Assembly (NCBI GenBank): GCA_902791035.1 | Contig: CADAUA010000005.1 | Span: 1-64,000 of the forward strand | Reading direction: 5' to 3' | DNA length: 64,000 nucleotides | Origin: an uncultured Coriobacteriaceae bacterium | GTDB lineage: Bacteria > Actinomycetota > Coriobacteriia > Coriobacteriales > Atopobiaceae | Shown here: piece after piece, positions 1-64,000 of the stretch | Position numbering within the stretch: the stretch's first letter is position 1 | Layout of the letters: each line of letters starts with the position of its first letter | The notes under the pieces: model-generated | What the model was told of the DNA's origin: nothing | The model's input: only the letters and a program-made list of their open reading frames with translations | Database searches by the model: none | Made by a program: the position numbers and the translations under genes

Positions 1-3
1 CGG

Positions 4-40
4 CCGGGGCGCCGCGCCGGCCGGGGCGCCGCGCCGGCCG
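4..40. repeat. 17-bp GC tandem repeat
   Basis: Two exact copies of a 17-bp GC-only unit (positions 4-20 and 21-37) followed by the start of a third. The unit is itself rich in CCGG/GCGC palindromes. It sits upstream of the first gene; no function can be read from it. Confidence 0.6.
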
Positions 41-193
41 GGCACCGCGGCGATGGCGACCGGGCCACGGCGACTGGGGTCCGGGGGAAGTTGGTGATTT
101 AGCGCCTATCGTCCGCTGCGGGACAAACCTACACGCGCACCTGCTATTGTTATGAGTTTGTAAACTGAAACTCAGCTTAAGTAAGGTGCGCGC

Positions 194-2212
194 ATGTTCG
201 AGGCCCTCGCGAGCTTCTTCCAGCTCATCGTCCAGCCCTGCTACCAGCTCACCGGCTCCTGGTGGGCGGCGATCTTCCTCTTCACGCTCTTCTCCAAGGT
301 CGTGCTGATGCCGCTCTCCCTCTGGTGCCAGAAGAACTCCATCGTCATGGTCCAGCTCATGCCGGACCTCTTCCGCATCAAGACCAAGTACTTCGGCGAT
401 CGCGAGACCATCGACGAGGAGCAGAACAAGCTCTACAAGGAGCACCACTACCACGCGCTCCTCTCGCTGATCCCCCTGGCCATCCAGGTGATCATCCTCT
501 TCGGCCTGGTGGACGTGATCCACTCCATCACCGACTCCGGCGCCCCCGGCACGGAGTACCTGGGCCTCGTCCCCGCCACCGACGGCGGCACCGCCTGGAT
601 CATGCCCTTTGCCGCGGCCCTCTCCGCCGTGGTCATGGGCGGCATGTCCAACCTCATCAACCCGCTCCAGAAGGAGCAGTCCCGCACCGAGAAGAACATG
701 ACCAACGGCATCTCCATCGCCCTGTCCTTCTTCCTGGGCGTGTACGTGGTGTGCGGCATGGCCTTCTACTGGGTCTGCTCCAACCTGCTCTCCATCCTGG
801 TGCAGGTCCTCTGCAACGTGATCATCAACCCCAAGAAGTACGTGGACTACGACGACCTCAACGCCGCGCGCGACGAGTACAACGCCATGAACGACGCCAC
901 CAAGACCGAGGGCGGCCCCCTCCACCGCGACCCCAACGCCGGTCGCGAGCGCACCGACTACAAGCGCTTCATGAACGTGGCAAACAAGCACCTCGTCTTC
1001 TACTCCGAGGGCTCCGGCTTCTACAAGTACTTCCGCGGCGCCATCGAGTGGCTCCTGGCCAACTCCAACGTCCGCATCCACTACATCACGTCCGACCCCA
1101 ACGACCAGGTGTTCAAGATCGCCGAGCGCGAGCCCCGCCTGATCCCCTACTACCTGGGTCAGCGCCGCCTGATCACCTGCATGATGAAGATGGACGCCGA
1201 CGTGGTGGTGACCACCCTGGGCAACCTGGACACCTACTACATCAAGCGGTCCTACGTGCGCAAGGACATCGAGTATGTGTACATGTGCCACCACATGACC
1301 TCGATGCCCCTCACCTCCACCCGTACGGAGTACGACAACTACGACACCGTGATGTGCGTGGGCCCCCACCAGCACGACGAGCTGCGCGCCCTCGAGGCCT
1401 TCTACCACACCAAGCGCAAGAACCTGCCGCCCGTGGGCTACGACCTGCTGGACCAGGAGATAGCCGACTACGAGGCCGGCCTCGGGTCCGAGGGTCGCCC
1501 GGCGCGCAAGCCCGGCGAGAAGCCCCTCGTCCTCATAGCCCCCACCTGGAACTACGACAACATCTGCGACTCCTGCGTGGACGACATGCTGGACCAGCTC
1601 CTGGGCCACGGCTACCGCGTGGTCCTGCGCCCCCACCCCGAGTACCTCAAGCGCTACCGCAGCCGCTGGGACGCCATCGTGGAGCGCCACCAGGGCGTGC
1701 CCGAGAGCGAGCTGCGCTTCGAGGACGACTTCTCCACCTCGACCTCCATCCTCTCGGCCGACGTCCTGATCACCGACTGGTCGTCCATCTCCTGCGAGTT
1801 CTCCTTTACCACCCTCAGACCCTGCGTCTTCATCAACACCGCGATGAAGGTGGAGAACCCCGAGTGGGACCAGGTGTGCGCCCAGGGCATCTGCGGCCAG
1901 CCCACGGACATCACCCTGCGCGACCAGATAGGCCACTCGCTCGACCCCAAGGACCTCACCACCCTGCCAGCCACCATCGACGAGATGCTGGCCAACCCCG
2001 AGGCCTGGAGCGACCGCATCCGCGAGGTGCGCTCCAAGATGATCTTCAACCTGGGACACGGCGGCGAGGTGGCGGGCGAGTACCTGCTGGACCGCCTGCT
2101 CCAGATAGAGGCCCAGCGCGGCGAGGGCGGCGACAAGGACGACAAGGGCAGCAAGGACGACAAGGGCAACAAGGACGCCCAGCCCGCGGGGGAGGTGCGT
2201 GCCGATGCGTAG
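194..2212 (+). CDS. YidC/Oxa1-like domain fused to CDP-glycerol glycerophosphotransferase (TagF-like)
   Basis: This is a two-domain membrane protein of 672 residues. Residues about 1-220 look like the YidC/Oxa1/Alb3 insertase core: membrane segments near 22-42, 88-110, 134-152 and 173-208, and a cytoplasmic loop resembling the YidC helical hairpin (MVQLMPDLFRIKTKY). The positive residue expected in the first membrane segment is a lysine here (K35, FSKVVLMP), where YidC usually has arginine. Residues about 265-645 match CDP-glycerol glycerophosphotransferases (APTWNYDN, RPHPEYLKRY, TDWSSISCEFS), enzymes that polymerise glycerol- or ribitol-phosphate on the cytoplasmic face. The tail is a Lys/Asp repeat. 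It overlaps the next gene by 8 bases, so the two are probably co-translated. A role in making and membrane-handling a teichoic-acid-like polymer is inferred from the domains and the LTA-synthase-like neighbours. Confidence 0.85.
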   Translation: MFEALASFFQLIVQPCYQLTGSWWAAIFLFTLFSKVVLMPLSLWCQKNSIVMVQLMPDLFRIKTKYFGDRETIDEEQNKLYKEHHYHALLSLIPLAIQVIILFGLVDVIHSITDSGAPGTEYLGLVPATDGGTAWIMPFAAALSAVVMGGMSNLINPLQKEQSRTEKNMTNGISIALSFFLGVYVVCGMAFYWVCSNLLSILVQVLCNVIINPKKYVDYDDLNAARDEYNAMNDATKTEGGPLHRDPNAGRERTDYKRFMNVANKHLVFYSEGSGFYKYFRGAIEWLLANSNVRIHYITSDPNDQVFKIAEREPRLIPYYLGQRRLITCMMKMDADVVVTTLGNLDTYYIKRSYVRKDIEYVYMCHHMTSMPLTSTRTEYDNYDTVMCVGPHQHDELRALEAFYHTKRKNLPPVGYDLLDQEIADYEAGLGSEGRPARKPGEKPLVLIAPTWNYDNICDSCVDDMLDQLLGHGYRVVLRPHPEYLKRYRSRWDAIVERHQGVPESELRFEDDFSTSTSILSADVLITDWSSISCEFSFTTLRPCVFINTAMKVENPEWDQVCAQGICGQPTDITLRDQIGHSLDPKDLTTLPATIDEMLANPEAWSDRIREVRSKMIFNLGHGGEVAGEYLLDRLLQIEAQRGEGGDKDDKGSKDDKGNKDAQPAGEVRADA

Positions 2213-4325
2213 CAGCAAGCGCGTGACCGGCGGGCGCGTGACCGGCGGGCGCGCGACGGCCCGTCGCGACGCCGTCCTGGCCGCGACCGCCGCCTGCGCG
2301 GTGGTCCTTCTCGCCGCCCGTCCCGCCCTGGCCTACGTGGACCCCTCGGTCATGACCTAGACCATCCAGGCCCTGGCCGGCGTGGCCGTGGCCCTCTCGG
2401 CCGTGATGGGCGTGGCCTTCCGCCGCTCGCGCAAGGCCATCATGAGGCTCCTGCACATCGACCCCGACGCCAACCGCATCGTGGAGCCGGCCGTGGCCCG
2501 CATGGCCGCGGCCGACAAGCCCCGCGCGGACGCCGAGGCCCGCGCGACCCTGGGCGGCATGGCGGCGGGCACCACGCGGGCCGTCCAGCCCGGAGAGCGC
2601 CTGCCCTGGCACCGCCGCCTGGTGGTCGCCCTCGTCGTTGTGGCCTTCGTGGTCCTCACCTACTTCGTGGTGGCTCCGGTCGAGCTCCTGGCGGGCAACG
2701 CAGGGGACCTCGTCTTTGGCCTGGCCACGGCCTGGCCGGTCATCCTGCGGGCCGCGCTCGCCCTTCTTGCCGTGTGCACGCTCCTGCTCTCGGTCTTCCG
2801 CGGGCGGGTCTTCGACGTCCTGCTCGCCCTGGCCTGCGCCGTGGGCCTGGCGGCCTACCTGCAGGTCATGTTCATGAACGGGGGCCTGCCAATTACCAAC
2901 GGCAGCCTGGTCAACTGGGTGGAGCACCGCTCCGCCATGCTGGTGAGCACGGTCGTGTGGCTGGCCGTGATCGTGGCTGCCGTGGTTCTTGCCCTGCACC
3001 GTCCCCGCGCCTCCCGCGCCGCCAGCGTGGCGGTCTCTCTCGTGCTGGTGCTGGTGCAGGCGGTGGGGCTCGTGTCCATCTGGACCAGCGATGCCACGCG
3101 TCCTGCGGAATCCTCGCAGCTCAACGCCTATACCGAGGAGGGCATGCTCGACGTCTCCGACAGGTCCAACGTCGTGGTCATCGTACTCGACATGACCGAC
3201 ACGGGCGAGGTCCGGGGGGTCTACCAGGACAACCCCGAGATGTTCGACGCGCTCGACGGCTTCACCTGGTACCAGAACTCCGTGGGCTCCATGGCACCCA
3301 CCCGCTACGGCTGCTCCTACCTGCTCACGGGCCAGCTTCCGCAGGACGGCGAGGACTTCCAGAGCTACCTGGGTCGCTCCCTGGCCCCGGGCAACTTCGT
3401 GGACGACGTGGCCGCCCAAGGCTATGACTTGGGCATCTACTCGGATTCCGGCTCGGTCTCGCACGCCTACCGTGACGCCTTCGCAGGCAAGGCCTTCAAC
3501 GTCCATCCACTCGTGGGCAGCGGCCTCGACAACTTCGACGAGCGAGGCACCCTCAAGATCCTGCTCAAGACCTCCCTCTACCGCGACCTGCCCTGGGCCT
3601 TCAAGCCATACTTCTGGTACTACACGGACGAGATAAACAAGGGCATGACGGTCCCCCTGGACCAGCAGAACGACCTGGCCTCGGTGCCCTACACCTTCGA
3701 CGACCCTGCCTTCCATGCCCGCCTTGAGGCGCGGGGCCTCTCGGTGGAGGATAGGGGACAGAAGGGCTCCTTCCGCTTCATCCACCTGCTGGGAGCCCAC
3801 TTCCCCTATGTGATGGACGCCAACGCCGCGCCGGTAGTGGGCGAGACGACCTACGACCAGCAGCTGCTGGGGTCCTTCAAGATCGTGTCCGAGTACCTGC
3901 AGCAGCTCAAGGACCTGGGAGTCTACGACCAGACCACGGTGATCGTGACGGCCGACCATGGCCGCATCGACTTCATGAAGCCCGAGGACGGCCCCATCAC
4001 GCGGCCTACCAGCCCGATCCTGATGGTCAAGCCCGCCCATGCCGCCCACGGCCCCATGACGATAGACGCCACCACCCCCGTGTGGACGCCCGACGTGCTG
4101 GCCACCGCGCTGGACCAGATGGGTGCCGACCAGGCGACCGTGGCCAAGTACGGTACGCCGGTCTATGCGCTGGCCGACGATCCGGCGCGCGAGCGGTACT
4201 TCGACGCCCCCACCTGGGATGGGAACTACACTGTGGACATGTACCAGTTCAAGGTCGCGGGTCCCGTGGAGGACTGGCGGTCCTGGGAGCTCACGGGCAC
4301 GTCTTGGAAGACGAATGAGAGATAA
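2205..4325 (+). pseudogene. LTA synthase/sulfatase-like membrane protein, copy 1, interrupted by TAG
   Basis: A full-length reading starts at ATG 2205, overlapping the fusion gene, with a signal segment ending RPALAYVDPSVMT. TAG at 2358-2360 then stops it. The paralogue downstream has TAC (Tyr) at the same place in an otherwise identical stretch, so this is a single C-to-G nonsense change. The frame then stays open to 4325. It encodes more membrane segments and an extracellular alkaline-phosphatase/sulfatase-fold domain with the motifs VVIVLDM, APTRYG (candidate catalytic Thr) and TADHGR. In LtaS-type enzymes the Thr and the Asp-His pair are catalytic and metal-binding. Restart at GTG 2382 would give a 647-residue protein whose first membrane helix could still act as an anchor, but no good ribosome site precedes it. 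It could be a pseudogene, a base-call error, or a shortened but active protein. Confidence 0.75.
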
Positions 4326-6455
4326 GGGCGCGGCATCGGGGTCCGCTCCGATGGACAGGGTCAAGAGGCTCGGATTGGCGGCCATGGTCGGCTGCGTGGT
4401 CCTTCTTGCCGTGCGGCCGGCCTTGGCCTACGTGGACCCCTCGGTCATGACCTACACCATCCAGGCCCTGGCCGGCGTGGCCGTGGCCCTCTCGGCCGTG
4501 ATGGGCGTGGCCTTCCGCCGCTCGCGCAAGGCCATCCTGCGCTTCCTCCACGTGAACCCGGATGCCCATCGCGTGGTGGAGCCTGCGGTCCACCGGATCG
4601 ACGTGCAGAACAAGCGCATGGCCGACCAGGCCTACCTGACTCAGATGGGGCACCTCTCGGGCGGCGGGCCGGCCGAGAGGGACCGGCGCTACGAGGAGCC
4701 CTGGTCCCACCGGCTGGGCCTCGCCCTGGCCGTGGCGGCCTTCGTGGCCTTCACCCTCCTGGTGGTCGCCCCCTACGAGATTGTCGCGGCAAACAAGGAC
4801 AGCCTGACCTTTGGCCTGAGCAGCGTGTGGGAGCTCCTCCTGGCCGTTGCCGTGGGCATCGCCCTGGCCGTGGCGCTCGTGCTCTCCGCCCTGCGCGGGC
4901 GCGTCTTCCACGAGGCGCTCGCGGCCTTGGCCGCGCTGGGCGTGGCCTCCTGGCTGCAGGCCCTCTTCATGAACGGGGGCCTGCCGCTGGCCGACGGCAA
5001 CAGCGTCAACTGGACCCAGTACGGCATTCAGGCGCTCGTGACCGCCCTCGTGTGGGTAGGCCTCGTGGTGGGCCTCATGAAGGCCGCCAAGCACTTCCCG
5101 CGCCAGACCCGCCGCGCCCTCGTGGCGGCGTCGGGGGTCCTCTTGGTGGTACAGGCGGTGGGCGTGGGCAGCCTCTTTGCCGAGGGGGACGCCATCCCCG
5201 AGGAGAACCCCGCCATCATGACGGAGCAGGGCCTCTACGACGTGAGCCCGACCAACAACGTGGTCGTCTTCGTCCTGGACACCATGGAGACCAGGGAGAT
5301 CAAGGACTACTACGCCCGCAACCCCACCATGTTCGACGCCTACGACGGCTTTACCTGGTACCAGAACTCCGTTGGGTCCATGATCCCCACCCGCTACGGG
5401 GCCACCTACCTCCTGGCGGGGCAGTTCCCGCAGGTGGGGGAGACCTTTGCGGACTACCGGGCCCAGACCTACGACCGGAGCACCTTCCTCGACGACCTGG
5501 GCTCGCTGGGCTTCTCGGCCGCGGTGTACTCGGACGAGTCCGTTGCCTGGGACGAGCACTCCATGGCCTACCTGAGCACCCATACCATCAACGTGCACCC
5601 CGTGGGCGAGGACGCCCGCGCCGCCGTGGACCCGGTGGGGTCGCTCCAAGTCCTCTACAAGGCGGCCTGCTACCGGGACCTGCCCTGGCCTGCCAAGCCC
5701 TTCTTCTGGTTTAGCACCGAGGAGATAAACAACGGCATGACCGTGAGGAGCGCCGGGCCGACCTCGCCTCCAAGCCCTACGTGATGGACGACGCCAAGTA
5801 CATGGCCGAGCTCCAGGAGACGGGTGTGAGCGCCACCGACACGGGCGTGAGTGGGTCCTACCGCTTCATCCACCTCATGGGCTCCCACCCGCCCTACACG
5901 CTCTACCGTGATGGCACGCGGGTGGCGGCGGGCACCTATCCCGAGGACCAGTCCATCGGCGCCCTCAACATCGTGGCCACCTACCTGCAGAAGCTGAGGG
6001 ACGCAGGCGTCTACGACCAGACCACGGTGATCGTGACGGCCGACCACGGCGAGTGGTACTACACGGCGGAGCCACTGACCAGGCCCGTGAGCCCCATCAT
6101 GCTGGTAAAGCCGGCAGGCGCCCACGGGACCCTGCAGGTCAGCCAGGCCCCGGTGTGGGCGGCGGACGTGCAGGCGACGGTCCTGGCCGCCGCCGGCGCC
6201 GACGAGCAGATGCTGGCTGGCTACGAGGGCGTGCCCGTGTGGCAGATCCCCGAGGACGCGGAGCGCACGCGCACTTATTACATGACTACGAGCGACTGGG
6301 ACCGCGACGTCAACGTGACGGAGTACCACGTGGAGGGTCCCGCGGACGACATCGCCAGCTGGCACCTGACGGGTCGGGTGTGGGACGTCCAGGGATGGAG
6401 CGACGCGTCCAAGAACCCGCCGACGCCCAACGTGGGGCTGCTGCCCGGGGAGTAG
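4315..6455 (+). pseudogene. LTA synthase/sulfatase-like membrane protein, copy 2, frameshifted
   Basis: Second tandem paralogue. It starts at ATG 4315 (or 4351), overlapping copy 1 by 11 bases, with an intact signal segment (RPALAYVDPSVMTYTIQ). It has several membrane helices, then the sulfatase-like domain with VVFVLDTME and IPTRYG. Near 5743-5750 the frame breaks: after EINNGMTV the first frame runs into TGA at 5782-5784. The homologous sequence continues in another frame as EERRADLASKPYVMDD and on through RFIHLMGSH and the metal-site motif TADHGEW to 6455. Copy 1 has an uninterrupted NDLAS at the matching point, so one base is missing (or two added). The upstream frame lacks the DHG motif and would be inactive on its own. 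No slippery heptamer is visible in the overlap, so programmed frameshifting is unlikely. Confidence 0.75.
4424..4536 (+). repeat. 113-bp segment nearly identical to 2329-2441
   Basis: Positions 4424-4536 match 2329-2441 at every base except one (C here, G at 2360), and that difference creates the stop codon in copy 1. Sequence on both sides diverges clearly between the paralogues, which suggests local gene conversion before the nonsense change. Confidence 0.75.
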
Positions 6456-6517
6456 GGTGCGGATCGCGGGGGTCGCGGCGCGTCGCGGCATCGCGCCACC
6501 GTTGCGCGGTATCGGAT

Positions 6518-6601
6518 TAACGGACAGATGTTGGTTCAACAGCATATAACCGCAGGAAAATCTGGCGCGTAACGCTGTCATGTCCCAACTTCTGTCCGTT
6601 A
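6518..6601. repeat. Palindromic element A with GCAGG core
   Basis: Inverted arms TAACGGACAGA (6518-6528) and TCTGTCCGTTA (6591-6601) enclose an AT-rich core with ATATAACCGCAGG (6544-6556). A small internal hairpin, TGTTGGTTCAACA, lies before the core. It sits in the convergent gap after the sulfatase pair and shares its core with elements at 6657, 24455 and 34379. The gap 6456-6898 otherwise holds only element B and a terminator-like palindrome. Confidence 0.6.
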
Positions 6602-6656
6602 TTTCTGGCTACGGGTCCCCTGCCGATGCCAGCGCGGATTGTCCGCCGGGCGAACC

Positions 6657-6745
6657 TCAGGTTAGTAGAGCCCGCAGACGATTCGAACTTATATAACCGC
6701 AGGTAGAAAAATTGCGACTTCGCAAGTAGCACTCTACTAACCTGA
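6657..6745. repeat. Palindromic element B with GCAGGTAGA core
   Basis: Perfect 14-bp arms TCAGGTTAGTAGAG (6657-6670) and CTCTACTAACCTGA (6732-6745) flank ATATAACCGCAGGTAGA (6691-6707). The core matches element A, but the arms are unrelated to it in sequence. Confidence 0.6.
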
Positions 6746-6754
6746 AGTTTGTAT

Positions 6755-6791
6755 CGGTGGGCAGAAGGGGAGCACCCCTTTCTGCCCACCG
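6755..6791. terminator. GTGGGCAGA-AGGGG palindrome, probable bidirectional terminator
   Basis: A near-perfect stem formed by GGTGGGCAGA, AGGGG and CCCCTTTCTGCCCACC with a 4-base loop lies between two convergent genes. It belongs to the dispersed GGGGAGTACCCC palindrome family. It lacks a long T-run. Confidence 0.55.
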
Positions 6792-6898
6792 GCAGGGAGA
6801 AGGGCGGCCCCGTGTGTGCGGAGCCGCCCCTTCGCGAGTCAGCTTTGCGGACTGGTGGTGCGTGCTGTTCGCACGAGCCCAGGAAGAAGCCCTACCGG

Positions 6899-7849
6899 CT
6901 ACTTGGTGTAGTCGTAGAAGCCCTTGCCGGCGTTGACGCCCGTCTCGCCAGCGTCGATCTTCTCCTTGAGCCTGGTGGCGATGATGTTCTGGATGGTGCC
7001 GGGCTGCTTGGCCTCGGGCTTCATGATGGAAATGTTGTAGGCCGTCTGCAGGCCCACGATGTCGAGGATCTGCATGGGGCCGTTGGGGGCACCGGTGGAG
7101 AGCTTCCAGGCGAGGTCGATGTCCTCGGGGGAGCCCACGCCAGCGGCCCAGAGGCCCATGGCGGCGGAGAGGAAGGGCACGAGCATGGAGTTGAGCAGGT
7201 AGCCCGGAACCTCCTTCTGGACCTTGACGGGGACCATGCGGATGGCGGCCGCGAAGGCGACGGTGAGCTCGAAGGCCTCGTCGCCGGTGCCGGCGTGGCG
7301 CATGACCTCGGCCGTGGGCATCTTCCAGATTTCGTTGGCAAAGTGCAGGGCCAGGAACTTCTCGGGACGGCCGGTGTACTCGGCGAAGGTGGAGGGCAGC
7401 AGGGTGGAGGAGTTGGTCACGATGACGGTGCGCTCGGGGAGGTGCTTCTGGAGCTCGGTGTAGAAGTCCTTCTTCTGCTGCGGGTCCTCGGCCACGGCCT
7501 CGATCACGTAGTCGGCGTCCTTGAAGGCCTCGTCCCAGTCGGTGACGAGCTTGAGGTTCTTGTAGGCGGCCTCGACGTTGGCCTTGAGGGCCTCGCACTT
7601 CTCGGGCGTGCACTCCTCCTTGGCCACCAGACCGTAGGCGTAGGCACGCGGGTCGGTCTTCATGGCCTCCAGGGTGTCGAGGTAGATCTTGTGCAGGCGA
7701 TCGATCTTGGGCTGGCAGCGGCCGATGGAGCCCTCGCTGCGCAGCCAGATGGTCACGTCGTAGCCCATGTAGGCGCTCTGGAAGGCGATCTGGGAGCCCA
7801 GCACGCCGCCGCCGGCAACGACGACCTTCTTTACGTCCTTGATATCCAT
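6899..7849 (-). CDS. 3-hydroxyacyl-CoA dehydrogenase (3-hydroxybutyryl-CoA dehydrogenase type)
   Basis: Cytoplasmic NAD(P)-dependent dehydrogenase, 316 residues from ATG 7849. The start is chosen because AAAGG lies 9 bases upstream; a further ATG at 7858 would have that site abutting it. The N-terminal Rossmann fold has the dinucleotide motif VVVAGGGVLGSQ (residues 9-19). The substrate half has NSSTLLPS, then LHFANEIWKM followed 12 residues after the His by Glu in PTAEVM, the His-Glu pair expected for the family. The family oxidises 3-hydroxyacyl-CoA or reduces acetoacetyl-CoA in butyrate-type fermentation. The motif LHFAN differs from the usual HFFNP, so the exact substrate is uncertain. No other acyl-CoA genes lie nearby and it appears monocistronic. 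Confidence 0.85.
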   Translation of the reverse strand: MDIKDVKKVVVAGGGVLGSQIAFQSAYMGYDVTIWLRSEGSIGRCQPKIDRLHKIYLDTLEAMKTDPRAYAYGLVAKEECTPEKCEALKANVEAAYKNLKLVTDWDEAFKDADYVIEAVAEDPQQKKDFYTELQKHLPERTVIVTNSSTLLPSTFAEYTGRPEKFLALHFANEIWKMPTAEVMRHAGTGDEAFELTVAFAAAIRMVPVKVQKEVPGYLLNSMLVPFLSAAMGLWAAGVGSPEDIDLAWKLSTGAPNGPMQILDIVGLQTAYNISIMKPEAKQPGTIQNIIATRLKEKIDAGETGVNAGKGFYDYTK

Positions 7850-7979
7850 GACGCTCATCCTTTCGTGTAATGTGTGGATGGGTACCACCGAGGTAGAGCA
7901 ATACCCAGCTTTGGGGTCGGTATTCCAACGATTCTGGTGGTCGGTACCCATTGGCCGATGGACGGAGCGGAGGTTCCTG

Positions 7980-8693
7980 ATGCAGCGGTTCCTTACGGTC
8001 GTGGCTGCGATCCTGGCAGCATATGGCGTGGGCATGGCGATCGCCTATCCGGCCGGCGGCTTCTTTGTGGCCTGGTTCGTGCTCGCGGGGCTCCTGGCTG
8101 CGGCCACATGGGCCCCGGGGGTGGCTGGCACGGTCTGTCGTGTGGTGTGCGTGGCGGTGCTGGCCTGGGTCTGCTTTGGGGCGGGCCTCATGGCGGCCGA
8201 CTTTGGCGACGTGGCGCCTGCGGGGGTCGACTACGTGATCGTGCTGGGCGCGGGCCTGGAGGACGACGGTACGCCCAGCGAGGCGCTGGCCTTGCGGCTA
8301 GACGCGGCGGCAGCCTACCTGGGGGAGAACCCCGGCTCGCGCTGCGTGGTGTCCGGAGGACAGCAGGCAGACGAGGTCCGTTCCGAGGCCGATGCCATGG
8401 CCGACTACCTTGCGGGCGAGAAGGGCGTGGATCCCACGCGCGTGATCAAGGAGGCGGCGAGCACCTCCACCGTGGAGAACCTCCAGAACTCGCGGGCGCT
8501 GGTCCCCGAGGACGCGAGCGTGGCCGTGGTGACCAACGACTTCCACATGCACCGGGCGCTGGCGATCGCCCGCAAGCAGGGGTTCCCGCAGGCCTGGGGC
8601 CTGGCTGCGCCGTCGAACCCGCTCTACCTGGCGCAGGCGGGTCTCCGCGAGTGCGTGGTGCTTGTCAAGGACATGATCACGGGCGGGCTGTAG
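7980..8693 (+). CDS. YdcF/SanA-family (DUF218) membrane protein
   Basis: A 237-residue protein starting at ATG 7980 with GGAGG a few bases upstream. Three hydrophobic segments occupy roughly residues 3-70, followed by a cytoplasmic or surface DUF218 domain: VDYVIVLGAG opening strand, CVVSGGQQADEVRSEADAMADYL, and VVTNDFHMHRALAIARKQGF. These are the usual conserved points of YdcF/SanA/ElyC proteins, linked in other bacteria to envelope integrity, possibly through polyprenyl-phosphate handling. It is divergent from the dehydrogenase and precedes the sucrose region. A link to the upstream surface-polymer genes is possible but unproven. Confidence 0.8.
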   Translation: MQRFLTVVAAILAAYGVGMAIAYPAGGFFVAWFVLAGLLAAATWAPGVAGTVCRVVCVAVLAWVCFGAGLMAADFGDVAPAGVDYVIVLGAGLEDDGTPSEALALRLDAAAAYLGENPGSRCVVSGGQQADEVRSEADAMADYLAGEKGVDPTRVIKEAASTSTVENLQNSRALVPEDASVAVVTNDFHMHRALAIARKQGFPQAWGLAAPSNPLYLAQAGLRECVVLVKDMITGGL

Positions 8694-8772
8694 GGCGCGG
8701 TGGGTCGCGCGCCGCGCCGGCCGTCCGTTCGCGTACGAAAAGCCCCGTCTGCCGCCAAGCCGGCCGGTCGCG

Positions 8773-8801
8773 TTCTGTGTGGAATCGTTCTCGCATATCA
8801 T
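8773..8801 (+). promoter_or_regulatory. Promoter with LacI/CcpA-like operator, site 1
   Basis: TGGAATCGTTCTCG (8780-8793) fits the LacI-family pattern TGnAAnCGnnnnC. It lies just before a -10-like TATCAT (8796-8801), with a weak -35 (TTCTGT, 8773-8778). Binding here would block the promoter. About 38 bases around it are shared with site 2 at 12800. Confidence 0.6.
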
Positions 8802-8872
8802 GAGACCAGTATGGCTGGCGTTGCCGACCGTTAGGATAGATGCCAAGTCACGCGCACGGCAGAGAGGACCCC

Positions 8873-10177
8873 ATGGCACGCAGCGTCCACTTCCATATCA
8901 CAAAGGGCTGGATGAACGACCCCAACGGCTTCATCTACTACAAAGGCGAGTACCACCTCTTCTACCAGTACTTTCCCTACGCGCCCGAGTGGGGCACGAT
9001 CTGCTGGGGCCACGCCGTGAGCAAGGACCTGGTCAACTGGGACCAGCAGGAGATAGCGCTCTTCCCGACCCTGCCGGAGGACCAGAACGGCTGCTTCTCG
9101 GGCAGCGCGGTCGAGGCGGACGGCCAGCTGCGCCTCTTCTACACCGGCGTCCACTACGACGAGGTGGACCCCACGAACATAAACAAGTGCGTTCCCGACC
9201 ACCTGACCTCGGCGCAGCTTGCCATGAGCTCCCCGGATGGCTACACCTTTGACAACTTCGCAAACAAGGCCGTGATCATCCCGCCCATCGGCGATCCCGC
9301 GCTGGGCGACCGCGTGCACACGCGCGACCCCAAGGTCTGGCGCGGCAGCGACGGCTGGTACATGGTGCTGGGCAGCAACGTGGACCGCAAGCAGGGGGAG
9401 ATCCTCTTCTACAGGAGCGACGACCTGGCACACTGGACCTTCGTCAACCGCAAGCTGATGGACCCGGGCTACGGCTGGATGTGCGAGTGCCCGGACCTCT
9501 TTGCCCTGCCAGGCGGCGACACCGTCCTTCTGGCCTCGATGATGGACTACATGGGGCAGGGCCATGACGAGTCGGTCTGCTTTACCGCGGGATTCGACGA
9601 GGCCACCTGCGACCTCAAGCTGCTCAGCGAGCCGCGCCTGGTGGACTATGGTTGCGACTTCTATGCACCGCAGACCACCACGGACGAGGCGGGCCGCCGG
9701 GTGATGATGGGCTGGATGCGCATGCCGGAACCCGTGGACAACAAGTGGATCGGCATGTTCTGCGCCCCACGCGTGGTGGAGGTGCGTGACGGCCACGTGT
9801 ACACCAGCCTGCACCCCAACGTCCGTGAGGCCCTTATCAAGAAGACCCTGGCCACCACCACGCACCGGCCCTACCTCTTCTCGCTGCAGCTCTCCGAGGG
9901 CAACCACGCGAACGTGGGCGGCCTGCGCATCTGGCAGGAGGGCCACCGCATCCACGTGGACCGCTCCAGCGTCTACCACGCCAAGCCCGGCTACGAGCAC
10001 GTGCTCTCCGTGACGCCCGAGGTAGGCGACACGAACAAGGTGGAGATCCTGGTGCACGGCCACCTGGTGGAGATATACGTGAACAACGGCCAGTACGTTG
10101 TGTCCAACATCGTCTATGGCCTGGGAGGGTCCTTTACCACCGACGCCAACGCCGAGATCACCGTGATCGGCCTCTAG
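8873..10177 (+). CDS. GH32 beta-fructofuranosidase / sucrose-6-phosphate hydrolase, paralogue 1
   Basis: Cytoplasmic GH32 hydrolase of 434 residues with no signal peptide; start ATG 8873 after AGAGGA. The three signature sites of the five-bladed propeller are present: WMNDPNG with nucleophile D16, RDPKVW (151-156) with the transition-state Asp, and ECPDLF with acid/base E205. It would split sucrose, sucrose-6-phosphate or a short fructan into fructose and the glucose moiety. It is shorter than the about 490 residues usual for the family and has a reduced C-terminal sandwich. It leads a run with sucrose phosphorylase and a HAD phosphatase and carries its own operator-type promoter. It is only distantly similar to the other three GH32 enzymes here, so a different preferred substrate is likely. 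Confidence 0.88.
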   Translation: MARSVHFHITKGWMNDPNGFIYYKGEYHLFYQYFPYAPEWGTICWGHAVSKDLVNWDQQEIALFPTLPEDQNGCFSGSAVEADGQLRLFYTGVHYDEVDPTNINKCVPDHLTSAQLAMSSPDGYTFDNFANKAVIIPPIGDPALGDRVHTRDPKVWRGSDGWYMVLGSNVDRKQGEILFYRSDDLAHWTFVNRKLMDPGYGWMCECPDLFALPGGDTVLLASMMDYMGQGHDESVCFTAGFDEATCDLKLLSEPRLVDYGCDFYAPQTTTDEAGRRVMMGWMRMPEPVDNKWIGMFCAPRVVEVRDGHVYTSLHPNVREALIKKTLATTTHRPYLFSLQLSEGNHANVGGLRIWQEGHRIHVDRSSVYHAKPGYEHVLSVTPEVGDTNKVEILVHGHLVEIYVNNGQYVVSNIVYGLGGSFTTDANAEITVIGL

Positions 10178-10222
10178 CCGGGGCCGTCCGGAGCCTCAGG
10201 GCCATCCGGAGTCGCAGGTTCG

Positions 10223-10244
10223 CCGGCAGCGGCCAAGCTGCCGG
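10223..10244 (+). terminator. Intercistronic hairpin
   Basis: CCGGCAGC and GCTGCCGG pair around a 6-base loop between the GH32 gene and sucrose phosphorylase. There is no T-run, so it more likely stabilises or partly attenuates the message than stops it. Confidence 0.4.
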
Positions 10245-10283
10245 AAAGCACACGCAAGGTCGTCCCACAGGGAAGGAAGGCAC

Positions 10284-11705
10284 ATGAAGTTCAGCAACAA
10301 GATCATGCTCATCACCTACGCCGACAGCCTGGGCAAGAACCTGGCCGACCTGGACCAGGTGCTCGACACCTACTTCAAGGATGCCGTGGGCGGCGTGCAC
10401 ATCCTGCCCTTCTTTCCCTCCTCGGCGGACCGCGGCTTTGCCCCCATGCGCTACGACGTCGTGGACCCGGCCTTTGGCACCTGGGACGACGTGCGCCGCA
10501 TCGGCGACAAGCGCTACCTCATGTTCGACTTCATGATCAACCACATCTCGCGCCAGTCCCCCTACTTCCAGGACTTCCTGGCCAAGAAGGATGCCAGCGA
10601 GTTCGCGGACTTCTTCATCCGCTACAAGGACTTCTGGGCCAAGGAGGGCGGCTTCCCCACGCAGGAGCAGGTGGACGCCATCTACAAGCGCAAGCCCCGC
10701 GCGCCCTATGTGGAGGCCCAGTTCGCCGACGGCACCACCGAGAAGGTCTGGTGCACCTTTGGCGAGGAGCAGATCGACATCAACGTGAAGAGCGAGCGCG
10801 CCCAGCGATTCTTTGCCGAGACGCTCCAGAACATGGTGGCAAACAACGCGGCCATCATCCGCCTGGACGCCTTTGCCTACGCCTGCAAGCGGGCAGGCGG
10901 GTCGTGCTTCTTCGAGCAGCCCGACACCTCCGACCTGCTCGACGCCATGCAGGAGGTGGTGGGCGCGGACGTGATGGTCCTGCCGGAGATCCACGAGCAC
11001 TACACCATGCAGATGAAGGTCTCCCAGATGGGCTACTGGGTCTATGACTTCGCCCTGCCGGTGCTCACCCTGCACGCCCTCTACTCCGGCGACGGCCAGT
11101 ACCTCAAGCGCTGGCTGGAGATGAGCCCCAAGCACCAGTTCACCACCCTGGACACCCACGACGGCCTGGGCATCGTGGACGTCAAGGACCTCCTGCCCGA
11201 CGACCAGATCGACTGGACCAAGGAGAAGATGTTCTCCGAGGGTGCCAACGTGAAGAAGATCTACAACACCGAGGCCTACAACAACCTGGACATCTACCAG
11301 GTCAACACCACCTACTACTCGGCCCTGGGCAACGACGACAAGGCCTACGACCTGGCCCGCGCCATCCAGTTCTTTGCCCCGGGCGTCCCCATGGTCTACT
11401 ACGTGGGCCTTCTTGCCGGCGCAAACGACCTCAAGCTCCTGGAGTCCACCAAGGAGGGGCGCAACATCAACCGTCACTACTACTCGCTGGACGAGATCGC
11501 GGGCGAGGTGGAGCGCCCGGTGGTCCGGGAGCTGGTGCGGATGATGGAGCTGCGCAACAACCACCCGGCCTTCGACATCGAGGGCCAGATGGAGGTCACC
11601 TGCGGCGAGGGCGGCGCCTTCCGCATCCGCCGCACCTCGGGCGACGCCTGGGCCCAGCTGGACGCCAACCTGGCCACCCACGACTACACGATCACCCACT
11701 CGTAA
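10284..11705 (+). CDS. gtfA: Sucrose phosphorylase (GH13_18)
   Basis: A 473-residue cytoplasmic enzyme starting at ATG 10284 after AAGGAAGG. It is co-linear with sucrose phosphorylases: nucleophile D195 in IIRLDAFAY, acid/base E235 in VLPEIHEHY, and the D290 TLDTHDG motif, positions almost equal to those of the Bifidobacterium enzyme as I recall them. YYVGLLAG and NRHYYSLDEI are also family-typical. It converts sucrose plus phosphate to alpha-glucose-1-phosphate and fructose, saving an ATP compared with hydrolysis. Some close relatives act on sucrose-6F-phosphate instead, and sequence alone does not decide between them. That alternative deserves thought because sucrose probably enters here as the 6-phosphate through the PTS. 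The genes on either side (GH32, HAD phosphatase) lie in the same direction, so an operon is likely. Confidence 0.9.
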   Translation: MKFSNKIMLITYADSLGKNLADLDQVLDTYFKDAVGGVHILPFFPSSADRGFAPMRYDVVDPAFGTWDDVRRIGDKRYLMFDFMINHISRQSPYFQDFLAKKDASEFADFFIRYKDFWAKEGGFPTQEQVDAIYKRKPRAPYVEAQFADGTTEKVWCTFGEEQIDINVKSERAQRFFAETLQNMVANNAAIIRLDAFAYACKRAGGSCFFEQPDTSDLLDAMQEVVGADVMVLPEIHEHYTMQMKVSQMGYWVYDFALPVLTLHALYSGDGQYLKRWLEMSPKHQFTTLDTHDGLGIVDVKDLLPDDQIDWTKEKMFSEGANVKKIYNTEAYNNLDIYQVNTTYYSALGNDDKAYDLARAIQFFAPGVPMVYYVGLLAGANDLKLLESTKEGRNINRHYYSLDEIAGEVERPVVRELVRMMELRNNHPAFDIEGQMEVTCGEGGAFRIRRTSGDAWAQLDANLATHDYTITHS

Positions 11706-11738
11706 GCCCGCTCCTGCGGAGAAGGGGGAGAAGGTCAC

Positions 11739-12638
11739 ATGCTGCCTGCAAACGAGCGGTTCCCGCATGGCATCGGCGCCGCCTACTACGACCTGGACGG
11801 CACCATCCTCAACCTCGACTACGTCTCGCCGCGGGTGATCGCCGCCATGAGGCGGGCGCACGAGGAGGGGCTCGTAAACGTGGTCTGCACCGGCCGCAAC
11901 CTGCCCATCGTGCCCGAGGTGGTCAAGGGCGACTTCGTGGACTACTACATAACCGTGAACGGCGGCCAGATCCTGGACGCCGCGGGGCGCCACCTGTTGA
12001 GCAAGGCCATCCCCCGCGAGAAGGCCCTGGAGCTCGCGGCCTGGCTCCACGGGCGTGGGGCCGGCCTCAACTGCCTGACCTCCACGGGAGCCTACTTCGA
12101 GAACCGCCTGGTGAGCTACATGACGCAGGCGGTCCATCGTGTGGAGAACAGCGACCGTCTGACCGACGAGGCCCTCACCGAGGAGATCACCAGCCAGCCA
12201 AACAAGTTCACGGTGGACGACATCACGCCCGAGCTCGAGGCCGTGGACGGCAAGACCAACTTCGTGGAGAAGATGGGTGCCTGCTTTGACACCCACGAGG
12301 ACCTGGAGCGCGACGTGGCCGAGCTCCAGGCCCGCGGCGACCTGCAGATCGCCGTGGTCACGCCGACCGAGATCGAGATCACGATCCTGGGCGTGGAGAA
12401 GGGCTCCGGGGTCGAGTGGGTCATGCGGCACCTGGGGCTGGAGAAGGACCAGCTGGTGGCCTTTGGCGACTCTGGCAACGACCTGCCCATGCGGCCGGCG
12501 GTGGGGACCTTCGTGGCCGTGGACAACGCCTCGGCCGAGGTCAAGGCCGTGGCGGACTGCGTGGTGGACTCCATCTGGGACGACGGCGTGGCCAAGTGGC
12601 TGGAGGCTGCCTGCGAGGGAAGCTACTACGCGCTCTAG
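11739..12638 (+). CDS. HAD-superfamily (Cof-type) sugar phosphatase
   Basis: A 299-residue Cof/IIB-type HAD hydrolase; ATG 11739 follows GGGGGAGAAGG. Motif I is YYDLDGTIL near residue 16, motif II CTGRN, and the C-terminal metal site GDSGNDLPM. Such enzymes dephosphorylate small phosphosugars in the cytoplasm. It lies 33 bases after sucrose phosphorylase and before the next GH32. It could relieve sugar-phosphate build-up or remove the phosphate from sucrose-6-phosphate so that the phosphorylase can act. The second idea is inference from position only. The broad specificity of the family makes any single substrate uncertain. Confidence 0.8.
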   Translation: MLPANERFPHGIGAAYYDLDGTILNLDYVSPRVIAAMRRAHEEGLVNVVCTGRNLPIVPEVVKGDFVDYYITVNGGQILDAAGRHLLSKAIPREKALELAAWLHGRGAGLNCLTSTGAYFENRLVSYMTQAVHRVENSDRLTDEALTEEITSQPNKFTVDDITPELEAVDGKTNFVEKMGACFDTHEDLERDVAELQARGDLQIAVVTPTEIEITILGVEKGSGVEWVMRHLGLEKDQLVAFGDSGNDLPMRPAVGTFVAVDNASAEVKAVADCVVDSIWDDGVAKWLEAACEGSYYAL

Positions 12639-12659
12639 GGCCAAGCGCAGCAAACGTAG

Positions 12660-12735
12660 GGGGTACTCCCCCGTGTTTTCCGAACACGGGGGAGTACCCC
12701 CAGTGTTTTCCGAACACGGGGGAGTACCCCCAGTG
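12660..12735. repeat. Tandem GGGGGAGTACCCCC palindromes with GTGTT/AACAC arms
   Basis: GGGGTACTCCCCCGTGTT pairs with AACACGGGGGAGTACCCC (12683-12700), and the second half is then repeated once more. This forms strong hairpins after the HAD gene and before the next promoter, probably acting as a terminator. It is a member of the window-wide GGGGAGTACCCC family. Confidence 0.7.
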
Positions 12736-12799
12736 TTCATCCACGGTGGGATCGCCGCTCACCATGCCCATGCGCCGCTCGCCGCGTTGTGGGATGGTG

Positions 12800-12821
12800 T
12801 GGAATCGTTCCCTCATACCAT
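12800..12821 (+). promoter_or_regulatory. Promoter with LacI/CcpA-like operator, site 2
   Basis: TGGAATCGTTCCCT (12800-12813) just precedes a -10-like TACCAT (12816-12821). It has the same spacing and surrounding bases as site 1 (GTGTGGAATCGTTC, then CATA-CAT and ACCAG-ATGG). The shared layout indicates common regulation of the two GH32 promoters. Confidence 0.6.
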
Positions 12822-12876
12822 AGAACCAGCATGGTTCAGTTCTCGGCAGCGCCACGTGGCGCGTGAGGAGAAGACG

Positions 12877-14358
12877 ATGAGCAACGACAGCTGGCGTCCC
12901 AAGCTACACCTGGCCCCCTACAACGGCTCGATCAGCGACCCCAACGGTCTCTGCCAGTTCCGTGGCACCTACCACATCTGCTGCCAGAACGCGCCGGAGT
13001 ATCCCGGCAACTACGACAGCCCCCACGGCTGGGGCCACTTCGTGAGCCGCGACCTTGTCAACTGGGTCTTCCTGGGCTGCCACGTGATGCCCGATGCCCC
13101 CAGCGACAAGGACGGCTCCTACTCCGGCGGCGCCTACGTGGCCGGCCCCGACGAGGCCCCGCACGGAGGCGAGGTCTGGTACTACTACACGGGCAACATC
13201 CGCTGGCCCGCGGGCGACGGCACCTACGCCGGCCGCCTGGCCAACCAGACCCGCATGCGCAGCTACAACGGCATAAACATGGGTCCCAAGGAGGTCGTGC
13301 TCGACAACTCCGGCTATCCCTCCTACTGCTCCAACCACGTGCGCGACCCCAAGGTCTGGCGCCAGGACGGCCGCCTGCACATGCTGCTGGGCGCCCGCAC
13401 GCGCGAGGACTCCCGCGGCTCCATCCTTTGCTACGGCTCCGACGATGGCGTAAGGTGGGCGCTCGAGGGCTCCGTCACGAACACCGGGGCCGAGCCCTTC
13501 GGCTACATGTGGGAGTGCCCGGACCGCATCGTCCTCAAGGATGCGGCCGGCGCCGAGCACCAGTTCCTGGCAACCTGCCCCCAGGGCACGAACGAGCTGG
13601 GGCTTCCCTACAAGCTGCAGAACGTCCATGGCAACGGCTACTTCCCGCTGGAGGGCGACCTTCTCGACCTCCTGCACCAGGACACCGAGCTCATGGCAGC
13701 CAAGGCCCCGCACGCGGCCATCGACCAGGAGACCTTCGTCGAGTGGGACCACGGCTTCGACTTCTACGCCTGCCAGACGCTGGCCGCCGAGGACGGACGC
13801 CTCTTCCTGATTGGCTGGATGAGCCTGCCGCACGACAAGTACGACGTGCGTCCCTACGACAACCCCACCGACACCTGGCGCGGCTGCCTCACCGTGCCGC
13901 GCGTCCTCTCGCTGGGCGAGGACGGCCGCATCCTCCAGTGGCCCGCCGAGGAGATAACGGCCCTGCGCGGCGAAGCCCAGGCCTTCGACGGCACTGCGGC
14001 CACCATGCCCAAGTGCGCGGACCTCACGCTCGAGGGCATCACGGGCGACGGCGTGCTGCGCTTCGACGATGCCCTTGAGCTGCGTGTGCACGAGGGCGTG
14101 GCCGAGCTTGTATTTACGGACGACAAGGTCGGTCAGGGCCGCAAGGCCCGTCGCACCCTCTGCGGCAGCGTGCACGACATCCGCGTGATCGTGGACACCT
14201 CCGTGCTGGAGATCTACCTCAACGGCGGCGAGACGGTCTTTGGCACGCGCTACTTCTCCGAGGCGGACGAGCTGGCCGTGACGGCCGACCTGCCGGGTGC
14301 CAAGGGCACCTGGTATCCCATGGATCCCATCTCGATCAACTACGTGGTCGACCGGTAA
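12877..14358 (+). CDS. GH32 enzyme, paralogue 2, with SDPNG in place of NDPNG
   Basis: A 493-residue cytoplasmic GH32 protein, ATG 12877 after GAGGAG. The propeller sites are GSISDPNG (nucleophile D21), VRDPKVW (Asp at 157) and MWECPD (acid/base E213). A beta-sandwich from about residue 350 ends in the usual VDTSVLEIYLNGG strand. The residue before the nucleophile is Ser, not the near-universal Asn of (W)MNDPNG, and the preceding aromatic is gone too. Paralogue 3 shows the same trend with Thr. In GH32 enzymes this motif lines the fructosyl subsite and its variation is associated with altered substrate or transferase behaviour, so a substrate other than plain sucrose is plausible. It has its own operator-type promoter and terminator. 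Confidence 0.85.
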   Translation: MSNDSWRPKLHLAPYNGSISDPNGLCQFRGTYHICCQNAPEYPGNYDSPHGWGHFVSRDLVNWVFLGCHVMPDAPSDKDGSYSGGAYVAGPDEAPHGGEVWYYYTGNIRWPAGDGTYAGRLANQTRMRSYNGINMGPKEVVLDNSGYPSYCSNHVRDPKVWRQDGRLHMLLGARTREDSRGSILCYGSDDGVRWALEGSVTNTGAEPFGYMWECPDRIVLKDAAGAEHQFLATCPQGTNELGLPYKLQNVHGNGYFPLEGDLLDLLHQDTELMAAKAPHAAIDQETFVEWDHGFDFYACQTLAAEDGRLFLIGWMSLPHDKYDVRPYDNPTDTWRGCLTVPRVLSLGEDGRILQWPAEEITALRGEAQAFDGTAATMPKCADLTLEGITGDGVLRFDDALELRVHEGVAELVFTDDKVGQGRKARRTLCGSVHDIRVIVDTSVLEIYLNGGETVFGTRYFSEADELAVTADLPGAKGTWYPMDPISINYVVDR

Positions 14359-14390
14359 AATCGAGACTCTTGAGCCACATGTAGACGAGC

Positions 14391-14419
14391 GGGCACCAGG
14401 GGAGTACCCCTTGGTGCCC
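14391..14419. terminator. GGGCACCAGGGG-AGTA-CCCC hairpin
   Basis: GGGCACCAGGGG pairs with CCCCTTGGTGCCC around AGTA, just after the GH32 gene, with CCCCTTTAG following. It is probably its terminator and belongs to the dispersed palindrome family. Confidence 0.6.
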
Positions 14420-14437
14420 GCCCCTTTAGCGCAGGAT

Positions 14438-14611
14438 TGCACCCGCGATGAGCGACGCGACGAAAAAGGGCAGTTGAGCTGTGGCTCGGTAATGTCGCGG
14501 GTGCAGAAAAGGGCGTATACAGGCCAAAATCTGCACCCGCGATGGCAGTAGCACATCCTACATAGCAAGAAGTCGCAGGTGGGCCAGAGGTGTCCCCGCA
14601 TCGCGGGTGCA
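14438..14611. repeat. Two palindromic elements with TGCACCCGCGATG arms (D and E)
   Basis: Four arms alternate in direction: TGCACCCGCGATG at 14438-14450 and 14532-14544, and their complements at 14493-14505 (one mismatch in the last bases) and 14599-14611. Element E (14532-14611) is 80 bp with perfect 13-bp arms and GCAGGTGGG near its centre (14575). It has the same design as the elements at 6518, 6657 and 34379. No gene lies in this gap. Confidence 0.6.
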
Positions 14612-14638
14612 TGACCGTCCATCCAGCAAGCCCTGGCC

Positions 14639-14863
14639 CTAGTCTTGGGACTCATCCTCGTCGACGTACTCCAGGATGTCGCCGGGCTGGCAGTTGAGCG
14701 CCTTGCAGATGGCCGCCAAGGTGGAGAGCCGTACCGCGCTGATCTTTCCGGTCTTGAGCTTGGAGAGGTTGACGTTCGTGACCCCCACCTCTGCCGAGAG
14801 CTCCTTGAGGCTCATCTTGCGGTCCGCCATCACGCGGTCGAGCCTGAGAATGATCCTTCCCAT
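14639..14863 (-). CDS. Small Cro/C1-type HTH regulator (YozG-like)
   Basis: A 74-residue DNA-binding protein consisting of one Xre/Cro HTH: LKELSAEVGVTNVNLSKLKTGK (helices 2-3), then LSTLAAICKALNCQPGDILEY, the hallmark of the YozG-like subfamily. It lies just downstream of the DUF2975 gene on the same strand, the usual arrangement for this pair. It probably represses its own operon through the TTATCGT repeats upstream of the pair. Confidence 0.85.
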   Translation of the reverse strand: MGRIILRLDRVMADRKMSLKELSAEVGVTNVNLSKLKTGKISAVRLSTLAAICKALNCQPGDILEYVDEDESQD

Positions 14864-14871
14864 GGCAGGCC

Positions 14872-15381
14872 CTAGAGCGTCTCGTCGGAGAGCTCTTGCA
14901 GCGCGCAGCCATAGGCAAAGAGCCGGTCGAAGCAGACGAGAAGGACCAGCGCGATGACCACGGCGGGAGCTTCTTCGGTGCTGGAAACAAGCAGGATCAG
15001 CATTATGGCGCCAATGAAGCGCAGGCGGGTCGCGGTTTTATCGTTGAACGGTGAGGTCCCCGAAGCCATGTCGCGGAAGGTGACGCGCATGTATTCGAAG
15101 GTCATGACCTCAAGGAACGTTCCAAGCGCAGACGCCGAGGCCCCGATGACCTTGGTCCACAATTCGGTGCCCTGGGGGTCTCCCTGGGCGACCTTGGCTG
15201 CGAAGCTCGTGAGCGCGTCCATGTCGAAGCCGAGGATCTCGAGCACACGAACCTTGTAGAGGCACCCAAACACAAAGAGCAGTCCCATGGCGCCAGCGAC
15301 GATTTCTAGGGCACGCAGCCCCTTCGAGATGTAGCCCGCCGTCTCCTGCAGCTTGCGCAAACGCTCACCCTCGTCGATCAT
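14872..15381 (-). CDS. DUF2975-family membrane protein
   Basis: A 169-residue protein with about four hydrophobic segments (near 20-45, 75-95, 120-140 and 142-162). The family's charged motif before the third helix, GTSPFNDKTATRLRFIG, is clear. DUF2975 proteins are commonly encoded with a small YozG-type HTH regulator, as here (8-base gap). Their biochemical role is not established. It starts at ATG 15381, preceded by GGAGGGAGACAGGCC. Confidence 0.75.
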   Translation of the reverse strand: MIDEGERLRKLQETAGYISKGLRALEIVAGAMGLLFVFGCLYKVRVLEILGFDMDALTSFAAKVAQGDPQGTELWTKVIGASASALGTFLEVMTFEYMRVTFRDMASGTSPFNDKTATRLRFIGAIMLILLVSSTEEAPAVVIALVLLVCFDRLFAYGCALQELSDETL

Positions 15382-15442
15382 GGCCTGTCTCCCTCCGGTC
15401 GTTGGTATCCGCGCTGCCTCTGTCTCGCATTCTAGTATCAGA

Positions 15443-15502
15443 ATTATCGTAAGGCAATAGAAAATTATCGTGAAACGTTAATAACTTATCAGGAGACGAT
15501 AA
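15443..15502 (-). promoter_or_regulatory. Repeated TTATCGT operator region
   Basis: ATTATCGT occurs at 15443-15450 and 15464-15471 (21-bp spacing, two helical turns), with the inverted form ACGATAA at 15496-15502. The stretch is AT-rich, unlike its surroundings, and sits upstream of the DUF2975/HTH pair, so it is probably their autoregulated promoter. The gap 15503-15867 holds nothing else I can assign. Confidence 0.5.
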
Positions 15503-15867
15503 ATACGAGTCATAGGCGTCTCGTTGTGCCGAGTGCAGTGAAGCATTGGACAAGAACTGCAAGAACTACTGTTCCATTCTTCCTTTGGTTGTGCTACACT
15601 TGCATCTGCTGCAAGGTGCGAGGCCGTCTGAAGACGAGTCAGGACGCTGCTTGACGTGCGCGGGTCTCAATCCTTTGGCGTAACAACTCTGCGGCTATAA
15701 GGTGCCCTCGTTCGGGAGAGGGTTTCAACTCCGCAGTGAACGCCTCCGTAGCAAGACATCCATCTGGATTGTTTTGTGATTGGAGGTGTTGTTATGCCGC
15801 GATCCCTATCTCCATAGCCCTCGGCGGTCCAGCAGTTTCGTTTGTCAAGCAGAGGGGAGAAGTGACT

Positions 15868-16773
15868 ATGGGGCGATCGACCGAGGAACTGCATTGCAGC
15901 AAGTACGACGAGGATCTGCTGAAGGCTCGTTGGGCAGGCCTCACGTTTGACAACGACTACATCTTCGGCGCTGTCTTGAGGACCAATCTGGAGGTATGCA
16001 GAAGGCTGCTTGAGGCAGTCCTGGAAGTCCCGATAAACCGTGTGGAGCTCGTCGCGACACAGAGGGACCTCAGCGTTTCGCAAAGGGCCAAGTCGGTCCG
16101 GCTGGACGCGTATGTGGAGGATGGCTCTGGCAGGGTGTTCGACGTGGAGATGCAGAGGAACAACGAGGTCCACCTTCCCAAGCGTGCGCGCTACTACCAG
16201 TCCATCATGGATACGGAGCAGCTCGACAAGGGCGTGGGCTTCGACGACCTGCCCGAAACCTACGTGATCTTCTTCTGCACCTTCGATCCCTTCGGACGTG
16301 GACTGCGGAAATACACGTATCGCCAGACTTGCATCGAGGACGGGTCGACTGAGTCCTGGGACGAAACCACCCGGATATTCCTGAATGCGAAGGGAAGGAC
16401 AGGCACGGTGAGCGAGGACTTGCAGGGCGTGCTCGACTACCTGGCGGGGCATAATGACCGTGAGGGAGACCTCATCAAAGACATCGAGAGTACCGTGAGC
16501 GAGGTGCTTTCGTCGGAGGCGAACAGGAGGGACTTCATGAAGTACGAGGCTGATTTGATGAGTGCCCGCCGTTCTGCGGCTGCCGAGGGAAGGGCCGAAG
16601 GAAGGGCCGAAGGAAGGGCCGAAGGAAGGGCCGAAGGTGAGGAAAGCGCTTACGAGAAGATGGCCCGTCTTTCGACTCGGCTTTCTGAGGCGGGGAGGTC
16701 GGACGAGCTGGCCTTGGCGATGCAGGACTCTGCTGTAAGGGAGAGGCTCTTTCGGGAATTCGGCATCGGGTAG
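15868..16773 (+). CDS. Rpn-family recombination-promoting nuclease / putative transposase
   Basis: A 301-residue PD-(D/E)XK nuclease-like protein; ATG 15868 with GGGGAGA upstream is preferred to an earlier in-frame ATG lacking a ribosome site. The N-terminus FDNDYIFGAVL is family-typical, and the catalytic core is seen as VRLDAYVED followed by FDVEMQR. Rpn proteins cut DNA and promote recA-independent recombination in E. coli, and relatives are often annotated as transposases. Near residues 241-256 four exact 12-bp repeats encode GRAE units; such repeats vary in number in this family. The gene is isolated between two GH32 genes and may be a later arrival. Confidence 0.85.
   Translation: MGRSTEELHCSKYDEDLLKARWAGLTFDNDYIFGAVLRTNLEVCRRLLEAVLEVPINRVELVATQRDLSVSQRAKSVRLDAYVEDGSGRVFDVEMQRNNEVHLPKRARYYQSIMDTEQLDKGVGFDDLPETYVIFFCTFDPFGRGLRKYTYRQTCIEDGSTESWDETTRIFLNAKGRTGTVSEDLQGVLDYLAGHNDREGDLIKDIESTVSEVLSSEANRRDFMKYEADLMSARRSAAAEGRAEGRAEGRAEGRAEGEESAYEKMARLSTRLSEAGRSDELALAMQDSAVRERLFREFGIG
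16588..16635 (+). repeat. 12-bp tandem repeat, four copies
   Basis: GGAAGGGCCGAA is repeated four times without change inside the Rpn-type gene. Copy-number change keeps the frame, so length variants would stay coding. Confidence 0.85.
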
Positions 16774-16829
16774 GCAGCGCCAGTTTATCCGCTCGCATGC
16801 CGTCGGAGGCAAGCCCCCCGCACGATAGC

Positions 16830-16936
16830 GTGGGCGCCAGGGAGTACCCCTGGCGCCCACGGCGCGCAAGCAAACACAGGGAACCAAACATGGGCCAAAC
16901 ATGGGGGGCAAACATGGGGGAGTACCCCCTGTGTTT
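16830..16936. terminator. Two AGTACCCC palindromes between convergent genes
   Basis: GTGGGCGCCAGGG-AGTA-CCCCTGGCGCCCAC (16830-16860) is followed by AAACATGGGGG paired with CCCCCTGTGTTT (16910-16936). ACATGGG-type words are repeated in between. They probably end transcription from both sides. Confidence 0.6.
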
Positions 16937-16944
16937 GGTGCCGG

Positions 16945-18465
16945 CTACTCGCCAGTGCCCTCGAAGGTCGCGGCGCGCATGGTCCAGGCGCGGTGCGTGG
17001 CCGGCAGGGTGGACGCGACGTGCAGTAGGTCGATCCTCTCGGGATACCAGCGGGTGGTGAGGGTCTTCTCGCCGCCGTTGACGTAGATCTCCACCACCGA
17101 GGTGTCCACGAGCACGCGCAGGTCGGTCACGCGGCCGGCCGAGAGGTCGGAGACGCGCAGTCGGCGCACGGTGCGGTAGGCGCCGGCGGGGGAGAGGAAG
17201 GCCAGCTCGAGCAGGCCGTCCGAGACCATGAGCTCAAGGTCGCCGTTGAGGAGGATGCGGCCGTCGCCCTGGATGTCGGTGACCTCGAGGTCGCAGGCGC
17301 CGCCCGCGAAGCCGGCCCCGATGGCACCCGTCAGGTCGTACTCGTCGTTCTTGGCGGAGCCCACGGTGCCGGTGGTGCCGTGCAGACCCTCTCCCACGAG
17401 CTCGACGGGCTCGTCACGCAGGACATCGATCTCGGGCACCGGCCACTGACACACCAGACCGGCCTCGTTTAGGCTGAGCACGCGCGGCACGGTGAGGGTG
17501 TGGGTCCACTCGCGGGTGGGGTTGTCGTACTGGGTCTCGATGTCGGGCAGGCCCACCCAGCCCACAAGGAGCGTGCGGCCCTTCTCGTCCTCGAAGCTCT
17601 GCGGGGCGTAGAAGTCGAAGCCATAGTCCCAGGCCACGAAGGTCGAGGCGTCGATGCAGGGATAAGGCCCGTCCGCGTCCATGAGGGCGGGGTCGGCGCC
17701 CAGGGCGTCCACCACGGTGCCCTCCAGCGGGAAGTAGCCGGAGTCGTGCACATTCTGGAAGGCGAAGTCCTGCTTGGACACGCCCTGGGGGCACACGAGC
17801 AGGAACTCACGCCTGTCCAGGCAGATGCGGTTGGGGCACTCCCACATGTAGCCGAAGGTGCCCTCGCCGGTGTTCGTGGCCGAGCCCTCGAGCTTCCAGC
17901 TCAGACCGTCCTCGCCCCCGTAGAGAAGGACGGCGCCGCGGTCACCCTTGGCGCGGGCGCCCAGGAGCATGTGCCAGCGGCCGTCCTGCTCCCAGACCTT
18001 GGGGTCGCGCACGTGGCAGGAGCAGTAGGAGGGGTAGCTCTCGTTGCCCAGGACCAGGCGCTTCTCGCCGTAGTGCTCACCGTCGCTCACCACCAGAATC
18101 TCGTTGGCCAGGCGACCGGAGTAGTCGTAGTCGTGCTTGCCCGGTAGGAGCTGGTTGCCCGTGTAGTAGCACCACATCTGGCCGTCGTGGATGGTGGCCG
18201 AGCCGGAGTAGGAGCCGTTCTTGTCCATGGTGCAGCTGGGCATGATGGGCGAGCCGCACCAGCGCCAGCTCACCAGGTCCTCGCTCTCCCAGTGGCCCCA
18301 GCCGTGGGCGGCGTCGGGCCAGAGCCGGCGGTGCTGGTGGAAGAAGTGATAGGTGCCGTTGAGCTGGCAGAGGCCGTTGGGATCGGTGATGTCGCCAGTC
18401 TGGGTCTGCAGGTGGAACCTCAGACGCCAGTTGTGCTTCTGGTTGAAGGAGTAGTTGAGGGGCAT
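16945..18465 (-). CDS. GH32 enzyme, paralogue 3, with TDPNG in place of NDPNG
   Basis: A 506-residue cytoplasmic GH32 protein; ATG 18465 is preceded by a perfect AAGGAGGT. Sites: GDITDPNG (nucleophile D28), VRDPKVW and MWECPN (acid/base Glu). A C-terminal sandwich ends in VDTSVVEIYVNGG. It is closest to paralogue 2 in this window: both share the HGWGH loop, TNTG-FGYMWECP, GYFPLEG and FDFYA-Q motifs, and both lack the Asn of NDPNG. It is the last gene of the PTS/fructokinase run, 66 bases after fructokinase with a hairpin between. This makes it a good candidate for the hydrolase that acts on the imported phosphorylated disaccharide. Confidence 0.87.
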   Translation of the reverse strand: MPLNYSFNQKHNWRLRFHLQTQTGDITDPNGLCQLNGTYHFFHQHRRLWPDAAHGWGHWESEDLVSWRWCGSPIMPSCTMDKNGSYSGSATIHDGQMWCYYTGNQLLPGKHDYDYSGRLANEILVVSDGEHYGEKRLVLGNESYPSYCSCHVRDPKVWEQDGRWHMLLGARAKGDRGAVLLYGGEDGLSWKLEGSATNTGEGTFGYMWECPNRICLDRREFLLVCPQGVSKQDFAFQNVHDSGYFPLEGTVVDALGADPALMDADGPYPCIDASTFVAWDYGFDFYAPQSFEDEKGRTLLVGWVGLPDIETQYDNPTREWTHTLTVPRVLSLNEAGLVCQWPVPEIDVLRDEPVELVGEGLHGTTGTVGSAKNDEYDLTGAIGAGFAGGACDLEVTDIQGDGRILLNGDLELMVSDGLLELAFLSPAGAYRTVRRLRVSDLSAGRVTDLRVLVDTSVVEIYVNGGEKTLTTRWYPERIDLLHVASTLPATHRAWTMRAATFEGTGE

Positions 18466-18486
18466 GCCGTACCTCCTTAAAGACAA

Positions 18487-18518
18487 GGGCGCACCCGCAT
18501 GATGCAGCGGATGCGCCC
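18487..18518 (-). terminator. Intercistronic hairpin fructokinase-GH32
   Basis: GGGCGCACCCGC and GCGGATGCGCCC form a 12-bp stem with one mismatch between fructokinase and GH32 paralogue 3. On the minus strand it is followed by TTGTCTTT, so it may be a partial terminator lowering expression of the last gene. Confidence 0.5.
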
Positions 18519-18531
18519 CGTGCGTCTGGGC

Positions 18532-19485
18532 TTACTGGGCCAGGACGGCCTCGACCTCGGGCAGGGTGGGCATGGCGGGGATGGCACCGCGCTTGCGCAC
18601 GCAGAGGGACGCTACGGCGTTGCCAAAGCGTGCGAAGCTCCTAGCATCCTCGAGCGTGACCTCCTCGGGGGCCTTCTTGGAGTCCAGGAAGGCGGCCAGG
18701 AAGCCGCCCCAGAAGGAGTCGCCGGCACCGGTGGTGTCCACGGCCTCCACGCGGAAGGAGGGCACCACGACCGAGCCGTCCTTGGTGGCCACGAGGGCAC
18801 CCTCGGCGTCGAGCGTTACGCACACGACCTTGGCACCCTCGTTGATGAGCACCTCAGCGGCCACGCCGGGGTCGGTCTCGCCCGTCATGAGGGCGCACTC
18901 CTCGCCGGAGATCTTGATGAGGTCCATGTACTTGATGATGGAGCGCATCTGCACCCCGGCCTCCTCGGGGCCGTTCCAGAGGCTGGCGCGGTAGTTGGGG
19001 TCGTAGGACATGACGCAGCCGGCCACCTTGGCCACCTTGAGGGCGGCGATGGTGGCGGAGCGGGCGGGCTCGTTGGTGAGGGAGAGGGAGCCCACGTGGA
19101 AGACCTTGCTCTGGGAGATGATGTCCTCGCGCAGCTCGGAGGTGCGCAGTTGGGTGTCGGCGCCGGGCTTGCGGGCGAAGGAGAAGGTCCTCTCGCCGTC
19201 GGGGGAGAGGGCCACGAAGGCCAGGGTGGTGAAGTAATCGGGGTCGGAGATGAGGCCGTCGGTGTTTATGGCGTTGGCCTCGAGGGTGGCGCGGAGGAAG
19301 TCGCCGTGCATGTCCTGGCCCACCTTGCCGATGAAGGCGGTGGAGAGGCCCAGGCGCTCCAGGGCCACGAGGACGTTTGCGGGGGCGCCGCCGGGGTTGC
19401 GCTCGAAGAGCTTCTGGCCGGATGCGGACGTGCCTGCGTCGGTGAAGTCGATGAGAAGCTCGCCAAGGGCGGTAACGTGGAACAT
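18532..19485 (-). CDS. scrK: Fructokinase (PfkB family)
   Basis: A 317-residue ribokinase/PfkB kinase; start ATG 19485 (MFHVTALGELLIDF) with GGAGCAAGG upstream. The substrate-side motif GGAPANVLVALERLG is near residues 35-49 and the ATP/anion-hole motif TTGAGDSFWGGF near 250. It would phosphorylate the fructose released by the GH32 enzymes or sucrose phosphorylase to fructose-6-phosphate. It sits between the PTS genes and GH32 paralogue 3 on the same strand. A strong terminator upstream (19614-19639) suggests partial uncoupling from the PTS genes or a separate promoter. Confidence 0.88.
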   Translation of the reverse strand: MFHVTALGELLIDFTDAGTSASGQKLFERNPGGAPANVLVALERLGLSTAFIGKVGQDMHGDFLRATLEANAINTDGLISDPDYFTTLAFVALSPDGERTFSFARKPGADTQLRTSELREDIISQSKVFHVGSLSLTNEPARSATIAALKVAKVAGCVMSYDPNYRASLWNGPEEAGVQMRSIIKYMDLIKISGEECALMTGETDPGVAAEVLINEGAKVVCVTLDAEGALVATKDGSVVVPSFRVEAVDTTGAGDSFWGGFLAAFLDSKKAPEEVTLEDARSFARFGNAVASLCVRKRGAIPAMPTLPEVEAVLAQ

Positions 19486-19507
19486 GCCTTGCTCCAATCT
19501 GGTCGGT

Positions 19508-19570
19508 GGGCACCAAGGGGTGCTCCCTTTGTGCCCGGTGGCGGGCTGCAGGGGAGTGTCCCTGGTGCCC
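19508..19570. repeat. GGGCACCAAGGGG palindrome pair
   Basis: A GGGCACCAAGGGG-TGCT-CCCTTTGTGCCC hairpin (19508-19536) is followed by the variant half CAGGGGAGTGTCCCTGGTGCCC (19549-19570). These are members of the dispersed palindrome family, placed upstream of fructokinase. Confidence 0.6.
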
Positions 19571-19613
19571 ATCCCGGTTGGCCGGGTGCTCGCCCGGCGC
19601 TGCCATTCGAAAA

Positions 19614-19639
19614 GGGGGACGGCCGTGCGGTCGTCCCCC
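19614..19639 (-). terminator. Terminator after the PTS EIIA gene
   Basis: GGGGGACGGCC and GGTCGTCCCCC form a strong stem with a 4-base loop, followed on the minus strand by TTTTC. It would end, or attenuate, transcription from the PTS genes before fructokinase. Confidence 0.65.
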
Positions 19640-19671
19640 TGGGTTCCTAGCCTGTGTGGGCGGCCTTCACG

Positions 19672-20076
19672 CTACGCGAGATCGATGAAGGGGTCGCCGG
19701 CCTTGACGGCGCCGTCGTGACCGGTCACGGAGGCGTACTCGTCGGTGTTGGTCACCACGACCATGGTGGTGGTCTTCTTGCCGGCTGCGACCACGGCGTC
19801 CAGGTCGACCTCCATGATCAGGTCGCCCTTCTTGACGGTCTGGCCGACCTTGACGTGCGGGGTGAAGGGCTTGCCGGCCAGCTCCACGGTGTCGATGCCG
19901 ATGTGGATGAGGATCTCGGCGCCGGCGTTGGAGAGAAGGCCGATGGCGTGGCCGGTCTCGGCCAGGACGGTCACGGAGCCGTCCACGGGCGAGAAGACCT
20001 TGCCCTCGGTGGGCTCGATGGCCTCGCCCTTGCCCATGGCCTCGGAGGCGAACACGGGGTCGGACACGGAGGTCAT
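19672..20076 (-). CDS. PTS glucose-type EIIA component
   Basis: A 134-residue cytoplasmic phosphocarrier of the Crr/EIIA-Glc fold; start ATG 20076. The motifs are PTEGKVFSPVDGSV, SNAGAEILIHIGIDTVEL (with the phosphorylated His) and VKVGQTVKKGDLIMEVD. It passes phosphate from HPr to the EIIB domain encoded just upstream. Its ATG overlaps the EIIBC stop as ATGA. The EIIBC protein ends in an Ala/Pro-rich stretch like the linkers that join IIBC and IIA in fused transporters, so this is probably a formerly fused or translationally coupled partner. Confidence 0.87.
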   Translation of the reverse strand: MTSVSDPVFASEAMGKGEAIEPTEGKVFSPVDGSVTVLAETGHAIGLLSNAGAEILIHIGIDTVELAGKPFTPHVKVGQTVKKGDLIMEVDLDAVVAAGKKTTTMVVVTNTDEYASVTGHDGAVKAGDPFIDLA

Positions 20077-21548
20077 GGCCACGCTGCGGGAGCGGCGGGG
20101 GCGGCGGGAGCCGGGGCAGGGGCCTCGACGGCGGGTGCGGGCTCGGCAGCCTTCTTGGCGGGGGTGTCATCGGAGTAGATGGTCATGGTGATGCCGAAGG
20201 CAACGCCAAAGGCCACGGCGAACATCACGATGTACTGGAGGGGCTGGGTGATGCAGAGCAGGATGCCAAAGATGCCGGTGACGCCGGTGCCGGAAGCGGC
20301 CAGCTGGGTGAGGAAGCAGACGAAGGCGCCGCAGGCGGAGCCGATCATGCCAGCCACGAAGGGCTTCATCTTGGGCAGGTTGACGCCGAAGATTGCGGGC
20401 TCGGTGATGCCCAGCAGGCAGGAGATGCCGGAGGGCACGGCCAGGGACTTGGTCTTGTCGGACTTGGTCTTGAGCGCGACGGCCAGGCAGGCACCGCCCT
20501 GGGCGATGTTTGCGGCAGAGGCGATGGGCAGCCAGTAGGTCACGCCAAGGTTGGCCAGCATGGACACGTCGATGGCGGTGTACATCTGGTGCAGGCCGGT
20601 GACGACGGAGGGCGAGTAGATGAGGCCGATGATGATGTAGCCAATGCCCAGAGGCACGGAGAGCAGGAACTGGAGCAGGCCCAGGATGGCGTTCTCGAGC
20701 CACACGAAGATGGGGCCGATGAAGAGGATGGTGATGTAGGCTGCGCCGGAGACAGAAAGCAGCGGCGTCACAAAGAGGTCGAACATGTCGGGCACGGCCT
20801 TGTGGAGGCGCTTCTCAAAGAAGCAGAGGATCCACACGCCCACGATGATGGGGATGACGTGGCCCTGGTAACCCACCCAGTCGATGGAGTAGATGCCGGG
20901 GATCACGTCGAAGGTGATCATGGTGCCGTCGGCGATGGCCGTGGAGGCGTTATAGGCGTTGATGAAGTCGGAGCTGATGAGCAGGGCGCCCAGGGAGGCA
21001 CCCAGGTAGGGGTTGCCACCAAAGACGGTGGCCGCCGAGAAGCCCAGGAGGATCTGGAGGTTGGCCAGGGCGCAGGCGTTGATGAGGCCGGCGATCTTCC
21101 AGTAAACGTTGGAGGTGAGGTCGGCGTCGGGGAACATGACGGGGATGGCGCCCATGATGCCCATGAGCATACCGGAGGCCACGATGGCCGGGATGATGGG
21201 CACGAAGACGTCGGAGAGGACCTTGATGGCCGCCATGAACTTGTTCTGGTTCTGGGCGGCGGCCTCCTTGGCCTCCTCCTTGGTGGCGGCGGTGATGTTG
21301 CCCTGGGCGATGAACTCGTCGTAGACCTTGTTTACGGTGCCGGTGCCATAGATGACCTGCAGCTGGCCGGAGGCCTGGAAGTTGCCCTTGGCACCAACGG
21401 CGTTCTCGAGCTTGTCCTTGTCCACCTTGGAGTCGTCGGCGATTACGAGGCGCATGCGCGTGGCGCAGTGCGCGGCGGAGACGATGTTGCTCGACCCGCC
21501 TACGGCGTCCAGCAGTTCCTTGGCTGCCTGCTTGGCATCCAATGCCAT
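20073..21548 (-). CDS. scrA: PTS sucrose-type EIIBC permease
   Basis: A 491-residue membrane transporter; ATG 21548 follows GGAGGG. The EIIB domain (1-90) has the phosphorylated Cys in AAHCATRMRL. The EIIC domain from about residue 105 has around ten membrane helices and motifs of the sucrose/trehalose group (PIIPAIVASG, GLHQMYTAID, GITEPAIFGVNL). It brings in sucrose as sucrose-6-phosphate. The last 25 residues are Ala/Pro-rich (EAPAPAPAAPAAP), a typical interdomain linker, and the stop overlaps the EIIA start. Together with fructokinase, GH32 and the adjacent LacI regulator this forms a classic sucrose PTS locus. Sucrose is inferred from that context. Confidence 0.85.
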   Translation of the reverse strand: MALDAKQAAKELLDAVGGSSNIVSAAHCATRMRLVIADDSKVDKDKLENAVGAKGNFQASGQLQVIYGTGTVNKVYDEFIAQGNITAATKEEAKEAAAQNQNKFMAAIKVLSDVFVPIIPAIVASGMLMGIMGAIPVMFPDADLTSNVYWKIAGLINACALANLQILLGFSAATVFGGNPYLGASLGALLISSDFINAYNASTAIADGTMITFDVIPGIYSIDWVGYQGHVIPIIVGVWILCFFEKRLHKAVPDMFDLFVTPLLSVSGAAYITILFIGPIFVWLENAILGLLQFLLSVPLGIGYIIIGLIYSPSVVTGLHQMYTAIDVSMLANLGVTYWLPIASAANIAQGGACLAVALKTKSDKTKSLAVPSGISCLLGITEPAIFGVNLPKMKPFVAGMIGSACGAFVCFLTQLAASGTGVTGIFGILLCITQPLQYIVMFAVAFGVAFGITMTIYSDDTPAKKAAEPAPAVEAPAPAPAAPAAPAAWP

Positions 21549-21648
21549 AGGGCCCTCCTTCTTCCTTCGTGTGTGACTGCCCTCAGAACGAGCCACCAGT
21601 TGCCTGCCCTTGTCCCCCGACCGGGCGGGGCGCGGGGCCAAACCTGTG

Positions 21649-21662
21649 TGAAACCGTTCTCA
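21649..21662 (-). promoter_or_regulatory. LacI/CcpA-like operator, site 3, upstream of the PTS operon
   Basis: TGAAACCGTTCTCA (minus-strand reading TGAGAACGGTTTCA) fits TGnAAnCGnnnnCA exactly. It lies about 100 bases upstream of EIIBC, in the gap between that gene and the LacI gene. It shares GTGTG, the CGTTCTC half and a following CATA with sites 1 and 2. Confidence 0.65.
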
Positions 21663-21818
21663 TATACATCTATTGAACATCGACGGGGCGAGGAATGTAA
21701 ATCCCGTGAAGAGCTGAATGCACGAACGGCATAAAAACAAGCGCGAGTGGCAGTGGTTGAGATCTGGGCGGCGAGGAATTCGTCGGAACCTCCCCAAGCT
21801 GGCCGCGGCGTTAGCCGC

Positions 21819-22796
21819 CTACCGCGTGGAGTTGCGGGCGTAGAGCTCGTAGGTCATGCAGACCTGCTGGGCACTGTCCTGCACCTTGCCCAGGCCGTCG
21901 AGCAGCATGCGGGCCGCCTCGGCGCCGCTGGACTTGTAGTGGTGGTTCACGGTGGTGAGGGTGGGGCTTACCACCTTGGCTAGGTCGGAGTCGCCCAGGC
22001 CCGTGACCTGCACGTCCTCGGGAATGCGGTGGCCGTACTCACGCAGGCAGACCACGGCACCCGCGGCTATGCGGTCTGTGGCGCAAACGATGGTGTCGAC
22101 GTCTGGGTGGTCCTCGAGCAGGCGCTCACAAGCTAGGTAGCCGGATTCTATGGAGAAGTCCGCCTGCTCCTCTGCCAGAGGCTCTATGCCGCGCTCCTGG
22201 CAGTCAGCCAGAAAGCCCTGGTGGCTGGCGTGTCCTGCCGCTGCTTCCTCGTCGGTCACCCCGATGAAGGCCGGCCGCTCACCGCTGCGGAGGGCAAGCA
22301 GCGTGATGTCGCGCTCGGCGTGGTAGTCGTCGTAAAAGACGCACCTGTGGCCCTCGAGCCTCTGGCCCAGGATCACATAGGGCACGGTCAGGCTCTCTAG
22401 GGCTGCGATGTGCTTGTGGGTCAGCATGGTGGCGGAGAGGATGATGCCGTCAACGGACCCGGTGCGTGAGAAGAGCCTGAGGTAGTCAACCTCGGTCTTG
22501 GCAACGTTCGACGTGTTTGCCAGGAGGATCTGGTAGCCGGCCCCATTGAGCACCTCGCTCAGCCCGGCCACCGTGCGGGCGATTGACGCCGAGTTTATCT
22601 TTGGAATGATGACGCCCACCACGTCGGTCTTGCCGGTGCGCAGGGTCTGCGCCTGTCGGGAGGGCACGTAGCCCGTTTGGCGGATGACCTCGGCGATGCG
22701 CTCGGCCTTCTCCTCCGAAACATAGCCGTCGTTGAGGTAGCGCGAGACGGTGGCTCGCGAGACCCCGGCCATGGTGGCAATCGTGTTTATGTCCAT
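21819..22796 (-). CDS. scrR: LacI-family sucrose operon regulator
   Basis: A 325-residue LacI/GalR repressor; ATG 22796 follows GGGAGGGG. The N-terminal HTH is INTIATMAGVSRATVSRYLN, with hinge YVPSRQAQTLRTG, then the periplasmic-binding-like effector domain (DVVGVIIPKINS, VDGIILSAT, VCATDRIAAGAV, VTGLGDSDLAKVVSPTLTTV). It lies next to the sucrose PTS operon and upstream of a divergent GH32 gene. It is therefore the likely reader of the TGnAAnCGTTC operators at 8780, 12800 and 21649, which would link dispersed GH32 genes in one regulon. The effector is probably a sucrose-derived sugar or sugar phosphate, but this is not visible in the sequence. Confidence 0.85.
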   Translation of the reverse strand: MDINTIATMAGVSRATVSRYLNDGYVSEEKAERIAEVIRQTGYVPSRQAQTLRTGKTDVVGVIIPKINSASIARTVAGLSEVLNGAGYQILLANTSNVAKTEVDYLRLFSRTGSVDGIILSATMLTHKHIAALESLTVPYVILGQRLEGHRCVFYDDYHAERDITLLALRSGERPAFIGVTDEEAAAGHASHQGFLADCQERGIEPLAEEQADFSIESGYLACERLLEDHPDVDTIVCATDRIAAGAVVCLREYGHRIPEDVQVTGLGDSDLAKVVSPTLTTVNHHYKSSGAEAARMLLDGLGKVQDSAQQVCMTYELYARNSTR

Positions 22797-22948
22797 CGGA
22801 CGCCCCTCCCGTGGTCCGTGGAGAATGTCCGCTGGCACCAGGAAGGATGCTATGCGGGGTAGCCGTGTTATAAGCTTACGCTGATGGCGCGTGAGCCATG
22901 GCGTGCAAGCCCCGGACGAGTCAAATTGACCAACAGAAGGAGCATATC

Positions 22949-24391
22949 ATGACGACCGCCCTTACCAAGGACCTTGACCACCTGCGTGCACTGGTGGAGA
23001 ACCAGGCGGATCCCGGCAGGTACGCGCAGCGCTTCCACCTGATGCCGCCCGTGGGCTGGCTCAACGACCCCAACGGCCTCTGCCAGTTCAAGGGCACCTA
23101 CCATGCCTTCTTCCAGTACTCGCCCTTCGACGCCGAGGGTGGCGTCAAGATGTGGGGCCACTCGGAGAGCCGGGACATGGTGGCTTGGGACTACGTTGGC
23201 ACGCCGCTCTACCCCGACCAGCCCTTCGACGTGTCGGGCGTGTACTCGGGCTGTGCCTACGTGGAGGACGACGTGATGAACGTCTTCTACACCGGCAACG
23301 TCAAGCGCCTGGAGTCTGACGACTACGACTACGTGAACGAGGGGCGCGAGGCAAACACCATCCGCACCACCAGCACCGACGGGCGCACCTTCGAGCGCCG
23401 CCACGTGGTGCTGGACAACAAGGACTACCCGGCCGACGACACAGAGCACGTGCGCGATCCCAAGGTCTGGCGCGAGGGCGACAAGTACTACATGGTGCAG
23501 GGCGCCCGGCGCGAGGACGACCACGGCGAGGTGCTCGTGTTCGCCTCGCCCGACATGGAGAAGTGGGAGCTCGTGAACCGCATTACCACCGAGTACCCCT
23601 TTGGCTACATGTGGGAGTGCCCGGACTACTTCGAGGTGCCCGACCTCATGCTGGAGGGGGAGACGGCCAAGGTGCTCTCGGTCTCCCCGCAGGGGCTCGA
23701 GGGCGGTGACTGGGACCGCAGGAACGTCTACCAGTCCGGCTACTTCGTGCTGCGGGGCGACGTGCGCCGCAAGTACCGCCTGCAGCCCTTCGCCCTGTGG
23801 GACGCGGGCTTCGACTTCTACGCGCCGCAGACCTTCCAGGCCCAGGATGGCCGCCGCATCCTCATCGGCTGGATGGGCATGCCCGACGAGAAGACCTACG
23901 TGAACCCCACGGTGGAGGACGGCTGGCAGCACTGCTTCACCCTGCCGCGCGAGGTGACGGTGCGCTACGGGCGCGTGTGCCAGTGGCCCGTGCGCGAGCT
24001 GGAGCGCTACCGGACGAACCTGCGCGAGGGCAAGGGCGAGCTGGTGGCGCGTGACGCGCCCGCCTTCGACCTGGTGCTGGACGGCTTCCCCGAGCATCTA
24101 AACTTCGCCTACGTCAAGCTGGCGGGGCAGCTGGCCATCACCTGGGGCAGCGGCGTGCTCGAGCTGCGCTTCCTGGACGAGTCCAAGGACGGCGTGGGTG
24201 CCGGGCGACGGGTACGCTACGAGCACCTGAACGGTCTGCGCAACGTCCGCATCGTGGGCGACGCGTCATCGGTGGAGGTCTTCGTGAACGACGGCGAGCT
24301 GACCTTCTCCACGCGCTACTACCCCCAGGAGTACGGGGTGACGGTGGACGCGCCGGGGGCGCACGTGCGCATGTGGGACCTCGTGCGATAG
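22949..24391 (+). CDS. scrB: GH32 sucrose-6-phosphate hydrolase, paralogue 4 (canonical)
   Basis: A 480-residue cytoplasmic GH32; ATG 22949 follows AGAAGGAG. The motifs are textbook: VGWLNDPNG (N39, nucleophile D40), VRDPKVW, and YMWECPDYF with the acid/base Glu. The FDFYAPQTFQ and IGWMGMP segments and the C-terminal sandwich are complete. It is divergent from the LacI regulator with a gap of about 150 bases. Unlike paralogues 1 and 2 I could not find the TGnAAnCGTTC operator before it; the AT-rich TTATAAGCTTACGC may hold the promoter. By motif conservation this is the best scrB candidate of the four, though paralogue 3 is physically in the PTS operon. Confidence 0.87.
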   Translation: MTTALTKDLDHLRALVENQADPGRYAQRFHLMPPVGWLNDPNGLCQFKGTYHAFFQYSPFDAEGGVKMWGHSESRDMVAWDYVGTPLYPDQPFDVSGVYSGCAYVEDDVMNVFYTGNVKRLESDDYDYVNEGREANTIRTTSTDGRTFERRHVVLDNKDYPADDTEHVRDPKVWREGDKYYMVQGARREDDHGEVLVFASPDMEKWELVNRITTEYPFGYMWECPDYFEVPDLMLEGETAKVLSVSPQGLEGGDWDRRNVYQSGYFVLRGDVRRKYRLQPFALWDAGFDFYAPQTFQAQDGRRILIGWMGMPDEKTYVNPTVEDGWQHCFTLPREVTVRYGRVCQWPVRELERYRTNLREGKGELVARDAPAFDLVLDGFPEHLNFAYVKLAGQLAITWGSGVLELRFLDESKDGVGAGRRVRYEHLNGLRNVRIVGDASSVEVFVNDGELTFSTRYYPQEYGVTVDAPGAHVRMWDLVR

Positions 24392-24408
24392 CGGGCGCCT
24401 GCGAGAGT

Positions 24409-24437
24409 GGGCACCAGGGGGGTACCCCCTGGTGCCC
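24409..24437. terminator. GGGCACCAGGGGG-GTACCCCC palindrome
   Basis: A 29-base near-perfect palindrome (GGGCACCAGGGGG paired with CCCCCTGGTGCCC) 17 bases after the GH32 stop. It is a probable terminator and a member of the dispersed family. Confidence 0.6.
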
Positions 24438-24454
24438 TTGGTGCCGACCCGCGG

Positions 24455-24578
24455 GAAATAACGGACAGATGTTTTCCGGGCCCTTGTTACCTGTAACACG
24501 GACAGCGCGTCTACCTGCGTATATACAAAATGGAACCGTCTATTATTGCAGAAGTGATGCAAATATGTCCGTTATTTC
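24455..24578. repeat. Palindromic element C with GCAGGTAGA core (reverse orientation)
   Basis: Perfect 13-bp arms GAAATAACGGACA (24455-24467) and TGTCCGTTATTTC (24566-24578) share AACGGACAGATGTT with element A. The core, read on the minus strand, is TATATACGCAGGTAGA. The right arm contains the stop codon of the PIN toxin gene. Confidence 0.6.
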
Positions 24579-25021
24579 GGATGGCCTGCCGGCATGCCCT
24601 GCGCGTCGAGGCCGAGCTGGGCCACGAGCTCATGGGGTGTGATGACAGGTGTACGCCCCTTGCGGTAGTCACGGACATTGCGGGTTACGATGGCGTCGGC
24701 ACCGATTGCGCGGGCGGTCTCGTCCATCACGGCATCCTCGTAGTCGCCAATCTGCGAGAAGCACGCCTGCAAGCAGGCATTTGCGGTGGTATCCACAACG
24801 GTGAGCACCTCGAAGAGACTCTGCAGGGCCTTGAGGCAAGGCTCGTTCTGGTGGTAGTAGCCATGCATCACATAGAAGATGTCCGTTAAGGACTTGGCCG
24901 TGATTCGACCGTCGATGCTTGCGCTTGCCGATGCGAGGAGGACGCGCTTGGAGTCCTCGAGGAAGGGCTCACGGGCCTGCAGGACGTCGATGATGACGCA
25001 GGTGTCTACAAGTGCAATCAA
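24572..25021 (-). CDS. PIN-domain ribonuclease toxin (VapC-like)
   Basis: A 149-residue PIN protein. It starts with TTG 25021 (IALVDTCVIIDVLQ), whose bases overlap the antitoxin TGA as TTGA, so translation is coupled. The acidic residues of the PIN site are visible: D near residue 6, D near 42-47 (KSLTDIFYV), and DYEDAVMDETARAIGADAIVTRN toward the C-terminus. VapC-type toxins cleave RNA, often tRNA, and are restrained by the partner antitoxin. The 3' end lies within an arm of a palindromic element. Confidence 0.85.
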   Translation of the reverse strand: MIALVDTCVIIDVLQAREPFLEDSKRVLLASASASIDGRITAKSLTDIFYVMHGYYHQNEPCLKALQSLFEVLTVVDTTANACLQACFSQIGDYEDAVMDETARAIGADAIVTRNVRDYRKGRTPVITPHELVAQLGLDAQGMPAGHPK

Positions 25022-25233
25022 AGCGCGGTCCTGTGTGCGGCGAGAGCGGCGTCGGCGTCATAACTGGCGGGAAGGACACCCACGAGCGATTCGACGAGCC
25101 GACGGTTTTCGCGCACGGGCGAGGTGAGGCGCGAGATCACGCGGCCATTCTTGCTCACGTAGACGTCCTCGTGCTGGGAGAGCTCGAGGTAGTGGCCGAG
25201 GTTCTTCTTGAGCTCGGTGGCCGTGATCTCCAT
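25018..25233 (-). CDS. Phd/YefM-type antitoxin
   Basis: A 71-residue protein; ATG 25233 after GGGAGG. The N-terminal half (ITATELKKNLGHYLELSQHEDVYV) is a Phd/YefM DNA-binding fold, and the C-terminal half would wrap the PIN toxin. It is the first gene of the pair, as usual for autoregulated systems, and its stop overlaps the toxin start. Pairing a Phd-type antitoxin with a PIN toxin is a known combination. Confidence 0.85.
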   Translation of the reverse strand: MEITATELKKNLGHYLELSQHEDVYVSKNGRVISRLTSPVRENRRLVESLVGVLPASYDADAALAAHRTAL

Positions 25234-25267
25234 GCATCCTCCCTTGCGTTCCTCCGACGGAATGTGT

Positions 25268-25316
25268 TGTACGAAGTATACCCATTTGGCGTGCGATATT
25301 GCGGTACGAGTCGTAC
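25268..25316 (-). promoter_or_regulatory. Toxin-antitoxin promoter/operator
   Basis: A perfect palindrome GTACGA-G-TCGTAC (25304-25316) lies upstream of the antitoxin. A related half site GTACGAAGTATAC (25269-25281) overlaps a minus-strand -10 TATACT. This fits autorepression by the antitoxin complex. Confidence 0.55.
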
Positions 25317-25349
25317 GGTTTTGGCCAGCCACTAAGGGACTGGACATCA

Positions 25350-25380
25350 GGGGGTACTGGGCACTGGGGGTACTCCCTTT
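25350..25380. repeat. Degenerate GGGGGTACT repeats
   Basis: GGGGGTACTGGGCACTGGGGGTACTCCC carries two copies of the GGGGGTACT half without full pairing. It is a decayed member of the dispersed palindrome family next to the HAD gene end. Confidence 0.45.
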
Positions 25381-25398
25381 GTGTGCGGTTCTGCCCGC

Positions 25399-26259
25399 TC
25401 AGACCCCAAAGACCCGACGGATGGCTTCGGCGATGCCATCGTGGTCGTTGTCGGCCACCACCAGGTCGCAGGCGGCCTTGACCTCGGGCGTGGCGTTGCC
25501 CATGGCTACGGAAAGGCCCGCCGTGCGCAGGGCGTCCAGGTCGTTGTAGGAGTCGCCGATCGCGACCGCCTGTGTCGGCGACATGCCCAGGTGGGCCACG
25601 AGGTCGCTCAGGCCCTGGCCCTTGTTGACCCCCGCGGCGGTGCACTCGAGCGAGGTGGCCTCGGCGTCGGCAAGGGCCAGGGGGAGCGCCTCCAGATGCT
25701 GGCGGGTGAGGGCGCGGGCCTCGGCACTGGGATGATAGAGGTTGCACTTGCAGGCCACGAGGCCCTTCTCGCGCACGTAGGCTGCGGGGTCGTCCATGGA
25801 CGTGCAGGTGCTGTGGAAGAGGGGGCGGTAGACGCCCATGTGGTAGCGGTCGGGATGGTCCAGCGTGTCGGCCGACATGTAGGAGCCGGAGGCTGCCAGG
25901 ATGTGGACGCCCGCGCCTGCCGCCTGGCCGGCCTCGACCGCTTCGAGGAGAAGGTCCTGGGGCAGGGGCGTCTGGCTGATGGCGCGCTCCTCGGCAAAGT
26001 CGTATACAAGGGCCCCGCTGACCAGGACGCCGTAGCGGATGGGTGGGAAGAGGGCGCGCGCCTCGCGCATCTCGGCCGGGTTGCGACCGGTGCAGAAGGC
26101 CACGCTGACGCCTGTGGCGAGAAGGTCTGCGATCGCCTCGCGCGTGGACGGCAGGACGGTCTTCTGGCTGGTGAGGGCCGTGCCGTCCATGTCTATGGCG
26201 AGCAGGCGGTAGGGGGTGCGCGTAGCGGTGGGTTGGGCTGGTCGAGTGGCGGTGGGCAT
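25399..26259 (-). CDS. Cof-type HAD phosphatase
   Basis: A 286-residue HAD IIB hydrolase; ATG 26259 after GGAGG. Motif I is LLAIDMDGTALTSQ (about residues 19-32), motif II FCTGRN, the conserved Lys is in AGVNKGQGL, and motif IV is AIGDSYNDLDAL followed by MGNATPEVKAACD. It probably dephosphorylates phosphosugars or a cofactor precursor. It is clearly paralogous to the gene at 31876-32709: the VADNDHDGIAEAIRRVF ending is nearly the same. The two flank the ABC/two-component block. Confidence 0.82.
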   Translation of the reverse strand: MPTATRPAQPTATRTPYRLLAIDMDGTALTSQKTVLPSTREAIADLLATGVSVAFCTGRNPAEMREARALFPPIRYGVLVSGALVYDFAEERAISQTPLPQDLLLEAVEAGQAAGAGVHILAASGSYMSADTLDHPDRYHMGVYRPLFHSTCTSMDDPAAYVREKGLVACKCNLYHPSAEARALTRQHLEALPLALADAEATSLECTAAGVNKGQGLSDLVAHLGMSPTQAVAIGDSYNDLDALRTAGLSVAMGNATPEVKAACDLVVADNDHDGIAEAIRRVFGV

Positions 26260-26372
26260 GGGATCCTCCGGTGGCGGAGCGGGTTCCGGACACCCCCATT
26301 GTGAGCGCTTGCCGGGTGGCGCGTGAGCCAATGATCGAATCCCCACGCAGGCCGGTTACCGCGGCTTTCTTG

Positions 26373-29141
26373 CTACTCCATCCCGGCGGCGCGCAGGCCG
26401 TCTACGATGCTGGTGGCGTGGCTGCGTCGCAGGGCGTATGCCACCGACGCCGCGAGGAGCGCCGCCACCAGCCCTGCGGACGCGGCCGCCCAGGCCCAGG
26501 GGAAGACAAAGTCGACCTTGCCAAAGCCGCTGGCCATTGCCCGTGCGAGCAGCAACCCCACAAGCGAGGCGGCGACGTATCCCGCGCCCAGCCCCCAGGC
26601 GCCGTAGGCCAGGCACTCGCAGGCCAGCATACGGCGGAACTGCCGCTGCCCCATGCCCACAGACCGCAGCATGGCGAACTCGCGGGAGCGCAGGATCACC
26701 GAGCTGGCCAGGGTCCCAAAGACGCTGGACGCTGCGATGAGCATCATGATCAGGGCGAAGAGCGCCAGGAAGAGCCGGAGGGTCTGCGCCTGCATGCGGG
26801 TCTCGCGCAGGATGGTGCCCACGTCTGCCAGGTAGTAGTTCCAGTCGCCGCTGTTGAGGCGGTCGATGTTGTCCTGGATCTGCCGGGTGGCGGCGGGGGA
26901 GTCCTCGGCGGCAAAGTAGTAGTAGCGCTCGGGGCTGAGAAGGGCCGAGGGATGGGCGGCAAGGAACTCGGGCGAGACCACGAAGCAGGGGGTGCCGGAG
27001 ATGCCGGAGGTGTGCAGGAGGTCCGCCACGTCCTTGTCCGCGGTGCGGACGTCCTCCATCCGGAGTACCTGGGCGTGCGCTTCTGCAAGCGTGGCCCGGG
27101 TCTCGGCCCCGTCCGCGTCGTAGGACACGAGCTCGAGCCCGTCGTCCCCCTCCTGGATACCGTCGTAGCCCTCAGGCAGGACCACCAAGCTCACCTGGAA
27201 GCCGTCCTCGGCATAGTCGAACCCGCTTGTGCCCAGGGCCAGGACCTGTGTGGAGGCGCCCGCACCCGCCTTGGCCAGCACCTGTTGCCAGAGGTCCGCG
27301 GAGGGCACGTAGACGGCGACGTTGCCCGTGTAGGAGTCGCCATCGGCGAGCGATCCCGCCGGAAGGCTGGCGTCCGCCCAGGCCAGGGTCACGCTGGTGG
27401 GAGCGGAGAGGCCCTCCACGCCGTCGGTGAGCCTGCGCACGAAGTCGTCCGCGCCCTCAATGTCCGCATAGGCGTAGTCAGTGGTGTGAAGGTGAGTGTC
27501 GTCCTGGGACTGGTAGGCGCTGGAGACCTCCAGCTCAACGTCCACGCCCGCCATATGGGAGTTGCTCTGGGTGATGGGCGTCATGGCATTGGAGAGCGAG
27601 CCCGTGAGCATGAGCAGGGCCACACCAGCGGCAAGGGATGCCACTATGGTGCGTGTGTGGGAGCTCTCGCGCCGGAGGTTGCGCTGGGCCATGAGGCCGG
27701 CGACGCCCGCCATGCGGGGAAGAAGGCCGTGCGGCCGCGCCACGAGCGCGCCATGCCTTTGGTTGCGGGCCGCCTCGCGCCGGATGGCACGGCTGGGGGC
27801 CTCGGTCGCGGTCGAGCGAACGGCCTCCACGGGCGACACGCGCGAGGCGCGCAGGGCGGGGCCCGCCGCACTGGCGAGAAGCACCACGAGCTCGAAGGCA
27901 GCCGTCAGGGCCAGGAAGGCCGGGCTCACGGAGAGCTGCACGTCAGAGGCCTCGCCACCGGCAAGGGAGGCTATGCCGTCACGCGCGAGGGCAAAGGTGA
28001 CCGCCGTGCCCGCCAGGCCCAGCAGGATGCCGGCCGGGATGGCAACCAAGCCGATGGCCAGCGACTCCGTGATCACCTCGCGGCGAATCTGGCCGCTCGA
28101 GGCCCCCATGGAGCGCAGCAGGCCAAACTGGCGCAGGCGGCTGGCCACGGAGATGGCAAAGGAGTCGCGGATGAGGACGACGGACGCCACGGCAATCACC
28201 ACCGCCACGATCACGGTGACCTTGGCCAGGGAGTCCCATGTGCCCGAGCTTCCGCGCACCAGGCGGTAGTCCATGAGGATGTCGTGCAGGGCCACGTGGG
28301 GCAGGTCGTTGCCCACGTCCTGCGTGGGGGCAAAGACGTCGAGCATGGCCACGAGGACGGCGTCCTTGTCGCCGTATCCCGTGAAGTCCGCCCAGACGCT
28401 GCGACGGGCGGGGACGGCCGCATGCCCGGCGCCCAGCACGGAGTCCGTGGTGCCCACGATGCCGGCGAGGGAGTCGCCGCCGTACCAGTCGTCGCTGACC
28501 ACGGATATGTCGTTGCCCACGAAGTAGGCGGAAGAGGAGAGGAAGCCGCACACCGTGAGGGTCACGGGGGTGCCGCCCACATTCACGGTGATGGTGGAGC
28601 CAATGCCCAGGGGGCCGTCGCTCGTGGCGTCGGGGCCGTCAAGTGTGCGGCCGCGCAGCTCCTGGCGCAGGGCCACCTGGGAGGCGTCGGTGGGAAGCGC
28701 GCCTTCCGTCACGTCGGGCATGACGGCCAGCGAGAAGGCCGCGGAGTCCGAGCCCTTCTCGGTGCGCGGCAGGCCGCGCAGCACGAGGTAGAGGGGAATG
28801 TCGTCGTTTGCCTCGCTGGGGGTCTGGGCCTGGTAGGCGCCCAGCTCCGGCACAGAGAGGGCCGAGGCCACGTTGCCGGAGGAGGCGAGCTGGTCCACCT
28901 GCTGGGTGGTGGCGTTGGCGGCGTTGGCATACCAGCCGCCCTCGCTGCTTACGATGCCGTTGGCCACGCTGGCTAGCAGGCTGGTGGCAGAGCAGAAGAC
29001 GGCGCAGATAAGGGCGCAGGAGAGTGCCACGCCCACAATGGTGGCCATGGTGCGGGTGCGGCTGCGGGCAAGCGAGCGGCGCGCGAAGCGCGTCATGATG
29101 GAGGAGCGCACGGGGGCGCTGGCGGAGGTCCTTCTTGTCAT
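26373..29141 (-). CDS. ABC transporter permease, FtsX/MacB-like with two FtsX modules
   Basis: A large 922-residue membrane protein with ATG 29141, 5 bases after the ATPase gene. There is an N-terminal helix ([15 protein letters not shown]) followed by an extracellular stretch to about residue 300. The first FtsX core follows ([33 protein letters not shown], three helices), then a second N-terminal helix (near 490) and a second long extracellular part. The C-terminal core contains [15 protein letters not shown]. This two-module layout is typical of MacB/Bce/LolCE-like exporters that move or sense envelope-active peptides or lipoproteins. With the adjacent response regulator and sensor, a role in cell-envelope stress or antimicrobial peptide response is plausible. 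Confidence 0.85.
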
Positions 29142-29146
29142 GGCGA

Positions 29147-29857
29147 TCACGCCCTGGGGGCGTTCGTGCGCGGGACGGCGGTGCGGCGCTCGTCGGACAC
29201 GATTCGGCCGTCCTCGATGGCCACCACGCGGTTGGCCATGAGGGCCACGTCCTCGTCGTGGGTTATGACCACCAGGGTCTGGCCCAGGTCGCGGTTGGAG
29301 GCGCGCAGGATCTGCATGATCTGCGCGGAGTTGCGGCTGTCCAGGTTGCCCGTGGGCTCGTCGGCCAGGACCACGGAGGGGGAGTTGAGAAGGGCGCGGC
29401 CTATGGCCACGCGCTGCTGCTGGCCGCCGGAGAGCTGGCTGGGCAGGTTGTGCTCGCGGCCCTCCAGGCCGAGCGAGCGCGCGAGGGACGCCAGGCGCTG
29501 GGGGTTGGGGTCGCGGCCGTCCAGCTGGGCGGGCAGGACGATGTTCTCCAGCACGTCCAGCACGGGCACCAGGTTGTAGAACTGGTACACAAGTCCCACC
29601 TCGCGGCGGCGGAAGACGGCCAGCTGCTCGTCGGAGCGGGCGTAGACGTCCTCGCCGTTGAGGTAGACGTGGCCCGAGGTGGGCCGGTCCACGCCGCCCA
29701 TGAGGTGCATGAGGGTGGACTTGCCCGAGCCCGAGCTGCCTATGATGGCCACGAAGTCGCCCTTGTCGATGGTCAGGGAGACGTCGTCCAGGGCCTTGAC
29801 CTGCGCCTCGCCCTTGCCGTACGTCTTTGAGAGGTGCTCCACGCGAATCTGCTCCAT
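29147..29857 (-). CDS. ABC transporter ATP-binding protein (LolD/MacB type)
   Basis: A 236-residue ATPase. Walker A is IGSSGSGKST (near 38-47), Q-loop VYQFYNLVP, signature LSGGQQQRVAIGRAL, Walker B VVLADEPTGNLD and switch VITHDED. The QFYNL-type Q-loop is typical of FtsX-partner ATPases. ATG 29857 follows AGAAGGGAG. It is the first gene of the ABC pair and is preceded by a gap of 138 bases with a 29-base palindrome. Confidence 0.9.
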   Translation of the reverse strand: MEQIRVEHLSKTYGKGEAQVKALDDVSLTIDKGDFVAIIGSSGSGKSTLMHLMGGVDRPTSGHVYLNGEDVYARSDEQLAVFRRREVGLVYQFYNLVPVLDVLENIVLPAQLDGRDPNPQRLASLARSLGLEGREHNLPSQLSGGQQQRVAIGRALLNSPSVVLADEPTGNLDSRNSAQIMQILRASNRDLGQTLVVITHDEDVALMANRVVAIEDGRIVSDERRTAVPRTNAPRA

Positions 29858-29965
29858 GGTGGCTCCCTTCTGCAGCGGTTATCGTACGGCATAACATGCT
29901 GGGGGTCGGGGGTGGCACCCCGGTGACCCCCAGGTGACGGTTCTGTCATGTTGGGCAAGACGGGT

Positions 29966-29994
29966 GTGACAAAAGTGACTGTCACTTTTGTCAC
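29966..29994. promoter_or_regulatory. 29-bp perfect palindrome GTGACAAAAGTGAC-T-GTCACTTTTGTCAC
   Basis: Fourteen-base arms with a single central base lie 2 bases past the histidine-kinase stop and about 110 bases before the ABC ATPase start. It could be the kinase terminator or an operator for the ABC genes. A close relative lies at 32850-32880. Confidence 0.55.
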
Positions 29995-29995
29995 A

Positions 29996-31054
29996 TCACA
30001 CGGTGGCGCGGTAGAAGGCAAAGTCGAAGCGAGCGCCGGTCACGGTGCCATCCTGTGCGGTGGCGTTGGTGGCCGTCAGGTGGCCGTCCTCTGCCACCAC
30101 AATGGCGCGCGCCAGCGAGAGGCCGATGCCTACGCCGGCGGGGTTGGTGGCGGACGTCGCGTTCTTGTCGCCCGTGGCACCCTTGTCGGCGGCGCCGCGG
30201 TAGAAGCGCTCGAACATATGCGGCAGGTCCTGGGGCGCGATGCCGGGCCCCGTGTCCTCCACGCGGATGCGGCAGGCCAGGAGGTCCTGCGTGGCCGTGA
30301 TGGTGACGGTGCCGCCCGCGGGCGTGTGTTCGATGCAGTTCTTGACCACGTTCTCCAGGGCCTCGGCCGTCCAGGCCGGGTCCACGTGGGCGGTGGCGAC
30401 GGGGTCTACGTGGAGCCGCAGCCGCACGTCTGCCAGGTCCAGTGCCACCCCCAAGGGGGCAATGGCGCGGTCCACGAGCTCTGCGGCCACCATATCGCGG
30501 CGGTCCAGCACCACGACGCCCGCATCGATGCGGGCCAGCTTGAGCAGGGCCTCCACTAGCCAGGCCATGCGGGCGCGCAGCTGCTCGGCCCGCATGAGGT
30601 GGGCGCGGGCGGCGGGCTCTGCGGCGTCGCGGCGCGCCAGCTCCAGCTCCAGGCCCAGCGAGGTGATGGGCGTGCGCAGCTGGTGGGAGACGTCGGCCAG
30701 GGAGTCTGCCAGTGAGGCCTTCTCGGCTGCCAGCCGCTCGTTTGTCAGCTGGAGGGCGTCCAGGGTCTTGCCCGCCTGACTGGAGAGGACCGCCTCCTCT
30801 CCCTCGTGCATGTCTTCGAAGGACACGCGTCGGCCGGTGGCCAAGGCGTCCTCCATGCGGGAGGCAAGTTCGGCGAGCCGCCGCGTGCGGCGCGCGTAGC
30901 CCGCCGCGGACAGGGCCGTCACGACAAGTCCGGCGACAAGGACCCACGTGGCGGTAGCGGCACCGGCCGTCGCGAGCGCGGCCACGGCCAGGGCCGCCGT
31001 GGTGCCTAGGCACGCGGCGAGAAGGACCTGCAGGTCGCGGTTGCGCCACAGCAT
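29996..31054 (-). CDS. Sensor histidine kinase
   Basis: A 352-residue membrane kinase: two N-terminal helices (about 10-28 and 33-52) with almost no extracellular loop, then a HAMP-like linker, the dimerisation helix with phosphorylated His in ADVSHQLRTPITS, and the ATPase domain (ENVVKNCIEHTPAGG, VEDTGPGI, FERFYRG, GIGLSLARAIV). Its ATG shares one base with the stop of the regulator gene (TGATG). The short sensor loop is like the intramembrane-sensing kinases that work with Bce-type transporters and fits the adjacent FtsX permease, though the lengths are not identical to that family. Confidence 0.88.
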   Translation of the reverse strand: MLWRNRDLQVLLAACLGTTAALAVAALATAGAATATWVLVAGLVVTALSAAGYARRTRRLAELASRMEDALATGRRVSFEDMHEGEEAVLSSQAGKTLDALQLTNERLAAEKASLADSLADVSHQLRTPITSLGLELELARRDAAEPAARAHLMRAEQLRARMAWLVEALLKLARIDAGVVVLDRRDMVAAELVDRAIAPLGVALDLADVRLRLHVDPVATAHVDPAWTAEALENVVKNCIEHTPAGGTVTITATQDLLACRIRVEDTGPGIAPQDLPHMFERFYRGAADKGATGDKNATSATNPAGVGIGLSLARAIVVAEDGHLTATNATAQDGTVTGARFDFAFYRATV

Positions 31055-31845
31055 CAGCGACCGCCCTGGTCTGTGGCGCCGTCCGGACCCGTCGCGCCCT
31101 TGTCTGCCGCGCCGGCATCCAAGGCCGGGCTTCCGCCCGGTGCCTCCTCCGGGTCCGCCACGCCGCGGTACCCGCCCAAGCCACGGACCGTCACCACCAG
31201 CTGTGGGTGGGCCGGGTCGTCCTCGATCTTCTTGCGCAGGCGGCGCACGTACACGTTGATGGTATTGTCGCTCACGTAGGCGCCGGCCTCCTCCCACAGG
31301 GCTTCGCGGATGGCATCGCGCGTGACCAAGCGGCCGGGGTGGGCGGCAAACTGCAGGAGCAGGCGGTACTCGATGGGGGTGAGCACCAGCTCGCGCCCGG
31401 CCTTGGTCACGCGGGCGCGGGCGGGGTCCAGCTCCACGTCGCCCAAGCGCAGGGTCTGCTCGGCGGCGGGCCGGCTGCGGCGCAGGATGGCCGCGATGCG
31501 GGCCAGGAGCTCGCGCGGGCGGAAGGGCTTGGCCACGTAGTCGTCGGCCCCCATGGTGAGGCCGGCCACGGTGGAGTACTCGTCGCCGGAGGCGGTGAGG
31601 AAGACGACCGGGACCTCTGGAGTTGCATCTTTGATGGCAGAGCACACGGCAAAGCCGTTGCCCTGGCGCAGCGTCACGTCCACGAGGGCCAGGTCGAAGG
31701 CTTGGTGGCCCGGCGCTGTGGCCAGGCGTACGGCCTCGTCCCGTGCGTCGGTTTGGCGCACGGCGTAGCCTTCGCGCTCGAGGAGCTCCTGAAGCGACCG
31801 CACGATGTCTGGGTCGTCCTCTACCAGCAGTATGCGCACCGCCAT
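31054..31845 (-). CDS. OmpR/PhoB-family response regulator
   Basis: A 263-residue regulator. The receiver domain has EDDPDIV near residue 9, the phospho-acceptor in LALVDVTL, and K in YVAKPF. The C-terminal winged helix (LTPIEYRLLLQFAAHPG to INVYVRRLRKKIED) ends in VRGLGGYRG. About 35 extra residues, low-complexity and rich in Gly/Ala/Asp, follow the DNA-binding domain. It is partner of the overlapping kinase gene and probably controls the downstream ABC exporter. Confidence 0.9.
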   Translation of the reverse strand: MAVRILLVEDDPDIVRSLQELLEREGYAVRQTDARDEAVRLATAPGHQAFDLALVDVTLRQGNGFAVCSAIKDATPEVPVVFLTASGDEYSTVAGLTMGADDYVAKPFRPRELLARIAAILRRSRPAAEQTLRLGDVELDPARARVTKAGRELVLTPIEYRLLLQFAAHPGRLVTRDAIREALWEEAGAYVSDNTINVYVRRLRKKIEDDPAHPQLVVTVRGLGGYRGVADPEEAPGGSPALDAGAADKGATGPDGATDQGGR

Positions 31846-31875
31846 GCCCTTGCCCCTCTCGCCGCGTGCCGGATC

Positions 31876-32709
31876 CTACGCCTCCAGGAAGACCCGGCGG
31901 ATGGCCTCCGCCACGCCATTGTGGTCGTTGTCGGCCACGACCATGCGGCAAATGGCCTTTATCTCCGGCGTGGCGTTGCCCATGGCGATGGGCAGGCCCG
32001 TTGCCTCGAGACAGTCCTTGTCGTTGGGGCCGTCGCCGATCGAGACGACCTGCGATGGCGAGATGCCCAGGTAAGCGGCCAGGTCCGCTAGGCCGCGGGC
32101 CTTGCTGATGCCGGGCGCCGTGCACTCGAGCGAGGTCTTCTCGGAAAAGACGAGTGAGAGGTCCTCGCCCTGCAGGCGTGCCAGCGTGACCTCGCGCGAG
32201 GCTACATCCAGGTGATAGAGGTTGCACTTAAGGACATCGCCCGCATGCTCGCGCGCCGCGGCTACGATGTCGTCCACGGGGGTGCAGCTGCGCTGGTAGA
32301 AGTCGTGGTAGGCGCCCATGTGGTAGCGGGCGGTGTGGGCCACGACGTCGCGCGTGGCCAGCGAGTCGGACCCCGTGAGCAGGTGGACGCCCGAGCCCAC
32401 GGCCTGGGCTGCGGCGATGGCATGGAGCAGGGGCTGGGTGGCGATGGGGGTGCTGCGGATCGCGCGGCCCTCGGCGTAATCGTACACCAGGGCACCGTTG
32501 ACCCCAATGGCGTATTGGACCTCGGGCAGCTCGGCGTGGGGCTCCGCGAGCTCCTTGGTGTTGCGGCCGGAGCAGAAGGCCACCGGTACGCCCAGGGCCA
32601 CGAGGGCGTGGACGGCAGCTCTGGTTGAGGGCAGGACGTGCTTGCTGCTGTCCAGAGCGGTTCCGTCCATGTCGAGCGTGAGCAGGCGATAAGGGCCGGC
32701 GTAGGTCAT
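31876..32709 (-). CDS. Cof-type HAD phosphatase
   Basis: A 277-residue HAD IIB hydrolase, paralogue of the gene at 25399-26259. Motifs: LLTLDMDGTALDSS, FCSGRN, the Lys in GISKARGL, and SIGDGPNDKDCL with MGNATPEIKAICR. Start ATG 32709 is chosen by alignment with the paralogue; ATG 32748 would add 13 residues and neither has a strong ribosome site. The substrate is unknown, probably a phosphorylated sugar. It is separated by 30 bases from the response regulator downstream and may be in the same transcript. Confidence 0.8.
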   Translation of the reverse strand: MTYAGPYRLLTLDMDGTALDSSKHVLPSTRAAVHALVALGVPVAFCSGRNTKELAEPHAELPEVQYAIGVNGALVYDYAEGRAIRSTPIATQPLLHAIAAAQAVGSGVHLLTGSDSLATRDVVAHTARYHMGAYHDFYQRSCTPVDDIVAAAREHAGDVLKCNLYHLDVASREVTLARLQGEDLSLVFSEKTSLECTAPGISKARGLADLAAYLGISPSQVVSIGDGPNDKDCLEATGLPIAMGNATPEIKAICRMVVADNDHNGVAEAIRRVFLEA

Positions 32710-32805
32710 GCGCTTCTCGCTTTCCCTTGGGGATGTGACGGATTCCATGGTAGCCGCTCTGCGATGCCGCCGGTAAGTCAGTTCCCGGCGCGCGCTACGA
32801 CCAAA

Positions 32806-32831
32806 GAGGGCCCCGTGCGCACGGGGCCCTC
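32806..32831 (-). terminator. 26-bp perfect palindrome, terminator of isocitrate dehydrogenase
   Basis: GAGGGCCCCGTGC pairs completely with GCACGGGGCCCTC; on the minus strand TTTGG follows. It lies between isocitrate dehydrogenase and the HAD gene. Confidence 0.6.
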
Positions 32832-32849
32832 GCCGCATCAAATATCGAA

Positions 32850-32880
32850 TGTCACAAAAGTGACTGACACTTCTGTGACA
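32850..32880. repeat. TGTCACAAAAGTG palindrome (relative of 29966-29994)
   Basis: TGTCACAAAAGTG pairs with CACTTCTGTGACA with one mismatch around ACTGA. A further CACTTCTGTG follows. It is 14 bases past the isocitrate dehydrogenase stop. Confidence 0.5.
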
Positions 32881-32893
32881 CACTTCTGTGGGG

Positions 32894-34096
32894 CTAGGAC
32901 TCGAGGGTGGAGCGGATGGCCAGGATGAAGTCGCGCGTGTTGAGCTTGGTGGGCTCGGGCAGAGTGGTGATGCGCGCCAGGTCGCCCGTCATGCGGCCGG
33001 ACTCGATTGTGCTGATCGTGGCCTTCTCCAGGCGGTTAGCAAAGTCCACGAGCTCCGGGATGCCGTCCAGCTCGCCGCGCTTGCGCAGGGCGCCCGTCCA
33101 GGCAAAGATGGTGGCCACGGAGTTGGTGGAGGTCTCCTCGCCCTTGAGGTACTTGTAGTAGTGACGCTGCACGGTGCCGTGGGCGGCCTCGTACTCGAAG
33201 TAGCCGTGCGGGCTCACGAGCACCGAGGTCATCATGGCCAGGCTGCCAAAGGCCGAGCTCAGCATGTCGCTCATCACGTCGCCGTCGTAGTTCTTGCAGG
33301 CCCAGATGAAGCCGCCCTCCGACCGCATGATGCGGGCCACGGCATCGTCGATCAGGGTGTAGAAGTACTCGATGCCGGCCGCCTCGAACTTGTCCTTGTA
33401 GTCGTTGGCGTACATGTCCGCGAAGATGTCCTTGAAGCGGTGGTCGTAGGTCTTGGAGATAGTGTCCTTGGTGGCAAACCACAGGTCCTGGCGCTGGGCC
33501 AGGGCGTACTCGAAGCAGGAGCGCGCGAAGCTGGTGATGGAGTCGTCCAGGTTGTGGACGCCCTGCACCACGCCGGGGCCGGCAAAGTCGTGGACAAGGG
33601 CGCGCTGCTCGGAGCCGTCGGCGCCGGTGTAGACGAGCTCCACCTTGCCGGGGCCGGGGATGCGGAGCTCGGAGTTCTTGTACACGTCGCCGTAGGCGTG
33701 ACGCGCGATGGTGATGGGCTTCTTCCAGCAGCGGACCATGGGTTCGATGCCCTTGACCACGATGGGCGCGCGGAAGACTGTGCCGTCCAGGATGGCTCGG
33801 ATGGTGCCGTTGGGGCTCTTCCACATCTGCTTGAGGCCGTACTCCTCCACGCGGGCGGCGTTGGGGGTAATGGTGGCGCACTTGACTGCCACGCCCAGGC
33901 GCTTGGTGGCCTCGGCGGAGTCCACGGTAACCTGGTCGTCCGTCTCGTCGCGGTGCTTGAGGCCCAGGTCGTAGTACTCGGTCTTGAGGTCAACGAAGGG
34001 GCAGACGAGCTCGTCCTTGATAATCTGCCAGATGATACGGGTCATCTCGTCGCCGTCCATCTCGACGAGCGGGGTCTTCATCTCGATCTTTGCCAT
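32894..34096 (-). CDS. icd: Isocitrate dehydrogenase (NADP+)
   Basis: A 400-residue enzyme of the eukaryote-like (IDH1/2) NADP-dependent class; ATG 34096 follows AGGAGGAAAC. Characteristic motifs: [47 protein letters not shown], the metal/catalytic [16 protein letters not shown], and cofactor loop [23 protein letters not shown]. It oxidatively decarboxylates isocitrate to 2-oxoglutarate, here probably for glutamate synthesis and NADPH in a fermentative organism. It appears monocistronic with its own terminator. Confidence 0.93.
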
Positions 34097-34378
34097 GTTT
34101 CCTCCTTGCATAGGGATTCGGCAAGCGTGGGGATAGGGCAAGTCTAGTCGCGTGGATGGCCGGTGCACCGCCGGCGGCCAAGAATACCCACGCTGGTAAC
34201 GCTGGGCGCGTACGAGGCCGCTCCGGCCTGTCATGGGCTGGCCCGCGGGCCGTGCCCGTGGCGCTGATTGGTCGGCTCTGCCGCCTGACGGGATCCCGGA
34301 GGTGCCGGCGGGCGATGGAAGCTGCGCATACGTGCATAGCGATGGAACATAACACCCTGGATGGCCTAAGGCAAGCAT

Positions 34379-34462
34379 ACACTTGGCGCAAAAGGATATA
34401 ATTGCAAAAAATATATTGGCAGGTAGACGAATTACGGGTCAGATGGTAGTGATCCCAAGTGT
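34379..34462. repeat. Palindromic element F with GCAGGTAGA core
   Basis: Arms ACACTTGG (34379-34386) and CCAAGTGT (34455-34462) enclose ATATATTGGCAGGTAGACG (34411-34429). The element is 84 bp, the same size as element A, and the core matches B and C. The surrounding gap 34097-34643 (isocitrate dehydrogenase upstream region) is unusually AT-rich and holds no gene I can support. Confidence 0.5.
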
Positions 34463-34543
34463 GTGATTGTTTCTGGGCATCGCGAGTATCCAGGCGATGC
34501 GGCTTGAAGTCATGCGTATAGATTTTGGATAAAAATGCATAAA

Positions 34544-34570
34544 AAGCCCCGCACGGCCAGTGCGGGGCTT
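34544..34570 (-). terminator. Terminator of the DUF3825 gene
   Basis: AAGCCCCGCAC and GTGCGGGGCTT form an 11-bp stem; on the minus strand the stem is followed by TTTTTATGCATTTTT. A clear intrinsic terminator. Confidence 0.8.
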
Positions 34571-34643
34571 GCGAGGACCAGAAGATCCGGCGGGAGAACC
34601 GATGTTGCGCCGATGTCACGCCGATGTCGCGCCATCGTGCCGC

Positions 34644-36938
34644 TTAGTTGGCGAGCCAGGCGGGCTGCTCGGCGCTTATGGCGCGGGCGCAGGCGTAGGC
34701 GCGCGGAAGCGGGAGCACCGCCGCGCCGCGGTAGGCACCCGAGGGCTGCGGGTCCAGCACCAGGGCGCAGTCGGCTTGGCCGTCGTCCACGAGGCAGAGG
34801 GGCACGAGCTGCTTGACCTTGTTGTCGGTGGGGTCGAAGACCGGTACAGCCACGCGATAGCTGGCCCGTACGCGGCGCAGCGCCGACTGCACGGCGTCGT
34901 CGAGGGCACGGTTGATGCGGCGGTAGAGGCCTGGGTCGCCCTTGATGGCGCGCGCGAGGTCGCGGCCGGACGTCTCGGTGAGGGGACCCGCTGCGAGCGT
35001 CTGGTCCAGCAGTCCGCTCACGGCGGTGTTCGCCTCGAGCTGCTCTGTCAGGAAGGCGTGCGGCAGCCGGCCCAGCTGGCGCGTGAGGATGCCGTCCACG
35101 TCGAGGATCACCATGCGGTCCACGTCGGGGAGCACGTCCTCGAGGCGCGTCAGGTAGCTCGCCGGGGCAGGGAGCGGGCTTATCGCCGCGGCCAGGCGCG
35201 CGCCCAGCTCTCCGGAGCCCGCGCAGGCGAAGCCCTCGAGGGACCAGGGTATGTCGCCTGCATGTGGCGAGAAGACCGCGTAGATGTCCTGCTCGAAGGC
35301 GGTGGAGAGGCCGGTGTTGAAGGCCGCGAGCGAGCCGTCGGCCGCCACGGCCACCCTGCCCGTGGCGCGCAGGCGATGGAAGGTGACCAGCAGGTACTCC
35401 ATGAGGACACCGTAGCGCGAGGCCTTGCCCACGCCCTCGTCGGGATAGTCCCAGCGCTCGGGCGCGGCCATGGTGGCAAGGGTGCCGAGCATGGCGTCCA
35501 TGCGGCCCAGGACCGAGAAGTTCGTGAGCTCGATCAGGGGGTTGGCCTCCGCGGGGACCGTTCCCGTACGACCGGAGAGGTCGGCCCAGGCGCCTTGGTC
35601 GCGCGTGGGCGCGCCCTCGATCCCCACGGCCTCATGGGCCGTACCGGTGCCGTCGTCGCCGTCCACGAGCGCGAGGCTCCAGCGCTTGCCTGCCGTCTGG
35701 CGCGAGGAGCGCTTGAGCGTGACCTCGATGGGCGTGCCGTCGCTGTGGAGGTAGCGCAGGGGGAAGGTCACGCGGCTGCGCGTGCCGCCCAGGGCCAGGG
35801 TGGACCGGGCCACGCGCCAGTCCTCGTCGAGCGTGGCCATGGGATCGGCGTCGATGGGGAGCAGCTGGTAGAGCACGCGGAGGAGCTCGTCCTTGCAGTG
35901 GACCTCGCCCGAGACGGACTGGGGCAGGTCGGCCTGGAGCTGCGCGGATGGCGCCGCGGGGGCCGGAGCGGGGGCGAGCTGCTCGGCCGTGAGGGGCGCG
36001 GGGACGGGGCGCGGCACGGGCGCGGAGACGACGGGCGCAGGCTGCGGGGCTGCCGCGGGTGTGGCCGCGGGGGCGGCGGGCGCGGTCGCGGTCGCCGTTG
36101 CGGGCGCGGTCGTCACGGCGGGTGTTGCCTCCGCTGCGGGGACAGATGCAGTCGCCGGTTCCTTAACGTCCTCGCGCAGGCCTGCCTCGGCGTCGTCGGT
36201 GGGGTCGTAGGTAATCGTGAAGTGGATGCTCGGCTCCGGTGCTGCCGGCACGGGCGTTGCGGGCTCTGGCGCGGCAGGCTCCAGCTCCGGCTCGGGCGCG
36301 GGCTCGGGGGCAGTGGGCGCGGGCGCGGCGGATGCGGCCACGGCGGGAGACGGTGCGGGCTCCGGGGCTGCGGGCTCCGCGACCTTCTTGCCGGCAGGTG
36401 TCACGTCGGCGGGATCGGCCGCCACGGGCTGGGTCCCCGCCTCTGCGGGCGCGACTACGGGAACAAGGGCCTCGGGCTCGGGCTGCGCCGCCGCCGGCTC
36501 GGCCGCTGCCGGCTCAGCCGCCGCCGGCTCGGGCTCGACCGCCGGGGCCGGCTGCTCGACCTTGACGTGGCGCGGGCGCTGGGGCTTGAGCTCCTTGGGG
36601 CCCTTCTTGCGCTTCCAGGGCTTGCCGCCCTGCTTGGAGCCCTTGTCCTTGTCTTCGGGGTCGGTCTCGTCGGCGCGCTCGAGCGCCTGGTCCCACTCGG
36701 GGTTGTCCACGAGCGTGACCACCACGCGGCCCTTCTTGAAGAGGGTGACCTTGAGCATGTCGGGACCGAGGGCGTCCGCGAGGGTGCGCGCGTCCGCGCA
36801 GCCGAGGTCGGTCGGCGCGAGGCCGTCAGCCTCGAGGACCTCGTCCAGGCGCTGCAGGCTAGCCTGCCGCCCCACCCCCAGCTCGCGCGAGAAGAGCCGG
36901 TATAGGTAGAGGCGGTTTCCGGGCGTGATGTTGGGCAT
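34644..36938 (-). CDS. DUF3825-domain protein with long Ala/Pro linker
   Basis: A protein of 764 residues in three parts. An N-terminal helical domain (about 1-90, LYLYRLFSRELGVGRQASLQ onward) is compact and looks like a small nucleic-acid-binding fold, which I cannot name with confidence. A basic patch (KPWKRKKGPKELKPQRPRHVK) follows. Then come about 230 residues that are mostly Ala, Pro and Glu, surely unstructured. The C-terminal half contains a DUF3825-like region (LTNFSVLGRMDAMLGTLATM, YLLVTFHRL, FNTGLSTAFEQDIYAVF). DUF3825 has been found beside RNA-related modules such as OST-HTH in other bacteria; its activity is not known. No signal peptide or membrane helix is seen. ATG 36938 is preferred to TTG 36956. 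Confidence 0.7.
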   Translation of the reverse strand: MPNITPGNRLYLYRLFSRELGVGRQASLQRLDEVLEADGLAPTDLGCADARTLADALGPDMLKVTLFKKGRVVVTLVDNPEWDQALERADETDPEDKDKGSKQGGKPWKRKKGPKELKPQRPRHVKVEQPAPAVEPEPAAAEPAAAEPAAAQPEPEALVPVVAPAEAGTQPVAADPADVTPAGKKVAEPAAPEPAPSPAVAASAAPAPTAPEPAPEPELEPAAPEPATPVPAAPEPSIHFTITYDPTDDAEAGLREDVKEPATASVPAAEATPAVTTAPATATATAPAAPAATPAAAPQPAPVVSAPVPRPVPAPLTAEQLAPAPAPAAPSAQLQADLPQSVSGEVHCKDELLRVLYQLLPIDADPMATLDEDWRVARSTLALGGTRSRVTFPLRYLHSDGTPIEVTLKRSSRQTAGKRWSLALVDGDDGTGTAHEAVGIEGAPTRDQGAWADLSGRTGTVPAEANPLIELTNFSVLGRMDAMLGTLATMAAPERWDYPDEGVGKASRYGVLMEYLLVTFHRLRATGRVAVAADGSLAAFNTGLSTAFEQDIYAVFSPHAGDIPWSLEGFACAGSGELGARLAAAISPLPAPASYLTRLEDVLPDVDRMVILDVDGILTRQLGRLPHAFLTEQLEANTAVSGLLDQTLAAGPLTETSGRDLARAIKGDPGLYRRINRALDDAVQSALRRVRASYRVAVPVFDPTDNKVKQLVPLCLVDDGQADCALVLDPQPSGAYRGAAVLPLPRAYACARAISAEQPAWLAN

Positions 36939-37050
36939 TCTGTTCTCAACTCCCAAGTGTGAGCCCGCATAGCGGGCGGATGTGTTCGCTCTCCTATGGT
37001 ACCCGCCGGCCGCGATTCCGTTCCGCGGGACTCAACGTTACGTTGCGGGG

Positions 37051-37176
37051 GCGCCCGTCCGCATGGGAGCGCCCGTCCGCATGGGGGCGCCCGTCCGCAT
37101 GGGGGCGCCCGTCCGCATGGGGGCGCCCGTCCGCATGGGGGCGCCCGTCCGCATGGGGGTACCCGTCCGCATGGGG
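37051..37176. repeat. 18-bp tandem repeat, seven copies
   Basis: The unit GCGCCCGTCCGCATGGGG (18 bp) is repeated seven times with only two imperfect copies (first and last). It lies between the divergent DUF3825 and GDPD genes. As 18 is a multiple of three all frames stay open, but no ribosome site or conserved protein supports coding. Confidence 0.85.
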
Positions 37177-37279
37177 GCGCGCCGGACGGGTAAGAAGTCC
37201 ATAATGTCGGGGATCGGATATGCCGCGGCGCGACTTGCGCCACGCGGTGCGACCCGTGCCACACGGACGGAGGAACCAC

Positions 37280-38194
37280 ATGGCTACGAAAAAGGACCTA
37301 GCGCGGATCGGCGTCGCGGCCGGGATCGTGGCGGGCTCCACGGCCGCGGTCGCGGCGGGGCTCTGCGCGCTGGTGGCGCCGCGTCGGCAGACGCCTGAGC
37401 TCGACGCGCGCTGGCGGACGGTCTGCTCCTATCGCTATGCGCATCGCGGCCTGTACGACATGGCGCTCGACGTGCCCGAGAACTCGCTCGCGGCCTTCCG
37501 CCGGGCACGCGATGCGGGCTTTGGCGTGGAGCTGGACGTCCACCTGACCCGCGACGGCCGCCTCGTGGTGATCCACGACTCGGACACCGCCCGCATGTGC
37601 GGCACCTCGCTCGTGGTGGAGGACACCGACCTCGCCGACCTCCGCGAGCTCAGGCTGGTGGGCACGGGCGAGCGGATCCCCACCTTCGAGGAGGTCCTCT
37701 CGGTCTTCGACTCCGGTGAGGGGGAGCCCTACCCGCCCATCATCGTGGAGGTCAAGACCCGGGGCTGCAACGCCGACCTTCTCTGTGCCAAGACCATGGG
37801 GCTCCTGGACACGCATCGGGTGCGAGCGTGCGTGGAGAGCTTCGACCCGAGAGTCCTCGCCTGGCTCAGGCGCAACCATCCGGACGTGATCCGCGGGCAG
37901 CTGGCCGAGAACTTCATGGCGGAATCCGAGGTGGGCGAGCTGGCTCTGCCGGTGCGCCTGGGGGCCACCATGCTGGCTGGCAACGCAATCGCGCGGCCGG
38001 ACTTCGTGGCCTATCGCTTTGCCGACGTGATGGCCGGCAGCCGGCCCGTGCGGCTGGTGTGCGACCGGATGGGCGCTCACCTGGTCACGTGGACCTGCCG
38101 GACCCAGGCGGAGCTCCTGGCCTCGGAGGCAATGGGCGCGCCGGGGATCTTCGAGGGCTTCGTGCCGTCGCCGGAGGCGCGCGTGCGGATGTAG
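37280..38194 (+). CDS. Glycerophosphodiester phosphodiesterase family protein
   Basis: A 304-residue protein; ATG 37280 after GGAGG. An N-terminal hydrophobic segment (about 10-30, VAAGIVAGSTAAVAAGLCAL) is a signal anchor. The TIM-barrel GDPD domain has YAHRGLYD with the catalytic His, PENSLAAFRRA, GVELDVHLTRDGRLVVIHD with the metal-binding Glu-Asp and second His, and VEVKT. The family releases glycerol-3-phosphate from glycerophosphodiesters, and membrane-anchored members may trim lipids or teichoic acids. GDPDs often work alongside glycerophosphate polymers like those suggested at the window start, but they are 30 kb apart. Confidence 0.87.
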   Translation: MATKKDLARIGVAAGIVAGSTAAVAAGLCALVAPRRQTPELDARWRTVCSYRYAHRGLYDMALDVPENSLAAFRRARDAGFGVELDVHLTRDGRLVVIHDSDTARMCGTSLVVEDTDLADLRELRLVGTGERIPTFEEVLSVFDSGEGEPYPPIIVEVKTRGCNADLLCAKTMGLLDTHRVRACVESFDPRVLAWLRRNHPDVIRGQLAENFMAESEVGELALPVRLGATMLAGNAIARPDFVAYRFADVMAGSRPVRLVCDRMGAHLVTWTCRTQAELLASEAMGAPGIFEGFVPSPEARVRM

Positions 38195-38205
38195 GGCCTT
38201 GGCTG

Positions 38206-38238
38206 GTGGGCAGAAGGGGAGTATCCCCTGGTGCCCGG
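38206..38238. terminator. GTGGGCAGAAGGGGA-GTATCCCCTGGTGCCC palindrome
   Basis: An imperfect member of the GGGGAGTACCCC family between the convergent GDPD and TrmB genes, probably a terminator for one or both. Confidence 0.5.
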
Positions 38239-38254
38239 TGGGCGGCTGGCGGCG

Positions 38255-39097
38255 CTAGCTGCGCGGCGAGCCCACCTTGGCGCGGCGCTTGGCCTCGTAG
38301 TTGCGCATGTTCACGACGGTTGCCTCCATGCCGTGGGGCACGTATCCCATGTCCGCCAGGTCCTGGGGCAGGTAGTCCACGAGGCTACGGGGCTCGCGGG
38401 GCGCGAGCTGCTCCGGGGCCGGGCCGGGCGTGGCCAGGAAGGCATAGACCGTGGCGCCCTGTGCGGAGAGTTTCTCCTCGTACTCGCTCCAAGGCTCGTC
38501 GGGAAAGTCTGCCCGCGCGTTCTCCGAGGACCATCGCAGCTGGTAGCCGGCCCGCGCGGCCTCCTCGAGCGAGAAGCGGTAGAGGGGCAGCGAGTCCGTG
38601 CGGAGGCGGAAGGTTCCGCCGGGGGCCAGGAGCGGCCGGTACTGCATGAGGTGCTCGGCTGAGGTGAGCCGGCGCGCCGCCTCGCGCTTGCGCGGGAAGG
38701 GCGTGGGGAAGTTGAGGTATATGGCGGAGAGCTCGCCCGGCGAGAAGTACTCGGGCAGGCGGGACCCGTCACCCGCGACCACGACCACGTTGGGCATGCC
38801 GGCCTCCGTGACGTGCTGGGCGGCGTAGGCCACGCAGATGGGCTCGGCGTCCATGGCGACCACCAGGGTCTGCGGCTCGCTTGCGGCGAGGGCGGCCGCG
38901 AAGGCCCCCTTGCCGCAACCCAGGTCGAGCACGACGCGGGGGTAGCTCGCGGCACCCTGGCCCGGCACGAGGGGGTGGCAGGCCTCGGCCCAGGCGCCCC
39001 GCCAGGCGGTGGGGGCGGGCTCGATGACGTCGGCATACCGCTCGAGGCGCTCCTCGAGCACGAAGTGCTTGGGCAGACGGGCGTGAAGGCCGTGCAA
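38255..39097 (-). CDS. trmB: tRNA (guanine-N7-)-methyltransferase (TrmB-like)
   Basis: A 280-residue SAM-dependent methyltransferase. The start is TTG 39097, 8 bases after GGAGG. The SAM motif LDLGCGKGAFAAALA (near 57-71), acidic end of strand 2 (VVAMDAEP) and the TrmB signature NFPTPFPRKREAARRL are present, then LRTDSLPLYRF and ENARADFPDEPWSEYEEKL. TrmB adds m7G46 in tRNA variable loops. The usual second motif NFPDPWPKKRH is slightly changed (T for D, F for W), and the C-terminus is longer than in E. coli TrmB. Assignment is good, specificity less so. Confidence 0.82.
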   Translation of the reverse strand: MHGLHARLPKHFVLEERLERYADVIEPAPTAWRGAWAEACHPLVPGQGAASYPRVVLDLGCGKGAFAAALAASEPQTLVVAMDAEPICVAYAAQHVTEAGMPNVVVVAGDGSRLPEYFSPGELSAIYLNFPTPFPRKREAARRLTSAEHLMQYRPLLAPGGTFRLRTDSLPLYRFSLEEAARAGYQLRWSSENARADFPDEPWSEYEEKLSAQGATVYAFLATPGPAPEQLAPREPRSLVDYLPQDLADMGYVPHGMEATVVNMRNYEAKRRAKVGSPRS

Positions 39098-39220
39098 GTG
39101 ATACCTCCGGTGGGTCGGGTGGTGGGGTCGGGCGGGACGGGCGGTTGTGGCGGGCGGGGCCGGCGGTTGTGGCAGGCGGGCTTGTCTCGTGCGCTTGCCT
39201 CGCTCTCGTCTCGTGCGATG

Positions 39221-39919
39221 CTAGGAGAGAAGTTCGTCGAGGGTCATGCCGTAGGAGGGGAGGAACTCCGCCACGAAGTCCGCGACCTCGGGCAGCTCGC
39301 GCGCGTAGGCGTCCACGGCCTCGCGGATGGTGGCCTCGGCGGTCTTGAACTCGGAGTTGCCGGCCTGGGCCTCGTCGAGGCACTTCACGAGGGCGGAGAC
39401 CTTGTCGGCAGCCTTGACCAGGCGGCGGAGGTAGCGGTCGTCCTCGGTGCCGTCGGGGACGAAGATAGCCTCGTAGGTGGGGCGGAGGTCGTCGGGGAGG
39501 GTGGACACGAGCGTCTGGGCGGCCTCGTGCTCGACGCTCTTGTAGGCGTCGCGGAGGGTGCGGTTGGCGTACTTGACAGGCGTGGGCATGTCGCCGGTGA
39601 TGACCTCGGACGCGTCGTGGAAGAGCCCGATGAGGGCGGCCTTCTCGGCGTCGAGGTGGCGGCCGTGGCGGACGTTTGCCAGCGTGGCCAGGGCGTGCGC
39701 GATCACGGCGACGTCGAGCGAGTGCTCCGAGAGGCTCTCGGACCGGGAGTTGCGCATGAGGGCCCAGCGCTCGATGTAGCGCATCCGCGACAGCACGGCA
39801 AAGAAGTGATAGTCGCCGTGGGGCTGTGCGGTGGGGCTGGGGGTTGGGCTGGCGGTTGGGTCGGCGGCAGGCTGGGATGCGTGGTCGGTGGCAGGTTTGG
39901 ACGCGGGAACGTCTGGCAT
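39221..39919 (-). CDS. HD-domain 5'-deoxynucleotidase (YfbR-like)
   Basis: A 232-residue HD-family phosphohydrolase, ATG 39919. The first 30 residues are a Pro/Ala/Thr-rich tail; the domain begins at YHFFAVLSRMRYIERWALM. Metal ligands: SEHSLDVAVIAHAL, then LFHDASEVITGDMPTPVKYAN (the HD pair), and a late Asp in KAADKVSALVKCL. The YfbR motif and length match enzymes that remove phosphate from deoxynucleoside 5'-monophosphates. It lies downstream of the CACGTTTGCC repeat cluster. Confidence 0.87.
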   Translation of the reverse strand: MPDVPASKPATDHASQPAADPTASPTPSPTAQPHGDYHFFAVLSRMRYIERWALMRNSRSESLSEHSLDVAVIAHALATLANVRHGRHLDAEKAALIGLFHDASEVITGDMPTPVKYANRTLRDAYKSVEHEAAQTLVSTLPDDLRPTYEAIFVPDGTEDDRYLRRLVKAADKVSALVKCLDEAQAGNSEFKTAEATIREAVDAYARELPEVADFVAEFLPSYGMTLDELLS

Positions 39920-40063
39920 GGGGTCTCCGTCCGGTAGGTGCGGGGTAGCGGCCGGCGGCGCTGCCGGAGGCGGTGCGGTCGGCGGTGTACATAGTAGCCC
40001 GCGGGAAAGCTCCGGACGGGGTGGCGGCGGCTCGGGCACGGATTCCGCATGTGGTGGGGATTG

Positions 40064-40410
40064 TTTGCACGTTTGCGGGGCGGTCCCGCACATATGCCCC
40101 GCGGTTCCGCACGTTTGCCCCGCGGTTCCGCCCTTATGCCCGCCGCCGGAGCACGTTTGCCCTGCACAAATGGGCGGCGGTGGCGGGAGCACGTTTGCCC
40201 CGCGGTTCCGCACGTTTGCCCCGCGGTCCCGCCCTTATGCCCGCCGCCGGAGCACGTTTGCTCGGCACAAATGGGCGGCGGTCACGGGAGCACGTTTGTC
40301 CCGCGGTTCCGCACGTTTGCCCCGCGGTTCCGCACGTTTGGCCCGCAGAGAAGCACGTTTGCCCGCCGCAGGTGACCCTTTGCGGCGGGCAAACGTGCAG
40401 GTAGGCGGAA
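40064..40410. repeat. CACGTTTGCC repeat cluster 1
   Basis: About a dozen copies of GCACGTTTGCC (or the inverse) are interspersed with CCGCGGTTCCG and hairpin-forming CAAATGGGCGGCGG. A 101-bp higher-order unit (from 40131 and again from 40232) is visible. It fills most of the 580-base gap between the YfbR-like and pyrophosphatase genes. Irregular spacing and no unique spacers rule out CRISPR. Confidence 0.8.
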
Positions 40411-40438
40411 CAAACGTCAACAAGTGCGGTCAATCAGC

Positions 40439-40492
40439 CCGGCCAGCAACCCCGGCAAGCAACCCCGGCCAGCAACCCCGGCCAGCAACCGT
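40439..40492. repeat. 14-bp tandem repeat CGGCCAGCAACCCC
   Basis: Three to four near-exact copies just after the pyrophosphatase stop codon. No stem-loop or ORF is supported. Confidence 0.65.
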
Positions 40493-40499
40493 GCCAGGG

Positions 40500-42170
40500 C
40501 TACTCGTCCTTCTCGTCCTCGTTGATGTGCTGCAGGGTGGCCATGATCGGCGGGATGATCTGCTTCTTGCGGCTCACCACGCCGGGCAGTACGGCCATGC
40601 CGTCCTTGGGTTCCGCGTCGAAGCTCCCGCGAACCACGCGCTCGGCACCCTGGCCGTAGTACATGAAGTCCGTGGTCTGGGTCTTCACGTCGGTGAACAT
40701 GTAGAAGACCATGGGGATCTCGTGGTCGGCCGCGGCCTCGGGCAGGTAGGGCGCCACGAGGGCCTCGGCGGCCTTGCGGCTGTTCTCGGTCATGTAGGAG
40801 CCCTGCCCCACGCCAAAGCGGGCCTTGCCGCGCGAGAAGACCTTGAAGTCCTGGTTGAACACGTCCTCGGCGGTGCGGCCGGTGAGGTCGGCGCCGGCCT
40901 CGAACATGGCGTCGGAGTACTCGTCCACGTCCTCGCCGCAGATCTGGGCCAGCTGGCGGGCGGCGTACTCGTCGCGCGGGGTGCAGGTGGGGGAGCGGAA
41001 GCAGAGGGTGTCGGAGAGGATGGCGCTCATCATGAGGCCGGCGATGTTGGCCGGGATCTCCACGCCGCGCTCCTGGTAGATGCTGTAGAGGATGGTGCAG
41101 GTGCAGCCCACGGGCTCGGCGCGGTACACGATGGGGGCGTTGGTCTCGATGGTGCCGATGCGGTGGTGGTCGATGATCTCCATGATCTCGGCCTGGTCGA
41201 GCCCATCGACGGCCTGGGACTTCTCGCTGTGGTCCACCAGGATCACGTGCTTGCGGTTGATGTTGAGCATGTTGGGCGAGCTCACCAGGCCGGCGTAGGC
41301 GCCCCTGTCGTCGAGCACCGGGAAGAAGCGGTGGCGGGAGTTGCCCATGACCTTGCGGGCGTCGTCGAGGGAGGTGTTCACCGAGAACTTGAGGATGTTG
41401 TCGGTGAGCATCTTGGACCGCACGGGGGCAGACATGGAGATCAGGCGCGCGGCGGCGTAGGTGTCGTAGGGCGTGGTGATCACGGTGCAGCCATGGTGCT
41501 CGGCGGAGGCCAGCACACGCTTGGAGATGTGGGCGCCGCAGCAGATCACGAGGCAGCCCGCCTCGCACTCCACGGCGAACTGCTGGGTCTCGTAGCGGTT
41601 GGTCACGAGCACGATGTCGCCGGGGAGGATCGTGTCCTCCATCATCTCTGGCGTGGTGCCCACGCGGATGTTGCCGCGGGTGATCTCGGCCTCGGGGTCG
41701 CCGAGGACCATCTCGCCCTGGAGGGTGGAGATCACGTTGGCGTACTTGGTGCGCGCCGTGGCCAGGGCCGTCGTGTCGATGTCCATGTTCGCGTTGGCGA
41801 TGTCCTTGACGGCCACCAGGCCCACGAGGTCGTTGTTGTCGTCGGTCACGCAGAGGGTGTCGAGGCGGATGTCCTGCATGAGGTTCCAGGCGGCAAAGAG
41901 GCTCATGTTCTCGTCGATGCCGGGCTGGCGCTGAATCTCGATGTCCTTGATCTGCGGCGTGACGGTGGTGATGAGCTCGGGCTCCTTGAAGCCGAAGTGC
42001 TTGAGCACGAAGCTCGTCTCGCGGTTGAGGCTGCCGGCGCGGCGCGCCTCGTAGATCGGCTGGTCGCTGATCTGGTTCTTGAGGTAGGCATAGCTGATGG
42101 CCGAGCAGATGCTGTCCGTGTCTGGATGCAGGTGCCCGATGATGTTGACCTTGCGGATGTTCTCCGGCAT
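40500..42170 (-). CDS. Manganese-dependent inorganic pyrophosphatase with CBS-DRTGG regulatory insert
   Basis: A 556-residue family II pyrophosphatase; ATG 42170 follows GGGGAGAAG. The DHH-type catalytic domain is split: residues 1-70 (GHLHPDTDSICSA) and about 305-440 (VDHSEKSQAV, EIIDHHRIG), with DHHA2 at the end (SRKKQIIPP). Between them are a CBS domain (near 70-130, LCVTDDNNDLVGLVAVKDI), a DRTGG-like module and a second CBS (RFFPVLDDRGAYAGLV). In such enzymes AMP inhibits and diadenosine polyphosphates activate through the CBS pair. It hydrolyses pyrophosphate from biosynthesis in the cytoplasm. Confidence 0.92.
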   Translation of the reverse strand: MPENIRKVNIIGHLHPDTDSICSAISYAYLKNQISDQPIYEARRAGSLNRETSFVLKHFGFKEPELITTVTPQIKDIEIQRQPGIDENMSLFAAWNLMQDIRLDTLCVTDDNNDLVGLVAVKDIANANMDIDTTALATARTKYANVISTLQGEMVLGDPEAEITRGNIRVGTTPEMMEDTILPGDIVLVTNRYETQQFAVECEAGCLVICCGAHISKRVLASAEHHGCTVITTPYDTYAAARLISMSAPVRSKMLTDNILKFSVNTSLDDARKVMGNSRHRFFPVLDDRGAYAGLVSSPNMLNINRKHVILVDHSEKSQAVDGLDQAEIMEIIDHHRIGTIETNAPIVYRAEPVGCTCTILYSIYQERGVEIPANIAGLMMSAILSDTLCFRSPTCTPRDEYAARQLAQICGEDVDEYSDAMFEAGADLTGRTAEDVFNQDFKVFSRGKARFGVGQGSYMTENSRKAAEALVAPYLPEAAADHEIPMVFYMFTDVKTQTTDFMYYGQGAERVVRGSFDAEPKDGMAVLPGVVSRKKQIIPPIMATLQHINEDEKDE

Positions 42171-42442
42171 TGCTCTTCTCCCCGTCCCCCGTGGCGTGGC
42201 GCGCACGGCCCTACGTAGTCCGCCCCATTGTGCCACTGGGCCGCGCGATGTAAGGCGGCGGTTATGCAAGTGCGCAGGTTTGGCGGGCCGGCGGACGGTC
42301 GGGGGGACGTGCGGCTGGCGGTGCGCATCAGATTTGAAGACGCTGTGTGCGCGGGGCCTTCCCGTAGAATCAGGAGCGATGGAAGCTTGGCGGCGCAAGG
42401 GCGCCTGACGCCCTTGCGCTGCGGGACAGAGAGGCGGACGGC

Positions 42443-44122
42443 ATGGCCGAGTTCGTGTACCAGCTGATCCACGCCCGCAAGGCTGTGGGCGACAAGGTCA
42501 TCCTCGATGACGTGACGGTGGGCGTGTACCCCGGCGCCAAGATCGGCGTGGTGGGCCCCAACGGCATGGGCAAGTCGACCCTGCTCAAGGTCATGGCGGG
42601 CCTTGAGGACGTGAGCGCGGGCGACGCCTGGCTCTCGCCCGGCTACACGGTGGGCCTGCTCCAGCAGGAGCCGCCCCTCGAGGAAGACAAGACCGTAAAG
42701 GAGAACATCGAGCTGGCCTTTGGCGACATCATCGCCAAGGTGGAGCGGTTCAACCAGATAGGCGAGGAGATGGCCTCGCCCGACGCTGACTTCGACGCCC
42801 TCATGGAGGAGATGGGCCGCCTGCAGGACGAGATAGACGCGGCCAACGGCTGGGACCTGGACTCCCAGCTCTCCCAGGCCATGGACGCCCTCCAGTGCCC
42901 GGACCCCGACGCCCCGGTGACCCAGCTCTCCGGCGGCGAGCGCCGCCGCGTGGCCCTCTGCCGCCTGCTGCTGGAGGCGCCGGACCTGCTCCTGCTCGAC
43001 GAGCCCACCAACCACTTGGACGCCGAGTCGGTCCTGTGGCTGGAGCAGTTCCTCCACAACTACCCCGGCGCCGTGATGGCCGTGACCCACGACCGCTACT
43101 TCCTGGACGACGTGGCCGGCTGGATCTGCGAGGTGGACCGCGGCCAGCTCTACCCCTACGAGGGCAACTACTCCACCTACCTGGAGAACAAGGCCGCCCG
43201 CCTGGAGATGGAGTCCAAGCAGAACGCCAAGCGCGCCAAGAAGATGAAGAACGAGCTTGCCTGGGTGCGCTCCTCCCAGAAGGCCCGTCAGGCCAAGAGC
43301 AAGGCCCGTCTGGCTGCCTACGAGGAGATGGAGGCCGAGGCGCGCCGTACCACGCGGACCGACTTCACCGACATCCACATCCCCGTGGGCCCGCGCCTGG
43401 GCTCCAAGGTGCTGGAGGTGAGCCACCTCACCAAGAGCTTTGGCGACCGCGTCCTTATCGACGACCTGTCCTTCTCGCTGCCGCGAAACGGCATCGTGGG
43501 CGTTATCGGCCCCAACGGCGTGGGCAAGACCACGCTCTTCAAGATGATCGTAGGCCAGGAGCAGCCCACCTCGGGCACCATCGAGCTGGGCGAGACCGTG
43601 CAGGTGTCCTACGTGGACCAGATGCGCGCGGGCATCGACCCCGAGAAGAACGTGTGGGAGGTCGTGTCGGACGGTAACGACTTCATCCAGGTGGGCAACC
43701 AGGAGATCCCCAGCCGTGCCTACGTGAGCGCCTTCGGCTTCAAGGGGTCAGACCAGCAGAAGCAGGCCGGCATCCTCTCCGGCGGCCAGCGCAACCGGCT
43801 GAACCTGGCCCTCACCCTCAAGCAGGGCGGGAACCTCCTCTTGCTGGACGAGCCCACCAACGACCTTGACACCGAGACCTCGGCCTCGCTGGAGGAGGCC
43901 CTGATGGAGTTTCCGGGCTGCGCCGTCATAACCAGCCACGACCGCTGGTTCATGGACCGCGTGGCAACCCACATCCTGGCCTGGGAGGGCACGGACGAGA
44001 ACCCCGGCCAGTGGCACTGGTTTGAGGGCAACTTTGCCGACTACCAGAAGGACCGCGAGAAGCGCCTGGGACCGGACCTCTCCAAGCCGCACCGTCTGCA
44101 CCGCAAGCTCACGCGTGACTAG
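42443..44122 (+). CDS. ettA: Energy-dependent translational throttle EttA (ABC-F)
   Basis: A 559-residue soluble ABC-F protein with two ATPase domains. Walker A sequences are GPNGMGKST (near 39-47) and GPNGVGKTT; signatures LSGGERRRVALCRLL and LSGGQRNRLNLALTL; Walker B LLLLDEPTNHLD and LLLLDEPTNDLD. The linker carries the Lys-rich helix (KRAKKMKNELAWVRSS), as in EttA. There are no membrane helices. EttA binds the ribosomal E site and gates the first elongation step according to ADP/ATP. It is divergent from the pyrophosphatase. Confidence 0.92.
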   Translation: MAEFVYQLIHARKAVGDKVILDDVTVGVYPGAKIGVVGPNGMGKSTLLKVMAGLEDVSAGDAWLSPGYTVGLLQQEPPLEEDKTVKENIELAFGDIIAKVERFNQIGEEMASPDADFDALMEEMGRLQDEIDAANGWDLDSQLSQAMDALQCPDPDAPVTQLSGGERRRVALCRLLLEAPDLLLLDEPTNHLDAESVLWLEQFLHNYPGAVMAVTHDRYFLDDVAGWICEVDRGQLYPYEGNYSTYLENKAARLEMESKQNAKRAKKMKNELAWVRSSQKARQAKSKARLAAYEEMEAEARRTTRTDFTDIHIPVGPRLGSKVLEVSHLTKSFGDRVLIDDLSFSLPRNGIVGVIGPNGVGKTTLFKMIVGQEQPTSGTIELGETVQVSYVDQMRAGIDPEKNVWEVVSDGNDFIQVGNQEIPSRAYVSAFGFKGSDQQKQAGILSGGQRNRLNLALTLKQGGNLLLLDEPTNDLDTETSASLEEALMEFPGCAVITSHDRWFMDRVATHILAWEGTDENPGQWHWFEGNFADYQKDREKRLGPDLSKPHRLHRKLTRD

Positions 44123-44132
44123 CTGCTTCCGT

Positions 44133-44172
44133 GGCGGTACAAGAGTGTCAGCCGCTTTTGTACCGCCTTTTG
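44133..44172 (+). terminator. Terminator after ettA
   Basis: GGCGGTACAA and TTGTACCGCC form a 10-bp stem (44133-44142 with 44158-44167), followed by TTTTGT. It lies between convergent genes. Confidence 0.75.
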
Positions 44173-44209
44173 TACGCGGGGCAGTCACGTGCGCGCCCCG
44201 CGTCTTGCG

Positions 44210-44797
44210 CTACGCGCCGGCCTTCTGGTACCAGAATGTGTGGGAGCCCGACATGTACACTGCCGCACCCTTGGGCACCTGCGTGAGCGCGTTGAAGACG
44301 TTGAGGTAGTCCCCGGCCCCGGCGGCGGTGCTCAGCAGCCCAAACACGCCCAGGCCCACTAGGTGCGGAAAGAGGAGAAAGACCAAGTAGGGAACCCAAC
44401 CAAACACGATGTTGGGCAAGAGGCTCATGAAGACAAAACGGCCCCTGCTCATGTCCTCTAGGCCCAGGACGAACATGGCCCCGCCCTTGGGGTACAGGTA
44501 GACGCCCGCCTCCTCCTTGAAGCAGCTGGCATGGAGCAGCTCATGCGGGACCACGGCTGCCACGGCGCCTACCAAACCAAGTATTTCGCTGGGTAGGGAC
44601 TCGTCTAGGTACAGGTACGGCTCCGCCAAGGACACGAAGGGTATGGCCAGGAGCGCCAAGATAACCAAGACCCCAACATTGAGTATAAGGGCAAGCTGCC
44701 TGGAGCTCGGCTCCCTAAACTGCACCGCCCCCGCCGGGGCAGTGCGCTGGGGGAGGTCGTCCAAGCTCTTGCAGATGCCTTTGTATCGTATGGCCAT
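44210..44797 (-). CDS. DUF3267-family membrane metalloprotease-like protein
   Basis: A 195-residue protein with about four membrane helices (near 37-58, 70-88, 120-145 and 150-170). The zinc-type motif PHELLHASCF lies at the end of the second. DUF3267 proteins resemble site-2-type membrane metalloproteases, with HExxH inside the membrane and LVFLLFPHLVG later. Their substrates are unknown. Start ATG 44797 has AAGGACGG upstream. It is divergent from deoC. Confidence 0.75.
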   Translation of the reverse strand: MAIRYKGICKSLDDLPQRTAPAGAVQFREPSSRQLALILNVGVLVILALLAIPFVSLAEPYLYLDESLPSEILGLVGAVAAVVPHELLHASCFKEEAGVYLYPKGGAMFVLGLEDMSRGRFVFMSLLPNIVFGWVPYLVFLLFPHLVGLGVFGLLSTAAGAGDYLNVFNALTQVPKGAAVYMSGSHTFWYQKAGA

Positions 44798-44990
44798 CGT
44801 CCGTCCTTGTCTGCGCTGCGTGCCAGTCGAACCTCTGACTCGCCAACAAGTGTGGTGCGACGCTCCCGTACAGTTCAATGCGTATCATGTTAGGGGTTGG
44901 TAAGATGCTCGACGCGCGGTGCCCAAAGGTTGGCCGACGCAAGGTCCATTTTCTTGTATTGCCCCGGCGCTGCCATCTGAAGGAGGACCC

Positions 44991-45698
44991 GTGAAGTACA
45001 CGCTCGACGACCTCTGCCGCATGGTTGACCACACCAACCTGCACGCCGACGCCACAGAGGCAGACATGGTGCGCCTCTGCGACGAGGCCAAGCGCTACCA
45101 CTTTAGGATGGTGGCCATCAACCAGACGCAGGTAGCCTTCTGTGTGGCGCAGCTGGCCGGCACCGACGTCCACACCGGCGCGGCCATTGCCTTTCCGCTG
45201 GGTCAGACCAGCATCGCCGCCAAGGTCTTTGAGACGCGCGACGCCTTGGCCCAGGGCGCCAACGAGATTGACTACGTGGTCAACCTCACCCAGGTTCGGG
45301 CCCACAGGTGGGACTACGTTGCCGACGAGATGCGTCAGATAGTGGGGGCCTGCCATGAGGCGGGCGCTCCCTGCAAGGTGATCTTTGAGAATTGCTACCT
45401 GACCCAGGAGGAGAAGCTGGGGCTCTGCCGCGTGGCCTCCGAGGTGCGACCCGACTACGTGAAGACCTCCACGGGCTTTGGCACGGACGGCGCCACGGTG
45501 GAGGACGTGGCCCTCATGCGCGCCAACGTGCCCGCCGAGGTGCAGGTAAAGGCGGCGGGCGGCATCCGCACGGCAGACCAGTTCCTGGACATGGTGCGGG
45601 CTGGCGCCACGCGCATAGGCTGCTCCAAGGGCATTCCAATCATCGACGAGATCCGTCGCCGCATGGAGGAGCAGGGCGTGACGCAGCTGGAGCTCTAG
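44991..45698 (+). CDS. deoC: Deoxyribose-phosphate aldolase
   Basis: A 235-residue TIM-barrel class I aldolase; start GTG 44991 with a strong AAGGAGGACCC. Conserved sites: VDHTNLHADAT, NEIDYVVNL (Asp), KVIFENCYL, the Schiff-base Lys in VKTSTGFG, and AAGGIRTADQ. It cleaves deoxyribose-5-phosphate to glyceraldehyde-3-phosphate and acetaldehyde in deoxynucleoside salvage. The PrsW-type gene starts 83 bases downstream in the same direction. Confidence 0.92.
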   Translation: MKYTLDDLCRMVDHTNLHADATEADMVRLCDEAKRYHFRMVAINQTQVAFCVAQLAGTDVHTGAAIAFPLGQTSIAAKVFETRDALAQGANEIDYVVNLTQVRAHRWDYVADEMRQIVGACHEAGAPCKVIFENCYLTQEEKLGLCRVASEVRPDYVKTSTGFGTDGATVEDVALMRANVPAEVQVKAAGGIRTADQFLDMVRAGATRIGCSKGIPIIDEIRRRMEEQGVTQLEL

Positions 45699-45781
45699 CC
45701 CGTGGACGAGGTGCCCAACGCGTTGAAAGCGTCGCCACAGGGGGACAATGGCATCTGAAACCTTTTCCCAAGGAGGCCCGT

Positions 45782-46513
45782 GTGTTCCTCTTGCTGCCCG
45801 GCATAGATGCCTACCTGCAGATCTTCCTCGTGCTCGCGCTTGCGCCCGCCATCTTCCTCATGGTCTACGTGTACCGGCTTGACCCGCTGGACAAGGAGCC
45901 GGCGGGCTTGCTGTGGTCGCTGGTGTGGCGTGGCGTGCTGGCGGGCTTCCTGGCGGGCCTGCTGGAGGACGTGGGCATGCAGGCCCTGGGCCTCTACTCC
46001 GGGCTGGACCCGAGGAGCGCCCAGTTTACCGTGGCCAGCGACTTTCTGGTGGTGGGCGTGGTCGAGGAGGGCTGCAAGTACTGGCTCATGGCCCGCAAGA
46101 CCTGGGACAGCTCCGCCTTCAACTGCCGCTTTGACGGGGTGGTCTACGCCGTCTTCACCTCGCTGGGCTTTGCCGGCATGGAGAACATCATGTACGGCCT
46201 CAACTACGGCACGGGCGTCCTTGTCACCCGCGCCTTCATGGCCATACCGGCGCACATGGGCTTTGCCGTGCTCTTTGGCCTCCTCTACGGCCAGGCCAAG
46301 TATCTCTCCGTACGGGGGCACGGCTTTCGCGCGGGGCTCTGCGTCGTGTGCGGCTACGTGGTGTCGGTCTTCCTGCACGGGCTCTACGACTCTGCGGCCA
46401 TGGTGAGCTCGAGCGCTGGCGACAACCTCTTCTTCCTGGTGGTCGCGGTCATCTACGTGGTCAACTTCGTGGTGGCGCGCCATGCCGCCCGGAACGACCG
46501 GCGGTTCGCGTAG
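45782..46513 (+). CDS. PrsW-family intramembrane protease
   Basis: A 243-residue multi-pass membrane protein. GTG 45782 is chosen because AAGGAGG ends 5 bases upstream. It has about seven helices. PrsW motifs: VVGVVEEGCKYW with the paired Glu, DGVVYAVFTSLGFAGMEN, then RAFMAIPAHMGFAVLFGLLYG and FLHGLYDS with His. Family members cleave anti-sigma factors or otherwise regulate membrane signalling. No sigma/anti-sigma pair is visible nearby. Confidence 0.83.
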   Translation: MFLLLPGIDAYLQIFLVLALAPAIFLMVYVYRLDPLDKEPAGLLWSLVWRGVLAGFLAGLLEDVGMQALGLYSGLDPRSAQFTVASDFLVVGVVEEGCKYWLMARKTWDSSAFNCRFDGVVYAVFTSLGFAGMENIMYGLNYGTGVLVTRAFMAIPAHMGFAVLFGLLYGQAKYLSVRGHGFRAGLCVVCGYVVSVFLHGLYDSAAMVSSSAGDNLFFLVVAVIYVVNFVVARHAARNDRRFA

Positions 46514-46537
46514 GGCAGTAGCGTCTCGCTCGGGGAT

Positions 46538-46685
46538 GGCGTGACAGCCAGGACCGAGGTGGCGTGACAGCCAGGACCGAGGTGGCGTGACAGCCAGGAC
46601 CGAGGTGGCGTGACAGTCAGGACCGAGGTGGCGTGACAGCCAGGACCGAGGTGGCGTGACAGCCAGGACCGAGGTGGCGTGACAG
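46538..46685. repeat. 23-bp tandem repeat, six copies
   Basis: GGCGTGACAGCCAGGACCGAGGT is repeated six times, with one C-to-T change in the fourth, then a partial copy. It lies between the PrsW-type gene and the serine acetyltransferase promoter. The 23-bp period does not keep a reading frame, so it is not coding. Confidence 0.9.
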
Positions 46686-46753
46686 ACCCCGCGTGACACG
46701 GTACCCGACCCCGCGTGGGTGCTCGAACAGCCGTGAACACCGCACACAAATTC

Positions 46754-46768
46754 CTAGCGTGCTAGTAT
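46754..46768 (+). promoter_or_regulatory. Palindrome over the cysE promoter
   Basis: CTAGC-GT-GCTAG (46754-46765) is a perfect palindrome overlapping a -10-like TAGTAT (46763-46768), about 35 bases upstream of the GTG start. A repressor site is plausible; the regulator is unknown. Confidence 0.4.
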
Positions 46769-46802
46769 GGTTTAACTTGGTACCGCGCATGGGGAGGATA
46801 CC

Positions 46803-47720
46803 GTGGAGGACAGCAGGCTCGCACGAAACGTTGAGGCCTTCAAGGCTGGCTACAAGGATGAGGCGGAGCTCTTCAGCAAGCCTCGCAAGCACTTCCCCAA
46901 CCGGGCGGTCTGCATCGACCTCCTTACCGACATCCGCAACCTCATGTTCCCGGGCTACTTCGACGACGACTCCAAGGCCGGCGAGAGCTCTGACCACCTG
47001 GTGGCCGAGCGCCTGTTGCACATAGAGCGCGTCCTGGCAGACCAGATCGCCAACGCCCTCCTCTTTGACGATGCGGCGCTCAACCCCTGTCTGGCGCGCG
47101 TGCAGGCGGCGACCCTCGCCCAGAAGTTCATGGACGAGCTGCCGCACGTCCAGGCCCTTCTCCTCACCGACATCGACGCCCTCTTTGAGGGCGATCCCGC
47201 GGCGGAGAGCCACACCGAGGTGCTCATAGCCTACCCGGGCTTCTACGCGACCTTCGTGTACAGGCTGGCGCACGTGCTCTACGAGCTCAAGGTACCCATG
47301 ATCCCGCGCATCCTCACGGAGTACGCCCATGGCCGCACGGGCATAGACATCAACCCCGGCGCACAGATCGGTGAGTACTTCTTCATAGACCACGGCACGG
47401 GCATCGTCATAGGCGAGACCACCATAATCGGCAACCACGTCAAGCTCTACCAGGGCGTCACGCTGGGCGCCCTCTCCACCCGCAAGGGCCAGGCCCTGCG
47501 CGGCGTCAAGCGCCATCCCACGCTGGGCGACTACGTGACGGTGTACTCCAACGCGTCCATCCTGGGCGGCGAGACCGTGATCGGCAGCGGGGCCGTGATC
47601 TCCGGCTCGGCCTTCGTGTGCGAGTCCGTACCGGCGAACGCGCGCGTGCGCCTCAAGGACCAGGAGATTATCGTCCACCGGCCCGACGAGCCCGAGCCCA
47701 CCTGGTTCTACGTGATCTAG
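46803..47720 (+). CDS. cysE: Serine O-acetyltransferase (CysE/EpsC-like)
   Basis: A 305-residue enzyme; GTG 46803 follows GGGGAGGA. A helical N-terminal region (1-170) is followed by a left-handed beta-helix with hexapeptide repeats (GIDINPGAQIGEYFFIDHGTGIVIGETTIIGNHVKLYQGVTLGA), containing the catalytic Asp-His pair. The short tail lacks the typical CysE C-terminal peptide that binds cysteine synthase. It resembles the longer EpsC-like forms. It makes O-acetylserine for cysteine synthesis; no sulfhydrylase gene is adjacent. Confidence 0.88.
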   Translation: MEDSRLARNVEAFKAGYKDEAELFSKPRKHFPNRAVCIDLLTDIRNLMFPGYFDDDSKAGESSDHLVAERLLHIERVLADQIANALLFDDAALNPCLARVQAATLAQKFMDELPHVQALLLTDIDALFEGDPAAESHTEVLIAYPGFYATFVYRLAHVLYELKVPMIPRILTEYAHGRTGIDINPGAQIGEYFFIDHGTGIVIGETTIIGNHVKLYQGVTLGALSTRKGQALRGVKRHPTLGDYVTVYSNASILGGETVIGSGAVISGSAFVCESVPANARVRLKDQEIIVHRPDEPEPTWFYVI

Positions 47721-47744
47721 GTGCGGGTGCCGCGGGGTGTGCCC

Positions 47745-48746
47745 CTAGGCGCTGCGGTCGTGGTTGACGGGCTGGTAGAAGAGCTCGGCCACGCGCGCGG
47801 GGTCGTGCGTCTGGCCAAGGGCCCACATGGTCTTGGCCACGAGCGCCTCGGTGGTCATGTCGCCGCCGCGGAGGATCCCGGGATGGTCCGCGTAGGGGCG
47901 GCCCACCTCGTAGACGCCCAGGTCAAGGCCCTCCTCGGGCACCTGGGTGGTTATGACCAGCGTCCGGCCGGAGTCCACCCAGGCGAAGATGGCGTCCTGG
48001 TAGCTGGAGTCGTAGGCGGGGATGCCGCCTATGCCAAAGACCTCGAGCACCATGGCGTCGCAGTGGGGCGCGAGCAGCGAGAAGACCGTGGGGTCGAGGC
48101 CCGGCGTGAGCTTGAGGACCACCACCCGGGTGTCCAGCGCGTCGTACACGCGCGGGCGGGCGCCGGTGCGGGGCTCGGGAGCCAGACGACCGGCGCGGAC
48201 GATCTTGTCGTTGCGGATGACGGCGAGGGGCGGGTAGTTGGTGGAGTCGAAGGCGTTGAAGCTCATGGTGCGCTGCTTGTGGGCCCGGGTGCCGCAGATG
48301 GCCTTGCCGCCGAAGACCACCGAGACGTCGCGGGACTCGTCGTCGCAGGCGTAGAGGACCGACTGGTAGAGGTTGAGCTTGGCGTCGGTGAAGGGGCTCG
48401 CCATGGGCTGCTGGGAGCCCGTGAGCACGATGGGCTTCTCGCTGCCCTGCACCAGGTAGGAGAGGGCGGCCGCGGTGTAGGCCATGGTGTCCGTGCCATG
48501 GAGCACCACGAAGCCGTCGTAGGCGTCCCAGCGCTCGACCAGGAGGTCGCGCATGCGCATCCAGTCTGCCGGCCGCATGGACGTGGAGTCGATGTTCATG
48601 GGCTGGACGAAGTCGAGGTCGCAGAGGTCGGCGATGAGGGGGACTTGGGCCGCGAGCTCGCGGCCCGTGGCGGAGGGGGCCAGGCCGTGGCCGTCCTGGG
48701 TGGAGGCGATGGTCCCGCCCGTGGCGATGATGAGGATGCGCTTCAT
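47745..48746 (-). CDS. ansA: L-asparaginase (type I, cytoplasmic)
   Basis: A 333-residue asparaginase; ATG 48746 after GGGAGG, no signal peptide. The first catalytic Thr is in IATGGTIAST, the second triad in VVLHGTDTMAYTA, and the Lys in SPFTDAKLNL. It hydrolyses asparagine to aspartate and ammonia. It is convergent with cysE and monocistronic. Confidence 0.9.
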   Translation of the reverse strand: MKRILIIATGGTIASTQDGHGLAPSATGRELAAQVPLIADLCDLDFVQPMNIDSTSMRPADWMRMRDLLVERWDAYDGFVVLHGTDTMAYTAAALSYLVQGSEKPIVLTGSQQPMASPFTDAKLNLYQSVLYACDDESRDVSVVFGGKAICGTRAHKQRTMSFNAFDSTNYPPLAVIRNDKIVRAGRLAPEPRTGARPRVYDALDTRVVVLKLTPGLDPTVFSLLAPHCDAMVLEVFGIGGIPAYDSSYQDAIFAWVDSGRTLVITTQVPEEGLDLGVYEVGRPYADHPGILRGGDMTTEALVAKTMWALGQTHDPARVAELFYQPVNHDRSA

Positions 48747-48824
48747 GGTGGCCTCCCTGGCAACTGCATCAAAACTACAACGTGACAAGAACTCCGACCC
48801 CACGTCAGCCAGCGTCAGCCAGCG

Positions 48825-50150
48825 TCAGCCCAGGAGGCGGCGGATGTTGGCGGTGCCGGCGTGGGTGACCTGGCGCACGCGGTCGGCCTCCTGGGGCGCC
48901 AGCCCGTCGTAGCGCACGCGGTCGGCGTCGCGCAGGGCCTGGCGGATGGCGTCGCACAGGGGCTGGGCCTCGTCCGTAAGCGTCAGCCTGATGGCCCGAG
49001 GTGCGCCCTTCTCCTCGGGCGCCTGCGCCTCCGCCTGCAGGAGCTTGCGCGACCGCAGCCTGGCGATGGAGCGTCCCAGCGCCACCTGGCTCACGCCCAC
49101 GAAGTCCGCGAGCTCGGCCCGGCTGCCAAAGGTGGGTGCCAGCATGGCGAAAGCCACCACGGCCACGTCCCGCATCTCCAGGTCGAAGGCCTTGGCCACC
49201 GAGCCCAGGTAGTGCTCCAGCAGCTTGCGGCCGTAGTAGGCGTCCAGGAGCACCGAGTCTCCCATGGCGGGGTTGTCGTACACCGTGGCCTGCTCGTCGC
49301 CCAGCCTCTGGGACTTCTGCCAGGGCATGATCTGGTCGTCGCCCGCACCCTCCACGTAGAAGCGTAGGATGTCGGGCCTGCGGGCCTGATAGTCCTCTTC
49401 GTCGAGCATCTGCTTGTAGAAGTCGTCGTAGTACTCGATCACGTTGACCTTCATGCGCACCACGTTTGCCGGGTTGGCGCCGGCCGTTGCCAGCGAGCCC
49501 GGGGTCTTCACGTAGTAGTAGATGGGCACGTGAAGGGGGTAGATGCGGCGCGTGTGCAATACGTACTCCATGTTGAAGATGAAGTCCTCGCACCAGTCCA
49601 GCGAGGTGTCCATGCGCAGGTCGTGGGCCTCTATGATGTCGCGCCGGTAGAGCTTGTTCCAGAGCACACCGTAGTAGAAGTCCGACGGGTTCTGCATCAT
49701 GTAGTCGCCGTAGTCCTCGCGCGTGAGCACGCCCTCGGCGTCGATGTCCCCCTTGCGCGAGACCTTCTTGCCGATCACGCGGTAGAAGTCCGCCACCACC
49801 ATCTGGCAGTCGTTCTCCTCGGCGCTGCGCACCAGGAGCTTGGTGGCCTCGGGCACGATCCAGTCGTCCGCATCCAGGAACTGGACCCACTCGCCGCGAG
49901 CCAGGTCAAGGGCCTGGTTGCGTGTGTCGGACACACCGGAGTTGGGTTTGTGTACCACGCGCACGCGGTCGTCCTGGTGGGTGCAGGCGTCAAGAAGGTC
50001 GGGCGTGCCGTCGGTGGAGCCGTCGTCCATGACGATGAGCTCAAGGTCGTGGAAGTCCTGGTGCAGGATGCTGTCGACGCAGCGGCCGATGGTCTTCTCG
50101 GCGTTGTAGGCGGGGACGATCACGGAGACCTTGGGCACGGGCGTGGTCAT
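48825..50150 (-). CDS. GT2 glycosyltransferase fused to a MarR-like winged-helix domain
   Basis: A 441-residue protein; ATG 50150 after AAAGGAG. Residues 1-215 are a GT-A family 2 glycosyltransferase: VSVIVPAYNAEKTIGRC, VMDDGSTDGT, FLDADDW (the DxD) and later DWCEDFIF. There is no membrane helix. After a helical linker, residues about 310-440 look like a MarR-type winged helix: LLEHYLGSVAKAF, SRAELADFVGVSQVALGRSI (recognition region), RLRSRKLL, wing IRLTLTDEAQPL, and long C-terminal helices. A glycosyltransferase joined to a DNA-binding domain is unusual. The frame is continuous and there is no internal start with a good ribosome site, so the fusion looks real. Confidence 0.8.
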   Translation of the reverse strand: MTTPVPKVSVIVPAYNAEKTIGRCVDSILHQDFHDLELIVMDDGSTDGTPDLLDACTHQDDRVRVVHKPNSGVSDTRNQALDLARGEWVQFLDADDWIVPEATKLLVRSAEENDCQMVVADFYRVIGKKVSRKGDIDAEGVLTREDYGDYMMQNPSDFYYGVLWNKLYRRDIIEAHDLRMDTSLDWCEDFIFNMEYVLHTRRIYPLHVPIYYYVKTPGSLATAGANPANVVRMKVNVIEYYDDFYKQMLDEEDYQARRPDILRFYVEGAGDDQIMPWQKSQRLGDEQATVYDNPAMGDSVLLDAYYGRKLLEHYLGSVAKAFDLEMRDVAVVAFAMLAPTFGSRAELADFVGVSQVALGRSIARLRSRKLLQAEAQAPEEKGAPRAIRLTLTDEAQPLCDAIRQALRDADRVRYDGLAPQEADRVRQVTHAGTANIRRLLG

Positions 50151-50388
50151 GGGGGCTCCTTTGCGAGTGGTGGGCGGGTGGCGCGGGCGTGTGGCGGCGT
50201 GGGCTGGCGAGCTGGCGTGCGGCGGCGCGGGTTAGCGGGCTTGACGCGCGGCGCGCGCCGCCTGATGCGGTGTGTGTGGCTTGCGAGCGCATGCTCCCAT
50301 TGTAGACCGTGGCGCGGTATGCTTCCCTGCGTCGAACCGGCAGGTATGGCTGTCGGTGGTCCATTGGCGCACGTTGGGGGAGGCACGC

Positions 50389-50652
50389 ATGGCCTGGGGA
50401 AGCAGGGCGCACGGCAAGAAGGGCGAGGAGCTCCCGCCCACCCTCACGCGCGACGGGGCGCCGGCGAGGCGGCAGGGTGCCCGGCAGGGGGCCTCGCCCG
50501 CGCGCGACCGCGATGCCCAGGGCGAGCAGTACGCGGAGCTCCGCCGCAGGCAGCGGGGCCGCACGACCGCGCTCGTGGTGGTCGTGGCCATCGTGGTGGT
50601 GCTCGTGGTGGTCGTCGGCCTCATGGCCGGGCAGGGGAGCGTGGCGGGCTAG
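50389..50652 (+). CDS. Small tail-anchored membrane protein, unknown function
   Basis: An 87-residue protein; ATG 50389 with GGGGGAGG. The first 60 residues are hydrophilic and rich in Arg, Gln and Gly (GAPARRQGARQGASPARD). The last 27 contain one helix (TTALVVVVAIVVVLVVVVGLM). The family is not recognised. The strong ribosome site and divergent position opposite the glycosyltransferase gene support coding; composition bias warns of a chance frame. Confidence 0.5.
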   Translation: MAWGSRAHGKKGEELPPTLTRDGAPARRQGARQGASPARDRDAQGEQYAELRRRQRGRTTALVVVVAIVVVLVVVVGLMAGQGSVAG

Positions 50653-50713
50653 GCGGCCGTGCGGGCGTGGGCGGGCGGCGTGCGAGCTGGGCCCCCGCGT
50701 CGGCCCGGGCGAG

Positions 50714-51712
50714 CTAGGCCCCCGCGTCGGCCCGGGCGAGTGCCACGGTTAGGTCGAGGTCCAGGTCCACGTTCGTGGAGATGCCCGCGACCTGCCCCAC
50801 GTTAGAGAACTGCCAGTAGGCAAAGCGCAGGCTCGTGGTGGGCCTGGCCGCGTACTGGGCGAGCCAGAGGCCCTCGGGTAGCTGCGTGAGGTCGAATCGC
50901 GCGAGGTCCGGGGCGTTGCCGTATACGGTGGCCTCGTAGCCCGCCTTGCGGATCTGGTCGCAGAAGGCGCGTGCCACGAGGGTGGCCGCCGTGCCGGAGA
51001 GGTCGTCGGCGCGGCCGGTGCCGTCCGCGCTGCGCTCGTGGTCAAAGGCCACGGGCAGGTCCAGCTGGGTCCCCGCGAGCGACTGGACCACGAAGTCCGC
51101 CTCCTCGCGGGCCTCGTCCTCGGTCGTGGCCTGTGAGTAGAAGTAGGCGCCCACGGAAAGGCCGGCGTCGCGGGCGCCCGAGATGTTCTCCGAGGCACGG
51201 TCGTCCGCCTGGACCTGGCCCGACGAGGAGCCCCGGTAGCCCACGCGCACGTAGGCGAAGCCGATGCCGTCGGCCGCGACCTGCTGCCAGTCGATCTGCC
51301 CCTGGTGGGACGACACGTCCACGCCCACGCGGCTGAGCTTCTCGCCGTTGACCACGTATGCCAGACGGCCCTTGTCGTCCGTGGACAGGTTGGACCAGTC
51401 GAGGGGGTTCGAGAAGACCGCGTCGGTGGAGTCGGAGGCGGTGCGGGTGTCAGCCGGCGCGGTGGGGGCGTTCGTGGAGAGGATGCCCACGGCCACGATG
51501 GCCACCACTATCACGAGCACGGCAAGAAGGGCGACGGCGGCACCGGTGAGGCGTCTGGCCCGGCGGCGCGAGCTGGCGCGACGTCGGGTGCGGGCGGTAG
51601 CGGAGGTGCGGTGCGCGGAGGTGCGGCTGTGGTCGCGTGCAGCGTGGCGGGAGGCGGGCCGGTTGCCGGTGCGTCTGGGGCGGCGCTCAGGACGTCTGGC
51701 GTTCGTCGACAT
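50714..51712 (-). CDS. GH25 lysozyme-like muramidase, membrane-anchored
   Basis: A 332-residue protein with a very basic N-terminus (about 55 residues rich in Arg/Ala/Thr), one membrane helix (LTGAAVALLAVLVIVVAIVAV) and an extracellular GH25 domain. VGVDVSSHQGQIDW carries the first Asp, followed by FAYVRVGYRGSSSG, VGAYFYSQATT, DLPVAFDHER (Asp/Glu of the active site) and LWLAQYA. It would cut peptidoglycan between MurNAc and GlcNAc. It lies 4 bases after the small Cys-rich gene, so the two are co-transcribed. Confidence 0.87.
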   Translation of the reverse strand: MSTNARRPERRPRRTGNRPASRHAARDHSRTSAHRTSATARTRRRASSRRRARRLTGAAVALLAVLVIVVAIVAVGILSTNAPTAPADTRTASDSTDAVFSNPLDWSNLSTDDKGRLAYVVNGEKLSRVGVDVSSHQGQIDWQQVAADGIGFAYVRVGYRGSSSGQVQADDRASENISGARDAGLSVGAYFYSQATTEDEAREEADFVVQSLAGTQLDLPVAFDHERSADGTGRADDLSGTAATLVARAFCDQIRKAGYEATVYGNAPDLARFDLTQLPEGLWLAQYAARPTTSLRFAYWQFSNVGQVAGISTNVDLDLDLTVALARADAGA

Positions 51713-51716
51713 GGGG

Positions 51717-51965
51717 TTAGTCTCGGTCGGGATTGCGGCCGCCGCCCAGGGTGTATGACACGTGCGAGCCGTGGAGCATGTTGACCTCGGCGAGCTCGAG
51801 CCTGCCGTCTATGTAGGGCTGGTACATGGCCTCGAGCGACCCCACGCCCATGGTGCAGCCGGAGCAGCTCTCACAGCTCGAGTCGTCGCACCAGGCAAGG
51901 CCCTTGCGCACGATCTGCATGCGCTCCTCGCGGGTGGTGTCCTTGATGAGGACGCTCTGGGGCAT
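51717..51965 (-). CDS. Small cysteine-cluster protein
   Basis: An 82-residue protein; ATG 51965 after GAAGGGAGG. It shares a plan with the gene at 56353: TREER near the N-terminus, then CDDSSCESCSGC (four Cys in a short run), then YIDGR near residue 54. The Cys cluster could bind a metal or iron-sulfur group. It is not a known domain to me. It leads the lysozyme gene. Confidence 0.65.
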   Translation of the reverse strand: MPQSVLIKDTTREERMQIVRKGLAWCDDSSCESCSGCTMGVGSLEAMYQPYIDGRLELAEVNMLHGSHVSYTLGGGRNPDRD

Positions 51966-52039
51966 GGGGCCTCCCTTCCGGCTGATGCTTCTGCGCATGG
52001 TGTACCACAAAGGGGCGGGGCCCAGTCGGGGTTCACGGA

Positions 52040-52375
52040 TGCCCCGCAAATGGGCCGTGGCGGCGGGGAAACGTGCTCCGGCGGCGGGTGCCCGTTTGTG
52101 GCGGGCAAACGTGCTCCGGCGGCGGGTGCCCGTTTGTGGCGGACAAACGTGCTCCGACGGCGGGCATAGGGGCGGGACCACGGGGCTAACGTGCGGGACC
52201 GCGGAGCAAACGTGCAGCGCTGCCCCACATAAGGGCTCCCGCGACCCCTGCCCGTTTGTGGCGGGCAAACGTGCTCCGGCGGCGGGCATAGGGGCGGAAC
52301 CGCGGGGCAAACGTGCAGCGTTGCGGGGCAAACGTGCGGGACCACGGGTCAAACGTGCAACCCTGCCCGGCGCCC
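52040..52375. repeat. CACGTTTGCC repeat cluster 2 (reverse orientation)
   Basis: About ten copies of GGCAAACGTGC with GGACCGCGGGG-type and GCCCGTTTGTGGCGG hairpin words. The last 100 bases are nearly identical to 56108-56225. It occupies most of the 588-base gap before the antiterminator gene; the rest holds GGTGACAAAAGGTC words (52396-52420). Confidence 0.8.
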
Positions 52376-52553
52376 GGTCTGCCGCACCAGGCTATGGTGA
52401 CAAAGGTGACAAAAGGTCGGACCCCACGCAGGGCAGACCCACGCAGACCCCCCAGCCAAGGCCCCGTTGGGCCCTCTTACCGCGGGGCGCGGCACGGGAA
52501 GGGCCCAACGCGCTATCCTGTTACGACGCTCGGAAGGTTCGGTAGGGGGTGCC

Positions 52554-53393
52554 ATGCAGGCCATACGAAGCATCAACCACAACGCGGCAATCTGCGTGGA
52601 CTCGCGCGGCCGCGAGGTCGTGGCGCTGGGCTCCGGTGTGGGCTTTGGCGACTTCCCGCGTGAGATACCCCTCTCCCAGATCGACCGCACCTTTGCCAAC
52701 ATAGACCCCCGCTACCTCGGCCTCATCGAGGAGCTGCCCCCGGAGCACCTGGCCTTTGCCGCCCAGTTTGCGGACGTGGTGCGCATGCAGGTCTCCCACG
52801 AGCTCTCGCCCAACCTGCCCATAACCCTGGCGGACCACATCTCCTTTGCCATCAAGCGCGCCAAGGAGGGCATATACGTGGCCATGCCCCTGGCCTACGA
52901 CGTGCAGCAGGCCTATCCCGTGGAGTATGGGCTGGGCCAGATGTGCGTGCGGGGCATGGAGAAGACCTTCCACGTGCGGCTTCCCAAGGACGAGGCCGTG
53001 GGCATCGCCCTCTCCATCGTGGGGAGCGCGGTGGCGTCGAGCTCCCAGACCGAGCGACGCGACGAGCGCGAGCGGCGCCTGATAGAGCGCGTGACCGGCA
53101 TGGTGGAGCGCGACCTGGGCATACAGGTGGACCGCTCGACCTTCGACTACGCGCGCTTTGCCACCCACGTGCGCTACCTCCTGGAGCGCATCCGCGACGG
53201 CAAGCCCCTCTCCACGCCCAACGGCGACCTCTACGACGAGGTGATCGGCCAGTACCCGGAGGTGGCGGCCTGCGCGAACCGGGTGGCGGACTCCCTGGAG
53301 CGCTCCACCGAGGCCACCGTCACACGCGAGGAGCGGCTCTACCTCATGCTGCACATCAACCGGCTGGCGGAGCGGGCGCGCGAGCACGAGTAG
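52554..53393 (+). CDS. BglG/LicT-family transcriptional antiterminator
   Basis: A 279-residue RNA-binding regulator; ATG 52554 after AGGGGGT. The N-terminal CAT domain (about 1-60, SINHNAAICVDSRGREVVALGSGVGFG) binds a ribonucleic antiterminator. PRD1 has regulatory His in VSHEL and LADHISFA; PRD2 has FATHVRYL and LMLHINRL. Phosphorylation by the PTS controls dimerisation. Its target is almost certainly the leader terminator at 53525-53599 before the PTS gene directly downstream. Confidence 0.9.
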   Translation: MQAIRSINHNAAICVDSRGREVVALGSGVGFGDFPREIPLSQIDRTFANIDPRYLGLIEELPPEHLAFAAQFADVVRMQVSHELSPNLPITLADHISFAIKRAKEGIYVAMPLAYDVQQAYPVEYGLGQMCVRGMEKTFHVRLPKDEAVGIALSIVGSAVASSSQTERRDERERRLIERVTGMVERDLGIQVDRSTFDYARFATHVRYLLERIRDGKPLSTPNGDLYDEVIGQYPEVAACANRVADSLERSTEATVTREERLYLMLHINRLAERAREHE

Positions 53394-53491
53394 GGACACG
53401 CGTCAGCATGCGCATTCTACCGTTTGCCGGCAAATTGGTACCGCTGGCTGGGCTTGGGTTTCTCGACCGCCAAGCTGCCAGATCCAGTCGC

Positions 53492-53599
53492 TATAGTCGC
53501 AACTGCTTTGGACGTGACTTGTGGGAAACCGCGAGGTGTCACCTTGGCTAAGACGGGGTCGCATGACCTTGTCCGGTGACGCTCGTGGCTTCTTTTTTT
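53492..53599 (+). promoter_or_regulatory. PTS leader: promoter -10 and antiterminator-controlled terminator
   Basis: A -10-like TATAGT (53492-53497) is followed by a strong terminator: AAACCGCGAGGTGTCACC (from 53526) pairs imperfectly with GGTGACGCTCGTGGCTT (53575-53591), then seven Ts (53593-53599). The left arm overlaps GGGAAACC, similar to the end of LicT/BglG RNA targets, so the preceding 25-30 bases are the likely RAT. Confidence 0.6.
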
Positions 53600-53655
53600 A
53601 TGCGCATCCCGTCTTTGCCCAGGTACCTCGCACTAAGAGAAGGGCTGGACGGCAC

Positions 53656-55083
53656 ATGGCAGACGACAAGAACAAGCAGATAGCCACCCAGGTGGTGGAG
53701 GCAGTGGGCGGCAAGGAGAACATCTCTTCTGCCTTGCACTGCATGACGCGGCTGCGCCTCACCCTCAAGGACGAGGGCCTGGCGGACCTGGATACGATCA
53801 AGGCCATAAAGGGCGTCCTGGGCGCCCAGTGGTCCGGCTCGCAGCTGCAGGTGATCATCGGCCAGAACGTGGGCAAGGTGCATGACGCCGTGGTGGCCAT
53901 GGGCGTGGCCTCGGGCGGTACGGTGGACGAGAACCTGGACGGCGACCTGGCGGGCCAGAAGCAGCCCCTCACGGCCAAGGGCGTGGGCCAGGCCATCCTG
54001 GGCTACCTCTCCGGTTCCATGGTGCCCATGATTCCGCTCCTCATGACGGCCGGCCTCATGAAGACGATCGGCGTCATCGTCGGACCCGCCATGCTGGGCC
54101 TGGTGCCGGCGGAGAGCTCCCTCGTCGTGCTGATGGACTTCGTCTACAACGCGGGCTTCTACTTCCTGCCCATCTACCTGGGTTGGACCGCGGCCCAGAA
54201 GCTGGGTGTCACCCCCATCCTGGGTGCCTACATCGGCGGCATCCTCATTGCCCCAGCCTTCGTTCAGATGGCCACGGACGGCACGCCCTTTGACGTCTTT
54301 GGCATCCCCTGCGCACCGGCCAACTACTCCTCCACGGTGCTGCCCATCCTGCTCTCCGTGTGGGTCATGAGCTACGTGGAGAAGTTCTTCAAGAAGCACC
54401 TGCCCGACGTGCTGACCACGGTCTTCTCGCCCTTCCTCACCATGCTGGTTATGCTGCCCGTCTCCCTCTGTGCCCTGGCCCCGCTGGGCAACATGCTGGG
54501 CGTCCTCATCGGCAACGCCCTCTTTGCCATGGGCAGCGCCGGCGGCATCCTCTCCATCCTGGGTGGCGGCTTGCTCTGTGCCCTCTGGCTCCCCATGGTC
54601 ACCACCGGCATGCACGTGGCCGTGATCATGCTGGCAATCGGCACCTTCATGACCACGGGCGTGGACAACTTCGTCCTGGTCTGCACGACCATAGGCCTCT
54701 GGACTGGGTATGGTGCTGAGCTTGCCGCCTTCCTCAAGCTCAAGGACCCGGAGGACAAGAGCCTGGCGCTCGGCTACTTCATCTCCAACACCGTGGGTGG
54801 CGTGGGCGAGCCCTTCATCTACGGCATCCTCTTCCAGCACCCCCGCCTTTGGGTGACCAACTCCATCGCCGCCTTTGTCACGGGCGCGCTGTCCGTTGCC
54901 CTTGGCCTGCAGGTGTACAACATGGCCGCCTCCAGCGTGCTCAACCTGCTGGCCTTTGTGGGCCCTGATCCCAGCAACCTGACCAAGACCTGCATCTGCG
55001 CCGCGGTGGGCTTCGTGCTGGGCCTGGTGCTTGCCTACCTCTTTGGTTTTACCAAGGAGGAGCTGGAGCCCAAGGAGGCGTAG
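53656..55083 (+). CDS. PTS beta-glucoside-type EIIBC permease
   Basis: A 475-residue transporter; ATG 53656 with AGAGAAGGG upstream. EIIB: SALHCMTRLRLTL with the phospho-Cys, near residue 29. EIIC: about ten helices, with GSMVPMIPLLMTAGLMK, VGEPFIYGILF and TTGMHVAVIML. No EIIA domain follows; the EIIA at 19672 or another elsewhere must supply phosphate. The substrate is probably a beta-glucoside or other disaccharide. Regulation through the upstream antiterminator is typical for this class. Confidence 0.85.
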   Translation: MADDKNKQIATQVVEAVGGKENISSALHCMTRLRLTLKDEGLADLDTIKAIKGVLGAQWSGSQLQVIIGQNVGKVHDAVVAMGVASGGTVDENLDGDLAGQKQPLTAKGVGQAILGYLSGSMVPMIPLLMTAGLMKTIGVIVGPAMLGLVPAESSLVVLMDFVYNAGFYFLPIYLGWTAAQKLGVTPILGAYIGGILIAPAFVQMATDGTPFDVFGIPCAPANYSSTVLPILLSVWVMSYVEKFFKKHLPDVLTTVFSPFLTMLVMLPVSLCALAPLGNMLGVLIGNALFAMGSAGGILSILGGGLLCALWLPMVTTGMHVAVIMLAIGTFMTTGVDNFVLVCTTIGLWTGYGAELAAFLKLKDPEDKSLALGYFISNTVGGVGEPFIYGILFQHPRLWVTNSIAAFVTGALSVALGLQVYNMAASSVLNLLAFVGPDPSNLTKTCICAAVGFVLGLVLAYLFGFTKEELEPKEA

Positions 55084-55127
55084 CCGCCCGGTGTGCCAGC
55101 CCTTGTGACACGTTGCATGTATGATGT

Positions 55128-55155
55128 GGGCGGCGCCCCGCTGGGTGCGCCGCCC
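55128..55155 (+). terminator. Hairpin after the PTS gene
   Basis: GGGCGGCGC and GCGCCGCCC form a 9-bp stem followed by TTCTC, between the PTS and Nif3 genes; probably weak termination. Confidence 0.45.
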
Positions 55156-55175
55156 TTCTCGAAAAAGGAGATGCC

Positions 55176-56051
55176 ATGCAGATAAGAGATGCGATCGAGG
55201 CAGTCAAGGCCTACTGCAAGGGGACGAACCCGGATGGCAGCGCGATCGATCCCGTCAAGACGCGCGACCAGGTGCTCTGGGGCGCGGACCGGCTGGATGC
55301 GGAGTGCACGGGCATCGTGTGCTGCATCTGGGCCACCATGGACGTGGTGCGCCAGGCAGCGGCGCGCGGGGCCAACCTGGTGATCAGCCACGAGGCGCTC
55401 TTCTGGAACCACGGGGACCACACGGACTGGCTGGAGGCCCAGCGCAACCGGGCCTTTGCGGCCAAGCGCGACCTCCTGGAGCAGACGGGTATGGTGGTCT
55501 GGCGCTGCCACGACTACATCCACTCCGGCATCCCTGCGGGTGACGGCACCTGGGTGGACGGCATCTTCTGGGGAGCGGCGCGCAAGCTGGGCTGGGAGCC
55601 CCTGGGGCCCATCGAGCCCCTCTCCAATGCGGCCGTCTTCCTGCGCACGCAGCTCGACGGCCGGCCGGCGGGCCAGCTGGCCCAGGACGTGGTGCGAGCC
55701 CTGGGCACCAACGGCTGCCGGCTCATCGGCGACCCCGCCACGCCCGTGCACCACGTCGGTGCCGCCATGCACATGTTCGGCTTTGCGGACCGCGAGATGA
55801 TTTCGGCCCTGGACCGCGACGACGTGGACTGCCTGCTTGCCATGGAGACCACGGACTACACCGTGCTGGAGTACGTGCGCGACGCGTCCCAGGCGGGCCA
55901 CCCCAAGGCGGTGCTCTCCATCGGCCACTTCAACTTCGAGGAGCCCGGCATGGAGGCCATGGTGGACTGGCTGCCCACGGCGTTGGGCCCGGGCTGCCCC
56001 GAGGCCAGCTTCGTGGCCGCAGGCGATCCCTTCCGCTACGTGCTCTCCTAG
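55176..56051 (+). CDS. Nif3-like dinuclear metal-centre protein (DUF34/YbgI)
   Basis: A 291-residue protein, ATG 55176 after AAAGGAG. Metal-binding features of the NIF3 family: VISHEALFWNHGD, VVWRCHDYIHSGI, ALSIGHFNFEEPGME. The family (often named GTP cyclohydrolase 1 type 2) forms hexamers; its function remains unclear. This version lacks the central insert of many bacterial members. The gene is placed 92 bases after the PTS gene and may be co-transcribed. Confidence 0.8.
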   Translation: MQIRDAIEAVKAYCKGTNPDGSAIDPVKTRDQVLWGADRLDAECTGIVCCIWATMDVVRQAAARGANLVISHEALFWNHGDHTDWLEAQRNRAFAAKRDLLEQTGMVVWRCHDYIHSGIPAGDGTWVDGIFWGAARKLGWEPLGPIEPLSNAAVFLRTQLDGRPAGQLAQDVVRALGTNGCRLIGDPATPVHHVGAAMHMFGFADREMISALDRDDVDCLLAMETTDYTVLEYVRDASQAGHPKAVLSIGHFNFEEPGMEAMVDWLPTALGPGCPEASFVAAGDPFRYVLS

Positions 56052-56074
56052 CCCGCGGCGGGATTTTGTTTGTC

Positions 56075-56225
56075 CGCCCGCCACAAATGGGCCTCCGCGA
56101 CCGCTGCCCATTTGTGGCGGACAAACGTGTACCGGCGGCGGGCATAAGGGCGGGACCACGGGGCAAACGTGCAGCGTTGCGGGGCAAACGTGCGGGACCA
56201 CGGGTCAAACGTGCAACTCTGCCCG
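56075..56225. repeat. CACGTTTGCC repeat cluster 3
   Basis: CCGCCACAAATGGGC and GCCCATTTGTGGCGG pair as a hairpin. GGCAAACGTGC copies follow, nearly identical to the end of cluster 2. GGTGACAAAGGTGACAAAAGGTCAGACCCC words fill 56250-56350, repeating a motif seen at 52396. Confidence 0.8.
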
Positions 56226-56352
56226 GCATTCGATTCTCCGGATCAGACCCCGGTGACAGCTGCACCAGACCCCGGTGACAAAGGTGACAAAAGGTCAGAC
56301 CCCGGTGACAGCCGCACCAGACCTCGGTGACAAAAGGTCAGACCCCACGGGG

Positions 56353-56559
56353 TCAGGCCCCGCGGGGGCGGTAGCGGGCCATGACGGTGGCGAAGTCCGC
56401 GCGGCCCTCGATGTAGTCCAGGAAGGCCACCGTGGGCTCGCGACCGTGGAAGGCGGCGCAGTTGCCGCAGAGGTCGCAATCGCTGATGCAGGGGTAGGTG
56501 GCCTCGATGTAGGCTCGGCGCTCCTCGCGCGTGGAGTCCGCGATTGCGGGCGGGGTCAT
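56353..56559 (-). CDS. Small cysteine-cluster protein, paralogue
   Basis: A 68-residue protein with the same plan as the gene at 51717: STREERRAYIEATYPC, CDLCGNCAAFHG (CxxCxxC-like run), then FLDYIEGRADFATVMARYR. ATG 56559 follows GAAGGGAGG. The function is unknown; metal binding is likely. It lies alone between repeat cluster 3 and the dipeptidase gene. Confidence 0.65.
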   Translation of the reverse strand: MTPPAIADSTREERRAYIEATYPCISDCDLCGNCAAFHGREPTVAFLDYIEGRADFATVMARYRPRGA

Positions 56560-56696
56560 GGGGCCTCCCTTCGTTTGTTTTCAACAGGATAGCGAAGTCG
56601 CAGGCGGCCGGCGCATGCAGTCGCACGTGCGCTATCGTGTTCGAAACGAGCGAGGCCACCCGGACCGGCTCCGGGCGGCAGGGAAAGGGGCTTCTC

Positions 56697-57692
56697 ATGA
56701 GGGTATTCGACCTGCACTGCGACACGCTGGACGCGCTGGGCACGGCGGACCTGCACGAACCCGGGGACGGCTCCCCGCGCGAGTCGGTCGGCGACATCGT
56801 GACCAACGGCCTGGACCTGGCCGCCGACCGCATGCATGCCGCCGCGCCCGAGGGCTGGTGCCAGTGCTACGCCGTCTTCGTGCCCGATGGGATGGACCCC
56901 GCACGCCTCTCGGCCCTGGACTTCTACCGGCACGTGAGCGCCTACCTGCGCGCGCAGACCGCCGAACACGCCGACAAGGTCGCCCAGCCCCACGACGCCC
57001 GCGACATCGAGGGCGTGCTGGCGGCCGGCAAGGTGTGCGCCCTTCTTACCATAGAGAACGGCGCGCCGGTGGAGTCGCTCGAGGTGCTGGACCAGATGGC
57101 GGCCGACGGCGTCAAGATGATCACCCTCACCTGGAACGGCAAGAACCAGATAGCATCCGGCAACGTGACCACCGACGGCATGAGCGACTTCGGCCGCGAG
57201 GTCGTGCGCCATATGGAGGAGCTGGGCATCGTGGTGGACGTGAGCCACCTGAACGACGCGGGCTTCGCCGACCTGCTCAAGGTGGCCACGCGGCCCTTCG
57301 CGGCGTCGCATTCCAACTCGCGCGCCGTCTGCGGCCACAAGCGCAACCTCACCGACGACCAGTTCCGCGCCATCGTGGAGCGCGGTGGCATCGTGGGCAT
57401 CAACTACTGGACCGAGATGGTCTCCGAGCGCTGCTGGGGGCACGAGGCGGACGTGGACCCAAGCTTCGACGAGCTCTCCGCCCACATCGAGCACTTCCTG
57501 GACCTTGGGGGAGAGAAGGCCGTCGCGCTGGGGAGCGACTACGACGGCTCGCACGTGCCCACCTGGCTCAAGGGCTGCCAGACCCTGCCGGCCTTCTATG
57601 CCCGGGTGGTGGCGCGCTTTGGTCAGGAGCTGGCGGACGACATGTTCTATGGCAACGCACACCGCTTCTTCGTGGCCAACGAGGAGCGCTAG
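56697..57692 (+). CDS. Membrane dipeptidase-type (M19) metallopeptidase
   Basis: A 331-residue renal-dipeptidase family protein; ATG 56697 with AAAGGGG upstream. FDLHCDTLDAL supplies the His-x-Asp ligands, LLTIENGAP the bridging Glu, VVDVSHLNDAGF and AASHSNSRAVCGHKRNL the later His, and GSDYDGSHVP the Asp. There is no signal peptide, so it is probably cytoplasmic. M19 enzymes cleave dipeptides, including D-amino-acid ones. Confidence 0.88.
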   Translation: MRVFDLHCDTLDALGTADLHEPGDGSPRESVGDIVTNGLDLAADRMHAAAPEGWCQCYAVFVPDGMDPARLSALDFYRHVSAYLRAQTAEHADKVAQPHDARDIEGVLAAGKVCALLTIENGAPVESLEVLDQMAADGVKMITLTWNGKNQIASGNVTTDGMSDFGREVVRHMEELGIVVDVSHLNDAGFADLLKVATRPFAASHSNSRAVCGHKRNLTDDQFRAIVERGGIVGINYWTEMVSERCWGHEADVDPSFDELSAHIEHFLDLGGEKAVALGSDYDGSHVPTWLKGCQTLPAFYARVVARFGQELADDMFYGNAHRFFVANEER

Positions 57693-57841
57693 GGCCGCCG
57701 GGGCTGGGTCTCGTGCAAGCAGACACGCTTACGCCCCGCTAAGCGTGTCCGGGAGCTCACCGCCCGCTGCCGTGCCCGCCTGGGAATGTCTTGTCTTTGT
57801 CAAGTGACCGCTCGCCGGCCCCGCCTGTGCTATCCTAGCCC

Positions 57842-58136
57842 GCAGGCAATGACGGAGAGGTCTGCGTCTCGCGTAGTCCGAGCACGAGAGAGGGAGCCCA
57901 TCGGCTGGGAGGCTCCTGCGAGGGCTGAGGCAAGGAGTTCACTCCACCAGCCGCGACCTCAAAGCGCTTGTCGCCAGGCCCGCATCCGGCGCCGGCGTCC
58001 GCGCGAGTAGGGAAGCCGTCCGACCCACGGCACGGGTCAAACGAGTGGTCGCTCGCGAGAGAAAACGCGCACGGCAATCAAGGTGGTACCGCGGAACACA
58101 TCCGTCCTTGGGCATGGGCTCGAGGGCGGTTTTTTG
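57842..58136 (+). ncRNA. T-box riboswitch (phenylalanine)
   Basis: The conserved antiterminator bulge AAGGTGGTACCGCG lies at 58080-58093, followed by a terminator stem (CCGTCCTTG with CGAGGGCGG) and TTTTTT (to 58136). Stem I would lie in 57850-57970; GAGTTCACTCC offers a UUC (Phe) specifier at 57938-57940. Uncharged tRNA-Phe would stabilise the antiterminator and allow pheST expression. Confidence 0.85.
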
Positions 58137-58221
58137 TTGCTCGGGCAGCCGGCGCAAGCCGGCGGAGACGGCGGCTGTCGCACAGGCAGCGGAACGGCAC
58201 GAAGCGGAAGGGGAACGCACG

Positions 58222-59289
58222 ATGGCGATGGAGGACGACCTCAGGTCCATTGAGGAGCAGGTAAGGGAGCGCCTGGAGAAGGCCCAGAGCATGGAGGCCG
58301 TGGAGCAGCTCCGCGTGGAGATGCTGGGTCGCAAGGGCCAGCTCACGGCGATCATGCACACCATGGGCAAGGTGCCCCAGGAGCAGCGCCGCGCCATGGG
58401 CCAGATGGCAAACACCGTGCGGGCAAACGTCGAGGCCGGCATCGCCGCCCGCCGCGACGCCCTGCAGGCCGAGCTCATGGCCGCAAAGATGCACGCCGAG
58501 GCCGTGGACGTGACCCTGCCCGGCCGCCAGCTGACCCCTGGCACCCAGCACCTGATCAACCAGATCCGCGAGGAGATGGAGGACATCTTCGCCGGGCTGG
58601 GCTACACCATCGAGGACGGCCCCTACATCGAGGACGTCTACCACAACTTCACGGCCCTGAACGCCCCCGAGAACCACCCCAGCCGCGCCGCGTCCGACAC
58701 CTTCTACGTGGTGGACAACGCCCCCGAGGGCAAGGGCGACCTGGGCCTCTCCTCCTCCGACATGCTCCTGCGCACCCAGACCTCCGGCGTGCAGGTGCAT
58801 GTGATGGAGAAGCAGCAGCCCCCCATCTACATGATCTGCCCGGGCACCGTCTTCCGCCCGGACACCGCCGACGCCAACCACCTGCCCCAGTTCACGCAGG
58901 TGGAGGGCCTGGTGGTGGACGAGGGAATCACCTTCGGCGACCTCAAGGGCACGCTGGACTACTTCACGCGCGAGATCTTCGGCAAGGACCGCGCTACCCG
59001 CTACCGCCCGCACTTCTTCCCCTTCACCGAGCCCAGCTGCGAGGTGGACGTGTCGTGCGGCGTGTGTGGCGGCAAGGGTTGCCGCTTCTGCAAGGGCACG
59101 GGCTGGCTGGAGATCCTGGGCTGCGGCATGGTGGACCCCAACGTCTTCGAGTACTGCGGCATCGACTCCGAGAAGTACACCGGCTTCGCCTTTGGCATCG
59201 GCGTGGAGCGCGTGGCGGCGCTGCGCTACAACCTGCCCGACCTGCGCATGCTCATGACCGGCGACATGCGCTTCCTCAACCAGTTCTAG
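58222..59289 (+). CDS. pheS: Phenylalanine--tRNA ligase alpha subunit
   Basis: A 355-residue class II synthetase subunit; ATG 58222 with GGAAGGGG upstream. A coiled-coil N-terminal arm (1-85) binds tRNA; motif 2 (FRPDTADANHLPQFTQVEGLVVD) and motif 3 (GFAFGIGVERVAAL) are intact. A CxxC-x4-CxxC cluster (CGVCGGKGCRFC) sits in the PFTEPSCEVDV-GW region, a putative zinc knuckle found in some PheS. It forms the (alpha-beta)2 enzyme with the next gene, under T-box control. Confidence 0.95.
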   Translation: MAMEDDLRSIEEQVRERLEKAQSMEAVEQLRVEMLGRKGQLTAIMHTMGKVPQEQRRAMGQMANTVRANVEAGIAARRDALQAELMAAKMHAEAVDVTLPGRQLTPGTQHLINQIREEMEDIFAGLGYTIEDGPYIEDVYHNFTALNAPENHPSRAASDTFYVVDNAPEGKGDLGLSSSDMLLRTQTSGVQVHVMEKQQPPIYMICPGTVFRPDTADANHLPQFTQVEGLVVDEGITFGDLKGTLDYFTREIFGKDRATRYRPHFFPFTEPSCEVDVSCGVCGGKGCRFCKGTGWLEILGCGMVDPNVFEYCGIDSEKYTGFAFGIGVERVAALRYNLPDLRMLMTGDMRFLNQF

Positions 59290-59358
59290 GCCGCCCGCCC
59301 CAACCACAACGATTGCGCGCGCCCCGGACGTGGGCGCGCCCAGAAAGGCAGATCAAAG

Positions 59359-61818
59359 ATGCGCGTTTCTTATGAGTGGCTCAAGAGCATGGTGGACGTG
59401 CCGGAGGACCCCCAGGACCTGGTGCGCGAGTTCGTGCGCACGGGCACCGAGGTGGAGGCCGTGGAGAAGGTCGGTGCCGACCTGGCAAACGTCGTGACCG
59501 CCCGGGTGGTGTCCAAGCAGCCCCACCCCGACTCGGACCACATGTGGGTGTGCAAGGTGGACGTGGGCGAGCGCAACCTGGGCAAGGACGGCAAGCCCGA
59601 GCCCCTGCAGATCGTCTGCGGCGCCCAGAACTTCAACGAGGGCGACCACATCGTGACCGCCCTCGTGGGCGCGGTGCTGCCCGGCGACGTAAAGATCAAG
59701 AAGTCCAAGCTGCGCGGCGTGGAGTCGATGGGCATGAACTGCTCCGAGCGCGAGCTGGGCCTGGGCAACGACCACGCGGGCATCATCATCCTGCCGCCGG
59801 ACGCCCCGGTGGGCATGGACTACACCGACTACCTGGGCAGCTCCGACACCGTGATCGACTGCGAGCTCACCCCCAACCGCCCGGACTGCCTGGCCATGAC
59901 GGGCATGGCGGTGGAGGTCTCGGCCATGCTTGACGAGCCGACCCACATCGAGCTCCCGCACGTGGCCCAGGAGCAGGGCCCCAACGCTGCCGACCTCGTG
60001 GACGTGGCCATCGCCGACCCCGCCCTCTGCCCCCGCTACACGGCCCGCGTGGTCCGCAACGTCAAGATCGGCCCCAGCCCCGAGTGGCTGGCCCGCCGCG
60101 TGATCGCCGCCGGTAGCCGTCCGATCAACAACGTGGTCGATGTGACCAACTACGTGATGTTCCTCACCGGCCAGCCCCTGCACGCCTTCGACCTGGGCAA
60201 GCTGACCGAGCGCGACGGCAAGCGCCACATCGTGGTGCGCGCGGCCGCCGACGGCGAGAAGGTCACCACGCTGGACGGCAAGGAGCGTGACCTCACCAGC
60301 GACATGATCGTGATCACCGACGACGGCAAGACCCCGGTGGCCCTGGCCGGCGTGATGGGTGGCTTGGACTCCGAGATCGACGACGACACCGTGGACGTGC
60401 TCCTGGAGAGCGCCACCTTCGACTCCGGTCACATCTCCCGCACCAGCCGCAAGCTGGACCTCATGAGCGAGGCTTCCATCCGCTACGAGCGCCAGGTGGA
60501 CGCCGCCGGGTGCGCCGACGTGGCCGAGGTGGCGGCCGCCCTCTTCGAGCAGTGCTGCGGCGCCGAGGTGTGCCCCGGCATCGTGGACGCCTACCCCGTG
60601 CCCGCGGAGGCGCCCGTGATCGCCCTGCGCCCGGAGCGCGTACGTGCCCTTGCCGGCGCGGACATCCCCCAGGACTTCATGGAGCAGCGCCTGCGCCGCC
60701 TGGGCTGCCAGGTCACCGAGTGCGGCGACGGCAACCTCACCGTGGTGGCGCCCACCAACCGCCCCGACCTTATCCGCGAGGTCGACCTCATCGAGGAGGT
60801 CGTGCGCCTGTGGGGCGAGGGCGACATCACGCCCACCCTGCCCGCAGCCCGCAACCACGCCGGTGGCCTCACCGTGGACCAGCAGCGCGTGCGCAAGATC
60901 GGCCGTGTCCTGCGCGCCGCCGGCCTCTCCGAGACCAGCACCTACTGCTTTGCCGACGCGAGCGACCTGGAGCGCCTGAACATCCCCGACGTGGGCCGCG
61001 GCATCCCCGTGCAGATCATGAACCCGCTGGTGGCCGACCAGTCCCAGATGCGTCGGTCCATGCTGCCGGGGCTCCTCCGCTCTGTGGCCTACAACCTGGA
61101 CCACGGCGTGGACAACGTGGCCCTCTACGAGCTGGGCCGGGTCTTCTTTGGCCGCGAGAACCGCTCGCAGCCGGACGAGCCGCAGTACGTGTGCGGCGTG
61201 CTCTGCGGCAAGCGCGCGGACGACGCCTGGGACCTCAAGTGGCCCGAGTACGACTTCTTTGACGCCAAGGGCGTGGTGGAGGAGCTTCTCTCCGCCCTGC
61301 GCATCACCAAGGTCCGCTTCCGCGTGGCGGCAGAGGACAAGTTCCCCTACCTGCAGCCCGGCCGCGCGGCCGAGGTCGTGGCTCAGGGCGCTGAGATCGG
61401 TTGGGTGGGCAACATCCACCCCACCACGCTCAAGGCGGCCGGCGTGGACCAGCCCGTCGTGGCCTTCGAGCTCAACGTGGAGCAGCTGCTCCGCCTGGCC
61501 AAGCGCGAGCTGCCCTACGTGGACGTGCCCACCCTGCCCGGCGTCAAGCACGACCTGGCCATCGTGGTGGACGAGTCCGTGACGGCCGAGACCCTCACGC
61601 AGCGCATCAGCTCCGCCGGTGGCAAGCTCCTGGCCGACGTGCGCCTCTTCGACGTCTACCGCGACCCCGTGCGGGTGGGGCTGGGCAAGAAGTCCATGGC
61701 CTTCTCGCTCACCTACCGCGCTGCCGACCACACCCTCACCTCCGAGGAGGTCGAGAAGGCCCACGAGAAGCTCGTGGCCAAGGTCTGCAAGTCCACCGGC
61801 GGAGAGGTCCGCGGCTAG
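59359..61818 (+). CDS. pheT: Phenylalanine--tRNA ligase beta subunit
   Basis: An 819-residue subunit; ATG 59359 after AGAAAGG. Domains in order: tRNA-binding OB fold (40-150), B3/B4 editing region, B5 (about 410-480), catalytic-like core, and C-terminal ferredoxin-fold anticodon-binding domain ending SLTYRAADHTLTSEEVE. Full length for the family. It is co-transcribed with pheS (69-base gap). Confidence 0.95.
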   Translation: MRVSYEWLKSMVDVPEDPQDLVREFVRTGTEVEAVEKVGADLANVVTARVVSKQPHPDSDHMWVCKVDVGERNLGKDGKPEPLQIVCGAQNFNEGDHIVTALVGAVLPGDVKIKKSKLRGVESMGMNCSERELGLGNDHAGIIILPPDAPVGMDYTDYLGSSDTVIDCELTPNRPDCLAMTGMAVEVSAMLDEPTHIELPHVAQEQGPNAADLVDVAIADPALCPRYTARVVRNVKIGPSPEWLARRVIAAGSRPINNVVDVTNYVMFLTGQPLHAFDLGKLTERDGKRHIVVRAAADGEKVTTLDGKERDLTSDMIVITDDGKTPVALAGVMGGLDSEIDDDTVDVLLESATFDSGHISRTSRKLDLMSEASIRYERQVDAAGCADVAEVAAALFEQCCGAEVCPGIVDAYPVPAEAPVIALRPERVRALAGADIPQDFMEQRLRRLGCQVTECGDGNLTVVAPTNRPDLIREVDLIEEVVRLWGEGDITPTLPAARNHAGGLTVDQQRVRKIGRVLRAAGLSETSTYCFADASDLERLNIPDVGRGIPVQIMNPLVADQSQMRRSMLPGLLRSVAYNLDHGVDNVALYELGRVFFGRENRSQPDEPQYVCGVLCGKRADDAWDLKWPEYDFFDAKGVVEELLSALRITKVRFRVAAEDKFPYLQPGRAAEVVAQGAEIGWVGNIHPTTLKAAGVDQPVVAFELNVEQLLRLAKRELPYVDVPTLPGVKHDLAIVVDESVTAETLTQRISSAGGKLLADVRLFDVYRDPVRVGLGKKSMAFSLTYRAADHTLTSEEVEKAHEKLVAKVCKSTGGEVRG

Positions 61819-62478
61819 ATGCCCAGCTGGAACATACACATAGCCCACGTCGAGCGGCTCCTTCGCGAGGAGGGAGCCGCCCGGCTGGGCATCACCGACG
61901 TCAACGAGTTCCTCTTTGGCAACCTGATCCCCGACGTCAACGTGGGCTACATGGTGGTGGATCCCCAGGTGCGTCTGGACTACAAGCTCACCCACCTGGC
62001 GCGCAAGAACGCCATCCCCAGCCCGCGCGAGGACGAGTACTGGGAGGACTTCCTGGTGGGGCGCACCGAGAGGGACATGCTCTCGCTGGGCTGCTGGTGC
62101 CACTTGGTGTGCGACAACGTGTACAACGCCCACACGCGCGCCTACATCGAGCGGATCGGGGTGCCCACGGGCGAGCAGACCCGCATCCGCAAGCAGGGGG
62201 ACTTTGCCCTGTACGGGCGTACGCGCGACATCTCGCTCGTGCCCGAGGCCACAGACGGGCTGGTGGCGGCCGCGCGCGACTTCGTGATGTTCTCCATCTG
62301 CGAGAAGGACGTGGTGGCGGCCTGCGACGTGGCGGCTGGCATCGTGCGGCAGAACCGCGAGGAGCACGTGGTGGGGGAGCCGGAGTACTCGCTGCTGACC
62401 ACGGACTTCTTCCGCGAGGCGGCCGACGAGGCGCATGACCGCATGGTTGCCGGCCTCACGGCGCTCGCCGGGCACTAG
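61819..62478 (+). CDS. Zinc-dependent phospholipase C-like protein
   Basis: A 219-residue protein that begins at the base after the pheT stop, so translation is coupled. Zn-PLC features: W-x-IHIAH near the N-terminus, FLFGNLIPDVNVGY, LGCWCHLVCDNVYNAHT and FVMFSICEKDVV. No signal peptide. The family includes cytoplasmic members of unknown substrate. A functional link with phenylalanyl-tRNA synthesis is not evident. Confidence 0.72.
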   Translation: MPSWNIHIAHVERLLREEGAARLGITDVNEFLFGNLIPDVNVGYMVVDPQVRLDYKLTHLARKNAIPSPREDEYWEDFLVGRTERDMLSLGCWCHLVCDNVYNAHTRAYIERIGVPTGEQTRIRKQGDFALYGRTRDISLVPEATDGLVAAARDFVMFSICEKDVVAACDVAAGIVRQNREEHVVGEPEYSLLTTDFFREAADEAHDRMVAGLTALAGH

Positions 62479-62480
62479 GG

Positions 62481-62595
62481 GTGGGCACTAGGGGTGGTAC
62501 TCCCTTCAAACACAGGGGGTACTCCCCCGTGTTTGGGGAAACGCGGGGGAGTACCCCCTGTGTTTATCAGGGGAGTACCCCCTGGTGCCCACCCG
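62481..62595. repeat. Cluster of GGGGGAGTACCCCC palindromes
   Basis: Several overlapping units: GGGTGGGCACTAGGGG halves, AAACACAGGGGGTACTCCCCCGTGTTT, GGGGGAGTACCCCCTGTGTTT and GGGGAGTACCCCCTGGTGCCCACC. It forms strong stem-loops between the phospholipase-like gene and the GH13 gene, and is probably a terminator region as well as a repeat hot spot. Confidence 0.75.
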
Positions 62596-62674
62596 CCGGA
62601 TGGGCTTGCGATAACCGCGTGATGGTGGGCACAATAGCCGGCGAGTGTGCGAACCCCGACGGAGGGAGTCCATC

Positions 62675-64000
62675 ATGAGTTGGTATGAGCCTTCGTTCGT
62701 GTACCAGATTTACCCGTTGGGCCTCACGGGTGCCCCCTACGAGAACGACGGCGTGACTGTCCACCGCCTGCTCAAGCTGGTCGACGACGGCTGGGTCGAC
62801 CACCTGCGCCGCCTGGGCGCCACCTGCGTCATGCTCAACCCCGTCTTCCAGAGCCGCACCCACGGCTACGACACCACGGACTACCTCACGCTGGACTGCC
62901 GCCTGGGGACAAACGACGACCTGCGCGCCGTGGTCGACGCCTTCCACGCCGCGGGCATCCGCGTCCTTCTCGATGCGGTCTTCAACCACGTGGGCCGCGA
63001 CTTCTGGGCCTTTGCCGACGTGCGCGAGCGTCGCCAGGCTTCGCCCTATGCCAGCTGGTTCTGCATCGACTGGGGCGGCAACTCCGCCTACGACGATGGC
63101 TTTGGCTACGAGACCTGGGCCGGTGTGCCCGAGCTCGTCAAGCTCAACCACCACGACTTCGGCCTCAACGACTACACCGCCGACGTGATCCGGGCTTGGG
63201 AGCGCGACTTCGACATCGACGGCCTGCGCCTGGACGTGGCCTACTGCCTGGATCCGGGATACCTGGGCTACCTGCGCCAGATTGCCAACGAGCTCACCGA
63301 CAAGCGCGGCAGCAAGTTCCTCCTCCTGGGCGAGACCATGTTTGGCGACTACAACCGTTGGATGGGCGATGGCCTCTGCGACACCGTGACCAACTACGAG
63401 TGCTACAAGGGCCTGTGGTCCAGCCTCAACTCCGCGAACATGCACGAGGTGGCCTACGCGCTGGAGCGCCAGAGCGGCGACAAGCCTTGGGATCTCTACA
63501 CCCACCGCTGGCTCCTCAACTTCGTGGACAACCACGACGTGCCCCGCATTGCCACAAAGCTGGAAGACCCGGCCCAGCTGCCGGCGCTGTACGGCCTGCT
63601 CTTTGGCATGCGGGGCGTGCCCTGCGTGTACTACGGCAGCGAGTGGGGCATCGAGGGCGAGCAGCACTACGGCGACCACGAGCTGCGGCCGGCACTCGAC
63701 GTGCCCCAGTGGAACGACCTCACGGACAAGATCACGGCGTTCGCGACCGCGCGGGCAGGCTCGAAGGCGCTGGTGTGGGGCGGCTACCGCCAGCTCCAGT
63801 GCCAGCCCAAGCAGCTGATCTTCGAGCGCGCGGCGGAGGGGGAGCGCGTGATCGTGGCACTCAACTTCGACTCGGTGCCCGCGGTGCTGCACTTCGATGC
63901 CGGCTGCGGCCGCGCGACGGACCTTCTCACCGGCTCGACCCACGACTTTGGCGGCGGCTCGGAGGTGGGGGCCTACTCCTGCCACTACTGGCTCTGCGAG
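62675..64000 (+). CDS. GH13 alpha-amylase-family glycosidase (partial, runs off window)
   Basis: At least 442 codons from ATG 62675 (after GGAGGGAG), open to the window end, so the C-terminus is missing. Catalytic-barrel motifs: LLDAVFNHVG, DGLRLDVAY with the nucleophile Asp, LLGETMF with the acid Glu, and NFVDNHDVPRI with the third Asp. No signal peptide. By the MSWYEPSFVYQIYPLGLTGAP start and GETMFGDYNRW it resembles cytoplasmic neopullulanase/maltogenic types of GH13; the exact reaction (maltodextrin hydrolysis or transfer) cannot be fixed. Confidence 0.85.
   Translation, partial: MSWYEPSFVYQIYPLGLTGAPYENDGVTVHRLLKLVDDGWVDHLRRLGATCVMLNPVFQSRTHGYDTTDYLTLDCRLGTNDDLRAVVDAFHAAGIRVLLDAVFNHVGRDFWAFADVRERRQASPYASWFCIDWGGNSAYDDGFGYETWAGVPELVKLNHHDFGLNDYTADVIRAWERDFDIDGLRLDVAYCLDPGYLGYLRQIANELTDKRGSKFLLLGETMFGDYNRWMGDGLCDTVTNYECYKGLWSSLNSANMHEVAYALERQSGDKPWDLYTHRWLLNFVDNHDVPRIATKLEDPAQLPALYGLLFGMRGVPCVYYGSEWGIEGEQHYGDHELRPALDVPQWNDLTDKITAFATARAGSKALVWGGYRQLQCQPKQLIFERAAEGERVIVALNFDSVPAVLHFDAGCGRATDLLTGSTHDFGGGSEVGAYSCHYWLCE

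Follow-up and report, generated by a model that had tools for sequence, protein, structure and literature searches.

Why should an insertase-type YidC domain form a single chain with a TagF-type enzyme, next to genes for LtaS-like proteins? This question is raised by the first gene of the window, that is, the whole stretch of 64,000 nucleotides under analysis, which corresponds to the first 64 kb of contig C5 of its own genome (G000; 2.69 Mb, 37 contigs, 99% complete). The window starts at base 1 of the contig, and 193 bases separate the gene from the contig end. A sequence-only reading had described one continuous frame at 194-2212 in which a YidC domain is followed by a TagF-type domain. The frame was confirmed as an ORF of 672 aa, and both domains were recovered by Pfam/NCBIfam and by the AlphaFold fold. 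The features of the locus are as follows:

194..2212, + strand: YidC-TagF fusion CDS, 672 aa, ATG at 194, stop TAG at 2210-2212, single unbroken frame
194..838, + strand: YidC/Oxa1-fold domain, residues 1-215, with five core helices and a cytoplasmic C1 hairpin at about 45-87 (PF02096, 3wo7)
296..298, + strand: codon of K35, at the groove-Arg position of YidC according to alignment counts in fusions and housekeeping YidCs
839..976, + strand: linker where the YidC C-terminal tail would be, residues 216-261, poorly conserved
977..2113, + strand: TagF/TarL-like GT-B domain, residues 262-640 (PF04464, TarL 8va1, TagF 3l7k)
1289..1291, + strand: codon of H366, invariant in 50/50 fusions and probably equivalent to the TagF catalytic His, as judged by motif and not by residue-level structural alignment
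1628..1639, + strand: RPHP motif, residues 479-482, invariant in 50/50 fusions
1772..1783, + strand: TDWS motif, residues 527-530, invariant in 50/50 fusions
2205..4325, + strand: LtaS-like partner, copy 1; it starts at an ATG within the fusion CDS, sharing the last 8 bases with it, is interrupted by an in-frame stop (TAG, 2358-2360) and reopens to 4325 (Sulfatase PF00884, E 3.7e-6)
4315..6455, + strand: LtaS-like partner, copy 2; frame broken near 5735-5790, in pieces 4315-5784 and 5781-6455

The N-terminal part of the fusion is assigned to the YidC/Oxa1 family by profile and by fold. Pfam 60KD_IMP (YidC, PF02096) covers residues 23-208 (E 1.3e-28; 100.5 bits against a cut-off of 35), NCBIfam yidC_oxa1_cterm (TIGR03592) is narrowly above its cut-off (85.7 against 84.3 bits), and a profile of 50 fusion homologues matches solved YidC structures with E-values down to 3.4e-20. 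The AlphaFold2 model of the fusion, with the 50 homologues as input, has a mean pLDDT of 89.2 and a pTM of 0.74; its residues 1-219 superpose on YidC 3wo7 (3wo7_B) with Z 18.2 and rmsd 2.9 over 199 aligned residues, so that a YidC fold is indeed predicted for the first 220 residues. The earlier description of this region as YidC-like thus holds, but not its count of four helices: the usual five core helices of YidC are present in the model, along with the C1 helical hairpin.

With YidC/Oxa1 proteins (PF02096; e.g., Bacillus halodurans YidC2, 3wo7) the fusion shares the five-helix core, the C1 hairpin and residues P40, P57, P94, Q98 and Y192; these five residues, together with W193 and N197, are invariant in 50/50 fusions (alignment A1: 50 of 55 fusions, after removal of the near-duplicates L003, L005, L007, L009 and L019). 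Nevertheless, the fusion departs from that family in four respects: (i) the groove residue; (ii) a polar, instead of Met-rich, fourth helix; (iii) the lack of a free C-terminal tail; and (iv) its position in a separate clade. Regarding the groove, K35 does occupy the usual Arg position, as previously proposed: of the 50 aligned fusions, 49 have Lys at residue 35 and one has Arg, versus Arg in 16/16 housekeeping YidCs of the family. In the fourth helix, the mean number of Met residues goes from 4.6 in housekeeping YidCs to 0.5 in fusions and that of polar residues from 3.6 to 6.8, in a comparison based on one alignment at about 24% identity with approximate helix ends; TM1, TM3 and TM5 of the fusion change in the opposite direction, with slightly to moderately fewer polar residues. 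The basic C-terminal tail of the YidC protein insertase is its ribosome contact; as read from the sequence, the last YidC helix of the fusion is followed by the linker and the TagF-like domain instead. Finally, in a tree with the 16 housekeeping YidCs of the family, the fusion YidC domains form one clade (SH-aLRT 100). A housekeeping YidC is encoded as well in the own genome (contig C2) and in nine further fusion genomes among those sampled.

Conservation points in the same direction. Mean column entropy over the 50 fusions is 1.16 bits for the YidC part versus 1.37 bits for the enzyme part; the linker region (residues 211-261; 1.69 bits) is, together with the N-terminal 20 residues, among the least conserved stretches, and both the linker and the C-terminal 100 residues are less conserved than the YidC part. 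Judged from these alignments, the YidC domain is a specialised paralogue under selection, and not an insertase copy parked as an anchor. As for protein insertion, the predicted fold is kept, while the groove Arg expected of an insertase is replaced by Lys and, as read from the sequence, the basic tail is missing.

The second domain is TagF/TarL-like. Pfam Glyphos_transf (PF04464) recognises residues 374-546 (E 2.4e-9; 37.1 bits against a cut-off of 22.1), corresponding to the C-terminal half only, while residues ~241-641 of the AlphaFold model resemble TarL 8va1 (Z 21.0, rmsd 5.5, 332 aligned) and TagF 3l7k (Z 20.0, rmsd 5.5, 346 aligned). Hence, the domain deserves to be called a full TagF, as it had been, with respect to its fold but not to its Pfam match. 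These structural alignments are at ~15-16% identity, and UDP-GlcNAc 2-epimerases, which have the same GT-B fold, tie with TarL and TagF as structural matches (Z 20.4). TagF was absent from the solved structures matched in sequence searches with the 50-homologue profile, and likewise when the TagF part alone was used as query in a sequence-only search of solved structures; in consequence, the assignment is founded on Pfam and fold. Like TagF/TarL (PF04464; 3l7k, 8va1), the fusion has a GT-B fold, RPHP, TDWS and an invariant His that is probably the equivalent one; unlike them, it is joined to YidC, shows that low identity and belongs to a genome without CDP-glycerol synthase. Judged by motif, the invariant His (H366) is a putative counterpart of H444, the catalytic His of TagF (H444N is named in PDB titles).

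The partner adjoining the fusion is a membrane protein with a sulfatase-superfamily domain. In alignment A2 (27 of 38 LtaS-like rows; the 11 removed include the interrupted window copy) the catalytic set D294, T331, H489, H494, D546 and H547 is invariant in 27/27 sequences, and D294, T331, D546 and H547 presumably provide the Thr nucleophile and the metal ligands, as in LtaS. One homologue (L033) reaches 27.5 bits for PF00884 against a cut-off of 25, and the best solved relative by sequence profile is LtaS (E 2.8e-10). The model of the LtaS-like protein (pLDDT 85.4) matches sulfatases (Z 22), YejM (21) and LtaS 2w5q (19.4), i.e., sulfatases and YejM score equal to or better than LtaS/LtaP by fold. 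The partner carries an N-terminal YVDPSVMTYTIQAL helix (at the N-terminus, a near-invariant AYVDPSVMTYTIQAL helix). It resembles LtaS/LtaP (2w5q, 4uop) in its sulfatase fold, the Thr at the nucleophile position and its membrane helices, and differs from them in scoring far below the NCBIfam LtaS equivalog cut-off (14.3 versus 970 bits), in the YVDPSVMTYTIQAL helix and in being fused to or paired with YidC-TagF.

In the window itself, both partner copies are interrupted: the in-frame TAG of copy 1 corresponds to TAC in copy 2, and the frame shift of copy 2 coincides with a 4-base gap relative to copy 1. A search of the own genome yielded no LtaS-like copy besides these two. Either the assembly is in error or the partner has been lost in this strain; the fusion is intact in any case. 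Since both copies are interrupted, the step outside the membrane may be lost in this assembly.

Is this arrangement peculiar to one genome? Among 140 genomes of the family, 34 carry the YidC-TagF fusion, and in close relatives the two domains are not encoded by separate genes. The sequence-only reading had also linked it to the downstream LtaS-like genes, and this link proved strong: an LtaS-like protein was found in 33/140 genomes, namely 33/34 with the fusion and 0/106 without it (Fisher p 2.7e-31, a value that ignores kinship), the single fusion genome without it (G010) being 88% complete. Both proteins are found in the same 12 genera. As the Fisher test disregards relatedness, the pattern within genera is the better argument: in mixed genera both proteins are present or both are absent (2/5 species in g20; G087 alone in g33).

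The two genes are also physically linked. Of 63 distinct fusion copies, eight continue in frame into the LtaS-like domain (triple fusions of ~1370-1430 aa where complete) and three, with less than 600 bp downstream, were left out of the linkage count. In 45 of the 52 separate copies with at least 600 bp downstream, an LtaS-like gene starts on the same strand within 0.5 kb. The seven exceptions to this test include one locus (L100) with an overlapping, shifted neighbour and two genomes (G058 and G012) with an LtaS-like copy elsewhere; intact copies away from the fusion exist in G058, G059 and G012. In the tree of 50 fusions, supported branches force at least four changes of the triple-fused state. 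The same neighbours have therefore been joined repeatedly, which is good evidence of their working together.

Beyond the family, a class-level profile search matched 77/396 genomes at E 1e-20, further families of the order included; among these 77, the TagF part alone accounts for at least three (G135, G340, G352), and several are divided between contigs. A profile search of 396 genomes from the phylum gave eight full-length matches at E 1e-40 or better, all from the same order, plus one TagF-only match (G587), and an exact-peptide scan of genome contigs gave 13 loci. No full-length match was found in 72,556 plasmid records. According to record titles, named carriers are Olsenella, Tractidigestivibacter, Lancefieldella and Atopobium, in addition to related MAGs. 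It is thus very probable that the YidC fold, the TagF-type GT-B domain and the LtaS-type phosphotransferase are a three-part set, inherited together and rearranged by gene fusion.

A second layout, here termed layout B (layout A being that of the window), exchanges the parts. Downstream of one triple fusion (G079), there is a second set in which a 929-aa YidC-sulfatase-type chain (PF02096, E 1.4e-21; PF00884, E 1.2e-4, under the gathering score) is followed by a separate TagF-like gene. Layout B, i.e., YidC-LtaS-like plus stand-alone TagF-like, was matched in 16/396 genomes of the class at E 1e-15, four of these matches (G038, G039, G319, G352) covering the LtaS part only. At 7/9 loci the immediate neighbour on the same strand is the TagF-like gene; at L144 this gene lies 2.7 kb downstream, and at L148 it is distant and on the other strand. 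The YidC-LtaS gene is broken at L150. The groove residue is Asn in 11/11 layout-B proteins, and the LtaS-like domain fused to the YidC fold carries its own membrane helices. The TagF-like proteins of this layout start with YIDPGTGSMLFT or a close variant of it, followed by a helix, in 9/9 cases. A Y[IV]DP[GSA] motif is present in 27/27 layout-A LtaS-like and 9/9 layout-B TagF-like proteins, as opposed to 0/50 YidC-TagF and 0/11 YidC-LtaS chains. Between the two layouts, the likeness of these regions does not extend beyond the motif (the best profile match, in 1/9, has E 0.0056), and with such a weak resemblance homology of the two YxDP helices is not claimed. In layout B the YidC fold belongs to the chain of the other enzyme, itself equipped with membrane helices, and hence it is not merely a holder for TagF there; in consequence, the fold is better regarded as part of the phosphotransferase machine than as TagF's anchor alone.

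Our main reading, to which we assign a probability of roughly 0.4, is that the set constitutes a dedicated envelope phosphotransferase machine with transport through the YidC groove. The TagF-like domain would take an activated phospho- or phosphono-alcohol from a putative CDP/CMP donor and load it onto a membrane lipid at the inner face. The loaded lipid may then reach the outer leaflet via the hydrophilic groove of the YidC domain, which is open to the membrane, in a manner comparable to the scrambling seen in insertase assays, and outside, the LtaS-like domain could use it as donor or acceptor, so that a surface polymer is built or decorated. In triple fusions, loading, groove passage and outside transfer would all reside in one chain. 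This mechanism is supported by the fold, the co-inheritance, the linkage, the triple fusions, the swapped layout, the selection on the YidC core and the changed groove. Of the two roles offered by the sequence-only reading, handling of a lipid-linked polymer by the YidC domain would be the leading mechanism. That an insertase fold has been redirected from proteins to lipid-linked building blocks, giving the Coriobacteriales a self-contained synthase with the YidC-like domain as its transmembrane transporter, is a more tentative proposal, somewhat less probable than the groove mechanism.

A precedent for groove passage exists: lipid scrambling by E. coli YidC and by Oxa1 has been observed in vitro with reconstituted liposomes and, in simulations, the path is the insertion groove, although the authors of that work state that they were unable to demonstrate a physiological role (PMC10491306). 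That insertases scramble ordinary phospholipids is no proof of their transporting a polymer or a bulky headgroup.

The strongest competing explanation is a scaffold with no transport, in which the five-helix YidC platform would hold the TagF-like and LtaS-like enzymes, while the groove would dock a partner helix, such as that with YxDP, and let nothing pass. It is in keeping with the makeup of the modules, each of which has, in either layout, a single YidC fold and a single YxDP helix, and with the repeated fusion of the parts. But the likeness of the motif regions goes no further than the motif, as indicated by the profile comparison above, and a scaffold needs no invariance of polar residues on the groove side or of the C1 hairpin; this explanation is somewhat less probable than the groove mechanism. 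An unlikely alternative is that the YidC domain is a dedicated insertase or chaperone, responsible for inserting or folding the LtaS-like partner (in triple fusions, in cis): strict pairing with a polytopic membrane enzyme and retention of the YidC signature residues would be expected of it, but the groove Arg has become Lys or Asn, a linker and an enzyme replace the C-terminal tail, a housekeeping YidC is present as well, and the TagF-like domain in between is left unexplained. Even less likely is the passive membrane anchor for TagF, the other role offered by the sequence-only reading. TagF enzymes are peripheral membrane proteins, for which an anchor would suffice; nevertheless, this option has lost ground, in view of a YidC part conserved as strongly as the enzyme and of the sister layout, where the domain attached to the same fold is LtaS-like and already provided with membrane helices. 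Lastly, a recent accidental fusion, a misassembly or a pseudogene, as might be suspected of a gene 193 bases from a contig end with neighbours broken in the assembly, is refuted by the homologues, since the single-frame fusion recurs in those 34 genomes and is also encoded by members of several families of the order; its probability is negligible.

Regarding novelty, the family of each domain is known, while a search limited to a collection of open-access papers, PMC6893214 and PMC5817068 among them, returned nothing on a YidC-TagF fusion, on triple fusions or on the swapped layout. Surface phosphonates activated by CTP are known in Atopobium rimae and Olsenella uli (PMC6697681), in passages that do not mention a YidC fusion. 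The PntC loci described there belong to the same bacterial group, and layout B adjoins genes of such a type; unlike those loci, the own genome is devoid of PEP mutase, which occurs in 4/34 fusion genomes.

These observations suggest that the insertase fold has been reused for building the cell envelope. Evolution would have built the YidC fold into lipid-phosphate enzymes in two swapped layouts, with the groove Arg changed to Lys or Asn, and the set points to a surface-polymer pathway, absent from the open-access literature searched, in common gut and oral Coriobacteriales. If the groove mechanism is true, it would represent (i) an instance of insertase-type scrambling that is natural and physiological; and (ii) a class of envelope-polymer synthase with no need of a separate flippase. 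The fusions offer a natural system for asking whether lipid scrambling by an insertase fold matters physiologically, separately from the essential insertion of proteins. They also carry a warning for annotation: a YidC match need not signify an insertase.

Which donor would such a machine use? The donors of TagF and TarL are CDP-glycerol and CDP-ribitol, as PDB titles also indicate. The sequence-only reading had proposed the polymerisation of glycerol-phosphate, and this part of it fared worse than the domain call, the occurrence of the fusion in relatives and the tie to LtaS-like genes, all of which stand. TagD (TIGR01518) is above its cut-off in 21/140 genomes, being scarcer in those with the fusion (1/34 versus 20/106 of the others; Fisher p 0.026, uncorrected), and the own genome has no TIGR01518 match. 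A glycerol-phosphate polymer made from CDP-glycerol is hence unsupported; for the window enzyme the claim is weak, and it should not be restated as fact. Other candidates were considered too: (i) CDP-ribitol, for which the own genome has one full IspD and a weak partial match and lacks a TarI-type second IspD, in a search of 20 genomes; (ii) a CMP-phosphonate as general donor, with PEP mutase in 7/140 genomes, the four with the fusion included, and none in the own genome; and (iii) a further cytidylyltransferase, the own genome giving just two PF01467 (CTP_transf_like) matches. With TagD, a TarI-type IspD paralogue and PEP mutase all missing from the own genome, the CDP- or CMP-linked donor is itself unproven.

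Phosphonate-type genes adjoin layout B at loci L143 and L145. As neighbours of this layout, G134 encodes a PEP mutase-cytidylyltransferase, a decarboxylase-type TPP enzyme and a nucleotidyltransferase-alcohol dehydrogenase, and G071 a nucleotidyltransferase and a class V aminotransferase. The nearest stand-alone TagF-like relative, from another class (G587), lies among phosphonate genes and has sulfatase-type neighbours. With phosphonate genes at that locus and at two B-type loci, a phosphonate donor is a possibility for layout B.

Two LtaS-like genes, encoding membrane proteins of the sulfatase superfamily, follow the YidC-TagF fusion, and both of them are interrupted in this assembly:

2205-4325 (+): LtaS-like copy 1, with an in-frame TAG at 2358-2360
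4315-6455 (+): LtaS-like copy 2, with a frame change near 5735-5790 and a 4-base gap

Beyond these two interrupted copies, no intact or further LtaS-like copy is found in the genome assembly. Overall, the two copies share about 67% identity. Immediately 3' of the TAG of copy 1 there starts an 81-base stretch which is identical in both (2361-2441 and 4456-4536); this identity looks like an effect of the assembly or the outcome of gene conversion in recent times.

In relatives belonging to Tractidigestivibacter and Olsenella, up to three tandem LtaS-like paralogues lie 3' of the fusion (loci L034, L035; 12036-18417). In genome G059, the LtaS-like partner seems to have been relocated, since the copy adjoining the fusion is broken and an intact one is present at another genome site (L093:4907-7063, L094:5313-7460).

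A divergent group of fusions (loci L056-L062), comprising family f6 plus genome G333 of family f2, has a YidC domain extended by a long insertion between model positions ~110 and 129; here the LtaS-like genes are separate wherever the contig extends far enough.

Two further arrangements can be distinguished:

L103:9003-13067, L143, L145 and L146: YidC domain fused to a sulfatase-type domain, plus a separate YIDPG-TagF-like gene
L091:5523-12044 (another class of the same phylum): phosphonate operon with PEP mutase-cytidylyltransferase, phosphonopyruvate decarboxylase, Fe-ADH and a stand-alone TagF-like gene

Phosphonate-activation genes adjoin the former arrangement in two loci (L143 and L145). 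In the L091 operon, sulfatase-type genes accompany the TagF-like gene.

Follow-up and report, generated by a model that had tools for sequence, protein, structure and literature searches.

A family of dispersed palindromic elements in Atopobiaceae with one conserved core inside subfamily-specific arms

We describe here a family of dispersed palindromic elements of Atopobiaceae, in which each element has two inverted arms, set an almost constant distance apart with a conserved, asymmetric core between them, and in which the sequence of the arms is specific to the subfamily. We describe the elements as REPIN/BIME-like in their working and not as members of the RAYT-REPIN family; they do not look like a product of chance and seem to represent a repeat family of a kind not described so far. 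As to their nature, we give about even chances to a REPIN/BIME-like element family that would be read by a putative sequence-specific factor; this is the reading preferred below. The analysis started from a single stretch of 64,000 nucleotides (hereafter the window; G000:C5:1-64000) of a 2.69-Mb genome, which is available in 37 contigs and has a GC content of 67%. For one protein of the window, the best named relatives are from an uncultured actinobacterium (89% identity) and from Olsenella porci (77%); on this basis we call the source an Olsenella-like gut bacterium and take its family to be the Atopobiaceae.

The original prediction had listed five elements in the window. Four of them (at 6.5, 6.7, 24.5 and 34.4 kb) match the core model, while the fifth, at 14532-14611, scores below 15:

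6517..6602, plus strand: subfamily C1 element of 86 bp; arms TTAACGGACAGATGTTGG / CCAACTTCTGTCCGTTAT; core CATATAACCGCAGGAAAA; core score 28.9
6653..6749, plus strand: subfamily B element; arms AACCTCAGGTTAGTAGAG / CTCTACTAACCTGAAGTT; core TTATATAACCGCAGGTAGA; core score 54.1
14532..14611, no strand assigned: inverted repeat TGCACCCGCGATG / CATCGCGGGTGCA with 13-bp perfect arms; weak core-like GCAGGTGGG; membership unsupported
24455..24578, minus strand: subfamily E element; arms GAAATAACGGACA / TGTCCGTTATTTC; core TGTATATACGCAGGTAGA; core score 39.2
34372..34469, plus strand: subfamily D element; arms CAAGCATACACTTGG / CCAAGTGTGTGATTG; core AATATATTGGCAGGTAGA; core score 48.5

When the window was scanned with a weight matrix trained on the genome's own copies (two of the four copies in the window were in the training set), the core was found at 6699(+) with a score of 54.1, at 34419(+) with 48.5, at 24518(-) with 39.2 and at 6552(+) with 28.9. 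No score above 15 was obtained in the rest of the window, and none above 10 in a shuffled window. The inverted repeat at 14532-14611 was hence not retained as a family member; of the core, only GCAGGTGGG is present there. The arm sequence assigned to the element at 6517-6602 is TAACGGACAGATGTTGG, and its mate lies at 76 bp from start to start, like in other C copies. In the B element at 6653-6749, the distance from AGGTTAGTAGAG to AGGTTAGTAGAG is 73 bp, a value also found in the other intact B copies except one (74). Two more copies of subfamily D are located in the genome, namely at C16:35123 and C16:41101.

The core approximates TTGRTTnnAnTTCATATAWnCGCAGGTAGAnGnnTTGC. The expected further copies were indeed found in the genome: a sequence-only model matched 54 places at E<=1, 53 of which gave a consensus close to TTGGTTnnAnTTCATATAAnCGCAGGTAGAnGnnTTGC, and the exact pattern ATATA-n1-5-GCAGGTAGA occurs 17 times but not once in a reversed control (17 vs 0). 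The likeness of the core among the five copies first listed is therefore not due to chance.

Several identities of the core were considered and rejected. A TATAAT-like core as a promoter does not fit, because the hexamer is not constrained at its last base and a -35 box at the usual spacing is missing. The reverse strand of the core (ACCTGCGGTT) recalls helix 45 of 16S rRNA, but this resemblance misfits the free positions beside GCAGG and was dropped. The short core pattern was hit in 11 viral contigs, among which only two, identical in sequence, scored above 22; these two resemble a fortuitous AT-rich match that lacks arms, and a viral origin was rejected. Also, neither GC skew nor the long-range orientation of the core along the contigs gave a clear signal of replication polarity.

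Among 140 genomes of the family, the exact core pattern was found in 37 (with one match in the control) and the extended core model in 87 at E<=0.01; G102 and G106 each have about 30 places at E<=0.05 with the extended model. Outside the family, the exact pattern matched in 12 of about 230 genomes in an order-wide sample, which is not far above a possible chance level. The relatives share the same core, with arms that depend on the genus and the subfamily: AGTTCGGAAGGCTTCCAAACTT in G057, AAGTGCGTAACT in G134, TGACTTTTGCACGAGCG in the congeneric set of G102, G106 and G109, and others elsewhere. In some relatives the core lacks arms or takes the form of a dyad, ATCTACCTGCGG-n13-CCGCAGGTAGAT; the g14 genomes have the core in its full dyad form, which in two of them lies downstream of the same chloride-channel gene. 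In open-licence papers on palindromic repeats or RNA motifs of Olsenella, Collinsella, Coriobacteria and Atopobium, the family was not recognisable, which is weak evidence of its absence from the literature.

In terms of their arms, the copies in the genome can be categorized into subfamilies. Subfamily A (28 clean copies) has the arms TGTCASTTGCAGGTG, often in the form of 30-bp palindromes CACCTGCAAGTGACATGTCACTTGCAGGTG on both sides; subfamily B (12 copies) has CGAACTTCAGGTTAGTAGAG; and subfamily C (about 20 copies) has AATAACGGACAGA, with the usual core in the C1 form and with AAAACCGCAGGATT or TTTCCGCAGGATT as the core in the C2 form. Subfamilies D and E have three copies each, and there are also a few single copies as well as two copies without obvious arms. 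The distance between the arms is kept even where the spacer is not: it is 85 bp in 11 of the 12 B copies, the spacers of which have diverged in sequence, and 85-87 bp in C, while the inner 9-mers of A are mostly 90 or 91 bp apart, again with spacers of variable sequence in both. In the congeneric set, the element measures exactly 116 bp in all of the 30 copies read, and that of G057, which belongs to another genus, measures 120 bp in 10 of 11 copies. The arms had been proposed to differ while their pairing is kept. Unrelated paired arms do recur, but the arms are subfamily-specific and near-invariant within one genome, so that the differences fall between subfamilies and between species and not copy by copy. 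Furthermore, at three loci B arms are also present beyond the element on either side, as tandem repeats that include adjacent DNA and follow each other in steps of about 39-52 bp:

C6:150229-150481: tandem B-arm repeats, with three B arms to either side and 42 bp per step
C21:17025-17202: tandem B-arm repeats
C2:13921-14100: tandem B-arm repeats

The pairing of the arms bears on an alternative, namely that the element acts as a structured RNA where transcripts end. Its hairpin, with the core in the loop, would terminate, process or protect mRNAs. We consider this conceivable but unlikely. Computed folds indicate that the elements can form hairpins, and paired arms of unrelated sequence are what such an RNA would be expected to have. 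Covariation was found in part. The 15-bp arms of the congeneric set were paired in 341/360, compared with 317 for permuted partners (z=5); in B, copy-specific pairing extends beyond the arms into outer stems (56/132 versus 43, p=0.007); and an apical helix, different in sequence between copies, is present in C2 (p=0.0005 in a test over registers) and strong in about 4 of 11 copies. The excess of pairing was less clear in the G057 set (p=0.04), and the D set was left out of the pairing tallies. In the outer arms of the congeneric set, where covariation was also sought, the compensated changes were not significant once related copies had been collapsed, and they are not claimed here. In the congeneric set, the mismatches counted on the core strand also suit an RNA, with G-T exceeding A-C by 50:20 when related copies are included; the ratio is nonetheless 8:7 in subfamily A, and no transcribed strand is thus established.

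Against a structured RNA, furthermore, the arms are conserved as sequence, and subfamily A tolerates G-G and C-C mismatches in the middle of the stem: at one position of the arm, each side has C or G regardless of the other side, with GG in 7 and CC in 6 of the 28 clean copies. As this position lies within an otherwise near-invariant arm, it argues that the arm sequence is read and that pairing alone is not what is maintained. Judging from these sequence patterns, the arms would be subject to both pairing and sequence reading. Rfam gave no match in the window at the gathering score and, for eight element loci, nothing beyond chance-level matches at E<=5. When 6300-7000 was checked for an intrinsic terminator (a G+C-rich hairpin and then a run of T), only one small stem of five pairs with a T tail was detected, which lies within the B element and was not clearly above shuffles.

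The location of the elements relative to genes, as called with our own simple caller, is in favour of both an RNA at 3' ends and the preferred reading. None of the 68 copies placed between two called genes falls within a gene. Their gaps are convergent in 31 cases, tandem in 29 and divergent in 8, as compared with 47, 99 and 58, respectively, for all gaps of >=150 bp in the same stretches; convergent gaps are hence enriched (p=6e-4) and divergent gaps depleted (p=0.005). In tandem gaps, the 3' end of the upstream gene is the nearer one in 21 of 29 cases here and in 29 of 39 in relatives, where related copies are not fully independent. Within the window, a preference for convergent gaps had been noted; the gaps at 6.5, 14.5 and 24.5 kb are indeed convergent, but the 34.4-kb copy is placed between two genes of the minus strand. 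The orientation of the core against transcription was tried as a further signal and rejected: it is opposite in 21 and the same in 8 cases in this genome, compared with 10 and 29, respectively, in relatives. Because the bias is reversed, nothing is concluded from the orientation itself, and the reversal speaks against a structured RNA. In G106, two elements were noticed in the rplL-rpoB gap (L306:10418-10797), which is a site of transcription attenuation and RNA processing in other bacteria.

The relatives G102, G106, G109 and G107 have a common syntenic block, and G102 and G106 carry elements at orthologous places in six gaps. Over ten orthologous pairs, differences were counted at 9/320 positions of the arms (2.8%, an estimate of conservation that is biased upward because the compared copies were recognised partly by their arms, with <=4 mismatches in 15, and strongly decayed arms would be missed), at 75/390 of the core region and at about 100/470 of the spacer (about 21%). 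The orientation of the core is identical in all of the ten pairs (G102, G106 and G109). Given the difference between arms and spacer and the kept orientation, the elements are inherited at orthologous sites, and the arms appear to be constrained in place. No near-identical dispersed copies were found; together with the occurrence of copies at orthologous places in related species, this leaves mobility unproven. The original prediction, in which the elements were either structured RNAs or mobile palindromes, was right in outline, and the family extends genome-wide and family-wide, but neither the mobility nor a transcribed strand is established.

The constant orientation in 10/10 pairs also bears on the idea that the elements are invertible segments, in which the arms serve as recombinase sites and the core is flipped. 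Identical inverted arms common to the copies of one genome would be in line with this idea, as would the reversed core at one gap of G107 (site 3), where the orthology of the copy is uncertain. No sigma-70-like promoter was found in 6300-7000, however, and divergent gaps are depleted; we regard inversion as extremely improbable.

Constraint on the arms at orthologous sites, fixed spacing and reading of the arm sequence are, in turn, what would be expected if the elements were sites of chromosome-organising or regulatory proteins that never transposed but spread by local duplication and slow gain. The steps of the extra B arms (~42 bp) are close to four helical turns, and the full dyad form of the core in the g14 genomes would also suit a protein site. 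Such an origin is nevertheless rather doubtful: unrelated arms within one genome would require several readers, the contigs have no orientation or GC-skew pattern, and the copy-specific pairing of B and C2 is unexpected for double-stranded binding sites.

A hint of exchanged arms comes from the prfC gap, in which the arms are GACTTATGTACGAGC / GCTCGTACATAAGTC in G098 and GACTTTTGCACGAGC / GCTCGTGCATAAGTC in G106. The spacers of these two elements are the best match among all copies (0.77-0.79) and are clearly orthologous, and the arm form GACTTATGTACGAGC is found again in another copy of G098. This would be consistent with a genome-wide marking system with concerted rewriting, in which sites are inherited vertically and keep their positions, a core factor common to the whole family acts along with species-specific arm readers, and the arms of all sites in a genome change together; we hold this to be unlikely. 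An element of G107 with GGCGTATGCGAGAGC arms on both sides, situated where a locally inverted gene ends and where the orthologous gap is to be expected, is only suggestive as another example of arm exchange; its spacer identity is 0.62, and the ortholog is not singled out. As a separate observation, two copies of one element in G106 (L307:6253-11273) have two genes of ABC transporters and one of a LysR-type regulator between them, while G098 has a single element at the same place (L143). Duplication or loss between the repeats, or insertion at the element, could have led to this difference.

It is useful to compare the preferred reading with known systems. MITEs are short and intergenic and have inverted, conserved ends. 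A set of MITEs moved by DDE insertion sequences, with a common internal site for a host factor, would account for the inverted ends, for the length of about 85-135 bp and for the ends common within a subfamily. Here, nonetheless, the usual pattern is reversed, with conservation in the centre and exchange at the ends; the spacers of dispersed copies are unrelated though their length is fixed; and where the arms of subfamilies A, B and C matched, no long element with the family ends was found. This origin is hence considered highly unlikely. In the BIMEs of E. coli, palindromic units flank a central motif that binds a protein, and BIMEs are located at gene 3' ends. The elements described here are like BIMEs in the layout and in the location at gene 3' ends; the sequences are unrelated.

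REPINs are REP doublets associated with RAYT transposases (Bertels and Rainey 2011, PMC3116915). The resemblance to REPINs consists in conserved arms that are paired in inverted orientation with characteristic spacings (85 bp in B, 116 bp in the congeneric set and 120 bp in G057), a less conserved spacer, many extragenic and hairpin-capable copies, numbering in the tens, and tandem arm clusters with flanking DNA (PMC3116915, PMC3733652). Unlike in REPINs, one core is shared family-wide inside unrelated arms, the arms appear to be constrained at orthologous sites, and none of the RAYT genes present here has these arms at its sides. Another class, the GTAG- and CGTC-tagged REP dimers, consists of palindromic units that associate in twos at 20-100 bp from each other, with a structured spacer in some cases, and that occur in clusters with flanking DNA (Di Nocera et al. 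2013, PMC3733652); Olsenella and Atopobium are not mentioned in that paper. In our elements, by contrast, no terminal GTAG or CGTC tag was recognised, and the shared sequence is central.

In the preferred reading, each element, with its two inverted subfamily-specific arms at a fixed distance and the asymmetric core between them, can form a hairpin as single-stranded DNA or RNA. A putative sequence-specific trans-acting protein, which would differ between subfamilies and species, may read the arms, and a second putative factor, common to the whole family, may read the core. The copies would derive from past hairpin-based duplication, as proposed for REPINs. Judging from the position of the elements, the copies would be retained today because a complex assembled on them acts at gene ends, where it most likely would mark or insulate the ends of transcription. 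The conserved centre, the exchanged arms and the apparent constraint on the arms argue against purely selfish copies. The family thereby opens a long-standing question to testing, namely for what reason REP-like palindromes are maintained at the ends of bacterial genes and by which proteins they are read, and it sets the core-family sites apart from the adjoining palindromes that are linked to RAYTs.

The genome has five Y1_Tnp (RAYT) genes, each of which is flanked by palindromes of another kind, and neither the arms nor the core of the family was found within 1.5 kb of them; RAYTs as the mobiliser of the family are thus unsupported. Also, Y1_Tnp had no match in G084 and G134, although both genomes contain elements. 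One of the five genes, L211 (C1:438491-438763), is flanked by GGGCACTAAGGGGTACTCCCTTT, which is of the same kind as the GGGGAGTACCCC palindromes of the window:

6755-6787: GGGGAGTACCCC palindrome
14387-14419: GGGGAGTACCCC palindrome
24405-24437: GGGGAGTACCCC palindrome
38204-38236: GGGGAGTACCCC palindrome
62558-62590: GGGGAGTACCCC palindrome

These palindromes had been noted to adjoin the elements; they do lie near those at 6.7, 14.5 and 24.5 kb but constitute a separate repeat family, and they are probably the REP elements of the L211 transposase. L210 is flanked by CACCTCGGTCCTG and CTGTCACGCCAC, the unit of a 23-bp tandem array, TGGCGTGACAGCCAGGACCGAGG, at 46514-46720 of the window, which is probably a tandem REP cluster. 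The flanking palindromes of L207, L208 and L209 are of still other kinds; indeed, these three and other RAYT-like genes (L240, L243 and L244) have their own flanking inverted repeats each, and the RAYT-flanking repeat of G102 and G106 is GTGACAAAGGGGTCGTAGCCGACTGTCACAT. RAYT-REP systems in these Actinobacteria apparently form a rich and unexplored set. The repeat beside the RAYT-like gene of G109 (L244:2203-2324) includes CCGCAGGTAAAACCTGC, which is core-like; this was the sole such case seen, and the resemblance is probably a coincidence.

Other features were noticed in the window. Long inverted and direct repeats of GGCAAACGTGC / GCACGTTTGCC units at 40065-40411, 52046-52402 and 56081-56258 look like more palindromic repeat clusters, which are unrelated to the core family, and a tandem array of several copies of the 18-bp unit GGGGGCGCCCGTCCGCAT is located at 37029-37198. 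Four genes like those of sucrose-6-phosphate hydrolase/fructosidase and one of sucrose phosphorylase (8840-10177, 12277-14358, 16945-18486, 22898-24391 and 10284-11705) make up, over 16 kb, what resembles a region for the utilisation of sucrose or fructan.
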